Source: Desulfoscipio geothermicus DSM 3669 | GTDB lineage: Bacteria > Bacillota > Desulfotomaculia > Desulfotomaculales > Desulfallaceae | Direction of reading: 5' to 3' | DNA: 64,000 nt | Assembly: GCF_900115975.1 (NCBI RefSeq) | Contig: NZ_FOYM01000011.1 | Span: 1 to 64,000 of the forward strand | Shown here: in pieces, positions 1 through 64,000 of the stretch | Layout: each line of letters opens with the position of its first letter | Numbering within the stretch: position 1 is the first letter of the stretch | The notes under the pieces: model-generated | Database searches by the model: none | Told to the model about the DNA's origin: nothing | The model's input: the letters and a program-made list of their open reading frames with translations, nothing else | Translations under genes and position numbers: made by a program

Positions 1-371
1 GCGACAACGTAGGCTGCCTGCTGCGCGGCGTGGACCGTAAAGAAATCGAGCGCGGTCAGGTACTCGCCAAGCCCGGCAGCATCAAGCCACACACCAAATT
101 CAACGCCGAAGTGTATGTACTGACCAAAGAAGAGGGTGGCCGTCACACCCCGTTCTTTAACGGCTATCGCCCGCAGTTCTACTTCCGCACCACCGACGTC
201 ACCGGAGTAGTCAAACTGCCGGAAGGCGTAGAGATGGTCATGCCCGGCGACAACATCAAGATCGACATCGAACTCATCACCCCCATCGCCATAGAAGAAG
301 GCTTGCGTTTCGCCATCCGTGAAGGCGGCCGTACCGTGGGCGCCGGGGTGGTTACCGGCATCAACGAATAA
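1..371 (+). CDS. tuf: Elongation factor Tu, C-terminal part (5' end outside window)
   Basis: The reading frame is open from base 3 and ends in TAA at 369-371. The roughly 122 visible residues are domains 2-3 of EF-Tu, the GTPase that carries aminoacyl-tRNA to the ribosome. Recognisable family segments are [40 protein letters not shown] and the ending VGAGVVTGI. The GTP-binding domain lies upstream of the window. It sits directly before rpsJ, the usual end of the str operon in Firmicutes. It is partial only because of the window edge. Confidence 0.97.
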
Positions 372-409
372 CTGTAGCCTCGCTTCTTGGCGTGAAAGGA
401 GGTCAGTGC

Positions 410-718
410 ATGAAAAGTCAAAAGATCCGCATCCGGCTCAAGGCGTATGACCACCACATGCTGGACCAGTCAGCCCAGAAAATAGTGGACACCGCGCGCC
501 GGACCGGCGCCAACGTGGCAGGCCCCGTGCCGCTGCCCACGGAAAAAAGCATTTACACCATTTTACGTTCCCCGCACGTCAACAAAGACTCCCGGGAACA
601 ATTTGAAATGAGAACCCACAAACGGTTGATTGATATAATGGAACCCACGCCGAAAACGGTGGACGCGCTGATGCGCCTTGACCTGCCCGCCGGGGTGGAT
701 ATTGAAATCAAACTATAA
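410..718 (+). CDS. rpsJ: 30S ribosomal protein S10
   Basis: 102 residues, the normal S10 length. It begins [18 protein letters not shown] and carries the [19 protein letters not shown] segment typical of S10. S10 is part of the 30S head and is NusB's partner in antitermination. I chose ATG 410 because AAAGGAGG at 395-402 precedes it at good spacing; an in-frame start at 392 would lie upstream of this site. It follows tuf by 38 bases and, unusually, is separated from rplC by 266 bases. Confidence 0.97.
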
Positions 719-984
719 AATAAAAATTATCAGCAGTCTCGAAGGTCAAGTTCACCGGTGCATCGTCGATTCTGTGGAGGGGCGGAAGGCTGTCGGTTTG
801 CATGATGGAATCAATAGCAGCGCTATCATGGCGTTGTACAGATTATAGTTGCTTGTATCATGCTGTGCTGCCGTATACCGACCACCGACCACCGACGACC
901 GATCACCAAACGTGAACCGCTGACGGCATCGAAAAAGCCTTGCAAGCAGTGACTTCGAGCAGGCTCGGGAGGTGCAGTGGAGAA
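719..984 (+). other. Long rpsJ-rplC spacer with short tandem repeats
   Basis: This 266-base gap breaks the normally tight rpsJ-rplC junction. It shows no convincing gene. Around 871-906 it holds a run of degenerate 7-base units of the ACCGACC type (ACCGACC ACCGACC ACCGACG ACCGATC ACC). A possible promoter lies upstream of the run (TTGTAC 834-839, 16 bases, TATCAT 856-861). The final part carries GGGAGGTG at 968-975, the ribosome binding site of rplC. Confidence 0.6.
834..861 (+). promoter_or_regulatory. Possible sigma-A promoter before rplC
   Basis: TTGTAC (834-839) and TATCAT (856-861) are separated by 16 bases inside the unusually long rpsJ-rplC gap. The match is moderate and no transcript evidence is available. 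It would give the ribosomal cluster from rplC onward its own start. Confidence 0.3.
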
Positions 985-1614
985 ATGCCTAAAGCAATTT
1001 TAGGTAAAAAGGTTGGTATGACCCAGGTTTTCACCGATGAAGGTATAGCCGTTCCGGTGACCGTAATCGAGGCCGGTCCCTGCATAGTGGTACAAAAGAA
1101 GACCGGCGAAAAGGACGGTTACAACGCCGTTCAGTTGGGGTTCGGTGAAAAGCGGGAAAACCTGTTCAACAAACCCATTAAGGGACATTTTGAAAAGGCG
1201 GGCGTAAAACCCAAGCGCTATTTGCGGGAAGTCCGCGTTGACGATATCGATACCTACGAAGTGGGCCAGGAAATAAAGGCCGATATCTTTGAAGCCGGCC
1301 AAAAGGTGGACGTAGTGGGAACCAGCAAAGGGCGCGGCTTTGCCGGCGGCATTAAACGCCACGGCTTTCACCGCGGCCCCATGGCGCACGGTTCCAAGTA
1401 TCACCGCAGGCCTGGTGCGCTGTCAGCCAAAGGACCGGCCCGGGTGTTCAAGGGCAGGAAATTGCCCGGACATTACGGTATGGAGCGGGTGACCGTGCAA
1501 AATCTGGAAGTGGTCCGGGTGGACGCCGGTAAAAACCTGCTGGCTGTCAAGGGCGCCATACCGGGTGCGCGGGGCGGCCTGGTAATGGTTAAAGAGGCCG
1601 TTAAAGCAAGGTAA
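985..1614 (+). CDS. rplC: 50S ribosomal protein L3
   Basis: 209 residues starting [16 protein letters not shown], the standard L3 beginning. It also has the glycine-rich [17 protein letters not shown] segment that reaches toward the peptidyl transferase centre. L3 is an early 50S assembly protein. ATG 985 was chosen because it matches the family N-terminus and has GGGAGGTG nearby; the open frame upstream (from 940) is not conserved-looking. L4 follows after 30 bases. Confidence 0.97.
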
Positions 1615-1644
1615 CGGCGGCGCAGCGAAAGGAGGAAGTCAATC

Positions 1645-2268
1645 ATGCCCAGAGTTGCCATATACAACATAAACGGTGACCAGGTCGGAGAAATTGACCT
1701 CAAGGACGACGTCTTCGGCATACCGGTGCACCGGCAGGCTCTGCATGACGCCGTGACCATGCAACTGGCCGGCAGGCGGCAGGGCACTCACGATACAAAA
1801 ACCAGGGCCGAGGTCAGCGGCGGCGGGCGTAAACCTTACCGCCAGAAGGGCACCGGCCGTGCCCGGCACGGGTCCACCCGCTCGCCCATCTGGCGCGGCG
1901 GCGGCATAGTATTCGGCCCGCATCCCAGGGATTACAGCTACCGGATCCCCAAAAAGGTGCGCAGGCTGGCCATGAAGTCAGCCCTTTCATCCAAGGTGGA
2001 GGGCGGCACCATTGTTGTGCTGGAAGAATTAAAGCTGGATGCCCCCAAAACCAAGGACATGGTGAAAATACTGGAAAACCTGAAGGTGAACAACAAGGCG
2101 CTGGTGGTAACAGCGGAAAAAGACGACTCGGTTTTCAAGTCGGCGCGCAACATCCCGGGGATTAAGCCCCTCAGCGTTCCGGGGCTCAACGTGTACGACT
2201 TGCTGGCGCATAAAACGCTGGTGATTACCAGGGATGCGGTGGCCAAAGTCGAGGAGGTGTTCGCATAG
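1645..2268 (+). CDS. rplD: 50S ribosomal protein L4
   Basis: 207 residues, normal for L4. The central basic loop ([18 protein letters not shown]) lines the nascent peptide tunnel near L22, and the C-terminal half ends with [16 protein letters not shown]. In some bacteria L4 also represses its own operon; no leader for that is visible here. AAAGGAGG precedes the ATG. Its stop overlaps the rplW start by one base (TAGTG), which implies coupled translation. Confidence 0.97.
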
Positions 2269-2555
2269 TGAAGAATCCTCGAGATATCATCATCAGGCCC
2301 GTGGTTACTGAAAAAAGCATGTCGTTGCTGGAAGAAAACAAGTATACTTTTATTGTTGACTTAAACGCCAACAAGATCGAAATACGCAAGGCTGTGGAAG
2401 ATTTATTCAACGTTAAAGTGGATAAGGTGCGCACCATGCGGGTGAAGGGCAAGACAAAACGCGTCCGCAACCGCTGGGGCAAGGCGCCTGACCGGAAAAA
2501 AGCCATTGTTACCCTCAAAGCAGGGGATAAAATTCAGCTCTTTGAAGGTGTGTAG
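2268..2555 (+). CDS. rplW: 50S ribosomal protein L23
   Basis: 95 residues with a GTG start that shares one base with the rplD stop. Family features are RPVVTEKSM near the N-terminus, [19 protein letters not shown] and the basic loop [11 protein letters not shown]23 sits at the polypeptide exit and docks trigger factor and SRP. GAGGTG at 2253-2258 serves as ribosome binding site inside the end of rplD. Confidence 0.96.
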
Positions 2556-2614
2556 CGAAAAGACTCGCCTGGTTGCAGTGGTAGGCGGGCGAGTGCGATA
2601 AGGAGGGAGACCAG

Positions 2615-3442
2615 GTGGGGATTAAAAAATTTAAGCCCACATCGCCGGGTCGGAGGTTTGTCACCGTTTCGACCTTTGAGGAAATAACCGCAACCGAACC
2701 GGAAAAGTCCCTGCTGGAACCGCTGAAAAGGAAAGGCGGCAGAAACGGAAGCGGCAGAATAACCGTTCGCCACCGTGGCGGCGGTCACAAGCGGATGTAC
2801 CGCATTATCGATTTTAAACGGGATAAAGACGGCATTCCGGCCAAGGTGGCCACTATTGAATACGACCCCAACCGCTCAGCGCGTATTGCCCTGCTGCACT
2901 ACGCCGACGGGGAAAAGCGCTACATGCTGGCTCCGGTTGGCCTCAAAGTGGGCCAGCAGGTGGAGTCCGGCCCCGATGCCGACATCAAGGTTGGTAATGC
3001 TTTGCCGCTGCGCAACATTCCGGTGGGTACCATGATACACAATATTGAATTGCATCCCGGGGGAGGCGGCCAGTTGGTTCGCTCCGCGGGCACCGCGGCA
3101 CAGCTTATGGCCAAGGAAGGCAAGTACGCGCATGTGCGCATGCCGTCTGGAGAAATGCGGCTGATTCTGCAGGATTGCCGGGCCACCATCGGACAAGTGG
3201 GTAACGTGGATCACGAAAACATTACCGTCGGCAAGGCCGGCCGTTCCCGCTGGCTGGGTAAACGCCCGAGCGTACGCGGTGTGGTCATGAACCCGGTGGA
3301 TCACCCCCACGGCGGTGGTGAAGGGCGCTCACCCGTCGGCAGGAACCCGGTTACACCCTGGGGTAAACCTGCTCTGGGCGCACGGACCAGAAAGAACAAA
3401 CCCAGCGATCGCCTGATCGTCAAGCGGCGCGGTAAAAAATAG
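2615..3442 (+). CDS. rplB: 50S ribosomal protein L2
   Basis: 275 residues, the usual L2 length, starting at GTG behind AAGGAGGGAGA. It shows [19 protein letters not shown] and the C-terminal [16 protein letters not shown], whose histidine is important for peptidyl transfer centre structure. L2 binds 23S rRNA domain IV and is needed for subunit association. Gene order rplW-rplB-rpsS is standard. Confidence 0.98.
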
Positions 3443-3476
3443 TAAACGCTTATAGGTGCAGGAAGGAGGCTAGCCG

Positions 3477-3761
3477 ATGGGTCGCTCTCTTAAAAAAGGC
3501 CCGTATTGTGACGAAAAACTCCTTAAGAGAATTCATGAGATGAACGAAAAGGGCGACAAACGGGTCATCAAGACCTGGTCCCGCCGTTCCACCATTTTCC
3601 CGGAAATGATCGGTCATACCATTGCCGTGCACGACGGCAGAAAGCATGTTCCCGTATACATTACCGAGGACATGGTTGGACACAAATTAGGCGAGTTCGC
3701 CCCCACAAGACTTTTCAGGGGACACGGATCGCATACTGAAAGGTCTACCGCTTTGAAGTAA
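3477..3761 (+). CDS. rpsS: 30S ribosomal protein S19
   Basis: 94 residues beginning [16 protein letters not shown], with the conserved [19 protein letters not shown] and [11 protein letters not shown] segments. S19 is in the 30S head next to S13 and contacts the A-site finger. GGAGG lies ten bases upstream of the ATG. It sits between rplB and rplV as in nearly all bacteria. Confidence 0.97.
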
Positions 3762-3782
3762 ATGTAAAAAGGGGGTAAGACT

Positions 3783-4127
3783 ATGCAGGAAGCAAGAGCG
3801 GTTGCTAAATATATCCGTATTTCACCGCGCAAGGTGCGCCAGGTTATAGATATAATCAGGGGTAAAGACGTTAACGAAGCGCTGGCAATTCTGAAATTCA
3901 CGCCCAAGCGGGCGTCCGTGCCCGTGGCCAAGGTGCTGAAATCGGCCGCCGCCAACGCTGAACACAATTACGAAATGAACAAGGATAACCTGTACGTGGC
4001 CGCCTGTTACGTGGATCAAGGACCCACCTTGAAGCGGTGGCAGCCCCGGGCCATGGGCCGGGCCGATATATTGCGCCACCGTACCAGCCACATTACCGTG
4101 GTAGTTAAAGAGAAAAAGGAGGGTTAG
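3783..4127 (+). CDS. rplV: 50S ribosomal protein L22
   Basis: 114 residues with [22 protein letters not shown] near the start and the extended tunnel hairpin ([20 protein letters not shown]) near the end. That hairpin narrows the exit tunnel with L4. The C-terminal residues are basic and acidic mixed (VVKEKKEG). The next gene, rpsC, starts one base after its stop. Confidence 0.97.
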
Positions 4128-4128
4128 T

Positions 4129-4794
4129 GTGGGCCAGAAGGTAAATCCCAAAGGATTGCGCATCGGTATTATCAAAGATTGGGAAGGTAAATGGTATGCC
4201 GATAAGAAAAATTTCTCCGGCCTTCTGCTTGAGGATTTTAATATTCGTAAGTTTATAAAGAATAAATTGTACGCGGCCGGTATCTCCCGCATTCAGATTG
4301 AACGGGCCGCCAACAAGGTGAAAATTTCCATCCACACCGCCAAGCCCGGTATTGTCATCGGCCGGGGCGGCGCCGAGGTGGAAAACCTGCGCAAACAGCT
4401 GGAGAAGATGACCGGCAAACAGGTCAACGTCAACATAGTGGAAATCAAGGTCCCGGAACTGGACGCGCAACTCATGGCGGAAAACGTGGCCTCCCAGTTG
4501 GAAAGAAGGATTGCTTTCCGGCGGGCGATGAAGCAGAGCGTGGGCCGCGCCATGAAAATGGGCGCCAAAGGCATCAGAATAGCCTGCAGCGGACGCCTGG
4601 CCGGTGCGGAAATAGCCAGGACCGAGTGGTACAGCGAGGGAAAAGTGCCTCTGCATACACTGCGTGCCGATATTGATTACGGTTTTGCGGAAGCTAACAC
4701 AACTTATGGAAAAATAGGAATTAAAGTTTGGATATATAAAGGAGAAGTTTTGCCGGAAGTCAGGAAGACCGCTGCCGGTAAAGGAGGCGAATAG
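4129..4794 (+). CDS. rpsC: 30S ribosomal protein S3
   Basis: 221 residues, GTG start, beginning [21 protein letters not shown]. The type II KH domain is visible around residues 60-95 ([20 protein letters not shown]). The C-terminal domain has the ISGR-like [16 protein letters not shown]3 helps form the mRNA entry helicase with S4 and S5. AAGGAGGG precedes the start. Confidence 0.97.
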
Positions 4795-4799
4795 GCTCT

Positions 4800-5234
4800 A
4801 TGCTCATTCCGAAAAGGGTTAAGTACCGCAAGCAGCGTCGCGGAGGAATCCCCAAGGGCAAGTCCAAGGGGGGTAATGAGGTCCATTTCGGAGAATATGG
4901 TTTGCAGGCTCTGGAGCCCGGTTGGATCACCAACCGCCAGATAGAAGCTGCGCGTATCGCCATGACCCGTCATATCAAGCGGGGCGGTAAGGTATGGATT
5001 AAAATTTTTCCGGATAAGCCAGTTACCAAAAAGCCGGCTGAAACCCGGATGGGTAGCGGCAAGGGCGCCCCTGAATGGTGGGTGGCGGTAGTCAAACCGG
5101 GCCGGATAATGTTTGAACTGGCCGGCGTTAGTGAAGAGGTAGCCCGGGAAGCTATGCGTCTGGCCTCGCATAAATTGCCCGTTAAGACTAAGTTTGTAAG
5201 ACGTGGGGAAGTAGGTGAGGCAAGTGAAAGCTAA
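4800..5234 (+). CDS. rplP: 50S ribosomal protein L16
   Basis: 144 residues starting [15 protein letters not shown], with the family segments [22 protein letters not shown] and [20 protein letters not shown]16 organises the A-site tRNA region of the 50S subunit. AAAGGAGG in the rpsC tail serves as ribosome binding site. Its 3' end overlaps rpmC by 11 bases. Confidence 0.97.
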
Positions 5235-5427
5235 TGAACTGCGCGAACTGACCGACGCGGAGTTGCAAAAGAAGCTGCACGACACCAAGGACGAACTGTT
5301 CCGGTTACGCTTTCAACTGGCTACCGGACAACTGGATAACCCAATGCGGATTAAGGAAGTACGCCGGAACATTGCCCGCGTCAAAACCGTTCTGCGGGAA
5401 AGGGAAATCGGCATTAACCGGGCTTAG
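5224..5427 (+). CDS. rpmC: 50S ribosomal protein L29
   Basis: 67 residues if started at GTG 5224 ([17 protein letters not shown]), the usual L29 N-terminus. A GTG three codons earlier (5215) is possible but would lie inside the apparent ribosome binding site AGGTGAGG. L29 is a two-helix hairpin near the exit tunnel and part of the trigger factor docking site. It overlaps rplP by 11 bases, so the two are probably coupled. Confidence 0.93.
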
Positions 5428-5465
5428 TGAAAATTCATATCCCGTAGCGGAAGGGGGTAGCCACA

Positions 5466-5729
5466 TTGTCGGAGCGCAAGATGCGCAAAACCCGGACAGG
5501 TATCGTGGTAAGCAATAAAATGGATAAAACTGTGGTTGTGGCTGTGGAATCGCTGGGCAGGCATAAATTATACGGCCGCACTATCCGGTTCAGCAAAAAA
5601 TTCAAGGCCCATGACGAAGAAAATACGTGCAATATCGGTGATAAAGTGATAATTATGGAAACCAGGCCACTGTCCAAGGATAAACGGTGGCGTGTGGTGG
5701 AAATTTTACAGAAAGCGGAACAGCTATAG
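5466..5729 (+). CDS. rpsQ: 30S ribosomal protein S17
   Basis: 87 residues from a TTG start at 5466, preceded by AAGGGGG. OB-fold family segments include [22 protein letters not shown] and [24 protein letters not shown]17 binds 16S rRNA in the 30S body. No ATG is available upstream in frame, so the TTG start is the reasonable choice. Confidence 0.95.
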
Positions 5730-5771
5730 CCGCCGGTAGTCCACCGATTATCGTGCAAAGGAGGATGTCTG

Positions 5772-6140
5772 GTGATTCAAGTGCAATCAATGCTCAGAGC
5801 GGCAGATAACACCGGCGCCCGCAAGCTCATGTGCATCCGGGTCATGGGCGGGGCTTTCCGCCGCTATGCCAGCCTGGGCGATGTAATTATCGCTTCCGTC
5901 AAGGAAGCTACGCCAGGCGGCGTTGTTAAGAAGGGGGACGTGGTCAGGGCTGTAGTGGTGCGGACCAAGAAGGAAGTGCGTCGTCCAGACGGAACGTATA
6001 TCAAGTTTGATGAAAACGCCGCCGTTATAATCAAGGATGACGGAACCCCGCGCGGCACACGGATATTTGGTCCCGTCGCCCGGGAGCTGCGCGATCACGA
6101 CTATATGAAAATAGTCTCTCTGGCTCCGGAAGTTTTGTAA
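5772..6140 (+). CDS. rplN: 50S ribosomal protein L14
   Basis: 122 residues, the exact normal length, with GTG start behind AAAGGAGG. It starts [21 protein letters not shown] and has [15 protein letters not shown] and [26 protein letters not shown]14 forms bridges to 16S rRNA and is the RsfS binding site. Confidence 0.97.
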
Positions 6141-6169
6141 ACAATGCCGCCACAGGAGGTGTAACGGAT

Positions 6170-6496
6170 ATGACCAAGCCTAAAGTGCATGTGCGCAAAG
6201 GCGATACGGTGCTGGTGATTCGTGGCAAAAGCGCCGGCAAGAAGGGCAAGGTGCTGGAAGTGCAACCTGCCAAAAGCCGGGTGGTAGTTGAAGGTGTCAA
6301 TAAAGTTAAGCGCCACACCAAACCCTCCCGTACCATACCACAGGGGGGCATTATCGAGCGGGAAGCACCCATCCACAGTTCCAACGTAATGCTTTTTTGC
6401 AGTAAGTGTAACAGTCCGACCCGGGTGGGTAAAAAACTGCTGGAAGATGGTAAAAAAGTCCGCCAGTGCAAGAAATGCGGGGAAGTGCTCAGCTAA
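6170..6496 (+). CDS. rplX: 50S ribosomal protein L24 with C-terminal CxxC pairs
   Basis: 108 residues with the KOW motif near the N-terminus ([19 protein letters not shown]). L24 starts 50S assembly and lies near the tunnel exit. The C-terminus carries two CxxC pairs (CSKC at about 83-86, CKKC at about 101-104), a zinc-ribbon-like tail seen in many Firmicutes L24 proteins. CAGGAGGTG precedes the ATG. Confidence 0.96.
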
Positions 6497-6518
6497 CGGG
6501 CGGAAGGAGGGAACAGGT

Positions 6519-7061
6519 TTGCCTAGGCTTAAGGATAAATACAGGGATGAAGTTGTCAAAGCCATGATGGAAAAGTTCGGTTATACAAATCCCATGCAGG
6601 TGCCCAGGCTGGAAAAGGTCGTTATTAACATGGGCGTGGGCGAAGCCATCCAGAACAGCAAGGCCATTGACGCGGCGGTAAACGACTTGATGACCATCTC
6701 CGGGCAGCGCCCGGTGGTGACCAAGGCAAAAAAATCCATTGCCGCCTTTAAGCTGCGCACGGGGATGAACGTGGGTTGCAAGGTGACCTTGCGGGGCGAG
6801 CGCATGTATGAATTTGTCGACCGGTTGTTCAACATTGCCCTGCCGCGGGTGCGCGACTTTCGGGGCATTTCGCCCAAGTCCTTTGACGGGCGGGGCAATT
6901 ACAGCATGGGCGTAAGGGAACAGCTTATTTTCCCGGAAATTGATTATGACAAGATCGACAAGGTTAGAGGTATGGATATTATTTTCGTCACCACCGCGCG
7001 GACCGATGAAGAAGCGCGGGAACTGCTTCGCCTGTTGGGGGCGCCGTTTAAAGCGGCGTAA
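6519..7061 (+). CDS. rplE: 50S ribosomal protein L5
   Basis: 180 residues from TTG 6519 ([21 protein letters not shown]), the length and N-terminus expected for L5, with AAGGAGGG upstream. The frame stays open further upstream into rplX but that part is not L5-like. Features include [12 protein letters not shown] and [23 protein letters not shown]5 binds 5S rRNA and contacts the P-site tRNA. Confidence 0.95.
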
Positions 7062-7096
7062 TCTGGACCAATTTTCGTTGTAAAGGAGGGACCCAA

Positions 7097-7282
7097 TTGG
7101 CCAAAAAATCAATGATTGCCAAAGCAAAGCGCCCGCCGAAATTTCGGGTGCGGGCGTATAACAGGTGCAATATCTGCGGCCGGCCTCACGCTTACATGCG
7201 CAAGTTTGGCATCTGCCGGATCTGTTTCCGGGAACTGGCTTACAAAGGTGAAATACCGGGCGTGAGGAAGGCGAGCTGGTAA
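7097..7282 (+). CDS. rpsN: 30S ribosomal protein S14, zinc-binding type (S14 type Z)
   Basis: 61 residues from a TTG start preceded by AAAGGAGGG. Two CxxC pairs (CNIC and CRIC, about residues 24-43) define the short zinc-containing form, with the ending [11 protein letters not shown] typical of the family. S14 is in the 30S head near S3 and S10. Its position between rplE and rpsH is standard. Confidence 0.96.
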
Positions 7283-7303
7283 AAGGAAGGAGGTATTCTT
7301 GGG

Positions 7304-7702
7304 ATGGTCATGACTGATCCTGTTGCCGATTTTTTGACCCGTATTCGCAATGCCAATACGGTTTATCATGATAAAGTCGAGGCCCCCGCTTCCAAAGTGA
7401 AGCGTGCCATTGCAGAAATACTGAAGCAGGAAGGCTACATCAGGGATTATGAATATATTGAGGATGGCAAACAGGGTATAATACGAATTTACCTCAAGTA
7501 CACCAAAGACAGGGAACGGATAATCACCGGGCTCAAGCGCATATCCAAGCCGGGATTGCGGGTATACGCGCGCAAGGATTCCATCCCCAAGGTGCTGGGT
7601 GGGCTGGGTATTGCTATCATATCCACCTCCCGGGGTATTGTGACCGATAAAAAAGCCCGTCAGGAGGGCCTCGGCGGCGAGGTAATCTGCTACGTCTGGT
7701 AG
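7304..7702 (+). CDS. rpsH: 30S ribosomal protein S8
   Basis: 132 residues starting [18 protein letters not shown], with the C-terminal [16 protein letters not shown] typical of S8. S8 binds helix 21 of 16S rRNA, and in enterobacteria also represses the spc operon. A second in-frame ATG at 7310 is possible; 7304 sits better behind AAGGAGG. Confidence 0.97.
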
Positions 7703-7724
7703 AAGGGCATAGGAGGTGTAAGGC

Positions 7725-8270
7725 ATGAGCAGAATCGGCAGAAAACCGATCTCGCTTCCCGATGCGGTTAAGGTCACGTTGGAAGGCAACACCGTGCGGG
7801 TGGAAGGCCCTAAAGGGAAGCTGGAAAAAGAGTTTCACAAGGACATGATCATTAAACAGGTTGATGACCGTACAATAGTGGTGGAAAGACCTTCGGAAAA
7901 CAAGCTGCACAAATCTTTACACGGTCTTACCCGAACCCTGCTCAACAACATGGTCCAGGGGGTGGCCAACGGCTTCCAAAAAAACCTGGAACTGGTCGGA
8001 GTGGGTTACCGGGCTGCCATGCAGGGCAAAAAGCTGGTATTGACCGTGGGGTACTCGCACCCTGTGGAAATAGAGCCCCCGCCGGGCATCGAGATTGAAG
8101 TGCCCGCCCCCACCAAAATTGCGGTCAAGGGTATCGACAAGGAAATGGTGGGCGCCATTGCGGCCAACATCCGCGCGGTACGGGAACCGGAGCCCTATAA
8201 GGGCAAGGGCATCAAGTATGAAAACGAGCGGATCCGCCGTAAAGTCGGTAAAGCCGGGGTTAAGCGTTAA
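7725..8270 (+). CDS. rplF: 50S ribosomal protein L6
   Basis: 181 residues starting [17 protein letters not shown]. The duplicated L6 fold is evident, and the second half has [21 protein letters not shown], which touches the sarcin-ricin loop region. AGGAGGTG precedes the ATG. rplR follows after 24 bases. Confidence 0.97.
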
Positions 8271-8294
8271 AACAGGGGGAAGGAGTGAAGTGGC

Positions 8295-8660
8295 ATGATT
8301 AACAAACCTGACCGCAACGAATTGCGGAAAAAGCGGCAGCTGCGCGTACGCAATAAAATTCAAGGCACCGCACAGCGGCCGAGACTGAACGTATACCGCA
8401 GCCTCAATAATATATACGCTCAGATTATCAACGACGACCTGGGGGAAACCTTGGTGGCTGCGTCTTCCCTTTCGCCCGAAATTAAAGGTAAAGTGGCCGG
8501 CGGCAACAAGGAGGCGGCCGTGGAAGTGGGCAAGCTGATTGCGGCCAAGGCCCAGGAAAAAGGAATCAAAAAAGTGGTGTTTGATCGTGCCGGTTATATT
8601 TATCACGGCCGGATTAAAGCCCTGGCAGACGGCGCCAGGGAAGGCGGCCTCGAATTTTAG
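8295..8660 (+). CDS. rplR: 50S ribosomal protein L18
   Basis: 121 residues with the N-terminal arm [20 protein letters not shown] and the ending [20 protein letters not shown]18 delivers 5S rRNA to the 50S subunit with L5. The ribosome binding site is GGGGAAGGAG, 11 bases before the ATG. Confidence 0.97.
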
Positions 8661-8688
8661 GACGGACCGGTAAAAAGGAGGGGAAACG

Positions 8689-9189
8689 GTGTCAAATTTT
8701 GAACCGGCAAAATCCGAGTTTTCCGAAAAAGTTGTTTTTATAAACCGCGTGGCCAAGGTGGTTAAGGGCGGCAGGCGTTTCAGCTTTTCGGCCCTGGTGG
8801 TTGTCGGCGACGGCAAGGGCCGGGTCGGCGCCGGGCTGGGCAAGGCCGGCGAAGTGCCGGAGGCCATTCGCAAGGGCATTGAGGACGCTAAAAAGAAGCT
8901 GATCAATGTGCCCCTGTCCGGAACCACGATTCCACATGAAGTTATTGGGCGGTTCGGCGCCGGCAAAGTAATGCTGAAACCCGCTGCACCCGGTACCGGT
9001 GTGATAGCGGGCGGTCCTGTGCGGGCGATCATGGAACTGGCCGGGGTCAAGGATATTCTTACCAAATCGTTGGGCTCAAACAACGCCAATAATGTAGTGC
9101 GCGCCACCCTCGAAGGTATCAAGCAATTGAAAATGCCGGAAGAAGTTGCCCGCCTGCGTAACAAATCTGTGGAAGAACTTATGGGTTAA
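8689..9189 (+). CDS. rpsE: 30S ribosomal protein S5
   Basis: 166 residues, GTG start behind AAAGGAGGGG. The double-stranded RNA-binding domain is visible ([21 protein letters not shown]), followed by the GHD-like [22 protein letters not shown]5 is involved in decoding accuracy and mRNA unwinding. rpmD follows after 12 bases. Confidence 0.97.
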
Positions 9190-9201
9190 GGGGGTAGTGT
9201 T

Positions 9202-9381
9202 GTGGCGAAGCTAAAGATTACCCTGGTCAGGAGCCTGATCGGGCGGCCGGAGACCCAGCGGAAAACGGTATACGCCCTGGGCCTCAGAAAAACCAACCGT
9301 TCCGTTATCCATGAGGATACACCCCAGATCAGGGGCGCGATAAACAAAGTCAACCATTTGTTGAAAGTGGAGGAAGTATAA
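9202..9381 (+). CDS. rpmD: 50S ribosomal protein L30
   Basis: A 59-residue frame read directly from the sequence: GTG 9202 to TAA 9379-9381. The translation [20 protein letters not shown], then [20 protein letters not shown], is clear bacterial L30. The protein lies on the 50S surface near L5/5S rRNA. AAGGGGGTAGTG lies just upstream. It sits between rpsE and rplO, as in most Firmicutes spc operons. Confidence 0.95.
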
Positions 9382-9393
9382 AGGAGGTGCACC

Positions 9394-9837
9394 ATGAACC
9401 TGCATGAATTAAAACCCACACCCGGCTCCAGGCATAAACCCACCCGCAAGGGGCAGGGCATCGGCTCCGGACTGGGTAAAACCGCCGGACGCGGACACAA
9501 GGGGCAAAAGGCCCGCAGTGGCGGGGGAGTAAGGCCTGGTTTTGAGGGCGGCCAAATGCCGCTGCAGCGCCGGATGCCCAAACGGGGATTTTCCAATGCA
9601 CCTTTTAAAAAGGAAATCATTGCCGTAAATATCGATAAACTCAACCTTTTTGAGAGCGGCACCGAAGTGACCCCGGAAACCCTGCTGAAAGCCCGGGTAA
9701 TCAAGAAAGTCGGTGACGGGATCAAGATATTGGGTGAAGGGAACCTGGAAAAGTCTCTTACTATCAAGGCCCATGCATTCAGCAAGTCGGCGGTGGAAAA
9801 GATTGAGGCAGCCGGTGGCAAGGCCGAGGTGATTTGA
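9394..9837 (+). CDS. rplO: 50S ribosomal protein L15
   Basis: 147 residues beginning [20 protein letters not shown], with the glycine-rich [25 protein letters not shown] extension typical of L15. It is a late 50S assembly protein. AAAGGAGGTG precedes the ATG. Its TGA shares a base with the secY ATG. Confidence 0.97.
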
Positions 9838-11111
9838 TGACCCAATTAATAGACGGTCTCAAAGGAGCGTTCAAGGTCAGTGAATTGCGCAGTAAACTGT
9901 TGTTTACACTGGCCATGATCTTCATTTTCCGGGTGGGGGCACACGTACCGGTGCCCGGAGTTAACGTTGACGCTTTCAAGGAACTTATCGGCGCAGGCAT
10001 GTTGTTCGGCTTTTTCGATGTGATTTCCGGCGGGGCCTTCAAAAGTTTTTCGGTTTTTGCCATGAGCATCGTGCCTTACATCAACGCCTCCATTATCATG
10101 CAGCTGTTGACGGTGGTCATACCGCACCTGGAAAGACTGGCGAAGGAAGGGGAAGAAGGACGCAAGAAAATCACCCAGTACACCCGTTACTTTACGGTTA
10201 TTCTGGCGCTGCTGCAGGCTGTCGGCATGAGCGTAATGATGGGCCGGTACGGTGTATTGCACACCCCCGGATTTTTAAGCTACGTGGTAATTGCCTTTAC
10301 CTTGACCGCCGGTACCACCCTGCTGATGTGGATAGGCGAGCAAATTACCGAGCGGGGCATCGGCAACGGTATATCGCTGCTGATATTTGCCGGTATTGTG
10401 AGCCGGCTGCCGGCGGGATTGCAGAACCTGTACCTGCAGTTGGAAGCCGGGACCATCAATATCCTTAGCATAGTGATACTGGCCGTTATCGGCGCCCTGG
10501 TGATCGCCGCGGTGGTGGCGGTCCAGGAAGGGCAGCGGCGCATTCCGGTTCAGTACGCCAAGCGGGTGGTGGGTCGCCGGGTGTACGGCGGGCAAACTAC
10601 CCACCTGCCGCTGAAAGTGAACCAGGCCGGCGTCATACCTGTCATTTTTGCGTCTTCGCTGTTAATGTTTCCGGAGCAAATTGCCCGCTGGTTCCAGGGC
10701 TCAGCCGTCGCTGATTTTTACGTCAAGTATTTCGGCTGGAGTTCGGCGGCCCATACGGTGATGTACGCTCTGCTGATTATCGGTTTTACTTATTTCTACA
10801 CAGCCGTAATTATGAACCCGGTGGATATGGCGGACAATATCAAAAAATACGGTGGATTTATTCCGGGTATCAGGCCGGGCCGGCCGACAGCGGAATATAT
10901 TGCCCGGGTAATGAACAAAATTACCCTGGCCGGGGCGGTGTTTCTGGCGCTGATTGCCATATTGCCCAACTTTGTTCTGCTGGCCACCCGTATTCCCAAT
11001 ATTTATTTCGGCGGTACGGCGCTATTGATCGTAGTGGGTGTGGCTCTGGATACCATGAAGCAAATTGAATCCCACCTGTTGATGCGGAGCTATCAGGGCT
11101 TCATTAAGTAA
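9837..11111 (+). CDS. secY: Protein translocase subunit SecY
   Basis: 424 residues with about ten membrane segments, the normal SecY size. SecY is the protein-conducting channel of the Sec translocase in the cytoplasmic membrane. Family marks include PYINASIIMQLL, GNGISLLIFAGI, and the cytoplasmic loop ending RRVYGGQTTHLPLKVN. I prefer ATG 9837, which overlaps the rplO stop by one base, over TTG 9834. The gene usually following it, adk, is missing here. Confidence 0.96.
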   Translation: MTQLIDGLKGAFKVSELRSKLLFTLAMIFIFRVGAHVPVPGVNVDAFKELIGAGMLFGFFDVISGGAFKSFSVFAMSIVPYINASIIMQLLTVVIPHLERLAKEGEEGRKKITQYTRYFTVILALLQAVGMSVMMGRYGVLHTPGFLSYVVIAFTLTAGTTLLMWIGEQITERGIGNGISLLIFAGIVSRLPAGLQNLYLQLEAGTINILSIVILAVIGALVIAAVVAVQEGQRRIPVQYAKRVVGRRVYGGQTTHLPLKVNQAGVIPVIFASSLLMFPEQIARWFQGSAVADFYVKYFGWSSAAHTVMYALLIIGFTYFYTAVIMNPVDMADNIKKYGGFIPGIRPGRPTAEYIARVMNKITLAGAVFLALIAILPNFVLLATRIPNIYFGGTALLIVVGVALDTMKQIESHLLMRSYQGFIK

Positions 11112-11126
11112 CCGGGGTGTTTGCTG

Positions 11127-11873
11127 ATGATTATCTGCAAGTCTGAACACGAATTGGGCTATATGCGTGAGGCCGGAAAAATTGTGGCCGGTGCGCTGGC
11201 CGAAATTGCCCGGATGATACGTCCCGGTGTTACCACCGCGGAGTTGGACCTGGTTGCCGAGGAATATATCGTATCCAGGGGGGCGCGGCCGGCTTTCAAA
11301 GGACTTTACGGTTTTCCGGCTACCATATGCGCTTCGGTAAATGAGCAGGTGGTGCACGGTATCCCCGGTTTAAGAAAATTGGAAAATGGAGATATTATTA
11401 GTATTGACGTTGGAGCGGAAATAAATGGATATTTCGGGGATAGCGCCCAGACCTTTCCCGTGGGCGATATCACGCCGGGGCTGCAAAAATTGCTGGATGT
11501 GACCAGGGAATCCCTGTACAGGGGGATCGCCATGGCCCGGGAAGGCAACCGGCTTTCCGATATATCACATGCGGTACAAACCTACGTGGAACAGCATGGC
11601 TTTTCTGTGGTCAGAGATTATGTGGGACACGGCATCGGCAATAAGATGCACGAGGAACCGCAGGTACCTAATTTCGGCAGGCCCGGTCGGGGGCCACGGC
11701 TTAAAGCAGGTATGACATTAGCAATAGAACCGATGGTAAACATGGGCACTTATTATGTGCAAACTCTTCCGGATAACTGGACGGTGGTTACAAGGGACGC
11801 CAAGCCTTCGGCGCACTTTGAACATACCATAGTGATTACTGACGGTGAACCCCGGATATTGACCACGCTGTAG
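11127..11873 (+). CDS. map: Methionine aminopeptidase, type I
   Basis: 248 residues. The enzyme removes the initiator methionine from new proteins. The dinuclear metal ligands of the pita-bread fold are visible in order: [17 protein letters not shown] (two Asp), [12 protein letters not shown] (His), IEPMV (Glu) and AHFEHT (Glu). It starts only 15 bases after secY, with GGGGTG before the ATG. adk is normally between these two genes. Confidence 0.96.
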
Positions 11874-11988
11874 CATGTTTCGGCACTGGCTGTTGGTGGT
11901 CGGGACAGCAAACAACATAACTCAATGCCTTTAAAAGCTCAGTTCGTATATGCTGGATAGAGCCTGAACCGGTTGATCGGGAGGGTGA

Positions 11989-12276
11989 ATGGCGATGGAA
12001 GGAAAAGCGGTCCCGGGGCAACTGGTGGAATCCAGGTCCGGGCGAGACAGCGGCAGGGTTTATCTGGTGGTGGAAGTCCTGGGAGAAGGATATGTCAAGG
12101 TTGCCGACGGAATGGTCAGGCGCCTGGAGAACCCGAAAAAGAAGAACTTGAAACACCTGGTCCTTCATCACCGGGTGGCTGAAGAAATTGCCGAAAAGCT
12201 GCAGGCGGACGAACGCATAAACAACCCTGAAATTCGCCGGGCTATTGAGCGACTGGTTGGAAACCCGGAAGAGTAA
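11989..12276 (+). CDS. KOW-domain RNA-binding protein (YbzG-like position)
   Basis: 95 residues; the N-terminal half (GQLVESRSGRDSGRVYLVVE, GEGYVKVADGMVRRLENPKKK) has the KOW pattern found in ribosomal proteins such as L14e and in small RNA-binding proteins. The C-terminal half is charged and helical. Its place between map and infA matches the KOW-like gene at the same spot in Bacillus and Clostridia. A role in ribosome function is inferred from context. GGGAGGGTGA precedes the ATG. Confidence 0.85.
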   Translation: MAMEGKAVPGQLVESRSGRDSGRVYLVVEVLGEGYVKVADGMVRRLENPKKKNLKHLVLHHRVAEEIAEKLQADERINNPEIRRAIERLVGNPEE

Positions 12277-12306
12277 CCATTGTAAAAGGAGGTTGGTTTT
12301 TATCTA

Positions 12307-12525
12307 ATGTCAGGTAAAGATGTTATAGAAATGGAAGGTACCGTGATTGAGCCGTTGCCCAATGCCATGTTTCGCGTGGAATTAAAAAACGGGCACAAAG
12401 TACTGGCCCATGTAAGCGGTAAAATAAGGATGAATTTTATCCGTATTCTGGCCGGAGACCGGGTGATGGTGGAGTTATCTCCTTACGATTTAACCCGGGG
12501 CAGAATTGTCTATCGTTATAAATAA
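12307..12525 (+). CDS. infA: Translation initiation factor IF-1
   Basis: 72 residues, the standard IF-1 length, forming one S1-type OB fold: [38 protein letters not shown]-like segment, and the ending [14 protein letters not shown]-1 binds the 30S A site during initiation. AAAGGAGG lies 13-20 bases upstream of the ATG, slightly far. Confidence 0.97.
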
Positions 12526-12552
12526 ACAGGCAAGTTAATGCGGAAAATGTAA

Positions 12553-12735
<183 letters not shown>

Positions 12736-12755
12736 GCTGGAGGTGTTTAAAAGGA

Positions 12756-13127
12756 ATGGCACGTATCGCGGGTGTGGACCTGCCGCGTGATAAAAGAGCG
12801 GAAATCGGTCTTACCTATATTTACGGCATCGGGAAATCTACTTCGCAAAAGATATTGCAGCAGACCGGAGTAAATCCCGACACTCGGATCAGGGACCTGA
12901 CCGAGGAGGAAGTCAACAAGTTAAGGGATGTTATTGAAAAGAACTACCGCGTCGAAGGCGATCTTCGCCGGGAAATCGCCATGAATATCAAGCGGCTCAT
13001 AGAAATAGGCAGCTACCGGGGAGTGCGTCACCGTCGCGGCCTGCCGGTACGCGGGCAGAATACCAAGAATAACGCCAGGACCCGCAAGGGACCGAAGCGG
13101 ACTGTCGGCGCGCGCAGGAAGAAGTAA
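12756..13127 (+). CDS. rpsM: 30S ribosomal protein S13
   Basis: 123 residues beginning [21 protein letters not shown], with the helix-two-turn-helix [14 protein letters not shown] and the C-terminal tail [16 protein letters not shown] that contacts P-site tRNA. S13 forms bridges to the 50S subunit with S19. GGAGGTG lies upstream. Confidence 0.97.
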
Positions 13128-13140
13128 AGGGGGGAAATGA

Positions 13141-13530
13141 ATGGCTCGCAGAGTTACCAGAACCAGAAAGCGGGAGCGCAAGAATGTCGAGCAAGGTGTG
13201 GCACATATCAAGTCCACTTTTAATAATACCCTGGTCACCATTACGGATATGAAGGGAAATACCATTTCCTGGGCCAGCGCCGGCGGTGTGGGTTTTAAGG
13301 GATCCCGAAAAAGCACCCCCTTTGCCGCCCAGATGGCTGCGGAGAAGGCTGCCCGGGAAGCCATGGAACATGGTATGAAAGAAGTGGAAGTAACGGTTAA
13401 GGGGCCCGGCGCCGGTAGGGAAGCGGCTATTCGGTCTTTGCAGGCTGCCGGCCTGGAAGTGAGCGTGATTAAAGACGTTACACCGATTCCCCATAACGGA
13501 TGCCGGCCACCCAAGCGCCGCAGAGTATAA
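13141..13530 (+). CDS. rpsK: 30S ribosomal protein S11
   Basis: 129 residues with [18 protein letters not shown] and the C-terminal [15 protein letters not shown] that is nearly invariant in S11. S11 lies on the 30S platform near the mRNA exit. AAGGGGGGAAATGA precedes the ATG. Confidence 0.97.
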
Positions 13531-13550
13531 GGAGGTGTAATCACTAGACT

Positions 13551-14177
13551 ATGGCTAGGTATACAGGTGCACAGTGCAAACTGTGTCGGCGGGAAGGACA
13601 GAAGCTGTTTTTGAAAGGGGATCGCTGCTATACCGGTAAATGCGGTATTGATCGCCGCAGTTATGCTCCCGGTCAGCACGGCAAAGGCCGGAAAAAAGTC
13701 TCGGAGTACGGTCTGCAATTAAGGGAAAAACAAAAAGCCCGTAGATTTTACGGGGTTCTGGAAAAACAATTCAGGAATTACTATGACAAGGCTGCCAGGC
13801 AGCCCGGGGTTACCGGCGAAAATCTGTTACGCTTGCTGGAACGTCGTTTGGATAACGTGGTTTACCGCCTGGGCTTGGGCGCATCCCGTGCGGAGGCCCG
13901 CCAGTTGGTGCGTCACGGGCATTTTAAGGTAAACGGCAGAAAGACCAATATTCCCTCCTTCCTGGTGCGGGTGGGAGATGAAATTACCGTTAAGGATAGA
14001 AGCAAGGAATCGCCGCGGGTAAAGGAATTACTGGAACGTGCCGCTGACAACACTCCCCCGGCATGGTTGGAATACGACGCCAATCAGGCTGTCGGCCGGG
14101 TGGTAGCGCTTCCCTCCCGGGAACAGATAGACGCCCCAGTTCAGGAAACACTTATTGTGGAGCTTTACTCCAAGTAA
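13551..14177 (+). CDS. rpsD: 30S ribosomal protein S4, cysteine-containing form
   Basis: 208 residues. The N-terminal segment has the zinc-site cysteines (CKLCRREG at 9-16, then CYTGKC), and the S4 RNA-binding domain follows around residues 95-155 ([20 protein letters not shown]). S4 is a primary 16S rRNA binder. GGAGGTG precedes the ATG. It is placed in the alpha operon before rpoA, as in many Clostridia. Confidence 0.97.
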
Positions 14178-14235
14178 GGTAGGCGCATTTGGGGGGTAAT
14201 CCCATTCCGTCCTAAGGAGGGGTTAAGTCTAAAGT

Positions 14236-15183
14236 ATGTTGGAAATCGAGAAGCCAAAAATTGAATGCGTTGAAATGGATGAGGACAACAATTACGGCAA
14301 ATTTGTGGTGGAACCTCTGGAAAGGGGTTACGGTATCACACTGGGCAATTCGCTGCGGCGTATTTTGCTGTCTTCCCTGCCGGGCGCGGCGGTCACTTCC
14401 GTAAAAATTGAAGGGGTTTTGCACGAATTTTCCACTATTCCCGGTGTAAAAGAAGATGTGACCGATATTATTTTGAACCTCAAAGGCCTTAGCTTGAAGA
14501 TGTATACCGATGAGGAAAGAATCTTACGCATCGAGGCCCGGGAAGAGGGTGCTGTAACAGCAGGCGACATTAAAACCGACGCTGACGTGGAAATACTGAA
14601 CCCGGAAATGCATATCGCCACTCTGGCCGAAGGATCCAGCTTGGTGATGGAAATGACCGTATCCCGGGGGCGCGGGTACGTACCGGCCGAGCGCAATAAA
14701 AAGGGAGACCACGTCATAGGGGTTATCCCGGTTGATTCCATATTTACGCCGGTGCGAAAAGTGAACTATAACGTGGATAACACCAGGGTGGGGCAACGTA
14801 CCGACTACGACAAGCTGACGCTTGAAGTATGGGCGGACGGCAGCATCAAGCCGGATGAGGCCATCAGTCTCAGCGCCAAAATATTAAGTGAGCATTTACG
14901 CCTGTTCATCGGCCTGACCGAGTCGACCGACGACGTTGAGATAATGGTCGAGAAGGAAGAAGAACAAAAGGATAAGATCCTGGAAATGCCCATTGAGGAA
15001 CTGGATTTAAGCGTGCGTTCATATAACTGTCTGAAACGCGCCGGAATCAATACCGTGGAGGAATTGACCCAGCGTAATGAAGAAGACATGATGAAGGTGC
15101 GCAACCTCGGTAAAAAGTCCCTGGAAGAGGTTTTGAACAAAATGGCCGAACTTGGTTTATCACTGCGCAAGGATGATGATTAA
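14236..15183 (+). CDS. rpoA: RNA polymerase alpha subunit
   Basis: 315 residues, the normal length. The N-terminal dimerisation domain has [23 protein letters not shown] charged linker (EKEEEQKDK) leads to the C-terminal domain with [19 protein letters not shown] and [12 protein letters not shown], which contacts UP elements and activators. AAGGAGGG precedes the start. rplQ follows after 12 bases. Confidence 0.98.
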
Positions 15184-15195
15184 GGAGGGATAAAG

Positions 15196-15534
15196 GTGGC
15201 TTACGCAAAGTTGGGTCGTAACACCGGCCACAGGAAGGCCATGTTGCGCAACCTGGTGACCTCTCTTTTCCGCGATGAACGTATTACCACCACCGAGGCC
15301 CGAGCCAAAGAAGTGAAGAGGATAGCCGAAAAAATGGTCACCCTGGCCAAGCGGGGGGACTTGAGCGCCCGCCGGCAGGCGCTGGAGTATATATATGAGG
15401 AAAAAGTGGTGCGTAAACTGTTTGATACTTACGGGCCCAAATATGCCGACCGCCAGGGCGGGTATACCCGCATCGTTAAACTGGGCAACCGGCGTGGCGA
15501 CGCCGCCCAGCTGGCTATGCTGGAACTGGTTTAA
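15196..15534 (+). CDS. rplQ: 50S ribosomal protein L17
   Basis: 112 residues from a GTG start behind AAGGAGGG. It begins [20 protein letters not shown] and ends [25 protein letters not shown], the standard short bacterial L17. It lies near the tunnel exit and closes the alpha operon. Confidence 0.97.
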
Positions 15535-15554
15535 ATAACCATATTTGCTGACCG

Positions 15555-15577
15555 GGAAATCGCGTTATGCGGTTTCC
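15555..15577 (+). terminator. Weak hairpin after rplQ
   Basis: GGAAATCGC pairs with GCGGTTTCC across the 5-base loop GTTAT (one G-U pair), followed only by TCTT. It may attenuate rather than stop transcription into the ECF genes. Confidence 0.4.
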
Positions 15578-15601
15578 TCTTGGCATTTAAAGGGGTAGAG
15601 T

Positions 15602-16459
15602 GTGCCTATGCCTAAAAACAGGCCCCTGGTGGAATTAAAGGGCCTGTCTTACACTTATCCGGGCAGTGACCGCCCCGTGTTTAAAGATATACACGCGACC
15701 GTGTGCCGGGGTGAGTTTATTGCCGTGATCGGTCCCAACGGGTCCGGCAAATCCACCCTGGCACGGCTTATTTCCGGGCTGCTGCAGCCGTCCGGCGGCG
15801 AAATAATCATCGACGGGCTAAAGGCCGGGGATCCGACCGCCGGGGAAACCGTCAGGCAGCGGGTGGGGCTGGTGGTGCAGAACCCGGATAACCAGCTGGT
15901 GGCCGCCGTGGTGGAAGAAGACGTTGCTTTCGGGCCGGAGAACTTAAACCTGCCCCCGGTCCAAGTGCGCCGCCGGGTGGATGATGCCCTGGATGCCGTG
16001 GGCCTGCAACATTTGCGCCGGCGGCCGCCGCACCTGCTTTCCGGCGGGGAGAAACAGCGCCTGGCCATTGCGGGTCTTTTAGCTTTAAAACCGTCCTGCC
16101 TGGTGCTGGATGAGCCCACCTCCATGCTGGACCCCCTGGGCCGGCAGGGAGTGCTGCAAGTATTGCGCAGCCTGGCCGGTGCCGGCAAAGCAGTGGTGAT
16201 GGTTACCCACCATATGGATGAGGCTGCCCGGGCAGACAGGATCTGGGTGCTGGGCAACGGCGTTTTGGCGGCGGATGACAGCCCGGGGACGATCTTTGGC
16301 CGTGAGCACCGACTGCTGAGCAGCCTGGGGTTGGGTTTACCCGGTATGGCTGAGTTGGCCTGTTGCCTGGCGAACCGGGGCGTGGCACTGCCGCCTGATA
16401 TTGTATTCATTGAGGATTTGGTTGATTATCTATGCCGTGTATTAAAGCAGAAAAACTAA
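15602..16459 (+). CDS. ecfA1: Energy-coupling factor transporter ATPase EcfA1
   Basis: 285 residues. An ABC ATPase of the ECF vitamin/metal uptake system, with Walker A GPNGSGKST, signature LLSGGEKQRLAIAG, and Walker B LVLDEPTSMLD. It works with EcfA2 and EcfT encoded next, plus separate substrate-binding S components, none of which is in this window. AGGGGT at 15591-15596 favours GTG 15602 over ATG 15608. Its 3' end overlaps ecfA2 by 28 bases. Confidence 0.93.
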   Translation: MPMPKNRPLVELKGLSYTYPGSDRPVFKDIHATVCRGEFIAVIGPNGSGKSTLARLISGLLQPSGGEIIIDGLKAGDPTAGETVRQRVGLVVQNPDNQLVAAVVEEDVAFGPENLNLPPVQVRRRVDDALDAVGLQHLRRRPPHLLSGGEKQRLAIAGLLALKPSCLVLDEPTSMLDPLGRQGVLQVLRSLAGAGKAVVMVTHHMDEAARADRIWVLGNGVLAADDSPGTIFGREHRLLSSLGLGLPGMAELACCLANRGVALPPDIVFIEDLVDYLCRVLKQKN

Positions 16460-17313
16460 CTCATGTATATTTTCCGGGCACGCCGCTACAGGCGGAGGCT
16501 TTGGGGGGTATAGACCTGGAAATATCCCGGGGCGAATTCCTGGTGCTGGCCGGGGCCTCCGGCAGCGGTAAAACAACCCTGGTAATGCACTTTAACGGGT
16601 TGCTGCTGCCAACCACCGGCCGGGTGCGGGTGCTGGGCGGTGATGTAACCGACCGCAGTCACCGCAGCGAATTGTGGCGCCGGGTGGGCCTGGTTTTTCA
16701 GTACCCCGAGCGGCAAATTTTTAATTTAAAGGTATTTGACGACATTGCCTTTGGCGTGCGTAATCTGGGAATTGATGAACGGGCGGTGGCCCGGCGGGTG
16801 AACGAAGCGCTGGCCATGGTGGGGTTGCCGGAAAAATTGCAAAGAGCCGACCCCAAGACACTCAGCGGCGGAGCGTTGCGCCGGGTTGCCATTGCCGGGG
16901 TGCTGGCCATGCGGCCTGAAGTGTTGGTGTTGGATGAGCCCGGGGCGGGGCTGGATCCGGCAACCCGCAAATCAATCCTGCGCAAACTGAAAGATATTCA
17001 GGCGGAGTACGGGACCACTGTGATATTGATCACCCATCACCTGGAGGATGCGGCGTCTTATGCCGATCGGGTGGCGGTATTATGCCGGGGGCGGTTGATG
17101 GGCGTGGGGGATGCCGGGCAAATGCTGGGTGAAGCAGCGATGCTGCGCAAGGCCGGGCTGAAAGCCCCGTTTGCCGTGGAGTTGGCCGGCCGGCTGGCCG
17201 AGGCCGGCATACAATTGCCGGGGATACCCCTGACTCCGGAAGAAGCCGCCGGGATGTTGCAGGAACTGTTGCAAACTGTCCGCATCGAACCAGGAGGAGA
17301 TACCACGTGTTGA
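16432..17313 (+). CDS. ecfA2: Energy-coupling factor transporter ATPase EcfA2
   Basis: 293 residues; the second ATPase of the ECF module. Walker A is GASGSGKTT, the signature is TLSGGALRRVAIAG, and Walker B is LVLDEPGAGLD. The altered signature (SGGALRR instead of SGGQ) is common in EcfA2. The start overlaps ecfA1 and the end overlaps ecfT by 7 bases, so the three are one translation unit. Confidence 0.93.
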   Translation: MPCIKAEKLTHVYFPGTPLQAEALGGIDLEISRGEFLVLAGASGSGKTTLVMHFNGLLLPTTGRVRVLGGDVTDRSHRSELWRRVGLVFQYPERQIFNLKVFDDIAFGVRNLGIDERAVARRVNEALAMVGLPEKLQRADPKTLSGGALRRVAIAGVLAMRPEVLVLDEPGAGLDPATRKSILRKLKDIQAEYGTTVILITHHLEDAASYADRVAVLCRGRLMGVGDAGQMLGEAAMLRKAGLKAPFAVELAGRLAEAGIQLPGIPLTPEEAAGMLQELLQTVRIEPGGDTTC

Positions 17314-18119
17314 GCGGCATTACCGCGGGGCAATACTTACCGGGGCAGTCATTGATGCACCGTATGGACCCCCGGGCCAAGTTAACCTGCACGGTCCTGG
17401 CGCTGCCGGCGGCATTCCTGGCGGACAACCCTGCCGCCATGGGATTGCTGTCTGTCTGGACAGTGCTGGTGCTTGTCGTGTCGCGGATCAGGCCCGGGGT
17501 ATACTGGCGCAGTTTGCGGGCCCTGTGGTTGCTGCTGTTGGTTAGCTTTATCATTCAGGTGTTGTTTACGCCCGGTGAGCCGCTATTTAGTTACGGCTTT
17601 GTCAAGATTTCCGGAGAAGGTCTGGCGAACAGCGGTTGGCTCTTGTGGCGACTGGCCCTGCTGATGCTGGTGGCGGCGGCGCTTACCTTTACCACCACCC
17701 CCTTGCAATTGGCTTCCGCCCTGGAATGGTTGCTGGCGCCGCTGGCCAGGGTAAAAGTACCGGTGCGGGAACTGGCTATGGTGGTTAATTTGGCTCTGCG
17801 CCTGGTTCCCACCCTCTTTGACGAGGCCCGGTACCTGCTTATGGCGCAGCGGTCCCGGGGCGCCGATTTCACCCGCGGCAGCGTAAGGGAGCGGGCCCAA
17901 CGGCTGGTGCCGTTTATGGTCCCGCTGCTCATTAATATATTCAACCGGGCGGACGAACTGGCCCTGGCCATGGAGATCCGGGGCTATCGGGTGGGTACCG
18001 TACGTTCCCGGATGCATGAGTTGCGTTTCGGCGCTGCTGATTATGCTGCTGTATTGATAAACGTACTGATTTTGGGCTTTATTGTAGTGCAGCGATTGAC
18101 GGGGTGGAACCTTGCGTAA
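17307..18119 (+). CDS. ecfT: Energy-coupling factor transporter transmembrane protein EcfT
   Basis: 270 residues with several membrane segments. It begins [25 protein letters not shown], where the MDPRAK motif is typical of EcfT. Two arginine-glycine coupling motifs (QRSRGAD and EIRGYR) touch the ATPases. GTG start with CAGGAGGAG upstream. Its end overlaps truA by 8 bases. Confidence 0.93.
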
Positions 18120-18855
18120 TGTCAAACTTACGGTGGCCTACGACGGCACCAATTACCACGGTTTTCAGGAGCAGCGGGGGACCGGGCTGGCCACCGTCCA
18201 GGAGGAGTTAGAAAACTGTCTTTGCAAACTGGCCGGTCGACGGGTGCAGGTGGTTGGGGCGGGGCGCACCGATTCCGGTGTACATGCCCGGGGTCAGGTA
18301 GTTAACTTTGACGCCGGGGAATGGCCCATCCCGGTGCAGCGCATTCCACTGGCTGCGAACGGGGTGCTGCCCGGTGATATTGTGGTGGTTGCGGCCGAGG
18401 AGGTGCCGGCCGATTTTCATGCCAGGTTTTCCGCCCGGGCCAAAACATACCGGTACAGCATTTGGAATGACCGGATTCCCTCGCCATTTCACCGCCTGTA
18501 CAGCACCTTTTGGCCCGTACCCCTGGATGTGGAGGCTATATCCGCAGCCTGCAGCTGTTTGATAGGCCGGCACGATTTCAAATGCTTTCAAGCGGCGGGC
18601 TCGCCGGTAATAAACACCGTGCGCACGTTGAACCGGGTCGAGGTGACGCGGGAAGGGCCACTGGTTATGTTTACTTTTAACGGGGACGGATTTTTGTATA
18701 ACATGGTACGGATCATGGTAGGTACCCTGGTCCAGGTGGGCCTGGGCAAAATCAAGCCGGAAACGGTTAAAATGATTTTGGAGTCCCGTGACAGGTTGCA
18801 GGCCGGTCCTACCATGCCGCCCCAGGGATTATGTTTGGAATATGTGGAATATTAA
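18112..18855 (+). CDS. truA: tRNA pseudouridine(38-40) synthase TruA
   Basis: 247 residues from a TTG start overlapping ecfT, with GGGGTGG as likely ribosome binding site. The catalytic aspartate is in [18 protein letters not shown] (about residue 52). It modifies the anticodon stem-loop of many tRNAs. The ecfT-truA-rplM order is conserved in Clostridia and Bacilli. Confidence 0.95.
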
Positions 18856-18896
18856 TAATATGTAACAGTATTTGTTGTTGTATTAACGTAAATACC

Positions 18897-18925
18897 TTGA
18901 CACTGGTAATACTATGTATTAAAAT
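18897..18925 (+). promoter_or_regulatory. Strong sigma-A promoter before rplM
   Basis: TTGACA (18897-18902), a 17-base spacer and TAAAAT (18920-18925) make a near-consensus promoter. It lies just after truA and would give rplM-rpsI its own transcription start, producing a leader of about 75 bases. Confidence 0.8.
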
Positions 18926-18933
18926 TACTTTAT

Positions 18934-19000
18934 GTGTGACCTTATGGCAGCCGATGAGCCCCCGGTTTGCCCGAAGGTTGGCGTTTTTGACACGGGAGGT
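18934..19000 (+). ncRNA. Possible L13-type autoregulatory leader of rplM
   Basis: Between the promoter and the rplM ribosome binding site the RNA can fold with GCCGA pairing to TTGGC as an outer stem and CGG/CCG inside it. The position directly before rplM-rpsI fits the L13 leader described in Firmicutes, where r-protein binding is thought to reduce expression. I recognise this by position and fold only; a covariance-model search (Rfam L13_leader) was not possible. Confidence 0.45.
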
Positions 19001-19007
19001 AATAACA

Positions 19008-19439
19008 ATGAGGACGACATACATGGCTAAGCCCAATGAGGTACAGCGCAAGTGGTATATTATCGACGCGGAAGGAAAGGTGTTGGGCCGCCTGGCGGCG
19101 GAGGCAGCCAGGATATTACGCGGCAAGCACAAGCCCACCTTTACCCCGCACGTTAATACCGGAGATCATGTGATTATTATAAATGCCGATAAGGCCGTAC
19201 TGACAGGCAATAAACTGCGGCAAAAAATGTACTACCGGCATTCAGGTTACCCCGGCGGCTTAAAAGCTACCAGGTACGACAAGTTGATGCAGACCAAGCC
19301 TGAGCTGGCCGTTTATAAAGCCATCACCGGCATGCTGCCACACAACAGTCTGGGCAGGGATATGGCCAGAAAGTTAAGGGTATATCGTGGGAGCCAACAT
19401 CCCCACGAGGCACAAAAACCTGAAATTTGGGAAATGTAA
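19008..19439 (+). CDS. rplM: 50S ribosomal protein L13
   Basis: 143 residues, normal for L13. It begins [20 protein letters not shown] and has [18 protein letters not shown] and [22 protein letters not shown]13 is an early 50S assembly protein. ATG 19008 follows GGGAGG at correct spacing; the longer open frame upstream runs through the leader and promoter and is not coding. Confidence 0.97.
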
Positions 19440-19460
19440 CGGTCGGAAGGAGGAGCATGA

Positions 19461-19853
19461 GTGGCTCAAGTCCAGTTTTACGGTACCGGGCGCAGAAAAG
19501 ACGCGGTGGCCAAGGTGTTTTTACGCCCCGGTGAAGGGAAATTTACGGTAAATAACAGGAATGTTGACGAATATTTTGGCAGAAAGTCCCTGGAAATCGT
19601 TGCGCGCCAGCCTCTGGAATTGACTGGAACCAGCGGTCGTTTTGACGTATTGGTCAAGGTGCTGGGCGGCGGTGTGAGCGGTCAGGCCGGCGCTGTCAAG
19701 ATGGGTATTGCCCGCGCTCTGGTGGAAGCGGACCCCAATTTAAGGCCTGTCCTTAAAAAGGCGGGATTTTTAACCCGCGACCCGCGGATGAAAGAACGGC
19801 GCAAGTACGGTCTTAAAAAAGCCCGCCGCGCTCCGCAATACTCCAAGCGTTAA
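19461..19853 (+). CDS. rpsI: 30S ribosomal protein S9
   Basis: 130 residues, GTG start, with [19 protein letters not shown] and the basic tail [17 protein letters not shown] whose last residues touch P-site tRNA. GGAAGGAGGA lies upstream. rplM-rpsI is a universal pair. A clear terminator follows. Confidence 0.97.
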
Positions 19854-19876
19854 AGAAGAATATTTCAGTACAACCG

Positions 19877-19905
19877 GACCACCATTTACCTGGTGGTCTT
19901 TTATT
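19877..19905 (+). terminator. Rho-independent terminator of rplM-rpsI
   Basis: GACCACCA pairs perfectly with TGGTGGTC over a 6-base loop, followed by TTTTATT. It closes the ribosomal region. Confidence 0.9.
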
Positions 19906-20026
19906 ATTAATCTTGCCGTTACGTCATAAAAACATTAGTTTTTTTCATATCCATCCGCCCACCGGCATAATTTTCTTAAGGGGTTTTAGTGAATACCCCG
20001 CTTACATGCCGGGAGGGGTGGGCTAC

Positions 20027-20833
20027 ATGATACGGGTATTCAGGATAAAAGGCCGGGCGGTACTGTTTTTGGCGGTGTTGATCATAGCAGGCTATTACAC
20101 TGCCGGCGCGGTGGCGGAGCGTTTGGAAAACCGCCGGGTGGCAGCGCTGTCCTGGTCGGTGGCCAATAAGCTGATCGTGGTGGATCCGGGGCACGGTGGG
20201 ATTGATCCCGGTTCCAAGGGGCCGGGCGGAGCAATAGAGAAGGAGATTACCCTGGAGGTTGCGCGCAAGCTGGCCCATGTACTGGGGCAGGCCGGAGCGG
20301 TGGTGCTGCTGACCAGGGAGACGGATGTCGATCTCAGCGACCCGGGCGGCGGGCGATTAATCGACCGTAAAAGGCAGGACCTGTCCAGGCGGGTGGCCCT
20401 GGCCAACGATCGTAAGGCCGATGCATTTATCAGTGTGCACGTAAACAGCTTCAAGTCCGGTCCCCGGGAACACGGGGCCCAGACTTTTTACCAGCCCGGT
20501 TCGGAAGAGGGCGCCAAGCTGGCTAAATTGGTTCAGTCTGAGTTGGTGCGGCTGTTGAAAAATACGCACCGCAAAGCCAAGGCCGTGGACTATTACACCA
20601 CCCGCAATGCAAAAATGCCGGCGGTTATTGTCGAAATCGGCTTCATCAGCAATGCCAGGGAAGAAAAGCTGATGTGCGATAAAGATTACCAGGGGAAACT
20701 GGTTTATGCTATATATTCAGGTATTGTAAAATATTTTGCGGAAGGTTCCACGGCTACCAGCGGCCCACTGAACCAGGAAAAAACGTTGGAAACATTCATG
20801 AGAAATGAAGGAAAGGTTTACGGCGCGCCGTAA
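20027..20833 (+). CDS. cwlD: N-acetylmuramoyl-L-alanine amidase, CwlD type
   Basis: 268 residues with an N-terminal membrane anchor (about residues 8-27) followed by an Amidase_3 domain. Zinc and catalytic residues are visible in VVDPGHGGIDPG, IEKEITLEV, ISVHVNSF and VIVEIGFISN. In Bacillus, CwlD cleaves stem peptides so that spore cortex muramic lactam can form. Location next to rpsI matches cwlD in many spore formers. ATG 20027 follows GGGAGGGG; the upstream open frame crosses the rpsI terminator region and is unlikely to be coding. Confidence 0.9.
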   Translation: MIRVFRIKGRAVLFLAVLIIAGYYTAGAVAERLENRRVAALSWSVANKLIVVDPGHGGIDPGSKGPGGAIEKEITLEVARKLAHVLGQAGAVVLLTRETDVDLSDPGGGRLIDRKRQDLSRRVALANDRKADAFISVHVNSFKSGPREHGAQTFYQPGSEEGAKLAKLVQSELVRLLKNTHRKAKAVDYYTTRNAKMPAVIVEIGFISNAREEKLMCDKDYQGKLVYAIYSGIVKYFAEGSTATSGPLNQEKTLETFMRNEGKVYGAP

Positions 20834-20842
20834 ATCAGAAAA

Positions 20843-20887
20843 CGGCTTTGGGCTGACTGCCTGCGGTCAGGTCCGAAAGCCGCTTTT
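20843..20887 (+). terminator. Terminator of cwlD
   Basis: CGGCTTTGG pairs with CCGAAAGCCG around an inner TGAC/GTCA stem, followed by CTTTT. Confidence 0.8.
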
Positions 20888-20908
20888 GCGCGATAGTCCC
20901 GCCGGGAA

Positions 20909-20939
20909 CAAAAAAAAGCCGGGAGATAAACTCCGGCTT
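20909..20939 (-). terminator. Terminator of the TetR gene
   Basis: On the minus strand AGCCGGAG pairs with CTCCCGGCT, followed by a run of eight T. It overlaps the 3' end of the TetR gene by a couple of bases. Confidence 0.85.
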
Positions 20940-21564
20940 AAATATATTTTACGGGAAAGGGTTCGATTTTAACGTCCGGGGCTGACAGGGCTTGTGCCAG
21001 CAGGTTGTAAACCGGTATGATTTGATCCTTCAGACTATAATGCCGTTGCGACATCACCCAGGAGGTGGCAACTTCATCCATGGTGCCGAAAATCATTTGC
21101 CTGGCCAGCTTGGGGTTGATGTCCTGCCGGAAAACATTGGACCTGACACCTTCATTAAAAATTTCTTCAATAATTTTAAAATACTTCTTGAGCGGCGCGG
21201 CTATGCCCTCGCGGATGGAGGCGTTGGACTGGCGCAGCTGAATCTGCACCACCAGCGCCAGGTGCCGATCGGCTTCCAAAAGGTTGAAGTGCAGGCTGAT
21301 TAGCTTGGCCAGCTTGGCAAAGGGATTTTGCATATCATTCAATTCCTTGCGGGCGCCGGCTGTAAAATCACCCATTTTGACCTGGAATAATGATATCAGC
21401 AAATCCTCTTTGTTTTTAAAGTAAAGGTAGATGGTGCCGTCTGCCACCCCGGCTTCCCTGGCTATTTTGGATACCTGGGAGTTATGGTAGCCATTCTCCG
21501 CAATAACCTTGACGGCTGCTTCAATGATGGCGTTATATTTTTCTCCTGTGCGTTTGGCGGCCAT
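20938..21564 (-). CDS. TetR/AcrR-family regulator, FadR-like
   Basis: 208 residues. The N-terminal helix-turn-helix domain covers about residues 10-55 (AVKVIAENGYHNSQVSKIAR, GVADGTIYLYFKNKEDLL), followed by an all-helical ligand domain resembling the YsiA/FadR group that binds long-chain acyl-CoA. It is encoded just downstream of the fadN-thiolase-acyl-CoA dehydrogenase operon on the same strand. Its likely operator is the perfect palindrome at 27338-27357 before fadN; this link is inferred from context. GGGAGGAGGTGG precedes the ATG. Confidence 0.88.
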   Translation of the reverse strand: MAAKRTGEKYNAIIEAAVKVIAENGYHNSQVSKIAREAGVADGTIYLYFKNKEDLLISLFQVKMGDFTAGARKELNDMQNPFAKLAKLISLHFNLLEADRHLALVVQIQLRQSNASIREGIAAPLKKYFKIIEEIFNEGVRSNVFRQDINPKLARQMIFGTMDEVATSWVMSQRHYSLKDQIIPVYNLLAQALSAPDVKIEPFPVKYI

Positions 21565-21599
21565 GTGCCACCTCCTCCCTTATTTTTAAAAAAGCGCCC

Positions 21600-21645
21600 G
21601 GGGGAATTCGCGGGTCTTATGGCCCCCGAATTCCCTAGATAACCT
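21600..21645 (-). other. Intergenic hairpin between acyl-CoA dehydrogenase and TetR genes
   Basis: GGGGGAATTCG and CGAATTCCC form an inverted repeat around GCGGGTCTTATGGCCC, which itself can pair (GGG/CCC). There is no T-run on the minus strand beyond TTTTTTAAAA further on, so it may be a partial terminator or mRNA processing site separating the operon from the regulator. Confidence 0.45.
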
Positions 21646-21681
21646 CAGTCGGTCATGGGTGGCGCTTGGAGGGGTTACCAA

Positions 21682-23436
21682 TCAGACCACGTATTTCCCG
21701 GCGTCCAGAACCTTGGCGGCAATTTTCCGGCGGATGCCGATTAGGTTGACAGGCTGGTACTTGGCCAGTCGTTTGGCGATGCTCAGGTTGGTGCGCAGCA
21801 TGTCGCCGGCTTCAAACATATAGGCCAGCGCCTGCTTGGCCCAAGCATCCAGCTTCGGGAACGCATCGTATACATAGGCCAGTGCCAGTTCTACTTTAGT
21901 TTCCGCGTTTTCGGGGTTATTGTCAAGGGCTTTCTTGGCCCGCAGCAGGGCGCTTTCCATGGCGTAGATTTCAATGGCCATGTTAGCCATAATTTCAATA
22001 ATTTCTTGTTCCTTGACGATTTTTTGCATGTACTTTTGCGCTGCGGTGCCGCCAACCATCAGGAACAGCTTCTTGGCCCGGTCTACCATGTCGAATTCGA
22101 TCTCCAGCGGGGCTTCATCCCCGGTTGGCATTTTGGCGCGCAGCGAAGTCACCTCGGCGGCCAGGGCCTGGGCGGCTTGCAGCAGCGGGAGCTGGCCTTT
22201 CATGCCGCGGCGGAGCAGGGTGCCGGGGATAATCAGGCGGTTGACTTCGTTGGTGCCTTCAAAAATCCGGTTGATCCTGGCGTCACGATAGAAACGCTCG
22301 GCCGGGAATTCCTGAGTGTAGCCATAACCGCCGTGTATTTGTACGCATTCGTCAACCGCGTAATCCAGGGTTTCTGAAGCGTGCACCTTGGCGATGGAGC
22401 ATTCAATGGCATAATCCTCAATGGCGGCGCCGATTTCCTTGCCGTCGGTTTCGTCTTCCAGCACTTCTTCAATTTCCCCCACCATGCGATAAAGCAAACT
22501 TTCCGACGCGTAAGTTTTGGCGGCCACCTGGGCGATCTTGTTTTTAATCATCCCGAACTTGGCTAAAGGAAGTCCGAATTGCTGGCGTTCCAGCGCATAC
22601 TTGGCGGCAACGGCCAGGGCCGCCTTGGAGGAACCGACAGCGCCCGCACCGAGCTTATAGCGACCGATGTTCAGGATATTGAAGGCAATAACATGGCCCT
22701 TGCCGATTTCGCCCAGCACGTTTTCCACGGGCACCTTGGCATCTTCAAAGATTAACGAGCAGGTCGAAGAACCCTTGATACCCAGTTTCTTTTCTTCAGC
22801 GCCCACGGAAAATCCGGGGGTGTCTCGATCCACTATAAAAGCAGTGAATTTTTCGCCGTCAATCTTGGCGTAAGTGATAAACACATCGGCAAAACCGGCA
22901 TTGGTGATAAATATTTTTTCACCGTTCAGGATATAGTATTTACCGTCCTCGGAAAGTACCGCCTTGGTCCGGGCACCCAGGGCGTCCGAGCCGGCCATGG
23001 GTTCGGTGAGAGCGTACGCAGCCACAAGTTTACCGGTGGCCAGGCCGGGCAAGTATTTTCTCTTTTGTTCTTCGGTGCCAAAAAGGATGATGGGCAGCGA
23101 GCCGATGCCGGTGTGGGCGCCGTGGCTGACTGCGAAGGAACCGCCGGCGGATACGTTTTCGGCGATGATGGCCGAGGCAATTTTACCCATTTCATCGCCT
23201 TCGTACTCCTCCGGAACGTCAGCGGACAAAAGCCCCAGTTCGCCTGCTTTTTCCAGCATAGACCGCATCAGGCCCTCTTTTTGTTTATCCAGCTCTTCTA
23301 TATTGGGAACGATTTCATTTTCCACAAAGTCTGCCACGGTGTCAGCAATCATTTTGTGTTCATCGGCAAAATCTTCAGGAGTAAAAATCTTGTCAGGCTC
23401 GATATTTTCCAGCAAAAACATGGCACCCTTTTGCAT
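21682..23436 (-). CDS. fadE: Acyl-CoA dehydrogenase, FadE type with C-terminal extension
   Basis: 584 residues, longer than the usual 380-residue enzyme and like the Bacillus FadE (YusJ) form. Residues about 25-400 carry the dehydrogenase fold, with YALTEPMAGSDA (FAD/substrate loop) and FEGTNEVNR, which contains the probable catalytic glutamate. The remaining 180 residues are a helical extension. It oxidises acyl-CoA to trans-2-enoyl-CoA in beta-oxidation, passing electrons to an ETF not encoded here. It is the last gene of the fadN-fadA-fadE set. AAAGGGG lies nine bases before the ATG. Confidence 0.93.
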   Translation of the reverse strand: MQKGAMFLLENIEPDKIFTPEDFADEHKMIADTVADFVENEIVPNIEELDKQKEGLMRSMLEKAGELGLLSADVPEEYEGDEMGKIASAIIAENVSAGGSFAVSHGAHTGIGSLPIILFGTEEQKRKYLPGLATGKLVAAYALTEPMAGSDALGARTKAVLSEDGKYYILNGEKIFITNAGFADVFITYAKIDGEKFTAFIVDRDTPGFSVGAEEKKLGIKGSSTCSLIFEDAKVPVENVLGEIGKGHVIAFNILNIGRYKLGAGAVGSSKAALAVAAKYALERQQFGLPLAKFGMIKNKIAQVAAKTYASESLLYRMVGEIEEVLEDETDGKEIGAAIEDYAIECSIAKVHASETLDYAVDECVQIHGGYGYTQEFPAERFYRDARINRIFEGTNEVNRLIIPGTLLRRGMKGQLPLLQAAQALAAEVTSLRAKMPTGDEAPLEIEFDMVDRAKKLFLMVGGTAAQKYMQKIVKEQEIIEIMANMAIEIYAMESALLRAKKALDNNPENAETKVELALAYVYDAFPKLDAWAKQALAYMFEAGDMLRTNLSIAKRLAKYQPVNLIGIRRKIAAKVLDAGKYVV

Positions 23437-23463
23437 AATTGCATACCCCTTTCATTTATTGTA

Positions 23464-23548
23464 AGATACAGAATACAGAATTCAGAATATGGAGCCAAAA
23501 TAATACTTGTTATGCTGAATTCTGACTCCTGTATTCTGACTTCTGTGT
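23464..23548. repeat. Inverted CAGAATA-type repeat between thiolase and acyl-CoA dehydrogenase genes
   Basis: The left half has ACAGAATACAGAATTCAG and the right half its diverged reverse complement (CTGAATTCTGACTCCTGTATT), built of about 7-base units CAGAATA/CAGAATT/CAGAAGT. The RNA would form a long hairpin inside the operon. It has the look of a dispersed short repeat. Confidence 0.7.
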
Positions 23549-23549
23549 T

Positions 23550-24725
23550 TTAAATCCTTTCAAACACGGCGGCTGCGCCCATGCCACCGCCGATGCACAT
23601 GCTGACCACGCCGTAACGGGCATTGATCCTTTGCATCTCATACATTAACTGGGTGGTGAGTTTTGAACCGGTGCAGCCCAGCGGGTGCCCCAGCGCCACT
23701 GCTCCGCCGTTGGGGTTAACCTTGGCGGGATCCAGTTCCAGCACCTTGATACAGGCCAGTGCCTGGGCGGCAAAGGCTTCGTTCAGTTCAAACACATCCA
23801 CCTGGTCTTTGGTAATGCCGGCCAATTTCAGCGCCTTGGGAATGGCCACGGTGGGGCCGATACCCATTACTTCCGGCGGGCAGCCGCCCACGGCGTAAGA
23901 ACGGAATACGGCCAATGGTTTAAGCCCAAGGGATTCGGCCTTTTCCCGGCTCATAATCATAACCGCGGCGGCACCGTCACTGGTTTGGGAACTGTTTCCG
24001 GCGGTTACCGATCCGCCTGTCTTGAATACCGGACGCAATTTGGCCAGAGTTTCCATGCTGGTACCTGGTCTTACACCTTCGTCCGTATCGAAGACAATGG
24101 ATTTTTCCGTGAGTTTTCCTTTGGCCCGGGTCTTGGTGGTCACTGTTAAGGGAACTATTTGCTCCTTGAATCGTCCTTCTTGAATAGCCCTGGCCGCTTT
24201 GGCATGGCTGCCCACGGAAAACTCGTCCTGCATTTCCCGGGTGATGCCGTATTGCTCGGCCACGTTTTCAGCCGTCAGGCCCATGCCCATGTACGCTTCG
24301 GGGCATATTTCCATCAGTTCCGGGTCGGGCATGGCCTTGTTGCCGCCCATAGGCACGATACTCATACTTTCCACGCCGCCGCAGAGGTAAACATCGGCAA
24401 AACCGGCCATCACCCGGGTGGCACCGATGGCGATGGACTCCAGGCCGGAGGAGCAAAAACGGTTTACTGTGGCGCCGGATACCGTATTGGGCAATCCGGC
24501 CTTGAGCACGAGCATACGGCCGAGGTTCATGCCCTGTTCGGCTTCCGGGAATGAGCAGCCGACAATAAAATCATCTATTTCAGCGGGGTCAAGACCGGGT
24601 GTTCTGTTCAGCAATTCCTTTATCACTTCGGCTCCCATATGTTCGGGGCGGGTTTTTTTCAAAGTGCCCCGGGGTGCTTTACCAACCGCAGTACGTACTG
24701 CACTGACGATTACAGCTTCTCGCAT
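23550..24725 (-). CDS. fadA: Acetyl-CoA acyltransferase (3-ketoacyl-CoA thiolase)
   Basis: 391 residues. The nucleophilic cysteine is in [15 protein letters not shown], the catalytic histidine in [12 protein letters not shown], and the second cysteine in [15 protein letters not shown]. The enzyme cleaves 3-ketoacyl-CoA to acetyl-CoA in the last step of beta-oxidation. It starts 12 bases after fadN behind AGGGGGG, clearly in the same operon. Confidence 0.94.
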
Positions 24726-24737
24726 TTTCCTACCCCC

Positions 24738-27161
24738 CTAATTTCTCAGCGGTTTGTTGTATTTCAGCATGTATCTCATCCGGTCCAGGGTTTTGGGCTC
24801 ACCCAACAGGCTCAGGAATGCTTCCCGCTCGAGGTCCAGAAGATCCTGCTCGGTAACTTCGGTGCCCGGTGTTACACCGCCGCCAGTGAGAATATAAGCC
24901 ACTTTCTTGGCAATTTTGGCGTCATGTTCGCTGATTTGCTTGCCCCAGAGCAGGGTCTGGATGCCCAGTTCAATGGCTGCGTAACCGGCGTTACCCACAG
25001 CCTGCATCTTCTTGGGCTGTAGGGGCTTGAAACCATTTGCGGCCATTTGCAGTACCATGCGCTTGGCGTCGCCGATGATCCGATCGCGGTTGGGACTGAC
25101 CCGGTCGGTCGGGCGCATGTAGCCGAACTTGATGGCCTCGTAACCGCTGGTGGCTACTTTGGCCATGGCAATGTTTTCAAAGGCCCGGTTGATCATGGGC
25201 TGAACGGTGTTAGTGCCACCGGTAGTAACCTGGCTTTTGGGCGGCATCAATTCCGCGGCCCGGAAAGCGAGTTCTTTGCATCCGCCGCCACCGGGCACCA
25301 AGCCGACGCCGACTTCCACCAGGCCCATGTAGGTTTCACCCGCCGCGTTGACCCGGTGCGCATGCAGGCATACTTCGCAGCCTCCGCCCACGGTCATGCC
25401 GTGCGGCGCCGCTACCACGGGCTTCTTGCAGTACTTGAGGCGCATGTTGGCTTTCTGGAACTCATCCACCATGATGTCCAGTTCATCAAATTCGTCGTCT
25501 TCAGCTTCCATGAGAATAAGGAACAGGTTCGCCCCCACGGAGAAATGCTGGCCGAAGTTGCCGATGACCAGACCCTCATAATTTTGTTCAACTTCCTTAA
25601 CAGAATAGTTAATCATGTTGACGATATCATCGCCAATGGCATTGGCTTTGCTGTGGAACTCCAGGCAAGCCACGCCGTCGCCGATATCAATCAAGCTGGC
25701 GCCGCTGTTGGACTTTATGACTTTATTTTGTTCCTTGAGCGGGGCCAGGAAAATGATGCCTTCGGGAATACGTTCCCGGACACTTTCTTTGCTGTTTTGC
25801 TCAAAGTAATAGCGATAGCCGTCTTTCTTTTCATAGAAACCGGTGCGCCCGGCAGCCAGCAGTTCTTCCACCACTTTGGGCACAGTGCCGCCTTCGGCCT
25901 TGATGCGGTCCGCCACTTCCTGCACACCCAGGATGTCCCAGACTTCAAACGGGCCGAAATCCCAGTTGAAGCCCCACTTCATGGCGTCATCTATGGATTG
26001 GATGTCATCGGCGATTTCACCCAGCAGGTTGGCGGCGTAAACGATAGTCTCTTTTTGCACGCGCCAGGCAAATTCGGCGCCCTTGTCCTTGCCGAATACC
26101 AGGGTCTTCATTTGCTTGGCGGGCTTGCCGGCCTGCTTGGCCGCTTCCAGTGACGCAAACTTGGGTTTTTCCTTGGGCCGGTACTCCATGGCGTTGTAGT
26201 CCAAAACCAGAATTTCCCGACCTTTGTCGGTTTTTACCTTTTTGTAAAAGCCTTGTTTGGTTTTGTCGCCCAGCCACTTGTTTTCCAGCATTTTTTGGAG
26301 GAATTCGGGCGTTTCAAAGACGGCTTTTTCGGCGGGTTCGGTGGCCACGTCGTAAACGTTTTTGGCCACATGCACCATCACGTCAAGGCCCACCATGTCC
26401 AGGGTGCGGAAAGATGCGCTCTTGGGCCGGCACAGCGCCCGTCCGGTCAGCGCGTCCACTTCTTCCACGGTCAGGCCGAAATCGAGCATGGCCTTGATGG
26501 TGGCGCACATGCCGTAAACGCCGATGCGGTTGGCGATGAAGTTGGGGGTATCCTTGCAGATAACCACACCCTTGCCCAGGATCCGCTCGCCGAAGTCACG
26601 CATGAATTCCAGCACTTCCGGCAGGGTCTCACTGCAGGGAATCAGTTCCAGGAGTTTCATATAACGGGGCGGGTTGAAGAAGTGCGCGCCCAGGAAATGC
26701 TGTTTGAACTCCTGAGACAACCCCTCGCACATTTTGTTGATGGAAATGCCCGACGTGTTGGAAGCAACTATGCTGCCGGGACGGCGTACTGCTTCCACCT
26801 TCTTGAACAGGCTTTGCTTGATGTCCAGCCTTTCCACGACCACTTCAATAATCCAGTCGCACTCCGCCAGTACATCCATGTTGTCTTCAAAGTTGCCGGG
26901 GGTTAACAGCGCCGCGTTTTCCGGTACGTAGAACGGTGCCGGTTTGGCCTTGAGCATGGCCCCGATAGCGCCCGTCGCCAGCCGGTTTCTGACCTGCGGG
27001 CTTTCCAGGGTTAACCCCTTTTTCTCCTCTTCCGGAGTCAGTTGGTTGGGTACGATGTCCAGCAGGTAGGTAGGGATGCCCACGTTGGCCAGGTGTGCGG
27101 CAATGGTCGCGCCCATTACGCCGGCACCCAAAACGGCGGCTTTGTTGATGCTGCGCTTCAT
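24738..27161 (-). CDS. fadN: 3-hydroxyacyl-CoA dehydrogenase / enoyl-CoA hydratase, FadN type
   Basis: 807 residues. The N-terminal half is the NAD-dependent dehydrogenase (AAVLGAGVMGATIAAHLANVG, then NFIANRIGVYG), and the C-terminal half is a crotonase domain (FSVGANLFLI, PHGMTVGGGCEVCLHAHRV, VGLVPGGGGCKE). This order is that of Bacillus FadN and the reverse of enterobacterial FadB. It catalyses hydration and dehydrogenation in beta-oxidation. AAAGGAGGAACCGG precedes the ATG. It is the first gene of the operon; the palindromic operator lies 177 bases upstream. Confidence 0.94.
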   Translation of the reverse strand: MKRSINKAAVLGAGVMGATIAAHLANVGIPTYLLDIVPNQLTPEEEKKGLTLESPQVRNRLATGAIGAMLKAKPAPFYVPENAALLTPGNFEDNMDVLAECDWIIEVVVERLDIKQSLFKKVEAVRRPGSIVASNTSGISINKMCEGLSQEFKQHFLGAHFFNPPRYMKLLELIPCSETLPEVLEFMRDFGERILGKGVVICKDTPNFIANRIGVYGMCATIKAMLDFGLTVEEVDALTGRALCRPKSASFRTLDMVGLDVMVHVAKNVYDVATEPAEKAVFETPEFLQKMLENKWLGDKTKQGFYKKVKTDKGREILVLDYNAMEYRPKEKPKFASLEAAKQAGKPAKQMKTLVFGKDKGAEFAWRVQKETIVYAANLLGEIADDIQSIDDAMKWGFNWDFGPFEVWDILGVQEVADRIKAEGGTVPKVVEELLAAGRTGFYEKKDGYRYYFEQNSKESVRERIPEGIIFLAPLKEQNKVIKSNSGASLIDIGDGVACLEFHSKANAIGDDIVNMINYSVKEVEQNYEGLVIGNFGQHFSVGANLFLILMEAEDDEFDELDIMVDEFQKANMRLKYCKKPVVAAPHGMTVGGGCEVCLHAHRVNAAGETYMGLVEVGVGLVPGGGGCKELAFRAAELMPPKSQVTTGGTNTVQPMINRAFENIAMAKVATSGYEAIKFGYMRPTDRVSPNRDRIIGDAKRMVLQMAANGFKPLQPKKMQAVGNAGYAAIELGIQTLLWGKQISEHDAKIAKKVAYILTGGGVTPGTEVTEQDLLDLEREAFLSLLGEPKTLDRMRYMLKYNKPLRN

Positions 27162-27723
27162 TCTTCCGGTTCCTCCTTTTACTGCATAATTTGCTTGCTG
27201 CGCCGCACCGGGAGGTGCGGAGGGTAATAAATAAAAAGCATAAATTCCAACATTTAAAATTAAATATTAATTTGTAAAATTCAAAAATTGTTGCGAAAAA
27301 AAATCGCCATCTAAACCAAAGTCATTTCCATTTTTTGCTGACTGAACGTTCAGTCAGTTTATAGTCATAAGATATTGCATTTCATCTTAAAAATCAATAG
27401 GACCAACCAGTCAAAATTAACCGTTTAACTCCGCTGAACAACCATTCATAGCTTAGTATCAACCATTAACCACTCAAAAAGGATGTTTCGCGGAAAAATT
27501 ATGGAGTCTTGGGCAAAGGGTCTTTCTTTGGACAAGATCAATGCTTTAGCTGTATAAATTAATAAATTAAGTAACCTTTTTGCCATAATTTACATATGGT
27601 ACAACAGCAAATTTGCATTCAGGTACAAACGTGCTTTGTAAAGTGTTCAAAAAAGTTTAGCTATAGCGAGCTTAAGTATTGTAGAAGGTAATTTTAATGA
27701 AATTAAAGGAGTTATTTGATCAT
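27162..27723. other. AT-rich non-coding region before fadN
   Basis: About 560 bases, markedly AT-rich compared with its surroundings. It holds the fadN leader and operator (27338-27357) and a stretch from 27430 to 27720 in which I see no gene or strong structure. A run of ACCA/ATTAACC-like words at 27400-27475 resembles degenerate short repeats. A 40-codon frame from ATG 27697 on the plus strand overlaps the FlhB-like gene antisense and was not accepted. Confidence 0.5.
27338..27357 (-). promoter_or_regulatory. Perfect 20-nt palindrome, probable TetR/FadR operator
   Basis: CTGACTGAACGTTCAGTCAG is identical to its reverse complement. This form (TGAnTGAnnnnTCAnTCA) is typical of TetR-family and FadR-like operators controlling fatty acid oxidation genes. 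TATAAA lies directly beside it on the minus strand, so binding would block the fadN promoter. The pairing with the TetR gene at 20938-21564 is inferred. Confidence 0.8.
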
Positions 27724-28002
27724 TTAGCTTTTCCGGTCTATCCGGGCAACAAAAACCAGTATTTGCGCCACTGCTTCGTACAGTTCCGGCGGAATTTCCG
27801 TATTGACGCCCAGCTTGCATAAAGTTTCGGCCAGGACGGCATCCTCGTAAACGGGTATGCCGTGTTGTTCGGCTAATTCCTTGATAGTGCGGGCCAGTTC
27901 TCCCCTCCCCGCCGCCGTAATCCGGGGGGCGTTGTCTTTTTCGGATTCGTATTTAAGGGCGGCGGCGTAACGGTTTTTTTTATTTTTGTTTTTATCTTCC
28001 AT
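27724..28002 (-). CDS. FlhB C-terminal-domain protein (YlqH/EscU-like)
   Basis: 92 residues. The sequence YAAALKYE, DNAPRITAAGRGELA, IKELAEQHGIPVYED and LAETLCKL matches the cytoplasmic C-terminal domain of the flagellar export switch protein FlhB, without its membrane domain and without the NPTH cleavage motif in usual form (here DNAPR). Similar stand-alone proteins (YlqH in Bacillus) occur beside a FliK-like partner, as here. It may modulate flagellar export; function is not established. Confidence 0.8.
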   Translation of the reverse strand: MEDKNKNKKNRYAAALKYESEKDNAPRITAAGRGELARTIKELAEQHGIPVYEDAVLAETLCKLGVNTEIPPELYEAVAQILVFVARIDRKS

Positions 28003-28067
28003 GCATATCTACCCGCCTTTGTATTTTTACGCAAAATGTTTCCTCCCCTGACATAACTCGCCGAAAA

Positions 28068-28631
28068 TTAAACTTTACGGTCCAGCAAGCCGGGGGAGGC
28101 ATAGCCGGCCTGTAGGGGGCGGAAGTTGTGGTGCAGGGCGGTGCAGCGGATGGTGACATTTGGGAAACCCGTCTGTTGCAATTGTTGTTTCAACTCGTCC
28201 CATCGGGGGGCCAGCCGTGCGGAGATTTTTTCATTTTCCGTATGGCAGAAAATATTAATTGTTTCCGCCTGCCGGGTCAGCGTAAAAAACAGACGGCCCA
28301 GGCTGCGGGTGGACAGGCTGAATATAATGCCAATTTCTTTTTTTCCGTCCCGCCCTCTGTTTTGATCATCTTCGGCCCGGCGAAAGGCAAAAAATTGCGC
28401 GTCCGGAAAGAGGGGGCTTTTCAGTGGCAGGGGAAGCAGCACCGGTTCGCTGTTTTCCGCGGTCCGGTGGCGGGGAGCTGCAGCTTCCGCATCGGCAGCG
28501 GTTGAGGGCGGCGGGTGGGGCCGGGCGATGGTTTTGCCGGCGGCCTGCTCCTCCCGGGGCGCCTGTTTCTGATTTTGCTGCTCGCTCAGGATGATGTTGA
28601 GCAATATGGGAATAACACCGGAAATCTGCAT
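28068..28631 (-). CDS. FliK C-terminal-like protein (YlqG-like partner of the FlhB-C protein)
   Basis: 187 residues. It starts MQISGVIPILLNIILSEQ, then a low-complexity proline/alanine region (about 20-65), then a globular part with IGIIFSLSTRSLGRLFFTLTR and INIFCHTENEKISARLAPRWDELKQQLQQ that resembles the hook-length control (FliK) C-terminal domain. It is encoded 65 bases before the FlhB-C-like gene on the same strand. No other flagellar genes are in the window. AAAGGAG precedes the ATG. Confidence 0.65.
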   Translation of the reverse strand: MQISGVIPILLNIILSEQQNQKQAPREEQAAGKTIARPHPPPSTAADAEAAAPRHRTAENSEPVLLPLPLKSPLFPDAQFFAFRRAEDDQNRGRDGKKEIGIIFSLSTRSLGRLFFTLTRQAETINIFCHTENEKISARLAPRWDELKQQLQQTGFPNVTIRCTALHHNFRPLQAGYASPGLLDRKV

Positions 28632-28949
28632 GGATGCAACTCCTTTGGTTAATATGATTGGCTTACACCAGCGACATTGCGTCCTGAATTTAGTATAAAG
28701 GATGTTGAGCCTGGAAAAAAGTGCAATATATTTAGCTGTTTTTTATCACTGTCGCATAAATACGTGTAAATTTTCAAAAAAGGTATTACCTATTTCCCCA
28801 TGGGCGCAAGTATTTTTTTGACCAGGCAGGATTTTACACGGCAACCAAGAAACTTTCATGCAAAATGGCAAATAACTTAAGGTAGAGTATTTGCTGGATA
28901 TTAAAGAACAATTGCCGGTTACAATATAAGGCAAAAATGAGGTAAAAAA
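28632..28949. other. Non-coding region between divergent genes
   Basis: 318 bases between the FliK-like gene (minus) and the LysE-type gene (plus). A possible -10 for the minus strand (TATACT, 28697-28692) is visible without a good -35. A 62-codon minus-strand frame at 28746-28934 has no ribosome binding site and no family resemblance. I see no other structure. Confidence 0.5.
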
Positions 28950-29600
28950 ATGGATTTGATAACAATTTTTTGGACGGCGTTGGTGGTTGGTTTTTCCGGT
29001 GCCATCATGCCGGGCCCCCTGTTGACGGTGACCATCGGGGAATCCGCCCGGCGTGGCTTTGTAGCCGGGCCGCTTTTAATGGTGGGCCATGCCTTGCTGG
29101 AAATTTTATTGGTGCTGCTGCTGGTGCTGGGGGCGGCGGAATTCTTGGTATCAAGCCGGGTACATACTGTTATTGCCGTGGTGGGGGGCGCGTTTCTGGT
29201 TTACATGGGCTGGTCCATGTACCGGGACGCCAGGTTGGGCCGGGTGTCTTTGCAACTGGAATCCGGTACTGACCCGGGTGAGGCGGAAAAGGCCCGGCCT
29301 GGTATGCACCCGGTACCGGCGGGCATACTGGTCAGCCTGTCCAACCCCTACTGGAGCCTCTGGTGGGCCACCGTGGGCCTGGCCTATATTACCACCTCCA
29401 TGGGCCATGGTGCGGCCGGCCTGTTGGCCTTTATAAGCGGGCATTTGCTGGCGGATTTCACCTGGTACGGGCTGGTGTCGGGGACGGTGGCCGGCGGTCG
29501 CCGGTTTATGACCCCGAGAGTTTACCGCGGCATAATAATGGTGTGCGGTGTTTTTCTGGTGGGCCTGGGAATGTATTTTGTCATCCGGGGCCTGGCATGA
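28950..29600 (+). CDS. LysE/RhtB-family amino acid exporter
   Basis: 216 residues with about six membrane segments. The family start GFSGAIMPGPLLTVTIGES, with the PGP motif, and GHALLEILLVLLL are typical of LysE-type transporters that export amino acids or related metabolites. The substrate cannot be read from sequence. GAGG lies ten bases before the ATG. The following gene begins about 110 bases later on the same strand; co-transcription is possible. Confidence 0.85.
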   Translation: MDLITIFWTALVVGFSGAIMPGPLLTVTIGESARRGFVAGPLLMVGHALLEILLVLLLVLGAAEFLVSSRVHTVIAVVGGAFLVYMGWSMYRDARLGRVSLQLESGTDPGEAEKARPGMHPVPAGILVSLSNPYWSLWWATVGLAYITTSMGHGAAGLLAFISGHLLADFTWYGLVSGTVAGGRRFMTPRVYRGIIMVCGVFLVGLGMYFVIRGLA

Positions 29601-29710
29601 CAGTAACGGCAAATGATGTAATATCGGCATTACATACATATAATAGGGTATATTTATGAAGAAAGGAGTTGAGAACCCGTCCCGGCGGCAGCCGCGGCAC
29701 GGGAATTGCT

Positions 29711-31126
29711 ATGTCGGTAGTATTTGGCGGAATTTGCCCGCATCCACCCATTATGGTACCTGAAGTGGGGCGGGGCAGGGACCGGGAAGTGGCCGGGACC
29801 AAAGAAGCACTGCTGGAATTGGGGCGAAGGATAAAGCAAAGCGGCGCCGAGACCCTGGTGATGATTACTCCCCACGGCACCGTTTTTGCTGACGGTATCG
29901 GGATCAGCGACTTCCCGGAATTAAAAGGGGACCTTGGCCGGTTTGGCGCTGCCAAAGTGCAGTTTAATTTGCCCAACGATCGGGACCTGGCGGCGGAAAT
30001 TAAAGCGACGGCTACTGCCAGGGGAATTACGGTGGTAGGTATAGACAACGAACTGGCGGGACGGTACGAATTGTCCGCCGAACTGGATCACGGCGTTATC
30101 GCGCCCCTGTATTTTATTCGGGAAGCCGGCGTCAACCTGCCCATGGTGCATGTATCCATGGGGATGCTGCCGTTCCCCTTGCTGTATTCCTTCGGGGTGG
30201 CGGTGCGTGATGCCGCCCGCAAGCTGGATAAAAAAACGGTTGTGCTGGCCAGCGGAGATCTTTCGCACCGGTTGACTGCGGATGCGCCGGCGGGCTTCGA
30301 CCCGGCCGGGAAGGAATTTGACAGCCGCATAATGGAACTGGTGGGCGAAGCCGACGCGGAAGGCTTTTTCGGGCTGGATCCCGGGCTGGTGGAAAGGGCC
30401 GGGGAATGCGGCCTGCGGCCCATCATCATGATGCTGGGGGCATTTGATGGGGTGTCACTGGAAAGTGAAGTGCTTTCGTACGAGGGACCCTTCGGTGTCG
30501 GCTACCTGGTGGCCGCGCTGCAGCCCGGCGCGCCGGACGAACGCCGCAACCTGGAAAAGAAACTGTTTGAACAACAAAGGGAAAAATTAGAGCGCCAAAG
30601 GGCCGGCGAGAGTTACCCGGTACAGGTGGCCCGCCGGGTGTTAAGCCGCTATTACAGCGGACAGGGGCAGATAAGGAAACCGGTTGACCCGGCAGGGGCG
30701 CCGCCCGAATTTGCTAATCGCCGGGCGGGCGTGTTTGTTTCCCTGAAAAAGCACGGGCAGCTCAGGGGATGCATCGGGACCATTTCCCCCACTTGCGACA
30801 ACATTATTGAAGAAATCGCTGAAAACGCCATCAGCGCGGCTACCCGGGATCCCCGGTTTTACCCGGTGGAAGCGTCGGAACTGCCGGAACTGGACATTTC
30901 CGTGGATATTCTGGGCGAACCGGAACCGGTGCAGAACATGGATGAACTGGACCCCGAAAAATACGGGGTGATAGTATCCGCCGGGGGCAGGCGGGGGCTT
31001 TTGCTGCCTGACCTGGAAGGGGTTGATACCGTGGAAGAACAGGTGGCCATTGCCCGGCAAAAAGCGGGCATCAGTCCGGATGAGCCCGTGCAGTTGGAGC
31101 GGTTTGAAGTGATCAGGTACCGGTAA
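29711..31126 (+). CDS. MEMO-AMMECR1 fusion protein (AmmeMemoRadiSam system proteins B and A)
   Basis: 471 residues combining two families. Residues about 1-275 are a MEMO/LigB-like domain with likely metal ligands in CPHPP (H11), ITPHGT (H55), SGDLSH (D183, H186) and GECGLRP (C233, matching the MEMO cysteine). Residues about 303-471 are AMMECR1-like with the signature LRGCIG (351-356). A charged linker joins them. The radical SAM gene of the same three-part set follows. The biochemical role of the set is unknown to me. ATG 29711 was chosen because the homologous part starts here; the earlier TTG 29669 lies too close to its GAAAGGAG. Confidence 0.88.
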   Translation: MSVVFGGICPHPPIMVPEVGRGRDREVAGTKEALLELGRRIKQSGAETLVMITPHGTVFADGIGISDFPELKGDLGRFGAAKVQFNLPNDRDLAAEIKATATARGITVVGIDNELAGRYELSAELDHGVIAPLYFIREAGVNLPMVHVSMGMLPFPLLYSFGVAVRDAARKLDKKTVVLASGDLSHRLTADAPAGFDPAGKEFDSRIMELVGEADAEGFFGLDPGLVERAGECGLRPIIMMLGAFDGVSLESEVLSYEGPFGVGYLVAALQPGAPDERRNLEKKLFEQQREKLERQRAGESYPVQVARRVLSRYYSGQGQIRKPVDPAGAPPEFANRRAGVFVSLKKHGQLRGCIGTISPTCDNIIEEIAENAISAATRDPRFYPVEASELPELDISVDILGEPEPVQNMDELDPEKYGVIVSAGGRRGLLLPDLEGVDTVEEQVAIARQKAGISPDEPVQLERFEVIRYR

Positions 31127-31129
31127 GAA

Positions 31130-31168
31130 TGGTGGTTGGTGGTTAGTGGTTGGTGGTTGGTGATTAAT
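31130..31168. repeat. TGGTTGG short tandem repeat
   Basis: Just after the fusion gene stop there is a run of degenerate 7-base units (TGGTTGG TGGTTAG TGGTTGG TGGTTGG TGATTAA). On the opposite strand this reads ACCAACC, similar to the ACCGACC run at 871-906. No hairpin forms. Confidence 0.7.
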
Positions 31169-31263
31169 GTGTGGGGTCGAAAAAAGTGTGTAGGAATTAT
31201 CAGTCAAGGCACTAGCGGGTCGTTGTTTAAATGGGGCATTATGAGTGGGGAGTGATCTTTAAC

Positions 31264-32265
31264 TTGAAGCATGAGGTTATGTTTTATACCAAAGGCGCCG
31301 GCGAGAAGGCCAATTGCAAAGTCTGTCCCAGGCTCTGCAATATAGCGCCGGGGAAACGGGGGTTTTGCCGGGTGCGTGAAAACGACGGCGGCGTCCTTTA
31401 TGCCACCAATTACGGTGAATGCTCGTCTTATGCCGTGGACCCCATTGAAAAGAAACCCCTGTATCACTTTTACCCGGGCAGCTTGATTTTCTCCCTGGGC
31501 ACGGTGGGCTGCAACCTGCGCTGCGGGTTCTGCCAGAACTGGCAAATCGCCCATGCAGACCCGCAAACCACTTATTTGTCTCCCGACCGGACGGTGAAAT
31601 TGACCCTGCGGCAAAAGGAACGCGGCTACCCCTGCATTGGCCTGGCTTATACGTACTCCGAGCCTTTCATGTGGTACGAGTACGTATACGATACCGCCAA
31701 ACTGGCCCGGGAGGCCGGTCTGAAAAACGTGCTGGTGACTAACGGTTACGTTAACGAGGAGCCCCTGCGGGAACTGCTCCCTTATATAGACGCCATGAAC
31801 ATAGACGTCAAGGCGTTTACCGACCGGTTCTACCGTTCCACCTGCGCGGGCCGGCTTGAGCCCGTACTGCGCACTGTGGAAACGGCGCACGGCCACTGCC
31901 ATATTGAAATAACCACCCTGCTGGTGACCGGTTTAAACGATGGCAGGGAGGAAATCGGCAGTCTGGTGGACTGGCTGGCCGGCGTGGACCCGGATATACC
32001 GCTGCATTTTTCCCGCTACTTTCCTAACTATGAGATGGACCTGCCGCCCACCCCGGAGGAAACCTTGTTGCGGGCCCGGGAAACAGCCCGTAAAAAGCTG
32101 CGCTACGTGTACATCGGCAACGCCCCGCAGCTTAATTCATCCAGTACCGAATGCCCGGAGTGCGGGGAAACGCTCATTGACCGTGAGGGGTACCGGGTAC
32201 GGATCAGGGACCTGGATAACGGCGTCTGCCCCCGGTGCGGGGAGAGGATTATCATTGTTCAATAG
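31264..32265 (+). CDS. Radical SAM enzyme of the AmmeMemoRadiSam system
   Basis: 333 residues from TTG 31264. The cluster motif GCNLRCGFCQNW gives C83, C87 and C90 for the SAM-bound 4Fe-4S cluster. Before it lies a second cysteine set CKVCPRLCNIAPGKRGFC (C18, C21, C25, C34), typical of this PflA-like subfamily. The C-terminus ends with two CxxC pairs (CPEC and CPRC), a zinc-ribbon-like tail. It follows the MEMO-AMMECR1 fusion and precedes the sirtuin by 14 bases. GGGGAG at 31247-31252 supports TTG 31264; ATG 31231 would lack a binding site. Confidence 0.87.
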   Translation: MKHEVMFYTKGAGEKANCKVCPRLCNIAPGKRGFCRVRENDGGVLYATNYGECSSYAVDPIEKKPLYHFYPGSLIFSLGTVGCNLRCGFCQNWQIAHADPQTTYLSPDRTVKLTLRQKERGYPCIGLAYTYSEPFMWYEYVYDTAKLAREAGLKNVLVTNGYVNEEPLRELLPYIDAMNIDVKAFTDRFYRSTCAGRLEPVLRTVETAHGHCHIEITTLLVTGLNDGREEIGSLVDWLAGVDPDIPLHFSRYFPNYEMDLPPTPEETLLRARETARKKLRYVYIGNAPQLNSSSTECPECGETLIDREGYRVRIRDLDNGVCPRCGERIIIVQ

Positions 32266-32279
32266 GTGGGAGGGATATT

Positions 32280-33035
32280 ATGGCCCTTCAGGAATTGGTG
32301 GTGGAACTGGCCGAGATGTTGCTGGCCAGCAAGAAGACGGTGGCGCTGACCGGCGCCGGTATTTCCACCGAAAGCGGTATTCCCGACTTCCGCAGCCCCG
32401 GCGGGCTGTGGTCCAAGGTGGACCCCATGTACGCCTTTGCTGCGGAAACATTTGTCAAGCGCCCTGCGGTCTTTTACGAAGTCGGCCTGCCGCATCTGTC
32501 CTCAATTACTTCGGCCTTGCCGAACCGGGCCCATGAAGTGCTGGCCGGGCTGGAAAAGGCCGGGCTTTTATCCTGCGTCATCACCCAGAACGTGGACAGC
32601 CTGCATCAGAAGGCCGGTTCGATGCGGGTGCTGGAAGTGCACGGGCACCTGCGCTCGGCAACCTGTATGAATTGCGGTGCGCAGATTACCTGGGACCATC
32701 TGCTGGAGAAAATGTTTGCCGGTCAGGTGCCGCCCCGGTGCAATGAATGCCGGGGCATTTTCAAGCCTGACTGCGTGTTTTTCGGTGACAATATGACCGC
32801 TGATTTCACCGAGGCTGTAACGGAAGCCTCCGACTGCGACCTGATGCTGGTGGTGGGGTCCAGCCTGGAAGTTGCCCCGGCTAATTATCTGCCCATGCTG
32901 GCCGGTAAATTAGCTATAATAAATATTGGCGCCTCCATGGCCGACAGCAAGGCCGGTCTGGTCATCAACCACCGGGCGGGGGAAACCCTGGACCTGCTTT
33001 GGGACGAACTGGTAAAGCGCCGAGCTGTAAAATAA
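32280..33035 (+). CDS. NAD-dependent protein deacylase, SIR2 family (sirtuin)
   Basis: 251 residues. The NAD site is GAGISTESGIPDFRS, followed by TQNVDSLHQKAG and the catalytic histidine in LEVHGHLRS. The zinc site is CMNC and CNEC. It removes acyl groups from lysines using NAD. It starts 14 bases after the radical SAM stop behind GGTGGGAGGG, so it is likely in the same transcript. That puts a deacylase next to the MEMO/AMMECR1/radical SAM set. Confidence 0.93.
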   Translation: MALQELVVELAEMLLASKKTVALTGAGISTESGIPDFRSPGGLWSKVDPMYAFAAETFVKRPAVFYEVGLPHLSSITSALPNRAHEVLAGLEKAGLLSCVITQNVDSLHQKAGSMRVLEVHGHLRSATCMNCGAQITWDHLLEKMFAGQVPPRCNECRGIFKPDCVFFGDNMTADFTEAVTEASDCDLMLVVGSSLEVAPANYLPMLAGKLAIINIGASMADSKAGLVINHRAGETLDLLWDELVKRRAVK

Positions 33036-33228
33036 GAGTAACTTGTTGTGTAGGCAACGCACAGTAGAGGTCAAAACAGGAGCGGGTTCGGTGGTCCTCG
33101 TAAGTGATGTATCGGAGTGCCGGTAGAGAATGTCAAATTGCCATCGGGGAAAATATATGTAATAATAACCCCGCCGTTGTTAAAATAGTTCACTGAATAA
33201 AAAGAACTGAATCAGGAGAGTTGCAACA

Positions 33229-35529
33229 TTGGCCAATGCCAGAACAGAAGAAGTTAAAAACTTAATTTTGCAGTCTATTCCGCCGGGTGGCGCCATTGAC
33301 CTGCAGGAACTGTGGGAGCGCATGGGAAGCGGCATTGACGAGTTATCCGGCGCCTTGCAGTCACTGGTCTCCCGGGGAGAACTGATTGTTTCCGGTCCCC
33401 ACGGCGGCCCGCCGGAACAGCTCATGTTGAGCCTGCCGGGCAACGGCGCCGGAAATGCCGGTGCTAACCTTTCCGGCAGGGAAAAACGCGCGGCCGCCAA
33501 ACTAATCGCCTCCAATATGCCCGTATTAAAAGCCATTTTAATGGCGCGGGCCGGGGAGAAGGTCAGGGAAATTTTAAGCGACGGAGTACCCCGCACCCGG
33601 GAGGATTTGGCCTCCATGATGGATCTGCCGCCCAAGCTGCCCGGCGCGCTGCCCGATGTTATCATGCGGTCCGACAACACTTACACGTTGCGGGACACCG
33701 TAGCCGGCCGGGCCGAACTGTCCCGGCGGGCCGAGGAATCCCGCGCCCGGGCCGAGGCTGTCCGGGCGCAGCGGCGACGGGTCGATGAACTGCTTGAGGA
33801 GCGCGAGGCGCTGACGGAAGAGGAAATCAGCATTGCTATGGGGGAAAAATTGCTGCCCGAGGCGGTTTCCCACTTGATGCGCTTGCCGGGCGGGCGCTAC
33901 ACCCACCCGGACAGCGACGCCGCCTGGGACGAGGTGGGCAGGTACCTGTCCCGCAGCGAGCCGGTGCAGCGCAAGGATTTTGTGCGGATGTTCAAGCGGC
34001 ATAAAAAACTGGTGGCCCACGTCAAAAAAGGGCGGGAGGAACCCCCCTTTGTTATTTTGCCCGACGGTCGCATTACCGTGGACACCCACCCTGCGGGCCG
34101 GGAAGAACTGCGCCGCCGGGAGATTCTCGCTTATGTACACTATACATTGAAGGAAAGAATGGGCGGGCGTTCATTTTTCACCCTGGAGGATTTCGCGCCC
34201 CGGGAGCGGACCCTGGCCAAACAGGAAGCCCTGCAGGCCGGGTGTGTTGAATTGAAGCTGGGGCGGCAGGAGATGTTCTGCGCCCCCATTAAAGTCGCAC
34301 CGGCGAAAATCGCCCGGGAACTGAAAGAGCTGACCGGACTGGACTTTCCTGACCGGGGCGGACCCATCATGCCGGTGGCCTACCTGGTGGATAATTCGTT
34401 CAGCGCCCGGGAAACGGCGCGGCTTGTAGGCGTGCGCCCCGGCGACGTGGCCGACCTCTATGAGCAGGGCTACCTACAAGGTTTTGCGCTGGAAAGGACC
34501 ATGCGCTACTGGCGACCCGCCGTGGAAGAACTGCGCCGCTCGCCCAACATAGAGCGGTTGCTGCGGCGTGTGGAAAAGATAAAAATGACGGATGCGGCCA
34601 GAATCCTGGGCATTACCCCGGACCAGGTGCGGAGGATGATCCGGGAGGGGCACCTGCGCAGCGCCGGGCGCGCCGGGCGGGATATGCACTACCTGCGCCG
34701 GGGCGATGTGGAGGATATACTGGCCCGGCTGCCTGAAATAAGGGCCGCCTGGGGTGAAGGCGAATCCCCCGGGGCGGGTGTCGAACGGGCGGTCCGCCGC
34801 AGAAAACGGCGGCCCAGGCGCGCAAAGCCGGCGGTGGTGCAGACCCCCGGTCCGATCAAGCTGGACCCTTACCAGGAGCAGGCCATAGAAGCGTTGCTGG
34901 CCGGGCATTCCGTGCTGGTGGCGGCGCCCACTGGGACGGGCAAAACCCTGGTGGCGGAGCGGCTGGTGGACCGTATCCTGGAACAGGGCAGGGAGGTCAT
35001 TTACACCTCGCCCATTAAGGCCCTTTCCAATCAGAAATACCGGGATTTTGCCCGGCTGTACGGTTATAACAGAGTGGGGCTCATCACCGGTGACGTGTCC
35101 ATAAACGAGCGGGCGCAGCTTTTGGTGATGACCACGGAAATTTTCCGTAACTGGTGTTTTGCTAACCCGGAGTGGATGGAAAACATCACTCATGTGATTT
35201 TTGATGAAATTCACTATCTGGATGACCCGGAGCGGGGTACAGCCTGGGAGGAAAGCATTATTTTTGCGCCGCCGCATATCCGCATCCTGGGCCTTTCCGC
35301 CACCGTGCCCAACATCCATGAACTGGCCGCCTGGATGGAAGATGTCAGGGGCAGCCAGGTGGTAGTGGTGGAAGAATACCGGCGCGCCGTGCCGCTGGAT
35401 ATCAAATGGATCACCCCGGATAACGAAGTGCTGGACGCCGGTGAGGCCCTGGATGAGATCGAGGCGCTGCGCCAGGTGGGCAGCAGGCGCCATTACATGG
35501 GCGGATATTCCGGGGGGAAGGGGGAATAG
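33229..35529 (+). CDS. Ski2-like DEAD/DEAH helicase, N-terminal part (first RecA domain); frame stops at TAG
   Basis: 766 residues. A long N-terminal region includes two excisionase/MerR-like segments (about 390-490, for example ITPDQVRRMIREGHLRSAGR). The first RecA domain follows: Walker A AAPTGTGKT (about 565-573), SPIKALSNQKY, DEIH box (about 658) and LSATVP. It ends GGYSGGKGE at TAG 35527-35529. The second RecA domain continues in the same frame only three bases later as a separate open frame. Either one intact gene has acquired an amber stop or two coupled genes encode the halves. TTG-like start with AGGAGAG upstream. Confidence 0.8.
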   Translation: MANARTEEVKNLILQSIPPGGAIDLQELWERMGSGIDELSGALQSLVSRGELIVSGPHGGPPEQLMLSLPGNGAGNAGANLSGREKRAAAKLIASNMPVLKAILMARAGEKVREILSDGVPRTREDLASMMDLPPKLPGALPDVIMRSDNTYTLRDTVAGRAELSRRAEESRARAEAVRAQRRRVDELLEEREALTEEEISIAMGEKLLPEAVSHLMRLPGGRYTHPDSDAAWDEVGRYLSRSEPVQRKDFVRMFKRHKKLVAHVKKGREEPPFVILPDGRITVDTHPAGREELRRREILAYVHYTLKERMGGRSFFTLEDFAPRERTLAKQEALQAGCVELKLGRQEMFCAPIKVAPAKIARELKELTGLDFPDRGGPIMPVAYLVDNSFSARETARLVGVRPGDVADLYEQGYLQGFALERTMRYWRPAVEELRRSPNIERLLRRVEKIKMTDAARILGITPDQVRRMIREGHLRSAGRAGRDMHYLRRGDVEDILARLPEIRAAWGEGESPGAGVERAVRRRKRRPRRAKPAVVQTPGPIKLDPYQEQAIEALLAGHSVLVAAPTGTGKTLVAERLVDRILEQGREVIYTSPIKALSNQKYRDFARLYGYNRVGLITGDVSINERAQLLVMTTEIFRNWCFANPEWMENITHVIFDEIHYLDDPERGTAWEESIIFAPPHIRILGLSATVPNIHELAAWMEDVRGSQVVVVEEYRRAVPLDIKWITPDNEVLDAGEALDEIEALRQVGSRRHYMGGYSGGKGE

Positions 35530-35532
35530 AAA

Positions 35533-37083
35533 GTGGCTTTGGTGGAATTAAAATCTTGCGCGGGTGTGGTGGAGGCGATCCAGGACCACCTGCCGGCCCT
35601 GTACTTTGTGTTCAGCCGGGGGCGGACCGAGCAACTGGCCGAGGAACTGGGCCGGGAGTGGGACTTTTTGCTGCCGGAAGAAAAGGCCCGCGTCAGCGAA
35701 TACATGGAAAAGGCCGAGCACGGCAACCCGGGCCTGTTCGGGGGCCGGCGCAAGCACCTGCGGCGGCTGCTGCTCCAGGGTATCGGCTACCATCATGCCG
35801 GCCTGTCCCCCGCCCTCAAGGAACTGGTGGAAAACCTTTACGAGGCCAGGCTGGTTTTTGTGCTGTTTTGCACCGAGACGTTTGCCGTGGGGATCAATTT
35901 CCCCGCCGCCAGTACGGTGTTTGACGCCACCCGCAAATGGGACGGCCGCAACCACCGGTCCCTGTTGAACCGGGAATTCTTTCAAATGGCCGGGCGGGCC
36001 GGCCGGCGCGGCTTTGACCGGGTGGGGCACGTATACATCAATATAGACGAAAAGTTTCCCGAGCAAACGGGTTTTTTTGATGAGAGCGAGGTGGAGCCGG
36101 TCAAGGGGCGGCTGATTATTTCCCCCAATACCGTGCTTAGCCTGCTGCACTGGAAAACCGACGCGGAAATAGAGCGGTTCCTCTCCCAAAACCTGGCGGT
36201 GTACCAGAACAGCCGGGAGGCCGTAAATCTGGCCGGAGAGCTGGAAAACGTAGAGGAAAAAGTTTTTGCCCTGCGTAATACGTTTTGCGAGGATAAGGAC
36301 GGGCCTGCCTGCCCCATGTTCCGGCAGAAGCTGAAAAAAGAACTCAACCGGCTGCGCAACCGGAGAAAACGCAAAAAGCCGGAAACACCGGGTCGGGTGG
36401 CGGAAATAAAGTCCATCCTGGCCCAGCCTGCCAAAGGGTGCCTGCACCATGACTGCCGGGACGCCCACGAGGAAATCACGGCTTTAATCGAGCGCAAAAA
36501 GGAACTGGTCAGGCGCAACCGGTACCTGAAAAAACACGCCACCGATTATCACCAGGAGTTCCGGCGCATGTGCGACCTTCTGGAAAAACTGGGCTTCATT
36601 GAGGGTAAGACCCTGCTGCCCCGGGGGCTGTTTGCCCTGCATGTGCATGTGCAGGAGATACTGGTAACCGAGCTGGTTTTTTCCGGGATTCTGCGCGAAG
36701 CCTCGCCGGACGAGGCGGCTTCCATCCTGGCCGGTATCGATTACCAGCCCGGGCGGGACGAGGTGGTGCTGCCCGGCGAATATCCCATGGACGACGTGGC
36801 CCTGTTGCGCAATGAATTACTTAACGTCGGTGTGCCGGAACACCTTTGTGTCTGGTCGCCGTTGCCCGGGCCGCTGGCCGAGGCCTGGTATAAGGGCGCC
36901 ACTTTTGATGAGTTGCAGAAGCGCTGCAACCTGCACGAGGGCGATATTTTCTCCGTTATCCGGCGGGAAATCGACGTGCTGCGGCAAATTGAGCGGGCGG
37001 CCGGCGAAGACAGGGCCTTAAGGCTGGCCATGAACGATATCAGAGCCGTGCTGGACCGGGACGAGGTGGCGGTATTGATTTAG
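35533..37083 (+). CDS. Ski2-like helicase, C-terminal part (second RecA domain and accessory domain)
   Basis: 516 residues if started at GTG 35533, three bases after the TAG that ends the first part and in the same frame. It holds YFVFSRGRTEQLAEEL, GIGYHHAGLSPALKELVE, TFAVGINFPA and the motif VI QMAGRAGRRGFD (about residues 151-162), then a cysteine-containing and helical C-terminal domain as in Mtr4/Ski2-like RNA helicases. AAGGGGGAA precedes the GTG at workable spacing, so separate translation is possible. Without the first part it lacks the ATP-binding Walker A. Confidence 0.8.
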   Translation: MALVELKSCAGVVEAIQDHLPALYFVFSRGRTEQLAEELGREWDFLLPEEKARVSEYMEKAEHGNPGLFGGRRKHLRRLLLQGIGYHHAGLSPALKELVENLYEARLVFVLFCTETFAVGINFPAASTVFDATRKWDGRNHRSLLNREFFQMAGRAGRRGFDRVGHVYINIDEKFPEQTGFFDESEVEPVKGRLIISPNTVLSLLHWKTDAEIERFLSQNLAVYQNSREAVNLAGELENVEEKVFALRNTFCEDKDGPACPMFRQKLKKELNRLRNRRKRKKPETPGRVAEIKSILAQPAKGCLHHDCRDAHEEITALIERKKELVRRNRYLKKHATDYHQEFRRMCDLLEKLGFIEGKTLLPRGLFALHVHVQEILVTELVFSGILREASPDEAASILAGIDYQPGRDEVVLPGEYPMDDVALLRNELLNVGVPEHLCVWSPLPGPLAEAWYKGATFDELQKRCNLHEGDIFSVIRREIDVLRQIERAAGEDRALRLAMNDIRAVLDRDEVAVLI

Positions 37084-37114
37084 TTGTGTTGTTTTATTGA
37101 GAGAGGTGGCGGAA

Positions 37115-37564
37115 TTGGTACAAGCCGGGCTTATTCTTGGCGTAATTATACTGCTTGGCCTGGTGGGGCGCAATTACGTGGTGGCGGGAGCGGCGGGAGT
37201 GCTGCTGGTCCTGCGCTTGCTGAACGGAGAGGGTTTATTTCCCTGGTTGGAAGATAATGCGCTGAAAATCGGCATCGGTATCATCACCATGGCCATTTTG
37301 CTTCCCTTTGCCAGCGGGCAGATTGGCTGGCAGGTGCTGCTGCAAAACATGGTCAGCCCGGTGGGCCTGCTGGCCTTCGCCACGGGTATTTTTGTGGCTT
37401 ACCTGGGGGGCCGGGGAGTGGGGTTTTTAACCGTAAACCCCCAGGTCATGGCAGGGCTTATGGTGGGTACCATCGTGGGGGTGGCCTTTTTCCGGGGGGT
37501 GCCCGTGGGACCGCTCATCGCCGCCGGCATAATGGCGCTGGTGATCGGCCTGGTAAACCAGTGA
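37115..37564 (+). CDS. DUF441 family membrane protein
   Basis: 149 residues, strongly hydrophobic, with about four membrane segments. Sequence features such as LLGLVGRNYVVAGAAGVLLVL and the ending PLIAAGIMALVIGLVNQ match the DUF441 family (Bacillus YtwI). Function is unknown. I chose TTG 37115 because AGAGAGGTGG at 37100-37109 precedes it; earlier in-frame TTG 37097 and GTG 37106 fall before or inside that site. Confidence 0.8.
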   Translation: MVQAGLILGVIILLGLVGRNYVVAGAAGVLLVLRLLNGEGLFPWLEDNALKIGIGIITMAILLPFASGQIGWQVLLQNMVSPVGLLAFATGIFVAYLGGRGVGFLTVNPQVMAGLMVGTIVGVAFFRGVPVGPLIAAGIMALVIGLVNQ

Positions 37565-37655
37565 GGTGTGTCGTTCAGCGGCGGGTAGTGTTCCATCCAT
37601 TTTGCGATGTCCGCTCGTACGCCGATAACAGGGCCTGCAATATTACAGGCCTTAT

Positions 37656-37704
37656 GTTCCACTGTAGAAATATACCATCGTTACAGTATGGAACCCTTTT
37701 TATA
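37656..37704 (+). terminator. Terminator after the DUF441 gene
   Basis: GTTCCACTGTA pairs with TACAGTATGGAAC (two-base bulge), followed by CCCTTTTTATATT. A smaller hairpin, GGCCTG/CAGGCC with an 8-base loop at 37631-37651, precedes it. Confidence 0.75.
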
Positions 37705-37736
37705 TTATCAGCCGGGGAAGGAGACTATAAATTTTG

Positions 37737-38843
37737 ATGCGCATAAAGGACATTAAAGCAATGGTAATGGGTATGGCCGGGTACTCCCGCGTGGTTTTTG
37801 ACCGCCTGTATGATATCAGGGAATGTACGGGGGAACTGGTGCTGCCCGAACAAATCCGCGACTGGGCCGGGGAAAGGTTCGGCGACCCGGCGGGGGTGGA
37901 AAAACAGCGCATCATAAAAATAACCAACCTGGTCACCCTGGAGGGGACGGTGTTCAACGAACTGCGGGGGAAGCGGCCCATGATGCGCAGTGAGGGAAAG
38001 CGGCTGAACGATATTATCGATGAACACAGGACCGGTTGCGCTTTTTGCTGTCCCGGGGAAAAAACGCCCGCTGATGTATTCGGACGGCTTTCCGGCGCCG
38101 GGGCGGTTACCGCCGCCAATGTGGCCAAGTACGACCGCTGGCATGCTTTAATCATCCCGGACGAACATAACCCGTTGTGTTTTGATCCCGGCCGGGTGGC
38201 GGATTATTTTGCCCTGGCGGGCCGGTGGTTCCGCCGGGTGTTGAAGCAGGCCGGCCCGGAGGGGCATGGTGAACCGCAATACCCCTTTCTGATGTGGAAT
38301 TGCCTGTGGCCCGCCGGCTCTTCGGTGGTGCACGGGCATTTGCAGGCCACCGTCACCGGGGGCATGCACTATCCCCGGGTTGAGCACCTGCGCCGGGCGG
38401 CACAGGGTTACCGGGAACGGTACGGGGCCGGTTATTTTGCAGACCTTTATACGGCGCACGAGGCAGCCGGCCTGACCGTGCAAACTGAGGGAGCGCAAAT
38501 ATTCGCCTCGCTGACCCCGCTGAAAGAGAGGGAAACCTGGGTTGTGCTGCCGGGAGCCGGCGGGCTGGATGGATTGCCCCGGTTGGGGGGCGCCGTGGGC
38601 CGGGTGCTGGAGTGTTTTAAAACGCATGGCACCACCGGCTTTAACGTGGCGGTGTACCTGCCCCCGCCGGAGCCGGTATCGGAGGACTGGTCCGATTTTC
38701 CACTGCTGGCCCGGGTGGTGGACCGGGGCGACGCCCTGGGGCGCACCGCCGACTTCGGAGGTATGGAACTGTACGCCGCCTCGGTGGTGGCTGCCGATCC
38801 GTTCCGGTGGGCCGAAGAATTACGGGAGTGCCCGGTGTGCTGA
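37737..38843 (+). CDS. GalT/HIT-superfamily nucleotidyl transferase-like protein
   Basis: 368 residues. The central segment WPAGSSVVHGHLQATVTGG contains the HGHLQ form of the histidine-triad motif used by galactose-1-phosphate uridylyltransferases for the covalent nucleotide intermediate. Upstream cysteines (CAFCC) may bind zinc. No galactose genes are nearby, so the substrate is unknown. ATG 37737 follows AAGGAG; TTG one codon earlier is an alternative. A strong promoter for marR follows the gene. Confidence 0.7.
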   Translation: MRIKDIKAMVMGMAGYSRVVFDRLYDIRECTGELVLPEQIRDWAGERFGDPAGVEKQRIIKITNLVTLEGTVFNELRGKRPMMRSEGKRLNDIIDEHRTGCAFCCPGEKTPADVFGRLSGAGAVTAANVAKYDRWHALIIPDEHNPLCFDPGRVADYFALAGRWFRRVLKQAGPEGHGEPQYPFLMWNCLWPAGSSVVHGHLQATVTGGMHYPRVEHLRRAAQGYRERYGAGYFADLYTAHEAAGLTVQTEGAQIFASLTPLKERETWVVLPGAGGLDGLPRLGGAVGRVLECFKTHGTTGFNVAVYLPPPEPVSEDWSDFPLLARVVDRGDALGRTADFGGMELYAASVVAADPFRWAEELRECPVC

Positions 38844-38893
38844 AATGCTTTCCGGTGTCACTTGTAAAGGTCCGTGATAAAAGCAAAATATTG

Positions 38894-38922
38894 TTGACAC
38901 CGGGATGTTTTTACCATATTAT
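38894..38922 (+). promoter_or_regulatory. Sigma-A promoter of the marR gene
   Basis: TTGACA (38894-38899), 17 bases, TATTAT (38917-38922). The first copy of the repeated operator-like element starts immediately after the -10. Confidence 0.85.
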
Positions 38923-38943
38923 ATTGGCAAGCAAATAAATTGC
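38923..38943 (+). promoter_or_regulatory. MarR operator-like element, copy 1
   Basis: ATTGGCAAGCAAATAAATTG with GCAA...TTGC symmetry covers the expected transcription start of marR. Sixteen bases are identical to the copy at 39417-39437 on the other side of the gene. Binding here would repress marR itself. Confidence 0.7.
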
Positions 38944-38960
38944 ATAAGGATAATTGTGGT

Positions 38961-39401
38961 ATGAACGAAAAAAATAAATCAAGCGGGCCCGAAAAGTACG
39001 TATGTTATAAATTAAGTAAGGTAATGCGCAAGGTCCAGCGCTATTATGAGTATAATCTGGCGCCGTTTGAGATTACCCCGGTACAATTTTATGTGTTAAG
39101 CGCCCTTTTGGAAAATGACGGGATGAAGTTTAAAGACCTGGCCCGGAGCGTAAATATTGACGGTTCCACACTGACCGGCATTTTGGACAGGATGGAGCGC
39201 AACGGCTTTGTGGAAAGAAGGGATGACCCGGATGATCGCAGGTCATTGCTGGTTTTTATGACAGACAAGGCCAAAGAGCGCGGTGCGACCATGATCAGCC
39301 TGGCGGAGCGGCTGGACATGGAGATCAGGGAACATTTTTCTGATGAAGATTTCAATACATTTATAAAAGTGCTTGACAAAATAACCGAAACAATAAGTTA
39401 A
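38961..39401 (+). CDS. MarR-family transcriptional regulator
   Basis: 146 residues. The winged helix-turn-helix is clear: EITPVQFYVLSALLENDG, LARSVNIDGSTLTGILDRME, then the wing RRDDPDDRRSLLVFMT. The short helices at both ends form the dimer. ATG 38961 follows AAGGA at ten bases; the upstream in-frame TTG lies in the operator and is unlikely. Two operator-like copies flank the gene, implying control of itself and of the following ferredoxin-like gene. Confidence 0.9.
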   Translation: MNEKNKSSGPEKYVCYKLSKVMRKVQRYYEYNLAPFEITPVQFYVLSALLENDGMKFKDLARSVNIDGSTLTGILDRMERNGFVERRDDPDDRRSLLVFMTDKAKERGATMISLAERLDMEIREHFSDEDFNTFIKVLDKITETIS

Positions 39402-39416
39402 TTTTTTAGACTTTTT

Positions 39417-39447
39417 ATTGGCAAGCAAATAATTGTCACGCTAATAA
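39417..39447 (+). promoter_or_regulatory. MarR operator-like element, copy 2, within a probable promoter
   Basis: ATTGGCAAGCAAATAATTG repeats 16 identical bases of copy 1. It contains a possible -35 (TTGGCA 39418-39423), with TAATAA (39442-39447) 18 bases later, so regulator binding would cover the promoter core of the downstream gene. Confidence 0.65.
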
Positions 39448-39470
39448 TATTAGAAAGGAGGTCCGGTATT

Positions 39471-39581
39471 TTGCCCTTTGGGGCATGTGCGCTAATCTTG
39501 CCGTTTGCTTATTATGTTAATGGTTATGGTTTTTCAGGGGCTATAAATTTGCAATTTTTAAAAATTTTTGTCAATCGTTGA
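39471..39581 (+). CDS. Possible 36-residue leader peptide
   Basis: A short frame from TTG 39471 to TGA 39579-39581, MPFGACALILPFAYYVNGYG onward, with a very good ribosome binding site (AAAGGAGG, nine bases before). It lies between the regulated promoter and the ferredoxin-like gene. The middle is hydrophobic. I do not recognise it; the strong binding site is the only reason to list it. Confidence 0.3.
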   Translation: MPFGACALILPFAYYVNGYGFSGAINLQFLKIFVNR

Positions 39582-39635
39582 TTCAACTGGTTATTGTAAA
39601 TATTTTAAAAAACCTGAGAGAATGGAGGAATTTTC

Positions 39636-40748
39636 ATGGGACACCTGATTAACGCCAAGGAAGAGGTTTACCGGGCACTGGCCGAGCGATTGAATAAAAA
39701 CCCGGTGGGGGTGCCGGTGAACGAGTCGTTGATGGAGATACTGCACCGGCTGTATACGGAAACCGAGGCCATGGTGGGCGGCAAGTTTCCCCTTTTGCCG
39801 GTGCCGCTGAATATGATTGTCGATATTACCGGAATAAAGGAAGCCGAGTTGAAAAAGACCCTGGACGGCATGGCCGACAAGGGATTGGTCCTTGACCTGC
39901 CCCGCCGGGACGGTGTCTATTACATGCTGGCGCCCATGGTGGTGGGCTTTTTTGAATATACCTTCATGCGGGTCAGGGACGATATAAACATGAAGGAACT
40001 GGCGGAACTATTTGAGCGGTATTTCGCAGCCGGCGGCGTGCGGGAGGAATTTTTCGGCGGGGAAACCAAAATGTTTAAAACCCTGGTTTACGAAAGTCTC
40101 ATTCCGGCTGCTGTGGAAACAGAGGTGCTGAGCTACGAAAAGGCGTCGGAGATTATCCGCCAGGCGGGCGGCGGGGCGCTGGGCATGTGTTCGTGCCGGC
40201 ACAAGGCCGGCCATCTGGGCAAGGCCTGCGACGCGCCGGTGGAGGACGTATGCACATCGTTGGGCGGCGCGGCCCGCTGGCTGGTGAGCCGGGGGTTGGC
40301 CAAACCGGCCACCGCGGATGACCTGCTGCGGGTGCTGGAGCGCACGGAAAAGCTGGGTCTGGTGCACCTGGGCGACAACGTGCTTAACAAACCGGCGTAT
40401 ATTTGCCACTGCTGCGGCTGCTGTTGCGGCGTGTTGCGGGCCATTAACGAGTCGGGCATTAAGGCCGCGCACCCCAGCAACTTTATACCCGAGTTGGCGG
40501 CGGAGCAATGCAGCGAGTGCGGCACCTGCGCTGAAAGCTGCCATATCCGGGCCATTACCATGGCCACCGCTGCAAACGGGGCTGAAGTGCCGAAAGTAAA
40601 CAAGGAGATTTGCATTGGCTGCAGCGCGTGCGCTTCCGCCTGTCCCACCGGGGCCCTGACTATGACCCGCCGCTCCGTGCTGCACGTGCCCCCGGCCAAC
40701 AAGCAGGAGCAGTTCATGCGCATCGCCAAGGAAAAAGGCCGGTTTTAA
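39636..40748 (+). CDS. 4Fe-4S ferredoxin-domain protein with cysteine-rich middle
   Basis: 370 residues. The N-terminal third is helical and winged-helix-like (IVDITGIKEAELKKTLDGMADKG). A middle cysteine group has MCSCRHKAGHLGKACDAP and CHCCGCCCG. The C-terminus has two ferredoxin motifs, CSECGTCAESC and CIGCSACASACP, for two 4Fe-4S clusters. Related proteins occur in sulfate reducers and other anaerobes, and are probably redox or electron-transfer proteins; the exact role is unknown. It appears controlled by the MarR protein upstream. GGAGG precedes the ATG. Confidence 0.8.
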   Translation: MGHLINAKEEVYRALAERLNKNPVGVPVNESLMEILHRLYTETEAMVGGKFPLLPVPLNMIVDITGIKEAELKKTLDGMADKGLVLDLPRRDGVYYMLAPMVVGFFEYTFMRVRDDINMKELAELFERYFAAGGVREEFFGGETKMFKTLVYESLIPAAVETEVLSYEKASEIIRQAGGGALGMCSCRHKAGHLGKACDAPVEDVCTSLGGAARWLVSRGLAKPATADDLLRVLERTEKLGLVHLGDNVLNKPAYICHCCGCCCGVLRAINESGIKAAHPSNFIPELAAEQCSECGTCAESCHIRAITMATAANGAEVPKVNKEICIGCSACASACPTGALTMTRRSVLHVPPANKQEQFMRIAKEKGRF

Positions 40749-40822
40749 CACCCGGCGTCCCACCGGTGCCGGGTGTTGAAAGATAAATTTGTTGAAAGTT
40801 TTTTATTGTTAAGCGAAGTCTA

Positions 40823-40886
40823 CCAAAAAGGGGACTCGACCCTTTTTCGTTTTTTGAAAAAGTGCCTGTCCCCTTTTGGCTTTTTT
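40823..40886. terminator. Long bidirectional terminator
   Basis: CCAAAAAGGGGAC pairs with GTCCCCTTTTGG, with an inner CTTTTTC/GAAAAAG stem, followed by CTTTTTTAT on the plus strand and by a T-run on the minus strand. It separates the ferredoxin-like gene from the convergent inositol monophosphatase region. The stem sequence (AAAAGGGGAC/GTCCCC) resembles the repeat family at 61362-61572. Confidence 0.75.
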
Positions 40887-40907
40887 ATAACTGGTAATTA
40901 AGGTTGA

Positions 40908-41048
40908 TTACTCTGGTTGCTGTTGGGCAGAGTCTATTTTTTTCAACAAGGACCTGGCCCTGTCCAGGTCCTTTTCCCTTACGGCCACACGAACTCCGCC
41001 GATGGCCACCGGCGTGTACATTGTGGAATGCTCGTGGTAGATCTTCTT
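40908..41048 (-). pseudogene. Relic of a DUF2007-like protein (C-terminal part)
   Basis: Directly after the inositol monophosphatase stop, in the same frame, the minus strand reads QKKIYHEHSTMYTPVAIGGV, then RVAVREKDLDRARSLLKKID, ending at TAA 40910-40908. This resembles the second half of DUF2007 (putative signal transducing protein), where GxVRVxVxExDxxxAxxLL is typical. The expected N-terminal 30 or so residues are absent. From the internal ATG (41021) only 37 residues could be made, with no clear ribosome binding site. I read it as a truncated gene. Confidence 0.5.
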
Positions 41049-41051
41049 TTG

Positions 41052-41861
41052 TCATTTTTCATCCTCCCAGGCCAGACAGGCCAGAAACTCCCGGTGAATC
41101 AAACCGTTGGAGGCCGCGATGTCCACGTATTCCGTCATTTCCAGCGGTTGTCCGGCCAGGTCGCTTACCGTTCCACCGGCTTCTTCAACCAGCACCATGC
41201 CCGCGGCCACGTCCCAGGGGCGCAGGGCCACCTCCCAGAAACCCGTCAGCCTGCCGCAGGCCACGTAGGCCAGCTCGAGGGCGGCGGAGCCCAACGCCCG
41301 CAGGTTGCTGCAGCGGTCAATCACTTCTTTGTAGTCAACCCGGTGCATCCGGGGGCGCATGGCGGCGTTGCCGGGGTAGCCCGTCACCAGCAGGCTGCGG
41401 TCCAGGGTGCAAATTGCCCGGTCCACGCTAACGGGGGCGCCGTTGAGATGTGCGCCGCCACCCCGCACCGCGGTGAAGGTTTCTTCCCGGAAAGGGTCGT
41501 GGATGACCCCCAGCACCGGCCTTCCCCGGTGGGCCAGCGCGATGGAAACCGCGCAGAAAGGCAAGCCGAAAACAAAGTTGGTGGTGCCGTCCAAGGGATC
41601 CACGAACCAGGTCAAATTTTTTCCCGTTTCCCAGGCGCGGCCCGCCTGTTCTTCTTCCCCCACCACGGTGTGTTCAGGAAAACGATCTCGAATCATATGT
41701 AAAGTGACTTCTTCCGCCAGCCGGTCCACCTCGGTGACCAGGTCGGACAGGCAGGACTTGGTTTCGGTTACCCGGTGCCGGTTAATTTTTTCCCGGATCA
41801 ACCGCCCGGCCTCCCGGGCCGCCCGCACGGCCAGGGCTAATTCAGCATTGTAGGAGTGCAA
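41052..41861 (-). CDS. Inositol monophosphatase family protein
   Basis: 269 residues. Metal-site motifs are visible: VGEEEQ, DPLDGTTNFVFGLPF and PWDVAAGMVLVEEAGG. The family hydrolyses inositol-1-phosphate or related sugar and nucleotide phosphates. The start is TTG 41861 behind GGCGGTGA; no ATG is in frame nearby. A gene relic follows in the same frame after its stop. Confidence 0.9.
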   Translation of the reverse strand: MHSYNAELALAVRAAREAGRLIREKINRHRVTETKSCLSDLVTEVDRLAEEVTLHMIRDRFPEHTVVGEEEQAGRAWETGKNLTWFVDPLDGTTNFVFGLPFCAVSIALAHRGRPVLGVIHDPFREETFTAVRGGGAHLNGAPVSVDRAICTLDRSLLVTGYPGNAAMRPRMHRVDYKEVIDRCSNLRALGSAALELAYVACGRLTGFWEVALRPWDVAAGMVLVEEAGGTVSDLAGQPLEMTEYVDIAASNGLIHREFLACLAWEDEK

Positions 41862-42038
41862 TTTTTTTCACCGCCTGTTCATTCTTTCCTGTATTCAACA
41901 ATATTATCATATCCCGGTTGCACGGTAAAACAACAGGGTGTGTTTTTTTCCAGAGCATTTAGCGGCAGGAATCGGACTATAAACTACAGAATTTGTACAC
42001 ATTTAGAGAATAAATATCGGAATGTGAGGGGAAAGTCT

Positions 42039-45000
42039 TTGAAATATATAGCCCTGGGAGGCGGCAACGAGGTTGGCGCCAGCTGCAACCTGCTACAACT
42101 GAACGGAACAAATTTTTTGCTGGATGCCGGCATCCGCATGGGAGCCGGGGAAGCGGGCGGCCCCGCCGATGCGCTGCCCGACCTGGCGCTGCTGCAGGAA
42201 GCGGGGGGAGTTGAGGCGGTACTGGTTTCCCACGCGCACCTCGACCATATCGGCGCGCTGCCGCTGGTGCACCAGGCCTACCCCGCGGCCCCTATTTACG
42301 CCACCATGCCTACCGTGCATCTGATGCGGGTACTGCTGGCCGATGCCCTGAAAATTATGTCCATCAAGGCGGAGCAGGAATTTGAATGTCCCCTGTACAA
42401 TGACGAACTGGTCGCGCGGATGTTCACCCGCGTGGTTCCCGTGCCCGTGGGCGGCAGCGTGCAGTTGCCCGGTGCTGTAAGGGCGTTCTTTTTCCCTGCC
42501 GGGCATATCCTGGGGGCTGCCATGATTGGTTTGGAGGGGGCTGAAGGGCGGGTGCTGTATACCGGTGACATATCTACGGGCAACCAGCGCACCATTTCCG
42601 GCATGGTGGCGCCCGATTTCGCCCCGCACCTGCTGATTATTGAATCCACCTACGGTAATCGCCTGCACGCCAACCGGCAGCGGGAAGAAAAGGCCCTGGT
42701 GGAAACCGTGTCGGAAGTAATCGAGTCGGGCGGGCACGCGCTGATCCCGGCCTTTGCCCTGGGGCGGGCGCAGGAAATTATCCTGCTCATCCAGGCGCAC
42801 CAGCAGGCCGGTTTGATTCCCCGGTTTCCGATCTGGGTGGACGGTATGGTGCGCAGTATTTGCCAGGCATACGTAAATTTTCCGGAGCTTTTGCGTGGCC
42901 CGCTGAAACGGTTCATCAACAACGGTGGTAACCCCTTTTTCCGGGAGAAGGGCGCCCGCCCCGTCACTTCGACCCCGTTGCGGGAAAAGGTGCTGGCCGG
43001 TGCCCCGGCGTGCATCGTATCCAGTTCCGGCATGTTGACCGGCGGCCCTTCCCAGTTTTATGCCTCCCGCCTGGTGGACGATCCCCGGCACGCCATCATA
43101 TTTTGCGGCTACCAGGACGAAGAAAGCCCGGGGCGCCGGCTGCTTGCGCTGGCTGACAATCCCGAGGCCACCATTACCCTGGACGGCCGGGAAATACGGG
43201 TGCAGTGCCGCCTGGCCCAATACGGCCTGTCCGCGCATGCCGATGCCGGCGAACTGGCGGCCCTGACCGCGCGTATGCGTCCCCGCCGGGTGGTGCTGGT
43301 ACACGGCGATGACGATGCCAGGCAGGCCTTGGCCCGGACCCTGGCCGACAACCGCCGGGCCGTGCTGGCGCCTGTAAACGGGGAATGGTTGGAATTTTCC
43401 TTCCGGCGGGCCGGGCGCGGGAAGTTCGAATTTTCGCCCGCCGGTGGTGCGGGCGGGGGTGCTCCGGGCAAGGAACGCGTTGCCCCCCCGGACGCGGGTG
43501 AGCTGTGGCAGGAGTTGATCCGCAACCCGGCCACCAGAAATAAACTTTTTTCGGCTGAGGAACTGGCGGCTCTGTGGTTCAGGGGCGAAACAACCCCGGA
43601 AAGGCAGGCCCAAATGGCTGCCATACTGGAAAAAGACGACCGTTACTTTGCCGCCGACTGGAAGCACCCATACTTTTACCGTCCCCGTCGCCCGGACCAG
43701 GTGGCCGCGGACAGGCGGCGGGAAACTATCATGCAGGGGTTATCCCACCTGCCGGGCCGGCTGGTTTTGGTGCGGGACGGCGGCGGCGCGGTGCGGGCAG
43801 GCATCTGTTACGCGGTGGACCGGCTGGGCTTTTATGCCTGGAAGGTGGGCCGGGACAGCACCTGGCACCCGGCGGATACTTTGCTGGAAATTATTGCGCC
43901 CTGGTATGAACAGGTGGAAACGGCGGGAGAAACTCAAGACGAGGAAGCCTTGAGATCGGAACAAAAACAAAAACTGCACCGGTTTTTGCTGCGGGTAAAG
44001 CCCATCTACCGGCAGCTTAAACCTTTAAAACTGTGGGAGCAAATGCGGGCGTTGCGCGCGGAGCCGGCTACAGCGCGGGAATGGCGGGACATGCTGGGTT
44101 TGGACGAGGGGGTGGAGTCACTTACGGCGCTGGCCTGGCGGCTGAATACCCATCCCGAATATTTCGTCCGTGAATTTGTTCCCGGCGGTGTGCCTAATTA
44201 TGTTTGCCGGGAAGAAATACCCCGGGAAGAAGCCGGCCGTGACGAGGAAATGGTGGACCGGATGGAACAAAACGCCGCCCTGGCGGTGGCCGAAGAGTTG
44301 TTCCCCACTGAAAGCGGCCTGTACCGCAAGGGCCTGGACCGGGACGCGGGGGAAATTACATTGTACTTTCACTTTCCCGCCACGGCGGCGGATCGATATC
44401 GCGCCCAAATAGAACAATTGGGTGCCGTCACGGGCTGGTCGGTGCGCATTCACCCCGAGGCGCATCACGGTGCCCTATCCGAAGCGGTGCGCCGGTTGCT
44501 GCCCGGGACGTGGCGCATGCTCCGCAATCCTTCCATTCACCGGGAAAACAACATGGTCAGCGTACGCTGCGATATCCCTCCGGGCGAAGAAAACATGGTG
44601 ACGGAAGTAGCCGGGCGTTTTAAGGAACAGACCGGACAGGAATTGCGTATCGAAACGCCGGGCGAAACCGGCGCCGTGTCGTTGCAGGAGCAACCTGCCG
44701 GGTCCGTGGTTGGTCCGGCGGAAGACTGCATGGAAATCAACGCGGCCTATGCAACCATTCGCGCCACCCTGCAGGAGGCCGGGGCGACGGTGTATAAAAC
44801 CGGCAAAAAGAATGCCGGAAACTTTGAATATATTGAAGTAAGTTTTATCAGCCCCGATGTAGGGGAACGGTACCGGGGCGTATTGGATGAGCTGCAAAAA
44901 CAAACCGGCTGGCCTGTCCGCATCAACCCCAGGCCCAATCAGAATGAAATCAAGGCCCTGGTCCGGCAGTCCCTGGAACCCGCCTGGGGGTTGGTGAAAG

Positions 45001-45137
45001 AACCGGGTTTCTTTGAGATCGGGCGGGCGGTGCGTGTCAAACTAAAAGCGCCCCCGGCGCCGGATGATCCCCGGTGGCTCGGAATGGTGGAAGAAATAAA
45101 GGCTAGAACCGGTTACCGGGTGGAGTATGTTGAGTAA
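42039..45137 (+). CDS. Metallo-beta-lactamase/beta-CASP nuclease with a large C-terminal region
   Basis: 1032 residues from TTG 42039 behind GAGGGGAAAG. Residues about 1-450 are a CPSF73/RNase J-type nuclease: VSHAHLDHIGALPL (about 65), YTGDIS, IESTYGNR, SSSGMLTGGPSQFY, and GYQDEESPGRRLL, AQYGLSAHAD, VHGDDDARQAL. The following 580 residues are not part of the usual enzyme. They include a duplicated unit of about 88 residues (about 787-873 and 945-1032, both with TGWxVRI and ending TGxxxRxE/V). Role in RNA processing is inferred from the nuclease core; the extension is unknown to me. Confidence 0.85.
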   Translation: MKYIALGGGNEVGASCNLLQLNGTNFLLDAGIRMGAGEAGGPADALPDLALLQEAGGVEAVLVSHAHLDHIGALPLVHQAYPAAPIYATMPTVHLMRVLLADALKIMSIKAEQEFECPLYNDELVARMFTRVVPVPVGGSVQLPGAVRAFFFPAGHILGAAMIGLEGAEGRVLYTGDISTGNQRTISGMVAPDFAPHLLIIESTYGNRLHANRQREEKALVETVSEVIESGGHALIPAFALGRAQEIILLIQAHQQAGLIPRFPIWVDGMVRSICQAYVNFPELLRGPLKRFINNGGNPFFREKGARPVTSTPLREKVLAGAPACIVSSSGMLTGGPSQFYASRLVDDPRHAIIFCGYQDEESPGRRLLALADNPEATITLDGREIRVQCRLAQYGLSAHADAGELAALTARMRPRRVVLVHGDDDARQALARTLADNRRAVLAPVNGEWLEFSFRRAGRGKFEFSPAGGAGGGAPGKERVAPPDAGELWQELIRNPATRNKLFSAEELAALWFRGETTPERQAQMAAILEKDDRYFAADWKHPYFYRPRRPDQVAADRRRETIMQGLSHLPGRLVLVRDGGGAVRAGICYAVDRLGFYAWKVGRDSTWHPADTLLEIIAPWYEQVETAGETQDEEALRSEQKQKLHRFLLRVKPIYRQLKPLKLWEQMRALRAEPATAREWRDMLGLDEGVESLTALAWRLNTHPEYFVREFVPGGVPNYVCREEIPREEAGRDEEMVDRMEQNAALAVAEELFPTESGLYRKGLDRDAGEITLYFHFPATAADRYRAQIEQLGAVTGWSVRIHPEAHHGALSEAVRRLLPGTWRMLRNPSIHRENNMVSVRCDIPPGEENMVTEVAGRFKEQTGQELRIETPGETGAVSLQEQPAGSVVGPAEDCMEINAAYATIRATLQEAGATVYKTGKKNAGNFEYIEVSFISPDVGERYRGVLDELQKQTGWPVRINPRPNQNEIKALVRQSLEPAWGLVKEPGFFEIGRAVRVKLKAPPAPDDPRWLGMVEEIKARTGYRVEYVE

Positions 45138-45214
45138 TGAAAAAAACTGATTGGCGACCGGGCATTGAACAAAACAGTTAAGTCATTTGTGGTCTGACCG
45201 GCCGGGGGCGATAT

Positions 45215-45252
45215 GGGCTGAACACAAAATAATACGCATTGTGTTCAAGCCC
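45215..45252. other. Hairpin between convergent genes
   Basis: GGGCTGAACACAA pairs with TTGTGTTCAAGCCC (one bulge) over 11 bases, but neither side has a T-run. It may act as an mRNA end or a weak terminator for the nuclease gene (plus) and the 70-residue gene (minus). Confidence 0.5.
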
Positions 45253-45295
45253 GATTCGTCCCTCTGTATTTTTTCTGCTGCAACCATATTATTTT

Positions 45296-45508
45296 TTATT
45301 TTTTTCCCGGCTGCTGCATGAACATGGGTACCACCTGCGTGTGAAAGGCTTCCAACCCCGCATTTATGCTGTTCAGGGCCTCCCGCATGGAATTAACTGC
45401 TTTACCCATATTGTTCAACTTTTCCGCGGGATCGGGGGTACTGGCGGCCATAAGCAGCATGAAGGTAAACAGGGGATGCGTAAACGGGTTCGGTTTTTTG
45501 GGGGGCAT
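45296..45508 (-). CDS. Small protein of unknown function, 70 residues
   Basis: Starts MPPKKPNPFTHPLFTFMLLM behind a strong AAAGGAGGTG and then carries a heptad-like helical stretch (PAEKLNNMGKAVNSMREALN, SINAGLEAFHTQVVPMF). The beginning is hydrophobic, the rest amphipathic. I do not recognise a family. The strong ribosome binding site and the plausible helical sequence make it a likely real gene. It is transcribed away from argC. Confidence 0.6.
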   Translation of the reverse strand: MPPKKPNPFTHPLFTFMLLMAASTPDPAEKLNNMGKAVNSMREALNSINAGLEAFHTQVVPMFMQQPGKK

Positions 45509-45599
45509 GGATTTGGTGCACCTCCTTTGGGAATGGTTTTGTTGTATTGTTATTAGGTAATTTATGAAAAAAAGTCTGCGATTGTGCGTAAGCCAAGTG

Positions 45600-45628
45600 T
45601 TGTATTTTTATTCATGTAAATGTATAAT
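45600..45628 (+). promoter_or_regulatory. argC promoter with overlapping ArgR (ARG) box
   Basis: TTGTAT (45600-45605), 17 bases, TATAAT (45623-45628). The segment TTGTATTTTTATTCATG (45600-45616) closely matches the ArgR operator known from Bacillus (reverse complement of CATGAATAAAAATTCAA) and covers the -35, so arginine-loaded ArgR would block transcription of the arg cluster. ArgR itself is not in the window. Confidence 0.85.
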
Positions 45629-45657
45629 TATTTTATTGTTGTGTGGAGGTCGAAAAT

Positions 45658-46701
45658 ATGCAAATAAAGGTTGGGGTTATCGGCGCGACCGGTTATGCCG
45701 GCGCGGAACTGGTGCGTATCTTATCGGCGCACCCCCACGCAGAGCTGGTGGCTCTAACTACCCAGAGCTACGGGGGAAAGGCTTTTTGTGAAGTGTACCC
45801 GCATTTATACAAACATGTGGCCCTGGAATGCCGGGAACTGGACCTGCCGGCCCTGGCGGAACAGGCCGACGTAATATTCGCGGCCCTGCCGCACGGGCAC
45901 GTCGTACCGGTGGCCAGGGAGGTGCTGGCACGGGGTAAAAAGTTTATCGACCTGGGCGCCGATTTTCGTTTCGACAGTTCGGAAGTCTACGAACAGTGGT
46001 ATAAAGTGGAACATACCGCTCCGGAGTTGCTCCGGCAGGCGGTTTACGGGTTGCCGGAAGTACACCGGGAAAAGATAAAAACTGCCTCCCTGGTGGGAAA
46101 CCCGGGTTGTTATCCCACCAGCGTAATCCTGGGACTGGCACCGCTGCTGCGCAGCGGCCTGGTGGATACCGGGACCGTTGTGGTGGACAGTAAATCCGGG
46201 GTATCCGGCGCGGGCCGCGGCCTGTCCCTGGGTACGCATTTCGCCGAGGTTAACGAGAACTTCCGCGCCTATAACGTGGGGGTGCACCGGCATACGCCTG
46301 AAATTGAGCAGGAATTGGGCAAACTGGCCGGGGAGGAAATGCGCATTTCGTTCACCCCGCACCTCACACCCATGAACAGGGGTATTTTGAGCACCATATA
46401 CGCCAAACTAAAGCGGGAGATGACCCTGGAGCAGGTTCGCGCGGTGTATGAGGAATTTTATCGAAGTGAATATTTTGTGCGCCTGTTGCCCCCGGGCATT
46501 TTGCCCCAGACCAAGGCGGTGGCCGGTTCCAACCACTGCGATGTGGTGCCCGTGGTGGACCCGCGCACCGGGCGGGTGGTGGTGCTTTCGGCCATTGACA
46601 ACCTGATCAAGGGGGCGGCGGGCCAGGCGGTGCAAAATATGAATGTGATGTTCGGGCTGCCCGAAACCACGGGCCTGGAAAGGCCGGGTTTGTATCCGTA
46701 A
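45658..46701 (+). CDS. argC: N-acetyl-gamma-glutamyl-phosphate reductase
   Basis: 347 residues. It reduces N-acetylglutamyl phosphate to the semialdehyde with NADPH, the third step toward ornithine. The dinucleotide motif GVIGATGYAGAELVRIL is at the N-terminus and the catalytic cysteine is in LVGNPGCYPTS (about 150). ATG 45658 follows GTGGAGGTCG; an in-frame start five codons earlier would overlap that site. It is the first gene of the cluster. Confidence 0.96.
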   Translation: MQIKVGVIGATGYAGAELVRILSAHPHAELVALTTQSYGGKAFCEVYPHLYKHVALECRELDLPALAEQADVIFAALPHGHVVPVAREVLARGKKFIDLGADFRFDSSEVYEQWYKVEHTAPELLRQAVYGLPEVHREKIKTASLVGNPGCYPTSVILGLAPLLRSGLVDTGTVVVDSKSGVSGAGRGLSLGTHFAEVNENFRAYNVGVHRHTPEIEQELGKLAGEEMRISFTPHLTPMNRGILSTIYAKLKREMTLEQVRAVYEEFYRSEYFVRLLPPGILPQTKAVAGSNHCDVVPVVDPRTGRVVVLSAIDNLIKGAAGQAVQNMNVMFGLPETTGLERPGLYP

Positions 46702-46791
46702 GCCGGGTTCCGGCGCTCCGATACATTAGTGGAACCACCCGGCCCGCAAGGCAACGCTGCTTCGTGGGCGGCTAATTTAGGGAGGAAAAGT

Positions 46792-48006
46792 ATGTCACAA
46801 ATTAAAATGAAAGAACTGCCCGGCGGGGTAACGACCCCGCCGGGGTTTACCGCCGCCGGGGTAACGGCAGGCATAAAAAACGGTAAAAAAGACGTGGCCA
46901 TAATTTATTCGGAGCAGGAAGCCGTCGCTGCCGGAGTATTCACCACCAACAAGATCAAGGCGGCGCCGGTCCGGTTGACCATGCAGCACCTGGAGTCCGG
47001 CAAGGCCCGGGCCGTGGTGGTCAACAGCGGAAACGCCAACGCCTGCAACGGGCTCCGGGGTATGGAAGACGCCCGGGCCATGGCGGCACTTACCGGTGAA
47101 CTGCTGCAAGTGCCGGCGGAACAGGTGCTGGTGGCCTCCACCGGCGTTATCGGCCAACCCATGCCCATGGATAAAGTGCTGCCCGGCATTCGGCGGGCGG
47201 CGGCCGAACAAAGCCGGGAGGGCGGGCCGGACGCCGCCGCCGCCATCATGACCACCGATACCGTGACCAAGGAAGCGGCGGTGGCGGTGGATCTTGGCGG
47301 CGTTACCGTGACCGTGGGCGGTATGGCCAAGGGTTCGGGCATGATCCATCCCAATATGGCCACCATGTTGGGCTTTATCACCACCGACGCCGCTATAGAG
47401 CTGCAATGGCTGAAAAAAGCACTGGTTCATGCCGTGGAACGTACTTTTAACATGATTACGGTGGACGGTGATTCCAGCACCAACGACATGGTGGTCGCCC
47501 TGGCCAACGGCATGGCGGAAAACCGGGTTATCAACGGCGAAGGGCTGGATTATACGGCTTTCTGCGCGGCGCTGGAAGCGGTTTGCCGCAAGTTGGCCAT
47601 GGCCATTGCCGGGGACGGTGAAGGAGCCACCAAGTTGCTGGAAGTGCAGGTGCGGGGCATGCGTACCGAGCAGGACGCCAGGCTGGCCGCCCGGGCAGTG
47701 GCTGCCTCCAATCTGGTCAAATCGGCCGTGTTCGGTAAGGACGCCAACTGGGGGCGGGTAATCTGCGCCGTGGGTTACTCCGGTGCGGAATTCAACCCGG
47801 AGACGGTGGACATATATATCGACGATGTACAGGTGGCCCAAAACGGCGCGGGGCTGGCATTCAACGAAGAACAGGCGGCCGAGGTGCTGGACCGCGACCA
47901 CGTGGTGTTCATCATTGACTGCCATGACGGCGACTGCGCCGCCACCGCCTGGGGTTGCGACCTGACCTATGAATACGTCCGCATCAACGGCAGCTACCGC
48001 ACTTAG
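46792..48006 (+). CDS. argJ: Bifunctional ornithine acetyltransferase / N-acetylglutamate synthase
   Basis: 404 residues. It transfers acetyl from N-acetylornithine to glutamate, allowing the cyclic route. The self-cleavage site is in GMIHPNMATMLGFITTDA, where cleavage before the second threonine gives the alpha and beta chains. The chain starts MSQIKMKELPGGVTTPPGF behind AGGGAGG. The argC-argJ gap can form two hairpins (CCGGGT/ACCCGG and GCCCGC/GTGGGC). Confidence 0.95.
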   Translation: MSQIKMKELPGGVTTPPGFTAAGVTAGIKNGKKDVAIIYSEQEAVAAGVFTTNKIKAAPVRLTMQHLESGKARAVVVNSGNANACNGLRGMEDARAMAALTGELLQVPAEQVLVASTGVIGQPMPMDKVLPGIRRAAAEQSREGGPDAAAAIMTTDTVTKEAAVAVDLGGVTVTVGGMAKGSGMIHPNMATMLGFITTDAAIELQWLKKALVHAVERTFNMITVDGDSSTNDMVVALANGMAENRVINGEGLDYTAFCAALEAVCRKLAMAIAGDGEGATKLLEVQVRGMRTEQDARLAARAVAASNLVKSAVFGKDANWGRVICAVGYSGAEFNPETVDIYIDDVQVAQNGAGLAFNEEQAAEVLDRDHVVFIIDCHDGDCAATAWGCDLTYEYVRINGSYRT

Positions 48007-48185
48007 GGGGTCAGACTTAAACTTAATTAAACTAACTTTGCCAAGCCCGGATTGTGTGTTAATATTACTTGCCTGGGCATTTTCAAACTAAACGAAGGCC
48101 GCTCTTCTTGGTGGTTTGGCAAAGTAATGATTTTTTTATATATATGAATATCATGGTTAGTTTAAACCAATTTAAGTCTGACCCC
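48007..48185. repeat. 179-bp element with 30-bp inverted ends between argJ and argB
   Basis: The left end GGGGTCAGACTTAAACTTAA (48007 on) and right end TTTAAACCAATTTAAGTCTG (to 48185) are near-perfect inverted 30-base arms. The arms extend inward with CTTTGCCAAG against TTTGGCAAAG. The middle codes for nothing obvious. It starts on the base after the argJ stop and ends just before the argB ribosome binding site. It resembles a small non-autonomous (MITE/REP-type) element. Confidence 0.75.
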
Positions 48186-48204
48186 GGAGAAAGGAGGGGG
48201 GGCT

Positions 48205-49092
48205 GTGCCAAGTCCCATGGAAAAGGCGGGCATCCTGGTGGAGGCTTTGCCGTACATAAAGAAATTTTACGGTAAGACGGTGGTTATTAAGTATGGCGGG
48301 CATGCCATGATCAATTGCGAGCTGAAGAAAGCGGTGCTCACCGATGCCGTATTGATGAAATACGTGGGTATGCACCCCGTGATCGTGCACGGCGGGGGGC
48401 CGGAGATTACCGGCATGCTCAAAAAAGTGGGCAAGGAGAGCAGTTTTGTGGGGGGCCTCAGGGTTACCGACGCCGAGACCATGGAAATTGCCCAGATGGT
48501 GCTGGTGGGCAAGGTGAACAAGGATATTGTGGGTATGATCAACAGCATCGGGGGCAACGCCGTGGGGCTTTCCGGCAAGGACGGCAACCTGCTGGTGGCC
48601 GAGAAGAAAATGGGCAAGGTGCGCACCCGGGACGGTGCCGAGGAACTGGTGGATATCGGCCATGTGGGCGAGGTGCGGCAGGTCAACCCCGGTATTGTGA
48701 ATACGGTGATCAGGGAAGGGTATATCCCCGTGGTGGCGCCGGTGGCCGAAGGGGAAGCGGGGGAAAGCTACAATGTCAACGCCGACAGCGCCGCCGGAGT
48801 GCTGGCGGTGGCCCTGCGGGCGGATAAATTGATTATTCTTACCGATGTGGAGGGCATTTTGGCGGATCGGAACGATAAAAATTCGCTGCTGTCCACCATT
48901 ACCTTGGAAGAGGTGCCCGGCCTGATTGACCGGGGAATAATCGACGGGGGGATGATCCCCAAGGTGGAATGCTGTGTGGCCGCCCTGCGGGGCGGGGTCA
49001 GCACCACTCACATTCTGGACGGGCGGGTGCCGCATTCGGTGCTCCTGGAGGTATTTACCGACCGTGGCGTGGGTACCATGGTGGTTAAATGA
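48205..49092 (+). CDS. argB: Acetylglutamate kinase
   Basis: 295 residues with the amino acid kinase fold: [10 protein letters not shown] (phosphate binding), [15 protein letters not shown] and [16 protein letters not shown]. It phosphorylates N-acetylglutamate, usually the arginine-inhibited step in cyclic pathways. GTG 48205 follows AAAGGAGGGGG by six bases; ATG 48217 would be too distant. The repeat arm at 48156-48185 lies directly upstream. Confidence 0.95.
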
Positions 49093-49108
49093 TAAGGGGG
49101 TTGCAGTA

Positions 49109-50299
49109 GTGAATACCAGTGAAATCATGCAACTAAGCGATCAGTATGTAATGCACACTTACGGTCGGATCGGGCTGGCCCCGGTGCGGGGCGAGGGAGC
49201 GCGCCTGTGGGATGCCGACGGCCGGGAGTTCCTGGATTTTGTGGGCGGCATAGCGGTTAATTCCCTGGGCCACTGCCACCCCGCCGTGGTGCGGGCGATA
49301 CAGGAGCAGGCCGCCCGGCTGATGCACGTGAGCAACCTGTATTATATAGAGCCCCAGGCCCGGCTGGCCGAACTGCTGGTGCAGAATTCCTGCTGCGACC
49401 GGGTATTTTTCTGCAACAGCGGGGCCGAGGCCAACGAGGGGGCCATCAAGCTGGCCCGCAAGTGGGCCAAAAAGCAACACGGAGCGGATAAATACGAAAT
49501 CATCACTGCGGAAAAATCTTTCCACGGGCGCACCCTGGCGGCCATCACCGCCACCGGGCAGCCCAAATACCAGCAGGGTTTTGAGCCCCTGCCGCCGGGA
49601 TTCAAGTACGTGCCCTTCAACGACCCGGACGCGCTGGAGCGGGCCATTGGCCCCCATACCTGCGCCGTAATGCTGGAGCCGGTGCAGGGCGAGGGCGGCG
49701 TTTACGCGGCCGCTTCGGAGTACCTGGCCGGGGTGCGGGAACTGTGCGACCGTAACGGGCTGCTGCTGGTTTTTGATGAAGTGCAGTGCGGCCTGGGGCG
49801 CACCGGCGAATTCCTGGCCTACCAGCACTACGACGTGGAACCCGACATCATTACCCTGGCCAAGGCGCTGGGCGGCGGTTTTCCCATCGGGGCCATGCTG
49901 GCCAAAGAAACAGTGGCCGCCGCTTTTGCGCCCGGCGATCATGCCACCACCTTCGGAGGCAACCCGCTGGCTTGCGCTGCGGGACTGGCGGCCATGCAAA
50001 CCATGCTCGGCGATGGTGTGATGCAAAATTGCCGGGCGGTGGGGGCATACTTTAAGGAAAAACTGCAGGACCTGGCCCGCAAGTACGATTTCATCAAGGA
50101 AGTGCGCGGCTTGGGTCTGCTGCTGGGCATGGAATTGAACCGGCCCGGCGGGGATATAGTGAACCGGTGCCGGGAAAAGGGCCTGTTGATCAATTGTGTG
50201 AACAACAATGTGCTGCGGTTCACCCCGCCGCTGGTTATCGGCACGGAAGAGGTGGACCGGGCGTTGGAAACGGTGGAAGCTGTTTTAATTGCCGGTTGA
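49109..50299 (+). CDS. argD: Acetylornithine aminotransferase
   Basis: 396 residues. A class III PLP aminotransferase with NSGAEANEGAIKLAR, FDEVQCGLGRTG and the PLP lysine in ITLAKALGGGFPIGAM. It forms N-acetylornithine from the semialdehyde and glutamate. GTG 49109 follows AAGGGGG, 16 bases after argB; the open frame upstream lies inside argB. Confidence 0.95.
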   Translation: MNTSEIMQLSDQYVMHTYGRIGLAPVRGEGARLWDADGREFLDFVGGIAVNSLGHCHPAVVRAIQEQAARLMHVSNLYYIEPQARLAELLVQNSCCDRVFFCNSGAEANEGAIKLARKWAKKQHGADKYEIITAEKSFHGRTLAAITATGQPKYQQGFEPLPPGFKYVPFNDPDALERAIGPHTCAVMLEPVQGEGGVYAAASEYLAGVRELCDRNGLLLVFDEVQCGLGRTGEFLAYQHYDVEPDIITLAKALGGGFPIGAMLAKETVAAAFAPGDHATTFGGNPLACAAGLAAMQTMLGDGVMQNCRAVGAYFKEKLQDLARKYDFIKEVRGLGLLLGMELNRPGGDIVNRCREKGLLINCVNNNVLRFTPPLVIGTEEVDRALETVEAVLIAG

Positions 50300-50411
50300 A
50301 GAGGTTAAACCCGTTGAGCGAAAGGATTGCCCTATGCCGGATGTCGCAAAGCAATTGGCTTTAAGACCGGTTAACTTGGTCGATAATTCCAGAAAGAAGC
50401 GGTGATAATAA

Positions 50412-51359
50412 ATGAATTCCGTTAAAGATAACCTAAAAGGGAGAGATTTGCTTTCCCTGCATGATTTTACTCCCGGGGAAATTCAGTTTATACTGGATTA
50501 CGCAGCCGATTTAAAACAAAAACAAAAGAACGGCGAGCCGCACGAACTGCTCAAAGGGCTGACGCTGGCCATGATTTTCCAAAAATCATCCACCCGGACC
50601 AGGGTTAGTTTTGAAGTGGGCATGTATCAACTGGGGGGGCACGCCCTTTATTTAAATGCCAACGACCTACAGCTGGGGCGAGGGGAAAGTATAGCCGACA
50701 CCGGGCGGGTGCTGGGCCGCTATGCTGATGGCATAATGATTCGCACCTTTGCCCAGGGCGACGTGGAAGAGCTGGCCGAATGCGCCTCGATTCCTGTAAT
50801 CAACGGCTTGACGGATTTGCTGCACCCCTGCCAGATTCTGGCGGACCTGTTGACGGTGCAGGAGCATAAAGGCCGGCTGGCCGGGTTAAAATTGGCCTAT
50901 GTGGGCGACGGTAACAACGTTTGCCATTCCCTGCTTTACGGCTGCGCCAAGACGGGTATGCATATCAGCGTGGCTTCGCCGGAAGGCTTCCTGCCCCGGG
51001 AGGAAATAGTGGCCACCGCCCGCTATGACGCCGCGGCAACCGGCGCCGAAGTCACTGTCACCACAGATCCGGCGGAAGCGGTGTCCGGGGCGGATGTGGT
51101 GGTAACCGACGTTTGGGCCAGCATGGGGCAGGAGAGCGAGCAGCAGGCCCGCATGCGGGTATTTGCCCCCTATCAAGTTAACGAACAATTGGTTGCGAAG
51201 GCCGCGTCCGATTATATATTCCTGCACTGCCTGCCCGCCCACCGTGGCGAGGAGGTGGCCGCCGAAGTAATTGACGGGCCGCATTCGGTGGTGTTTGACG
51301 AGGCCGAAAACCGCCTGCACGCTCAAAAGGCGGTGCTGTCCCTGCTGATGGCGAAATAG
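50412..51359 (+). CDS. argF: Ornithine carbamoyltransferase
   Basis: 315 residues. The carbamoyl phosphate motif is [18 protein letters not shown], and the ornithine side has HPCQILADL and [13 protein letters not shown]. It makes citrulline. No carbamoyl phosphate synthase genes are in the cluster, unlike Bacillus where carAB sits between argD and argF. AGAAAGAAGCGGTG lies upstream of the ATG. Confidence 0.95.
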
Positions 51360-51364
51360 GTAAA

Positions 51365-51394
51365 GTTAGTTTAAACAAGTTTAAGTCTGACCCC
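51365..51394 (+). repeat. 30-nt repeat arm directly before argG
   Basis: GTTAGTTTAAACAAGTTTAA then GTCTGACCCC. It differs at only a few positions from the right arm at 48156-48185 and from the copy at 59657-59686. It ends 18 bases before the argG start codon. Confidence 0.8.
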
Positions 51395-51412
51395 ATAATG
51401 AAGGGAGCAAGC

Positions 51413-52621
<1,209 letters not shown>

Positions 52622-52700
52622 CAGGTTAAACCGGGGGGCTTCCCCGGCATTAATTAAGTATCGTCATCATTTTGACAGTTTACTTTTACAGATAAAAAAC

Positions 52701-52747
52701 AATAAGCCGATACCTTCTAAATTACCGGAAGTATCGGCTTATTGTTC
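52701..52747. terminator. Bidirectional terminator between argG and the DUF3231 genes
   Basis: AATAAGCCGATAC pairs perfectly with GTATCGGCTTATT, with inner TTC/GAA pairs. On the minus strand a TTTTTT run follows; on the plus strand only GTTCTT. Confidence 0.85.
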
Positions 52748-52774
52748 TTGGCTGAGGCCGGCTCGCATTTTGTT

Positions 52775-53293
52775 TTATATTTTATAGACGGGTGGTTTAA
52801 TTACATATCCTTTTAATTTTCCGTATTCTAAAAATCTATCATATAGCTTCATTTCATCAATCAGAAATTTCATGAACAAGTCCCTGATTTTAGGCGAGGT
52901 GCTGTGAATAAAAGCTATTGTATGAATAGGCAGAAAGGATTGAATTCCCCTCAAAACCCGCCGGTAGATATATCTGTCCGAGATAGTTTCCACATTGGTT
53001 GTAGCCTGAGTTTGTTTTGGGTTCCTAACCGGTAACGGTATCCCATAATTTATCATTTCTTTTTCCAGTATGGACACGTGTTTTTCAAGGGATTTTCTTC
53101 CATAACCGAGAAGTAACTTCAAGTCTTCATCTCTGGCAAAAATCTCTACATTATTTGTCACTTGTATAACATTATATCTTTGCACCAAATGATTCCAAAG
53201 GTGATAAACCTCACTTACATTGATATTTCTTTGTTTTTCCGTAGGGGACATGCCTAATTCAGTTATTTTTTGTATTTGCTTCAATATCTTCAC
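52775..53293 (-). CDS. DUF3231 family protein, copy A
   Basis: 172 residues, GTG start. Family segments are NYGIPLPVRNP, ISDRYIYRRVLRGIQSFLPIHT and the strongly conserved KFLIDEMKLYDRFLEYGKLKGY ending PPVYKI. DUF3231 proteins are mostly helical, ferritin-like in predicted fold and common in spore formers; function is not established. It is clearly related to the adjacent copy B (same order of motifs). Its base composition is much more AT-rich than the flanking arg genes. Confidence 0.8.
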   Translation of the reverse strand: MKILKQIQKITELGMSPTEKQRNINVSEVYHLWNHLVQRYNVIQVTNNVEIFARDEDLKLLLGYGRKSLEKHVSILEKEMINYGIPLPVRNPKQTQATTNVETISDRYIYRRVLRGIQSFLPIHTIAFIHSTSPKIRDLFMKFLIDEMKLYDRFLEYGKLKGYVIKPPVYKI

Positions 53294-53323
53294 AAGTTTC
53301 TTTCACCTCTTTTCAAGCATAAT

Positions 53324-53845
53324 TTACGCTCTGTAAACAGGCGCTTCATTTAAAAAACCTTTCAACTTGCCATATTCAACAATTTGCTCATGTAATTCCA
53401 ATGTTAATAGCAAGTGATTTTTAATTGCCTTTCTGATTTTAGGCGTAGTGCTTTGCATAAAACTTGTAGCTAGAATAGGGAAAAATGTTTGAATTGCTTC
53501 ATGTAAGTTCTGAAATATAAATTTATCTGAAAAAAACTCTAAATGAATTGTACTCTTATTGCCTGCCGGTGGTCTTACGGGGAATGGTATGCCATAATCA
53601 TTCATTAGATTTTCCATATCGTTAATGCCTGATTGAAGAGCGTTTACTACTTGATGATTGATAAACTTTAAGTCATTATCGTTAATAAAATTTTCAAAAA
53701 TTTGAGCTGTTTCCATTGCATCCCATTTGACCACTAAAATATCCCATACATGAAAAACTTCGCCTACATTGATATATCGCTGTTTTTCCCTTGTGGACTT
53801 GCCAAATTCAGTTATTTTTTGTAATTTATCCATTACGTCGACCAT
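53324..53845 (-). CDS. DUF3231 family protein, copy B
   Basis: 173 residues. It shares with copy A the start LQKITEFGKSTREKQRYINV, the NDYGIPFPVRPP segment, and the end EYGKLKGFLNEAPVYRA, but has diverged in the middle. The pair is probably an old tandem duplication, with 30 bases between them. AAGGTG precedes the ATG. It is AT-rich like copy A. Confidence 0.8.
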   Translation of the reverse strand: MVDVMDKLQKITEFGKSTREKQRYINVGEVFHVWDILVVKWDAMETAQIFENFINDNDLKFINHQVVNALQSGINDMENLMNDYGIPFPVRPPAGNKSTIHLEFFSDKFIFQNLHEAIQTFFPILATSFMQSTTPKIRKAIKNHLLLTLELHEQIVEYGKLKGFLNEAPVYRA

Positions 53846-53946
53846 CTTTTACACCTTCTTCCCTCTCCTTGCACTTTATAATTTGCTAAGTTTTATTTTT
53901 TTTATACTTTTTAAAGGGTAATGAGCTTATTTAAAAATCTTCCAAA

Positions 53947-53972
53947 TAAAAAAAGGGCCGGTTGCGGCCCCT
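53947..53972 (-). terminator. Terminator of glpX
   Basis: On the minus strand GGGGCCG pairs with CGGCCC over a 4-base loop (CAAC), followed by TTTTTTT. It begins right at the stop codon. Confidence 0.85.
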
Positions 53973-54949
53973 TAACTTTCTTTGATTAAATCATAATGAG
54001 GTTTGTATTTTAAATTATGCACGGTATTGATATAACGCAAGGTGCGCGACTTGGCCCGCATTACCAGGGAATATGTCTCTGCTATCTCGCCGCCCCGGAA
54101 GCGCACTCCCTTGAGCAGTTCGCCGTCGGTGACGCCGGTGGCGGCGAAAATGGCGTCGTTCCCGCGCACCAGGTCGTCCATGGTCAAGATGCGGTTGGGG
54201 TCCTCAATGCCCATGCTCAGACAGCGCCGGTACTCGCTGTCGTCTTCCGGTACCAGGCGGGCTTGCATTTCACCGCCCAGGCATTTCAGGGCCGCTGCCG
54301 CAATGACGCCTTCCGGGGCGCCGCCGATGCCGGCGCAAATGTCGATACCGGTGTCGTCGAAGGCGGTGGCCAGCGCGGAAGCCACATCACCGTCGCCGAT
54401 CAGGCGTACCCGGGCACCCGCTTTCCGCACCGCTTCAATTAATTCCCGGTGGCGGGGGCGGTCCAGGATCATCACCGTGCAGTCCACTATGCGCTTGTTG
54501 TTGGCTTTGGCCACAATTTCCAGGGTTTTTTCAATGGGGTCGTCCAGGTGAATTTTCCCTGCCGCCCGCGGGCCCACGGCCAGCTTTTGCATGTACATGT
54601 CCGGGGCGTGCAGCAGGTTACCCTTATCGGCCATGGCTATCACCGACAGGGCGTTGGGCAGTCCCTTGGCCAGGATATTGGTCCCCTCCAGCGGGTCCAC
54701 TGCCACGTCGACTTCCGGAGTTTCAGCGTTGCCAACTTTTTCCCCGATGTAAAGCATCGGCGCTTCATCCATTTCCCCTTCACCGATAACCACGGTGCCG
54801 TTTACACATACCGAATCGAACATGGTACGCATGGCGTTGGTGGCGGCTCCGTCAGCTGCATTCTTGCGTCCCCGGCCCATCCATTGCGCTGCGGCCAGGG
54901 CAGCCATTTCCGTAACCCGTACCAGTTCCAGCGTCAGTTCTCTTTCCAT
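53972..54949 (-). CDS. glpX: Class II fructose-1,6-bisphosphatase
   Basis: 325 residues beginning [20 protein letters not shown]. Metal and phosphate site motifs are [17 protein letters not shown] and VDPLEGTN, then [20 protein letters not shown]. It catalyses the gluconeogenic removal of the C1 phosphate. ATG 54949 matches the family N-terminus; the 22 extra codons upstream are not typical. AAAGGAG is 12 bases before it. It sits between argG and argH on the opposite strand. Confidence 0.93.
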
Positions 54950-55130
54950 TACAGTGTTCGTCTCCTTTATTGAAAAACTGATTGGCTGATTATATTTTAA
55001 CACATTTGTCTGCAAATGGGATATTTAGCATGACATTTTTATAAAAAAGTAAGCATTTTATCTTTTACTATTGAGATATGAGGTTTAGTTGAACAGAGGT
55101 CAAACCGGTTAACTTTTTTCTGATTACCCG

Positions 55131-55145
55131 AAGCCATGTTATAAT
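55131..55145 (+). promoter_or_regulatory. Extended -10 promoter before argH
   Basis: TGTTATAAT (55137-55145) is a consensus extended -10, with only a weak -35 (TTTCTG, 55117-55122). It explains how argH can be expressed separately from argC-G. No ARG box was recognised near it. Confidence 0.55.
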
Positions 55146-55207
55146 ATTTTAATATAAGTTATGGCAAAAGAGGACATTAAAAACAATAGTATGAAGAGGT
55201 GGATACA

Positions 55208-56596
55208 ATGGCCAAACTGTGGAGCGGGCGATTTCAAAAAGAAACGGACCGGCTGGTGGATGATTTCCATTCTTCCATATCCTTTGACAGCCGGCTTTAC
55301 AAATACGATATTACCGGCAGTATGGCCCACGCCGGAATGTTGGGGCGCATGGGAATCATCACCCGGGAAGAGGCTGACACAATTATCAATGGGTTGCAAG
55401 AAATTCTGACTGATATTGAGGCGGGCCGGGTGGAATTTTCCGTGGCCGCCGAAGACATCCATATGAACGTGGAACAATTACTCATTGAACGCATCGGGGC
55501 GGTGGGAAAAAAACTGCACACCGCCCGCAGCCGCAACGACCAGGTGGCCCTGGACGTGCGCATGTACCTGCGGGATGAAATTGACGCGGTGCGGCGGCTG
55601 CTGGCTGAATTGATCGGGACGCTGCTGGACCTGGCGGAGCAAAACCAGGACGTCGTGATGCCCGGTTACACGCACCTGCAAAGGGCTCAACCCGTCACCC
55701 TGGCCCATCATTTACTGGCTTACTGCCAGATGTTCGGGCGGGACATGGACCGGATGCGGGACTGCCGGCGGCGGGTCAACGTGATGCCCCTGGGCGCCGG
55801 GGCGCTGGCCGGCACCACTTTCCCGCTGGACCGGGAATTTGTGGCCCGGGAACTGGGTTTTGACGCGGTTACGGAAAACAGCCTGGACGCGGTCAGCGAC
55901 CGGGATTTCGCGGTGGAATTCACCGCCGCCGCAGCCCTGGTCATGATGCATTTAAGCCGGTTCTGCGAGGAAATAATCCTCTGGTCATCCGCGGAATTCG
56001 GCTTTATAGAGCTGGACGACGCTTACAGCACCGGCAGCAGTATGATGCCTCAGAAAAAAAACCCGGACGTGGCCGAATTGATCCGGGGTAAAAGCGGCCG
56101 GGTGTTCGGTGACCTGACCGCGCTGCTGACCATGCTCAAAGGGTTGCCGCTGGCTTACAACAAGGATATGCAGGAGGATAAAGAGGCCCTGTTTGACGCG
56201 GTGGATACCGTGAAGAAATGTCTTATCATATTCAAGCCCATGGTGGCCACCATGCGGGTTAAAAAAGAAAATATGGCCCGGGCGGCCCGGGGCGGCTTCA
56301 CCAACGCCACCGACCTGGCGGATTACCTGGTGCAGCGGGGCATACCCTTCCGGGAGGCCCACGAGATAGTAGGGCGGACGGTGGCCTACTGCCTGGAGCG
56401 CGACAAATCCCTGGACGACTTGAGCCTGGAGGAATTCCGTCGTTTTTCGGACGCCATTGACGAAGATGTTTACGAAGCCATCAGCATCGCCCGCTGCGTG
56501 GCCGCCCGGAACGTCACCGGCGGGCCCGCTCCGGAGGCCGTGCAGAAGGCCATCCGGGCAGCCCGGGAGCGACTGGATAAAAACAGCTCTTGCTGA
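55208..56596 (+). CDS. argH: Argininosuccinate lyase
   Basis: 462 residues starting [20 protein letters not shown]. The fumarase/lyase signature [12 protein letters not shown] is present (about 283), along with [20 protein letters not shown]. It releases arginine and fumarate. ATG 55208 follows AGAGGTGG; the start three codons earlier lies in that site. It is separated from argG by the DUF3231 pair and glpX. Confidence 0.96.
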
Positions 56597-56656
56597 ATAC
56601 CGCTAAGCAACGATATCAGAGCCCAAAATTAAAATATTACCTAAGGAAGGATTGCT

Positions 56657-58204
56657 ATGAACTGGCAGGAAGCGGCACTGGCCGTGGCGGTAGGTGCCGT
56701 TATCGGTTACAGCACCAACTGGATAGCCATCCGCATGTTGTTTCGTCCCCTGCATGAAAAGAAAATAATGGGCCTGCACATACCCTTTACGCCCGGGGTC
56801 ATTCCCCGGGGGAAAAAGCGCCTGGCCGGCAGCATCGGCCGGGTGGTCGGGGGAATGCTGCTGACCGAGGAAAAGGTGGTACAGCATTTGCTGCAGCCCG
56901 AAGTGGAGAAGCAGATGCGGCAATACCTGGCTGCCAGGCTGCGGGAGTTGCGGGACCGGGAGTTTACCGTCGGCGATTTGCTGGGCGACCCCCGGGGGGA
57001 ATCGCGCGCTCGTGAAGAGATTTCTTCCATGCTGGCGCGTGCGGCGGTCAGTTTGCTGCAAAATGCGGAAACCCGCCGGAACCTGGCCCACCGGGCGGCA
57101 GGTATCGCCGGTCACCTCCTGGATTGTCGCGTGGGGCCCACCATGGACAAAGCCGGTATCAATGCCGGAGCGCTTCTGGAAGGGGCGCTTGCCGGTATCC
57201 TGCAGGGGGAAAAGTTTAAGCAGGAACTGCAATGGCAGCTGGCGTGCCGGATCGAGCTGTTTTTAAACAGTTCGGAAAGAATTGGCGATTTTATACCGGA
57301 AGCGGTGCGGGTTGGCGTGCACCGGTTCATTGCCGACCAGGCCCCCCGGATTGTGATAGCCTTTGAGCAGTACCTCAGTTCTCCGGAAACCCAGGCGGCA
57401 ATGAAAAAGCGTATTGAAGATTTCTTTGAGGAAACCGCCATCAAGCGCTTATTAAACGGCATGTTTCACTTGTTCGGCAATGCACCGGATATGCTGGTCC
57501 GGCGGCTGGCCGGGGAAATCAGCCTGTTTCTGGCGGACGAGGGCAACCGGACGGAATTAATCGGGCGTCTGCACCAGTTGGTGGATGAGACGCTGGCAAA
57601 AAGCGTCGAGGAAGTAACTGCCGCGCTGGACGAATCCGGTAAAAAGGAAAAAGCCGGGGAAATCGCCGCCTGGTTGGTGGAAAAAATGGGTGAATCCGGC
57701 TTGCCCGCCGTGCTGGGGGGCACGTTGAACCAAATGCTGGCCGAAAACCGGGAGCGGACCTGGCGGGAGTTAATGCATTTGGATGGGCCGGAACCACTCG
57801 GCCGGCCGGAAAATTTCCTTGCCCGCCTGCTGGAACAATTGTTGAAACGGGAGGAAACGCTCCGTAGCCTGGAGACGCTGATCCGGCGGGAAACCGGGCG
57901 GCTGTGGCAGCTGAATTTGAGCCGGGTTTTGGAACTGCTGCCGGATAGCCTGATAAATGACCCGGGGGACACCGTGTCGGGATTTTACCGGTACCTGGTA
58001 AAGGAGCAGGTGCCGGGGCTGCTGCGGTTTATCGATATCAGCGGCATGGTGCGGCAGCGGGTGGAAGAACTGGATGTGCTGCAGGTGGAAGAAATGCTGC
58101 TGGGGATCATGCGACGGGAACTGGTGGCCATTACCTGGCTGGGCGCGCTGTTGGGGGCCGTCCTGGGGCTGGTTATGGTTGCCATGCAGTACATTGCGAA
58201 ATAA
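56657..58204 (+). CDS. DUF445 family membrane-associated protein
   Basis: 515 residues. A hydrophobic N-terminal segment (about 6-25) is followed by IGYSTNWIAIRMLFRPLHEK and IPFTPGVIPRGKKRLAGSIG, the marks of DUF445 (YheB-like). The middle is amphipathic helical, and a second membrane segment closes the C-terminus (WLGALLGAVLGLVMVAMQYI). Function is unknown. AAGGAAGG precedes the ATG. It ends just before the ilv leader promoter. Confidence 0.8.
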   Translation: MNWQEAALAVAVGAVIGYSTNWIAIRMLFRPLHEKKIMGLHIPFTPGVIPRGKKRLAGSIGRVVGGMLLTEEKVVQHLLQPEVEKQMRQYLAARLRELRDREFTVGDLLGDPRGESRAREEISSMLARAAVSLLQNAETRRNLAHRAAGIAGHLLDCRVGPTMDKAGINAGALLEGALAGILQGEKFKQELQWQLACRIELFLNSSERIGDFIPEAVRVGVHRFIADQAPRIVIAFEQYLSSPETQAAMKKRIEDFFEETAIKRLLNGMFHLFGNAPDMLVRRLAGEISLFLADEGNRTELIGRLHQLVDETLAKSVEEVTAALDESGKKEKAGEIAAWLVEKMGESGLPAVLGGTLNQMLAENRERTWRELMHLDGPEPLGRPENFLARLLEQLLKREETLRSLETLIRRETGRLWQLNLSRVLELLPDSLINDPGDTVSGFYRYLVKEQVPGLLRFIDISGMVRQRVEELDVLQVEEMLLGIMRRELVAITWLGALLGAVLGLVMVAMQYIAK

Positions 58205-58216
58205 GGTTAAAAACGG

Positions 58217-58245
58217 TTGACCTGTATAGCACTTTACTGTATACT
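58217..58245 (+). promoter_or_regulatory. Promoter of the ilv leader and operon
   Basis: TTGACC (58217-58222), 17 bases, TATACT (58240-58245). It is placed to start transcription around 58252, just before the T-box stem I. Confidence 0.85.
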
Positions 58246-58251
58246 ATGTTG

Positions 58252-58552
58252 TAAGTTTTTATCCGCAAAGGTCATGAAGGGGAGCAAAACCTGCTAGCCG
58301 CGCCACAGAGAGCTGGGGTAGCTGAAATCCAGCGCCGGAACAGGTTGAGAGATCGCCCCGGAACTGCCCTGTCGAAAGGCCTGTGCCCGGTAGGCAGGGT
58401 CGGGAAAAGCGGCCCGTTATGTTCCGCTGTGTCGATGGACACACCGAGTGGCTTTTTGCTGTGAGGCGAAAAGCAAACAGGGTGGTACCGCGTGAGGAAT
58501 TGTGCCTCTCGTCCCTGGTAGTTTATGGCTGCCAGGTGCGGGAGGCTTTTAA
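58252..58552 (+). ncRNA. T-box leader, isoleucine (ATC) specifier, upstream of ilvE
   Basis: The T-box sequence AGGGTGGTACCGCG (58479-58492) is complete. Stem I is recognisable: GGGG/CCCC and CCTG/CAGG helices enclose the specifier loop TTGAGAGATCG, and ACAGAGAG with GCTGAAA (58306-58327) is the GA motif region. ATC at 58352-58354, followed by a purine before the lower helix, is the best specifier, pointing to tRNA-Ile. A terminator closes it. Uncharged tRNA-Ile would pair with the TGGTA bulge and prevent termination. Confidence 0.92.
58504..58552 (+). terminator. T-box terminator
   Basis: GCCTC...CCTGG pairs with CCAGG...GAGGC, followed by TTTTAAATTTT. The competing antiterminator uses the T-box sequence just upstream. 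Confidence 0.85.
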
Positions 58553-58575
58553 ATTTTAATACCGAATTTTTATAG

Positions 58576-58700
58576 AGGGAAGTGTACCTAGGGTTCCGCC
58601 TCGCACGCGAGGGTCTGGACCGAGCGGTACAGGCCGCCGGCGGATGTTCCCGGAGGTTACACCGTGGGGATAAAAGACCCAAGCGGATAGGTTCCACTCT
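58576..58700 (+). ncRNA. ykkC-class riboswitch aptamer, probably ppGpp (subtype 2a)
   Basis: The class signatures are present: GTACCTAGGGTTCCG (58584-58598), GTCTGGACCGAGCGGTAC (58613-58630) and, near the 3' end, GTGGGGATAAAAGACCC (58664-58680). ykkC RNAs divide into guanidine-I, ppGpp, PRPP and others. Placement before branched-chain amino acid genes is characteristic of the ppGpp type, so that ligand is inferred from context. It comes after the T-box terminator, making a tandem leader. Confidence 0.85.
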
Positions 58701-58731
58701 TGGAAAATATCAGCGGGGTCTTATTTATTTT
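58671..58731 (+). terminator. Terminator of the ykkC riboswitch
   Basis: AAAAGACCC, itself part of the aptamer's 3' helix, can pair with GGGGTCTTAT (58715-58724), followed by TTATTTTAATTT. Ligand binding should hold the first strand in the aptamer and so allow readthrough (an ON switch). Confidence 0.8.
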
Positions 58732-58775
58732 AATTTAAAAAAAATATAACAGAATTATAACAGGAGTGTGAGGTC

Positions 58776-59654
58776 ATGGGTCTTATAATTTATCTGGACG
58801 GCAAATTCGTACCCGAAGAAGAAGCGGTAGTATCGGTATTTGACCACGGTCTTTTATACGGCGACGGTGTTTTTGAGGGCATTCGCGCCTATCACAACCG
58901 GGTTTTCAAGCTGCACGACCACCTGGTCAGGCTGTATGAATCCGCCCGGACCATCGGGCTGGAAATTTCAATTGGTATGGAAGAAATGCAGGAAGTGGTG
59001 CTGGAAACCCTGCGCCGCAACAACCTGCGGGACGCTTACATACGTCTGGTGGTAACCCGGGGCAAGGGCGATCTGGGCCTTGATCCCCGCAAGTGCCCCA
59101 AGCCGACTGTTTTCTGTATTGCGGCCTCCATTCAGTTGTACCCCGATGAACTGTATGAAAGGGGTCTGGAAATGGTCACCGTGGCCACCCGCCGCAACAT
59201 TCCGGAAGCCTGCAACCCCAGGGTCAAGTCACTTAACTACCTGAATAACATTTACGCTAAAATTGAGGCCAACCTGGCCGGCGTTCCGGAAGCCATCATG
59301 CTCAACCAGGAGGGTTACGTGGCCGAGGCCACCGGCGATAACATTTTCCTGGTGAAAAACGACAAGCTCATTACCCCGCCCATCCACGTGGGGCTTTTAG
59401 AGGGCATTACCCGGAACACCGTCATGGACCTGGCCCGGGCAAAGGGTATTGAAGTGGTGGAAAAGGTGTTCACCCGCCACGATGTGTATATCGCCGACGA
59501 GTGCTTCCTCACCGGAACCGCGGCCGAACTGATCCCCTGCGTCAAGGTGGACGGCCGGACCATCGGCGACGGCAAGCCCGGCGAAGTATTCCGGGGCCTG
59601 CTCAAGGACTTCCGCGAACTGACCAAGATAGACGGCCCGGTGATATTTGAGTAG
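58776..59654 (+). CDS. ilvE: Branched-chain amino acid aminotransferase
   Basis: 292 residues, class IV PLP aminotransferase: DHGLLYGDGVFEGIRAY, the PLP lysine in NPRVKSLNYLNNIYAK (about 150) and EATGDNIFLVKN. It makes the last step to valine, isoleucine and leucine. CAGGAGTGTGAGG precedes the ATG. It is the first gene after the tandem riboswitch leader, ahead of ilvD. Confidence 0.95.
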   Translation: MGLIIYLDGKFVPEEEAVVSVFDHGLLYGDGVFEGIRAYHNRVFKLHDHLVRLYESARTIGLEISIGMEEMQEVVLETLRRNNLRDAYIRLVVTRGKGDLGLDPRKCPKPTVFCIAASIQLYPDELYERGLEMVTVATRRNIPEACNPRVKSLNYLNNIYAKIEANLAGVPEAIMLNQEGYVAEATGDNIFLVKNDKLITPPIHVGLLEGITRNTVMDLARAKGIEVVEKVFTRHDVYIADECFLTGTAAELIPCVKVDGRTIGDGKPGEVFRGLLKDFRELTKIDGPVIFE

Positions 59655-59656
59655 AA

Positions 59657-59686
59657 GTTAGTTTAAACAAGCTTAAGTCTGACCCC
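59657..59686 (+). repeat. 30-nt repeat arm directly before ilvD
   Basis: GTTAGTTTAAACAAGCTTAA then GTCTGACCCC, one base different from the copy before argG. It ends five bases before the ilvD ribosome binding site AAAAAGGAGG. Confidence 0.8.
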
Positions 59687-59705
59687 GTAAAAAGGAGGAT
59701 TCAAC

Positions 59706-61394
59706 GTGCGCAGCGATGCAATGAAAAAGGGACTGGAAAAGGCGCCCCACCGCTCACTGTTCAAGGCGCTGGGGATGACGGACCAGGAACTGGAACGTCC
59801 CATGATCGGAGTAGTCAATTCTTTCAACGAAATAGTGCCAGGACACATGCACCTGCGGGAACTCACCGAAGCGGTCAAGGCCGGCGTCAGAATGAACGGC
59901 GGCACCCCCGTGGAATTTCCCGCCATCGCGGTGTGCGACGGTATTGCCATGAACCACGCCGGGATGAAATACTCCCTGGCCAGCCGGGAAATTATCGCCG
60001 ATTCGGTGGAAGTAATGAGCATGGCTCACCCCTTCGACGGGCTGGTGCTGGTCACCGCCTGCGACAAGGTGGTGCCCGGCATGCTCATGGCCGCGGCCCG
60101 GCTTGACATCCCCGCCATCGTGGTCAGTGGCGGTCCCATGCTGGCCGGTCGGCACGGGGGGCGGGATCTGGCCCTGACCAACATTTTTGAAGCTGTTGGC
60201 GCGGTGCGGGCCGGCAAGATTACCGAAACCGAGCTGGCGGAAATCGAAGAGTCGGTCTGTCCCGGGTGCGGTTCCTGCGCGGGCATGTTCACTGCCAATT
60301 CCATGAACTGTCTTACCGAAGCCCTGGGGATGGCCCTGCCCGGCAACGGTACATTGCCGGCGGTATCGGCGGCGCGGCGGCGCCTGGCCAAGCTGACCGG
60401 TATGCGGGTCGTGGATCTGGTCAGGGAAAATGTCCGGCCTTCGGACATTATGACTGAGAAGGCTTTTACCAACGGACTCGCCCTGGACATGGCGCTGGGC
60501 TGTTCCACCAATACGGTGCTGCACCTGCCTGCCATTGCCCACGAGGCCGGGGTGGCCATCAATTTAGATCAAATCAACCGGATCAGCGAAAAGACACCCA
60601 ACCTGTGCAAGTTGAGTCCCATAGGGCCGCATTTCATGCAGGACTTGAACGAAGCCGGCGGCGTATCCGCAGTTCTGCGAGAACTGGCCGACCACGGCCT
60701 GGTTGACGGCAGCGCCCTGACCGTAACCGGCAAGAGTTTGAGAGAAAATATAGCCGGCGCCGTTATCCACCGCGGCGACGTCATTCGCAGCGTGAAGGAA
60801 CCATACAGTTCCAGCGGCGGTATCGCCGTGCTTTACGGCAACCTGGCCCCCGGCGGGGCGGTGGTGAAAAAAGCCGGGGTGGCGCCGGAAATGCTCAAAC
60901 ATCGCGGTCCGGCCCGGGTATATAATTCCGAGGAAGAGGCCGTGCAGGCCCTGATGAACCAGGAAATCCAAAAGGGTGACGTTATCGTTATCAGGTACGA
61001 AGGTCCCAAGGGCGGCCCGGGTATGCGGGAAATGCTCACCCCCACCGCCACGGTGGCGGGCCTGGGACTGGATAAGGATGTGGCCCTGATCACCGACGGG
61101 CGTTTCAGCGGCGCCACCCGGGGGGCGTCCATCGGTCACGTCACCCCGGAAGCCGCCGAGGGTGGCCCCATAGCCGTACTGCAAGATGGCGACGTCGTTG
61201 AAATAAACATACCCGAATGCCGGCTAAATGTTGAGTTAAGCGATGAAGAACTGTCCGCCCGGCTGGGCAAATGGGTGAAACCGGAACCCCGGGTGCAGAA
61301 AGGCTACCTGGCCCGTTACGCGCAAGCCGTTACTTCGGCCGGCACGGGGGCTGTTTTAAGGAAAGGGGACGGACCTTGGGGTGAGGACGGATAA
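59706..61394 (+). CDS. ilvD: Dihydroxy-acid dehydratase
   Basis: 562 residues, GTG start behind AAAAGGAGG. The iron-sulfur ligands are in ACDKVVPGM and [17 protein letters not shown]. It dehydrates dihydroxy acids in valine and isoleucine synthesis. The last ten codons ([10 protein letters not shown]) are encoded by the start of the GGGGACGGACC repeat array, so the natural C-terminus has probably been replaced or extended. Confidence 0.95.
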
Positions 61395-61572
61395 GGCTTT
61401 GGCTCAATATAATAAAAACTGCAGCAGGGGCAAAGGTCCGTCCCCAACGTGTGGAAAGGGGACGGACCTTGGGGTGAGGAAAGATAAAGTTTTATCCCAA
61501 TATAGCAACAACAGCATTAGGATCAAAGGTCCGTCCCCAACGTGTGAAAGGGGACGGACCTTGGGGTGAGGA
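61362..61572. repeat. Array of palindromic GGGGACGGACC repeats between ilvD and ilvB
   Basis: AAAGGGGACGGACCTTGGGG occurs at 61362, 61455 and 61547 (period 92-93). Its inverted form, AAAGGTCCGTCCCCAACGTG, lies near the end of each unit (61432 and 61525). Two full units and a third start are visible, with diverged middles. Each unit can form a long hairpin. The apparent short frames here on both strands are repeats, not genes. Confidence 0.88.
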
Positions 61573-61636
61573 CGAGTAAGGCTATGTCGTTTCATAAATG
61601 CACAGGTGATAAAGATTTAACCGGAGGTGAAGGGGT

Positions 61637-63295
61637 ATGAAAAAGACCGGGGCGGAAATCCTGGTACAAAGTCTCCTGGCCGAGGGGGTGGATACTATTT
61701 TCGGCTACCCGGGGGGAATGGTGCTGCCCATTTATGACGCTTTGTACGATGCTGATCTTCGGCATATACTGACCAGACACGAGCAGGGCGCCGCCCACGC
61801 CGCCGACGGTTATGCCCGGGCCTCCGGCAAACCCGGAGTCTGCCTGGCCACCTCGGGTCCGGGCGCCACCAACCTGGTCACCGGTATTGCCAACGCTTAC
61901 ATGGATTCCATACCCATGGTGGCCATTACCGGGCAGGTGGTAACTTCCCTGCTGGGGAAGGATTCATTCCAAGAAGCGGATATTACCGGAATAACTTTAC
62001 CCATTACCAAACACAATTACCTGGTCAAAGATGTTCAGGATTTGGCTCAAACGCTGCGCGAGGCATTTTACATTGCCAGAACCGGCAGGCCCGGCCCCGT
62101 ATTGATTGACATTCCCCGGGATGTATCCGGGGGTACGGCGGATTACGCGGACCCCGGGCCGGCGCGATTGCCCGGTTACAGCGTCAATACCAAACCAGAT
62201 CCGGAACAAGTGGCCAGGGCCGTCAGGGCGATTGAAGAATCCGAGCGGCCCGTTATTTATGCCGGGGGCGGGGTAATTAACGGCGGGGCGCACGAAGAAC
62301 TGCTGCGCCTGGCCGAGATACTGCTGGCACCGGTGGCCACCACCCTGATGGGGCTGGGCGGCTTTCCCGGCAACCACCCGTTGTCGGTGGGTATGCTGGG
62401 CATGCACGGCAGCAAGTACGCCAATTACGCCGTCAGTGAATGCGACCTGCTGATCGGGGTGGGCGTGCGTTTTGACGACCGGGTGACCAGTAAACTGGAG
62501 GCCTTTGCTCCCGGAGCCACAATTATTCACATTGACATAGACCCGGCGGAAATAGGGAAAAATGTGGGCGTGGACATTCCCGTGGTGGGCGACGTCCGCA
62601 ACAGCCTGCAGAAAATAATTGAGTGCTTGCAGCCCAGGTTGGAGAGCCGGTGGCGGGATAAAATCCAGAACTGGAAAAAGGAATATCCCATTGAGTTTGT
62701 GGAAAACGGGCGGCTCAAGCCCCAGGAAGTAATTAAGGAAATGTACAATGTCACCCGGGGCGAAGTGCGGGTGGTTACCGACGTCGGCCAGCACCAGATG
62801 TGGGCCGCCCACTACTACACCTACCACCGGCCCCGCACTTTCATTACTTCCGGCGGCCTGGGCACCATGGGCTTCGGGTTCCCCGCCGCCCTGGGCGTAC
62901 AGGTGGCTTGTCCGGATGAAACGGTGCTTTGTATTACCGGAGACGGCAGCTTCCAAATGAATTCCCAGGAACTGGCCACGGTGGTTCATTATAACCTGCC
63001 CGTAAAAATAGGCATCATCAATAACGGCTACTTGGGTATGGTCCGGCAGTGGCAGGAACTTTTTTATAACCGTCGCTATTCTTATGTGGAAATTACCGGG
63101 CCGGATTTTGTAAAGCTGGCTGAATCTTACGGCGCTGTAGGCATACGGGTCAGCAAAAAGTCGGAAGTCCGGGAAGCCATGGAGGAAGCTATGCGGGTAC
63201 CCGGGCCGGTGGTCATTGATTTTCCGATTGAGCGGGAGGAGAACGTATTGCCTTTTGTTCCCCCCGGTGAACCCATCAACAAAATGCTGGGATAG
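61637..63295 (+). CDS. ilvB: Acetolactate synthase, large (catalytic) subunit
   Basis: 552 residues. The ThDP enzyme marks are FGYPGGMVLPIYDAL, the glutamate in TRHEQGAAHAADGYARA (about 48), and GDGSFQMNSQELATVVHYNL leading to INNGYLGMVRQWQ. It makes acetolactate and acetohydroxybutyrate. GGAGGTGAAGGGG precedes the ATG. ilvH follows after 11 bases. Confidence 0.96.
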   Translation: MKKTGAEILVQSLLAEGVDTIFGYPGGMVLPIYDALYDADLRHILTRHEQGAAHAADGYARASGKPGVCLATSGPGATNLVTGIANAYMDSIPMVAITGQVVTSLLGKDSFQEADITGITLPITKHNYLVKDVQDLAQTLREAFYIARTGRPGPVLIDIPRDVSGGTADYADPGPARLPGYSVNTKPDPEQVARAVRAIEESERPVIYAGGGVINGGAHEELLRLAEILLAPVATTLMGLGGFPGNHPLSVGMLGMHGSKYANYAVSECDLLIGVGVRFDDRVTSKLEAFAPGATIIHIDIDPAEIGKNVGVDIPVVGDVRNSLQKIIECLQPRLESRWRDKIQNWKKEYPIEFVENGRLKPQEVIKEMYNVTRGEVRVVTDVGQHQMWAAHYYTYHRPRTFITSGGLGTMGFGFPAALGVQVACPDETVLCITGDGSFQMNSQELATVVHYNLPVKIGIINNGYLGMVRQWQELFYNRRYSYVEITGPDFVKLAESYGAVGIRVSKKSEVREAMEEAMRVPGPVVIDFPIEREENVLPFVPPGEPINKMLG

Positions 63296-63306
63296 GAGGG
63301 GTAAAT

Positions 63307-63825
63307 ATGCGGCATACCCTGGCGGTGCTGGTGGAAAACAACCCCGGCGTACTGGCCCGGGTGGCCGGCCTGTTCAGCCGGCGCGGGTTTAATATTGACA
63401 GTCTGGCGGTGGGGCGCACCGAGAACCCCGACGTTTCCCGCATGACCATAGTGGTGGAGGGTGATGCCCGGGTGCTGGAGCAGGTCACCAAGCAGTTGCA
63501 CAAGCTGGTGGACGTGATCAAGATCAACGACATCACTGCCGATGAATATGTGGACCGTGAACTGGTCTTAATAAAGGTAAATGTCGGCCCCGCCCAGCGG
63601 GGTGAGGTGATGCAGATCGCCGATGTCTTCCGGGCCCGGATCGTGGACCTGGGCAGGAAGACCTTAACGCTGGAATGTACCGGCAATGACGGTAAAATAA
63701 ACGCCTTTGAGGAATCCCTGCGCCCGTACGGCATCAAGGAGCTGGTTCGTACCGGCAAAATTGCCATGCTCAGGGGCTTCAAGTATACAGGATATCATGA
63801 TAACGGAACCAAGGAGGATAATTAA
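63307..63825 (+). CDS. ilvH: Acetolactate synthase, small (regulatory) subunit
   Basis: 172 residues with an N-terminal ACT domain ([34 protein letters not shown]) and a C-terminal domain ([20 protein letters not shown]). It binds valine and sets feedback inhibition of IlvB. GGAGGGG precedes the ATG. The symbol ilvN is also used for this subunit. Confidence 0.95.
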
Positions 63826-63827
63826 AA

Positions 63828-64000
63828 ATGGTCAAAGTTTTTTACGATCAAGATGCTGATTTGGCGGTATTAAAAGGGAAAAAGATTGCTGTTATGGGCT
63901 TTGGCAGCCAGGGTCATGCCCAATCCCAGAACCTGAAAGAAAGCGGCCTGGACGTAGTCGTGGGCCTGCGCAAGGACAGCGCCAGTTGGGCCAGGGCCGA
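63828..64000 (+). CDS. ilvC: Ketol-acid reductoisomerase, N-terminal part (3' end outside window)
   Basis: The first 57 or so codons are visible: [20 protein letters not shown], then [20 protein letters not shown] with the NADPH-binding glycine motif. The enzyme isomerises and reduces acetolactate. AAGGAGG lies ten bases before the ATG, just after ilvH. It is cut by the window edge. Confidence 0.95.

Follow-up and report, generated by a model that had tools for sequence, protein, structure and literature searches.

The ATP site of SF2 helicases sits between two RecA domains, which are normally found on one chain. The eukaryotic DExH RNA helicases Mtr4/Dob1, Ski2 and FRH carry RecA1, RecA2 and a DSHCT domain, in this order, on one polypeptide, and the arch of Mtr4/Ski2 features a beta KOW domain. 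None of them is known to have the winged-helix N-terminal region described below. One-ORF DSHCT helicases, mostly 740-900 aa long, are also found in Desulfosporosinus, Carboxydocella and other Bacillota, and we take these bacterial proteins to be of the HelY type.

Natural division of helicase-containing enzymes has been described elsewhere. The YprA-family SF2 helicase of the DISARM system is spread over the two adjacent genes of DrmA and DrmB, whose products form a complex; in the available part of that account the separate part is an OB-CON-DUF1998 accessory module and not a RecA domain (PMC12458937). The reverse gyrases of Nanoarchaeum equitans and Methanopyrus kandleri are also split, the break separating helicase from topoisomerase domains in the former and lying off domain borders in the latter. 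Each of these divisions concerns a single species, and the available part of the source reports no break between RecA domains (PMC8185306). A literature search, with subscription papers mostly outside its reach, yielded neither a natural case of an SF2 helicase cut between the RecA domains nor the pair presented here.

The pair lies in the window, the whole 64,000-nucleotide stretch of Desulfoscipio geothermicus DNA that was analysed (Table 1). A sequence-only reading had recognized here a helicase cut between its RecA domains, and its description of two open frames in the same frame, separated by TAG plus three bases (AAA), is confirmed. The Ski2-like motifs I, DExH box, SAT, V and VI (QxxGRxGR) are all present and shared out over both ORFs, with Walker A and DEIH in the first and GRAGRRG in the second as that reading had placed them; Pfam assigns DEAD to the former, and Helicase_C and DSHCT to the latter. 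The stop thus leaves the two RecA domains on separate polypeptides. The TTG start of the first gene is backed by an LAN.. start common to divergent homologues, and the GTG start of the second aligns with an ATG in a relative (L013). The second gene gives the single DSHCT match of the whole genome, and among 14 control genomes the domain was found only in Synechococcus elongatus and Corynebacterium glutamicum. The Hel308 profile NF040935 (NCBIfam) scored 102.9 and 72 bits, below its cut-off of 1200, and neither ORF gave a Pfam match to a DUF1998/MZB module at E 0.001. Assignment to a defence system was considered and set aside, PADLOC matches covering only the RecA domains plus one short HTH match.

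Table 1. Features of the divided helicase locus, in positions of the window
Feature	Position	Strand	Basis and remarks
N subunit gene: winged-helix array + RecA1	33229..35529	+	TTG start, TAG stop, 766 aa
N-terminal region, ~525 residues, predicted winged-helix chain	33229..34803	+	structure model md386178181f2; A4 profile searches
HTH_17 (excisionase/MerR-like) domain	34588..34728	+	Pfam; also in 22/23 relatives
DEAD/RecA1 domain (Pfam span)	34867..35322	+	Pfam, residues 547-698 of first ORF
Walker A, APTGTGKT	34924..34947	+	sequence; motif kept in 78/78 split N proteins
Motif II, DEIH	35203..35214	+	sequence; motif comparison across split loci
Shine-Dalgarno AAGGGGG of C gene	35518..35524	+	overlaps end of N gene; 8 nt before GTG
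TAG stop of N gene	35527..35529	+	in sole internal low-confidence linker (model residues 239-243; TAG = 242)
C subunit gene: RecA2 + helical stalk with four Cys + DSHCT	35533..37083	+	GTG start, 516 aa
Helicase_C/RecA2 (Pfam span)	35779..36012	+	Pfam, residues 83-160 of second ORF
Motif VI, QMAGRAGRRG	35983..36012	+	ends Helicase_C/RecA2 span
Four invariant Cys (C252, C260, C303, C308 of C subunit)	36286..36456	+	alignment, 14/14
DSHCT domain	36619..37068	+	PF08148, 60.7 bits vs cut-off 22.7; residues 363-512 of second ORF

Both parts have their best sequence and fold matches in Mtr4/Dob1, Ski2 and FRH and keep their domain order, but on two polypeptides instead of one. Where Mtr4/Ski2 have the KOW arch, only helices and four invariant cysteines are found here. 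The same succession of RecA1, RecA2, Cys4 stalk and DSHCT, with the same four Cys, occurs in the fused bacterial DSHCT helicases, which are ~33-42% identical to the C part but lack the N-terminal region. It is very likely that the two ORFs code the subunits of an obligate two-subunit Ski2/Mtr4-like DExH helicase, produced from adjacent genes by probably coupled translation and with its ATP site built across two polypeptides. The N subunit would supply RecA1 with Walker A and DExH plus, in this case, a winged-helix array of DNA-binding type, while the C subunit would supply RecA2 with the motif VI arginines, the Cys4 helical stalk and DSHCT. Neither half is a complete ATPase, so that the two should join as an obligate heterodimer. 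The ATP site and RNA channel would then be formed where RecA1 and RecA2 meet, just as they are in one-chain Mtr4, and the stop cuts a flexible linker between the RecA domains. Family membership suggests that the substrate is RNA.

The division is characteristic of the host's class. A search with the C part in 113 genomes of the class (the same set as its order) gave a match in 88. Regions were taken for 87 of these, one of them the window; G392, which lies on two contig pieces, was omitted, and one locus without upstream sequence (L087) was set aside, leaving 86 loci that were parsed. A stop separates RecA1 from RecA2 in 78 of them, distributed over 12 of the 13 families parsed, and one ORF covers both in the other 8. 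The 78 include a damaged locus (L155, genome G363) and a partial copy with stops (L156, G385). L155 belongs to family f12 and to a draft 72% complete, and its several stops and frame breaks in both parts point to a decaying gene or a poor assembly. Named class members with the gene belong to Desulfallas, Desulfotruncus, Desulfoscipio, Desulfofundulus, Desulforamulus and Pelotomaculum, and Pelotomaculum propionicicum (L192) is among those with the fused form. The N and C parts co-occur in 88/88 genomes that have the C part; the RecA1 part was found in 90/113 class genomes, the additional two (G373 and G380, no C part found) having it at a contig end.

Outside the class the helicase is in one piece. 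Of the hits obtained outside the class in a draw of 299 genomes from the phylum, 52 (in 51 genomes) span 495 or more of the 516 residues, shorter or weaker ones being excluded, and every one of them falls in an open frame of 641-906 aa. Of these loci 21 were fetched; 20 have Walker A, DExH and motif VI together in one ORF, while in the other (L054) a contig end cuts the ORF before Walker A. A named set of 30 non-class loci gave 28 with one ORF and two (L218, L223) that look frameshifted or cut. A tree was built from 105 rows, which were 76 split, 8 fused class and 21 outgroup proteins (L155 and L156 dropped); in it the class forms one branch (SH-aLRT 100). Seven long fused proteins are nested within split Pelotomaculum-type proteins (SH-aLRT 97), and a short fused protein (G028) is placed beside that group. 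Two split pairs (L157 and L158, families f10 and f4) are very divergent, with long branches and 28% identity in C, and are possibly a separate lineage of split helicase.

Parsimony explains this distribution with three changes, one fission and two re-fusions. AU tests on 49 rows rejected a single clade of split proteins (p 4.6e-6) and also a single clade of the fused proteins of the class (p 9.5e-4). In the re-fused relatives the stop is gone from the DNA, and the linkers have a split-type tail (ALRN..W.E) that runs directly into the start of the C gene (ELPE.SCSEI). The most likely history, as far as quick trees (SH-aLRT) and parsimony support a single fission, would be one fission near the base of the class followed by two re-fusions. 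A different history, in which the class kept the fused state as ancestral, divided the gene on many occasions and never re-fused it, is unlikely. The outgroup is fused and fused members are found inside the class, as this history would have it, and a break-prone linker could still give many fissions since junction frames and stops differ; against this, without re-fusion the 49-row tree needs 7 fissions, compared with 1 fission plus 2 re-fusions otherwise.

The two parts are well conserved, as the sequence-only reading had it. Comparison with nine family members gave dN/dS of 0.065-0.115 for RecA1 (one saturated), 0.046-0.119 for the C part and 0.11-0.25 for the N-terminal region, two further, more distant members being saturated. 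By these estimates purifying selection acts on both halves. Walker A, TTEI and LSAT are kept in 78/78 split loci, as is the DExH box (by pattern or by eye), which reads DEFH in L157 and L158. Motif VI was found by a first pattern in 72 split loci, with Ser for Ala in four more and in a variant form in L158, which leaves only the partial L156. The four cysteines are each in position in 77/78 split, 8/8 fused class and 21/21 outgroup proteins, and they probably form a metal site; the helical stalk in which they sit corresponds in position to the arch of Mtr4.

The core of the protein, both ORFs being read through the TAG as one chain of 759 aa, was modelled with AlphaFold from a 63-row alignment with named relatives (pLDDT 90.4, pTM 0.86). 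The best PDB matches of this one-chain model are Mtr4 and its relatives, e.g. 2xgj_B (TM 0.77/0.76), giving it the overall Mtr4/Ski2 fold. Between model residues 441 and 595 there are only helices and no strands, so that a KOW beta domain is absent. Internally, pLDDT falls below 50 only in the linker that contains the TAG. The one-chain model shows the two halves as complementary, with the break in a linker. Assembly in trans, on which a model built as one chain has no bearing, is proposed on other grounds: a heterodimer would best explain the co-occurrence of the two parts, their shared motifs and their re-fusion.

The two ORFs might instead code independent proteins, for example a RecA1 ATP-binding regulator and a RecA2-DSHCT RNA-binding protein that never build a joint motor. 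This is quite improbable considering the strict co-occurrence and adjacency of the genes, the preservation of motifs from both sides of the ATP site and the two re-fusions into one chain. It gains some weight from the fact that joint assembly is deduced, from the faster evolution of the N-terminal region relative to the core and from the occurrence of RecA1 alone, at ~250 aa, in several families.

Translation signals fit a two-subunit helicase. The median distance from the N stop to the C start is 13 nt, and the two genes overlap in 20/76 loci (L155 and L156 excluded). At the host locus the purine-rich stretch that had been noticed before the GTG is a Shine-Dalgarno motif, the leader having a strong predicted pairing of -14.6 kcal/mol with the 16S tail. 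Predicted pairing of the C-gene leader reaches -6 kcal/mol in 69/76 loci, compared with 36% when internal start codons were drawn as matched controls (1480 draws); the C start was taken as the best candidate around the position matching its homologues, and the control draws used an equal number of candidates. This motif and the spacing fit separate but coupled translation, a proposal of the sequence-only reading that the split relatives also support.

Read-through or recoding of the stop, by amber suppression or with pyrrolysine, would join the parts and make the split merely apparent. In the window genome the two ORFs are indeed in one frame, interrupted by one TAG, but relatives at the junction position have differing stops and all three frames. 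The 78 split loci have TGA in 40, TAA in 22 and TAG in only 16, and their relative frames are distributed 15/36/27; 63 pairs are out of frame, and the shared frame of the host pair means little since only 15 are in frame. On this comparison the description as a helicase divided by one in-frame TAG is true of the window genome, but the frame and the stop are incidental across the class. The C gene has its own Shine-Dalgarno, re-fused relatives lost the stop at the DNA level, and the best PylS match of the genome scored 30.6 bits against a cut-off of 178.15; the 64,000-nt window has no tRNA genes. Read-through is thus very improbable. Recent inactivation or a sequencing or assembly error in one genome, suggested by a single TAG in a linker within a draft of 83 contigs, is scarcely credible given the class-wide division, the selection on both halves and the split in one-contig genomes (G013, G369 and G048).

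Directly upstream of the pair (29669-33035) are AmmeMemoRadiSam genes, coding an AMMECR1/MEMO-like protein and a radical SAM enzyme, and then a CobB-type sirtuin gene. A radical SAM gene is also upstream in L160 and L169. A functional link via neighbours was discarded after scanning 10 neighbours of 7 loci, as unrelated genes are found elsewhere.

The N subunit is found in several forms. It is long, with the winged-helix region joined to RecA1, in families f1, f12, f18 and most of f8, of intermediate length in f13, and reduced to RecA1 alone (~250-325 aa) in f3, f5, f9, f11 and f15; the short rows in f1 and f12 are due to a contig end (L086) and a broken copy (L155), respectively. The N-terminal region was modelled as a chain of small winged helices (pLDDT 86, pTM 0.51), and a search of the PDB with its fold gave nothing at E 0.001 or better. 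Among the 113 class and 149 phylum genomes searched it is full-length only in the host's class: the A4 profile gave 4 matches in the phylum set at 1e-5, three in class members and one to a short HTH stretch. Its provision in trans in short-form genomes was considered and rejected, the same profile finding there short HTH stretches and no full-length copy. In the host, this class-restricted region, a predicted winged-helix chain with an excisionase-like HTH, is joined to an RNA-helicase-type RecA1.

A whole bacterial class appears to manage with the chain severed exactly between the RecA domains, and two lineages have seemingly rejoined it, a natural experiment on the purpose of the covalent linker. 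The two-subunit helicase would be a ready two-component enzyme whose assembly is perhaps controllable, with split and re-fused homologues at hand for direct comparison. Tentatively, and with low confidence, we suggest that assembly of the two-piece SF2 motor is itself the step at which control is exerted. The RecA1 half would be anchored to DNA through the winged-helix array, and completion of the motor by the RecA2-DSHCT half would be confined to sites where that half encounters RNA, which would tie RNA unwinding to a chromosomal place; families that lost the array and have RecA1 alone (~250 aa) would possess an untethered form. Three loci (L107, L094 and L114) have a stand-alone RecA1 of ~250 aa adjoining its RecA2-DSHCT partner, a handy format for purification.

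Follow-up and report, generated by a model that had tools for sequence, protein, structure and literature searches.

The closest described systems to the gene analysed here are the archaeal transcription-termination nucleases aCPSF1/FttA (MTH1203, PH1404; PDB 2ycb, 3af5, 2xr1, 9bct), which also combine a CPSF-type MBL/beta-CASP core with tandem KH-like modules. On its own, the KH pair of aCPSF1 binds to U-tracts, and in vivo the pair is required (PMC8716108); the first module of this pair, KHa, is without the GXXG motif (PMC3095777). A beta-CASP core is also found in Cas14 of Type VII CRISPR and in short bacterial CPSF-like nucleases of the TTHA0252 type, and RNase J has the MBL start of the core in common.

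The window analysed was a stretch of 64,000 nucleotides from Desulfoscipio geothermicus DSM 3669. The gene starts with TTG at position 42039 and its stop codon ends at position 45137 on the + strand, which gives a product of 1032 aa. A ribosome binding site (GAGGGG, 42026..42031, + strand) was read from the sequence 7 nt 5' of the TTG, and M1 of the relatives aligned at this start. A longer ORF from 41856 was rejected as a mechanical call since the starts of the relatives coincide with 42039 in the alignment. The product carries a nuclease core at residues 1-455 and an extension of 577 aa (42039..45137 for the whole ORF), in agreement with the approximate 450 and 580 residues given for them by the sequence-only reading. 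The same reading had called the protein oversized; the 1032 aa stand, but members of this widespread family usually have about 820-1030 aa.

In the core (42039..43403, + strand), the Pfam models Lactamase_B, Beta-Casp and RMMBL all scored above their cut-offs, with an E value of 2e-14 for RMMBL, the 'RNA specificity' domain. MBL motifs 1-4 and beta-CASP motifs A-C were all present, including the HAHLDH metal-binding motif 2 at residues 65-70 (42231..42248, + strand) and a His as motif C, and D29, H65, H67, D69, H70, H156, D177, E202, H400 and H422 were invariant in 107 of 107 relatives. Comparison with the PDB showed that the closest solved structures were archaeal aCPSF1 and then CPSF73, TTHA0252, INTS11 and Cas14. 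Judged by its catalytic motifs, the core is an intact CPSF-type beta-CASP nuclease, and it would be expected to cleave RNA. A family signature, GYQDEE[S/A]PGR, was located at residues 357-366 (43107..43136, + strand), where other beta-CASP enzymes compared read GYQAxGTLGR-like. Its central part at residues 360-365, D-[ED]-E-[SA]-P-G, was found in 107 of 107 family cores, whereas 15 other readable beta-CASP sequences, two aCPSF1 among them, had AxGTLG-like residues instead. A KH-less relative of 539 aa (L180:1326-2945, - strand, genome G124) carried the signature as GYQDEEAPGRA together with a different short tail, and may represent either a loss or an earlier state. In a tree of 64 cores, with few groups, a long-branch root and unsure rooting, the KH family stood apart from aCPSF1 and the short bacterial enzymes and its core showed no specific grouping with aCPSF1, a pattern compatible with either a shared or an independent gain of the KH modules. 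Another long beta-CASP type of about 800 aa was observed in the same phylum (L190, L191), with an N-terminal extension of about 360 residues and without the KH tetrad described below.

Between the core and the repeated tail, a winged-helix-like domain was located at residues 486-549 (43494..43685, + strand), with the order HHHEE in the AlphaFold model and a match to PF25255 (wH_RNase_II, E 9e-5) which is below the cut-off and was found in 14 of 70 relatives. It is followed by two parts of the long form only: a five-stranded SH3-like barrel at residues 574-621 (43758..43901, + strand), placed by AlphaFold secondary structure and alignment, and helices with a second winged-helix-like fold at residues 634-723 (43938..44207, + strand), placed by the AlphaFold model. 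Both parts were present in near relatives and, judged by spacing, probably also in the Anaerolineae members; the majority of members have only about 820-900 aa and contain neither. Pfam matches to Phosphonate-bd, DsbH and Kinase-PolyVal were weak or partial and were disregarded.

The tail consists of two units of about 135 residues each (residues 739-873 and 895-1032), with TGWxVRI motifs at residues 798-804 and 956-962. The profile of unit 1 detected unit 2 in the same protein with an E value of 4e-18, the reverse search gave 1e-23, and hhalign of unit 1 against unit 2 gave a probability of 100 and an E value of 7e-40 over 133 columns. Unit profiles detected both units in 106-107 of 112 family proteins. 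The profiles and hhalign therefore bear out the two-copy repeat with TGWxVRI motifs that had been read from the sequence, but not its length of about 88 residues, since the true unit of about 135 residues is itself made of two modules. The A and B halves matched each other at hhalign probabilities of 93-97. Each unit thus contains two related modules in tandem, which makes four in the tail: 1A (residues 739-805, 44253..44453), 1B (residues 806-873, 44454..44657), 2A (residues 895-963, 44721..44927) and 2B (residues 964-1032, 44928..45134), all on the + strand and placed by AlphaFold and hhalign. In Dictyobacter aurantiacus, the homologous protein (L101:6959-10591) had three units at approximately residues 731-860, 893-1045 and 1071-1200, which makes six modules and suggests that the unit is added modularly. 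At another locus (L057:8954-9385, - strand), a partial KH-like module was also seen in an ORF of 143 aa, 285 bases upstream of a full nuclease gene.

AlphaFold, supplied with 70 related sequences, modelled the extension at a mean pLDDT of 90.7, and unit 1 alone at a pLDDT of 97.6 and a pTM of 0.87. Modules 1A and 2A were predicted to have the type II KH order a-b-b-a-a-b, and modules 1B and 2B to be short of one core helix, the first of the two, which is reduced in 1B to give a-b-b-a-b. A Foldseek search against 350,542 PDB chains showed that the top three matches of the extension were aCPSF1/FttA chains, and the six best matches of unit 1 were all aCPSF1/FttA over about 131 columns covering both modules. 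Ribosomal-subunit proteins and NusA KH pairs came next. The fit was moderate, with a TM-score of 0.42 for unit 1 and an rmsd of 8-10 Å, which may mean that single modules match and that the angle between modules differs.

At the profile level, module 1A matched KHb of archaeal aCPSF1 with an hhalign probability of 90 over 56 of 59 columns, and the score of 31.0 compared with 18.0 for the best column shuffle; reversed windows and windows of the nuclease core never came close. Modules 2A and 1B matched KHb more weakly, beating all 100 shuffles at low probability, and 2B gave no hhalign match to KHb. Once the nuclease part had been removed, 13 of 70 extensions were still matched by the NCBIfam aCPSF1 model TIGR03675. 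Unit 1 of one of these (L124) aligned with model positions 3-119, that is KHa and then KHb, with an E value of 3.2e-6, and others matched over about positions 62-137. A KHb-only HMM gave one weak match in the family, no Pfam KH model reached its cut-off (the best was KH_1 with E 0.1 in one relative), and a PDB sequence-profile search with the near-relative alignment produced chance matches only. Overall, Foldseek, the hhalign scores against nulls and the NCBIfam matches to the extension alone support a predicted KH-like fold for the units; this had been a guess of the sequence-only reading.

The canonical GXXG motif was not found in the family; only 5 of the 104 sequences compared for each A module contained a G..G string. 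Module 2A has a conserved GxRY (residues 942-945) at the position of the GXXG loop, flanked in the AlphaFold model by helices at residues 939-943 and 946-956. The median net charge was -4 for unit 1 and +0.5 for unit 2, so the modules are not positively charged overall, and the conserved polar or basic residues of unit 2 are K920, K924, R944, N967, Q968 and K987. The GxRY at the GXXG position and the conservation of K920, K924, N967, Q968 and K987 make unit 2 the better candidate for RNA contact. RNA binding by the tetrad stays putative because the canonical GXXG is absent.

The family was carried by 9 of 113 genomes of the source's class and by 30-31 of 399 genomes of the phylum (about 8% of those sampled), which shows a patchy presence. 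A survey of named genomes, in which the best 80 loci were taken and phyla were read from record titles, placed it in Bacillota, Chloroflexota, Acidobacteriota, Planctomycetota, Riflebacteria, Armatimonadota, 'Deltaproteobacteria'/Myxococcales and others. Named carriers included Schinkia azotoformans, Fictibacillus macauensis, Caldicoprobacter oshimai and D. aurantiacus. The core and the full tetrad were on the same chain in 74 of the 80 named loci, and the remaining six run into contig ends. The combination of core and two units is thus no one-off. In the 399 genomes of the phylum, the unit profile found virtually nothing but the KH-tetrad nuclease family, which indicates a module dedicated to that family. 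At one locus of a single-contig genome (L063:5868-7526 and 7523-8362), nuclease and tetrad were two ORFs with a 4-base overlap, apparently a one-base junction difference from a fused sister, from either a sequencing error or a real fission. A stand-alone KH tetrad subunit was judged an unsafe call, as the candidates lay at assembly gaps of Ns (L061), differed from the fused sister by what looks like one base (L063), or began directly behind a frame that is broken close to the end of a contig (L025).

No conserved neighbour gene was found beyond near relatives at the loci compared. In the window, argC, J, B, D, F and G were read from the sequences after the nuclease gene (45643-52621), and in the survey this cluster next to the nuclease gene was common only to the near relatives L018, L020 and L021. 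Operon-partner logic was dropped, since neighbours vary and the arg cluster occurs in near relatives only. In Anaerolineae, ParA-like, ParB-like and primase-like ORFs were seen by eye within a few kb (L092, L096, L098 and also L097), which may be explained by a replicon or mobile-element setting or by chance. A defence or phage origin was discarded: PADLOC gave no match, neither plasmids nor phages were matched, and PHROGs matched the core only. Rho was found in 30 of 30 carriers tested and a full RNase J in 29 of 30, the exception being an 86% complete genome. Replacement of Rho or RNase J was ruled out, as the carriers tested retain both, and the KH-tetrad enzyme thus comes on top of the standard set.

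Among the models of Pfam, NCBIfam, PADLOC and PHROGs, none covers the extension. The sequence-only reading had allowed for a full-length match to a known, characterised family, and none appeared in the model libraries. A description of the family, or an experiment on any member, was not found in the open-access literature, although COG or InterPro annotation may exist. The family, spread across many bacterial phyla, is apparently undescribed.

The reading we favour, with fair confidence, is a zinc-dependent CPSF-type beta-CASP ribonuclease with a KH-like arm that selects or positions the substrate, working alongside RNase J and Rho. The zinc-dependent core would cleave RNA and the arm may choose or position either the RNA to be cut or a partner made of RNA and protein, by analogy with aCPSF1, whose KH pair binds U-tracts; the model for the arm is the N-terminal KH pair of aCPSF1/FttA, which directs that enzyme to U-rich RNA. 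The winged helix would join the tail to the core, the long form would add the SH3-like barrel and the second winged helix, and the enzyme would act alongside RNase J and Rho and not instead of them. RNA targeting is made doubtful chiefly by the lack of GXXG and by a charge that is neutral to acidic. These features fit a possible but clearly less probable alternative, in which the tetrad is a protein-protein module without RNA binding of its own, used to dimerise or to dock onto RNA polymerase, the ribosome or a different RNA-protein complex. The lack of GXXG in aCPSF1 KHa and the other roles of some Foldseek look-alikes, among them T3SS ring modules and CnfU, point the same way, but the conserved residues of unit 2, with R944 among them, and its GxRY at the GXXG position argue against it.

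A DNA-processing nuclease of the SNM1/Pso2 kind of beta-CASP enzyme, with the accessory folds binding nucleic acid, is unlikely: winged helices and KH-like folds are able to bind DNA and the four Anaerolineae loci lie near the ParA/ParB-like and primase-like ORFs seen by eye, but the core is of CPSF/RMMBL type with His as motif C, and elsewhere there is no common repair or mobile-element context and no plasmid or phage match. The combination of a CPSF-type nuclease with KH tandems, which are the ingredients of FttA, also brings to mind a bacterial factor-dependent transcription terminator acting on nascent RNA at RNA polymerase. This is very improbable given the presence in only about 8% of the sampled phylum genomes, the retention of Rho in all carriers tested and a core that showed no specific grouping with aCPSF1 in the tree, whose rooting is unsure. 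A wider speculation, to which we give little credence, is that the enzyme is the bacterial counterpart of the archaeal and eukaryotic CPSF-type termination nucleases, cutting nascent or 3'-end RNA chosen by the KH arm and so setting 3' ends beside Rho. Under the favoured reading of an RNA-targeting ribonuclease, the family points to an additional candidate RNase in culturable bacteria.

The sequence-only reading had held that ordinary RNase J and CPSF-type enzymes lack the extension. This is correct for RNase J and for the short bacterial CPSF-like paralogues, but not for archaeal aCPSF1/FttA with its N-terminal KH pair. The window protein scored 60.8 bits with the RNase J model TIGR00649 against a cut-off of 400, and the same genome encodes a true RNase J as a separate gene. 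Enzymes of the TTHA0252 type, one of which is also present in this genome (G000:C68), share about 30% identity in the core; they are mostly about 430-600 aa, without the KH tetrad, with a GYQAxGTLGR-like motif and separate in the tree. For Cas14, the window protein reached 232 bits against the NF045584 cut-off of 800, and the match stopped at profile position 426 of 612, with the C-terminal part of Cas14 unmatched. aCPSF1/FttA gave the collinear KHa-KHb profile match and the top fold matches to the unit of the window protein, although the score with TIGR03675 was 319 bits, under the cut-off of 580.2. It has a single KH pair at the N-terminus in the order KHa-KHb first, whereas the nuclease of the window protein begins at residue 1 and the KH-like units of the family are C-terminal and doubled (tripled in D. 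aurantiacus), without canonical GXXG and with winged-helix and SH3 insertions. The core motif is DEE[S/A]PG in the family and AxG(T/S)(L/I)G in aCPSF1/FttA. The protein can be described as a KH-armed beta-CASP nuclease that resembles aCPSF1, with the arm at the opposite terminus and in two copies. With the ingredients of aCPSF1 in another order and number, a core signature and a spread over many phyla, the family offers a comparison for how such nucleases find their RNA.
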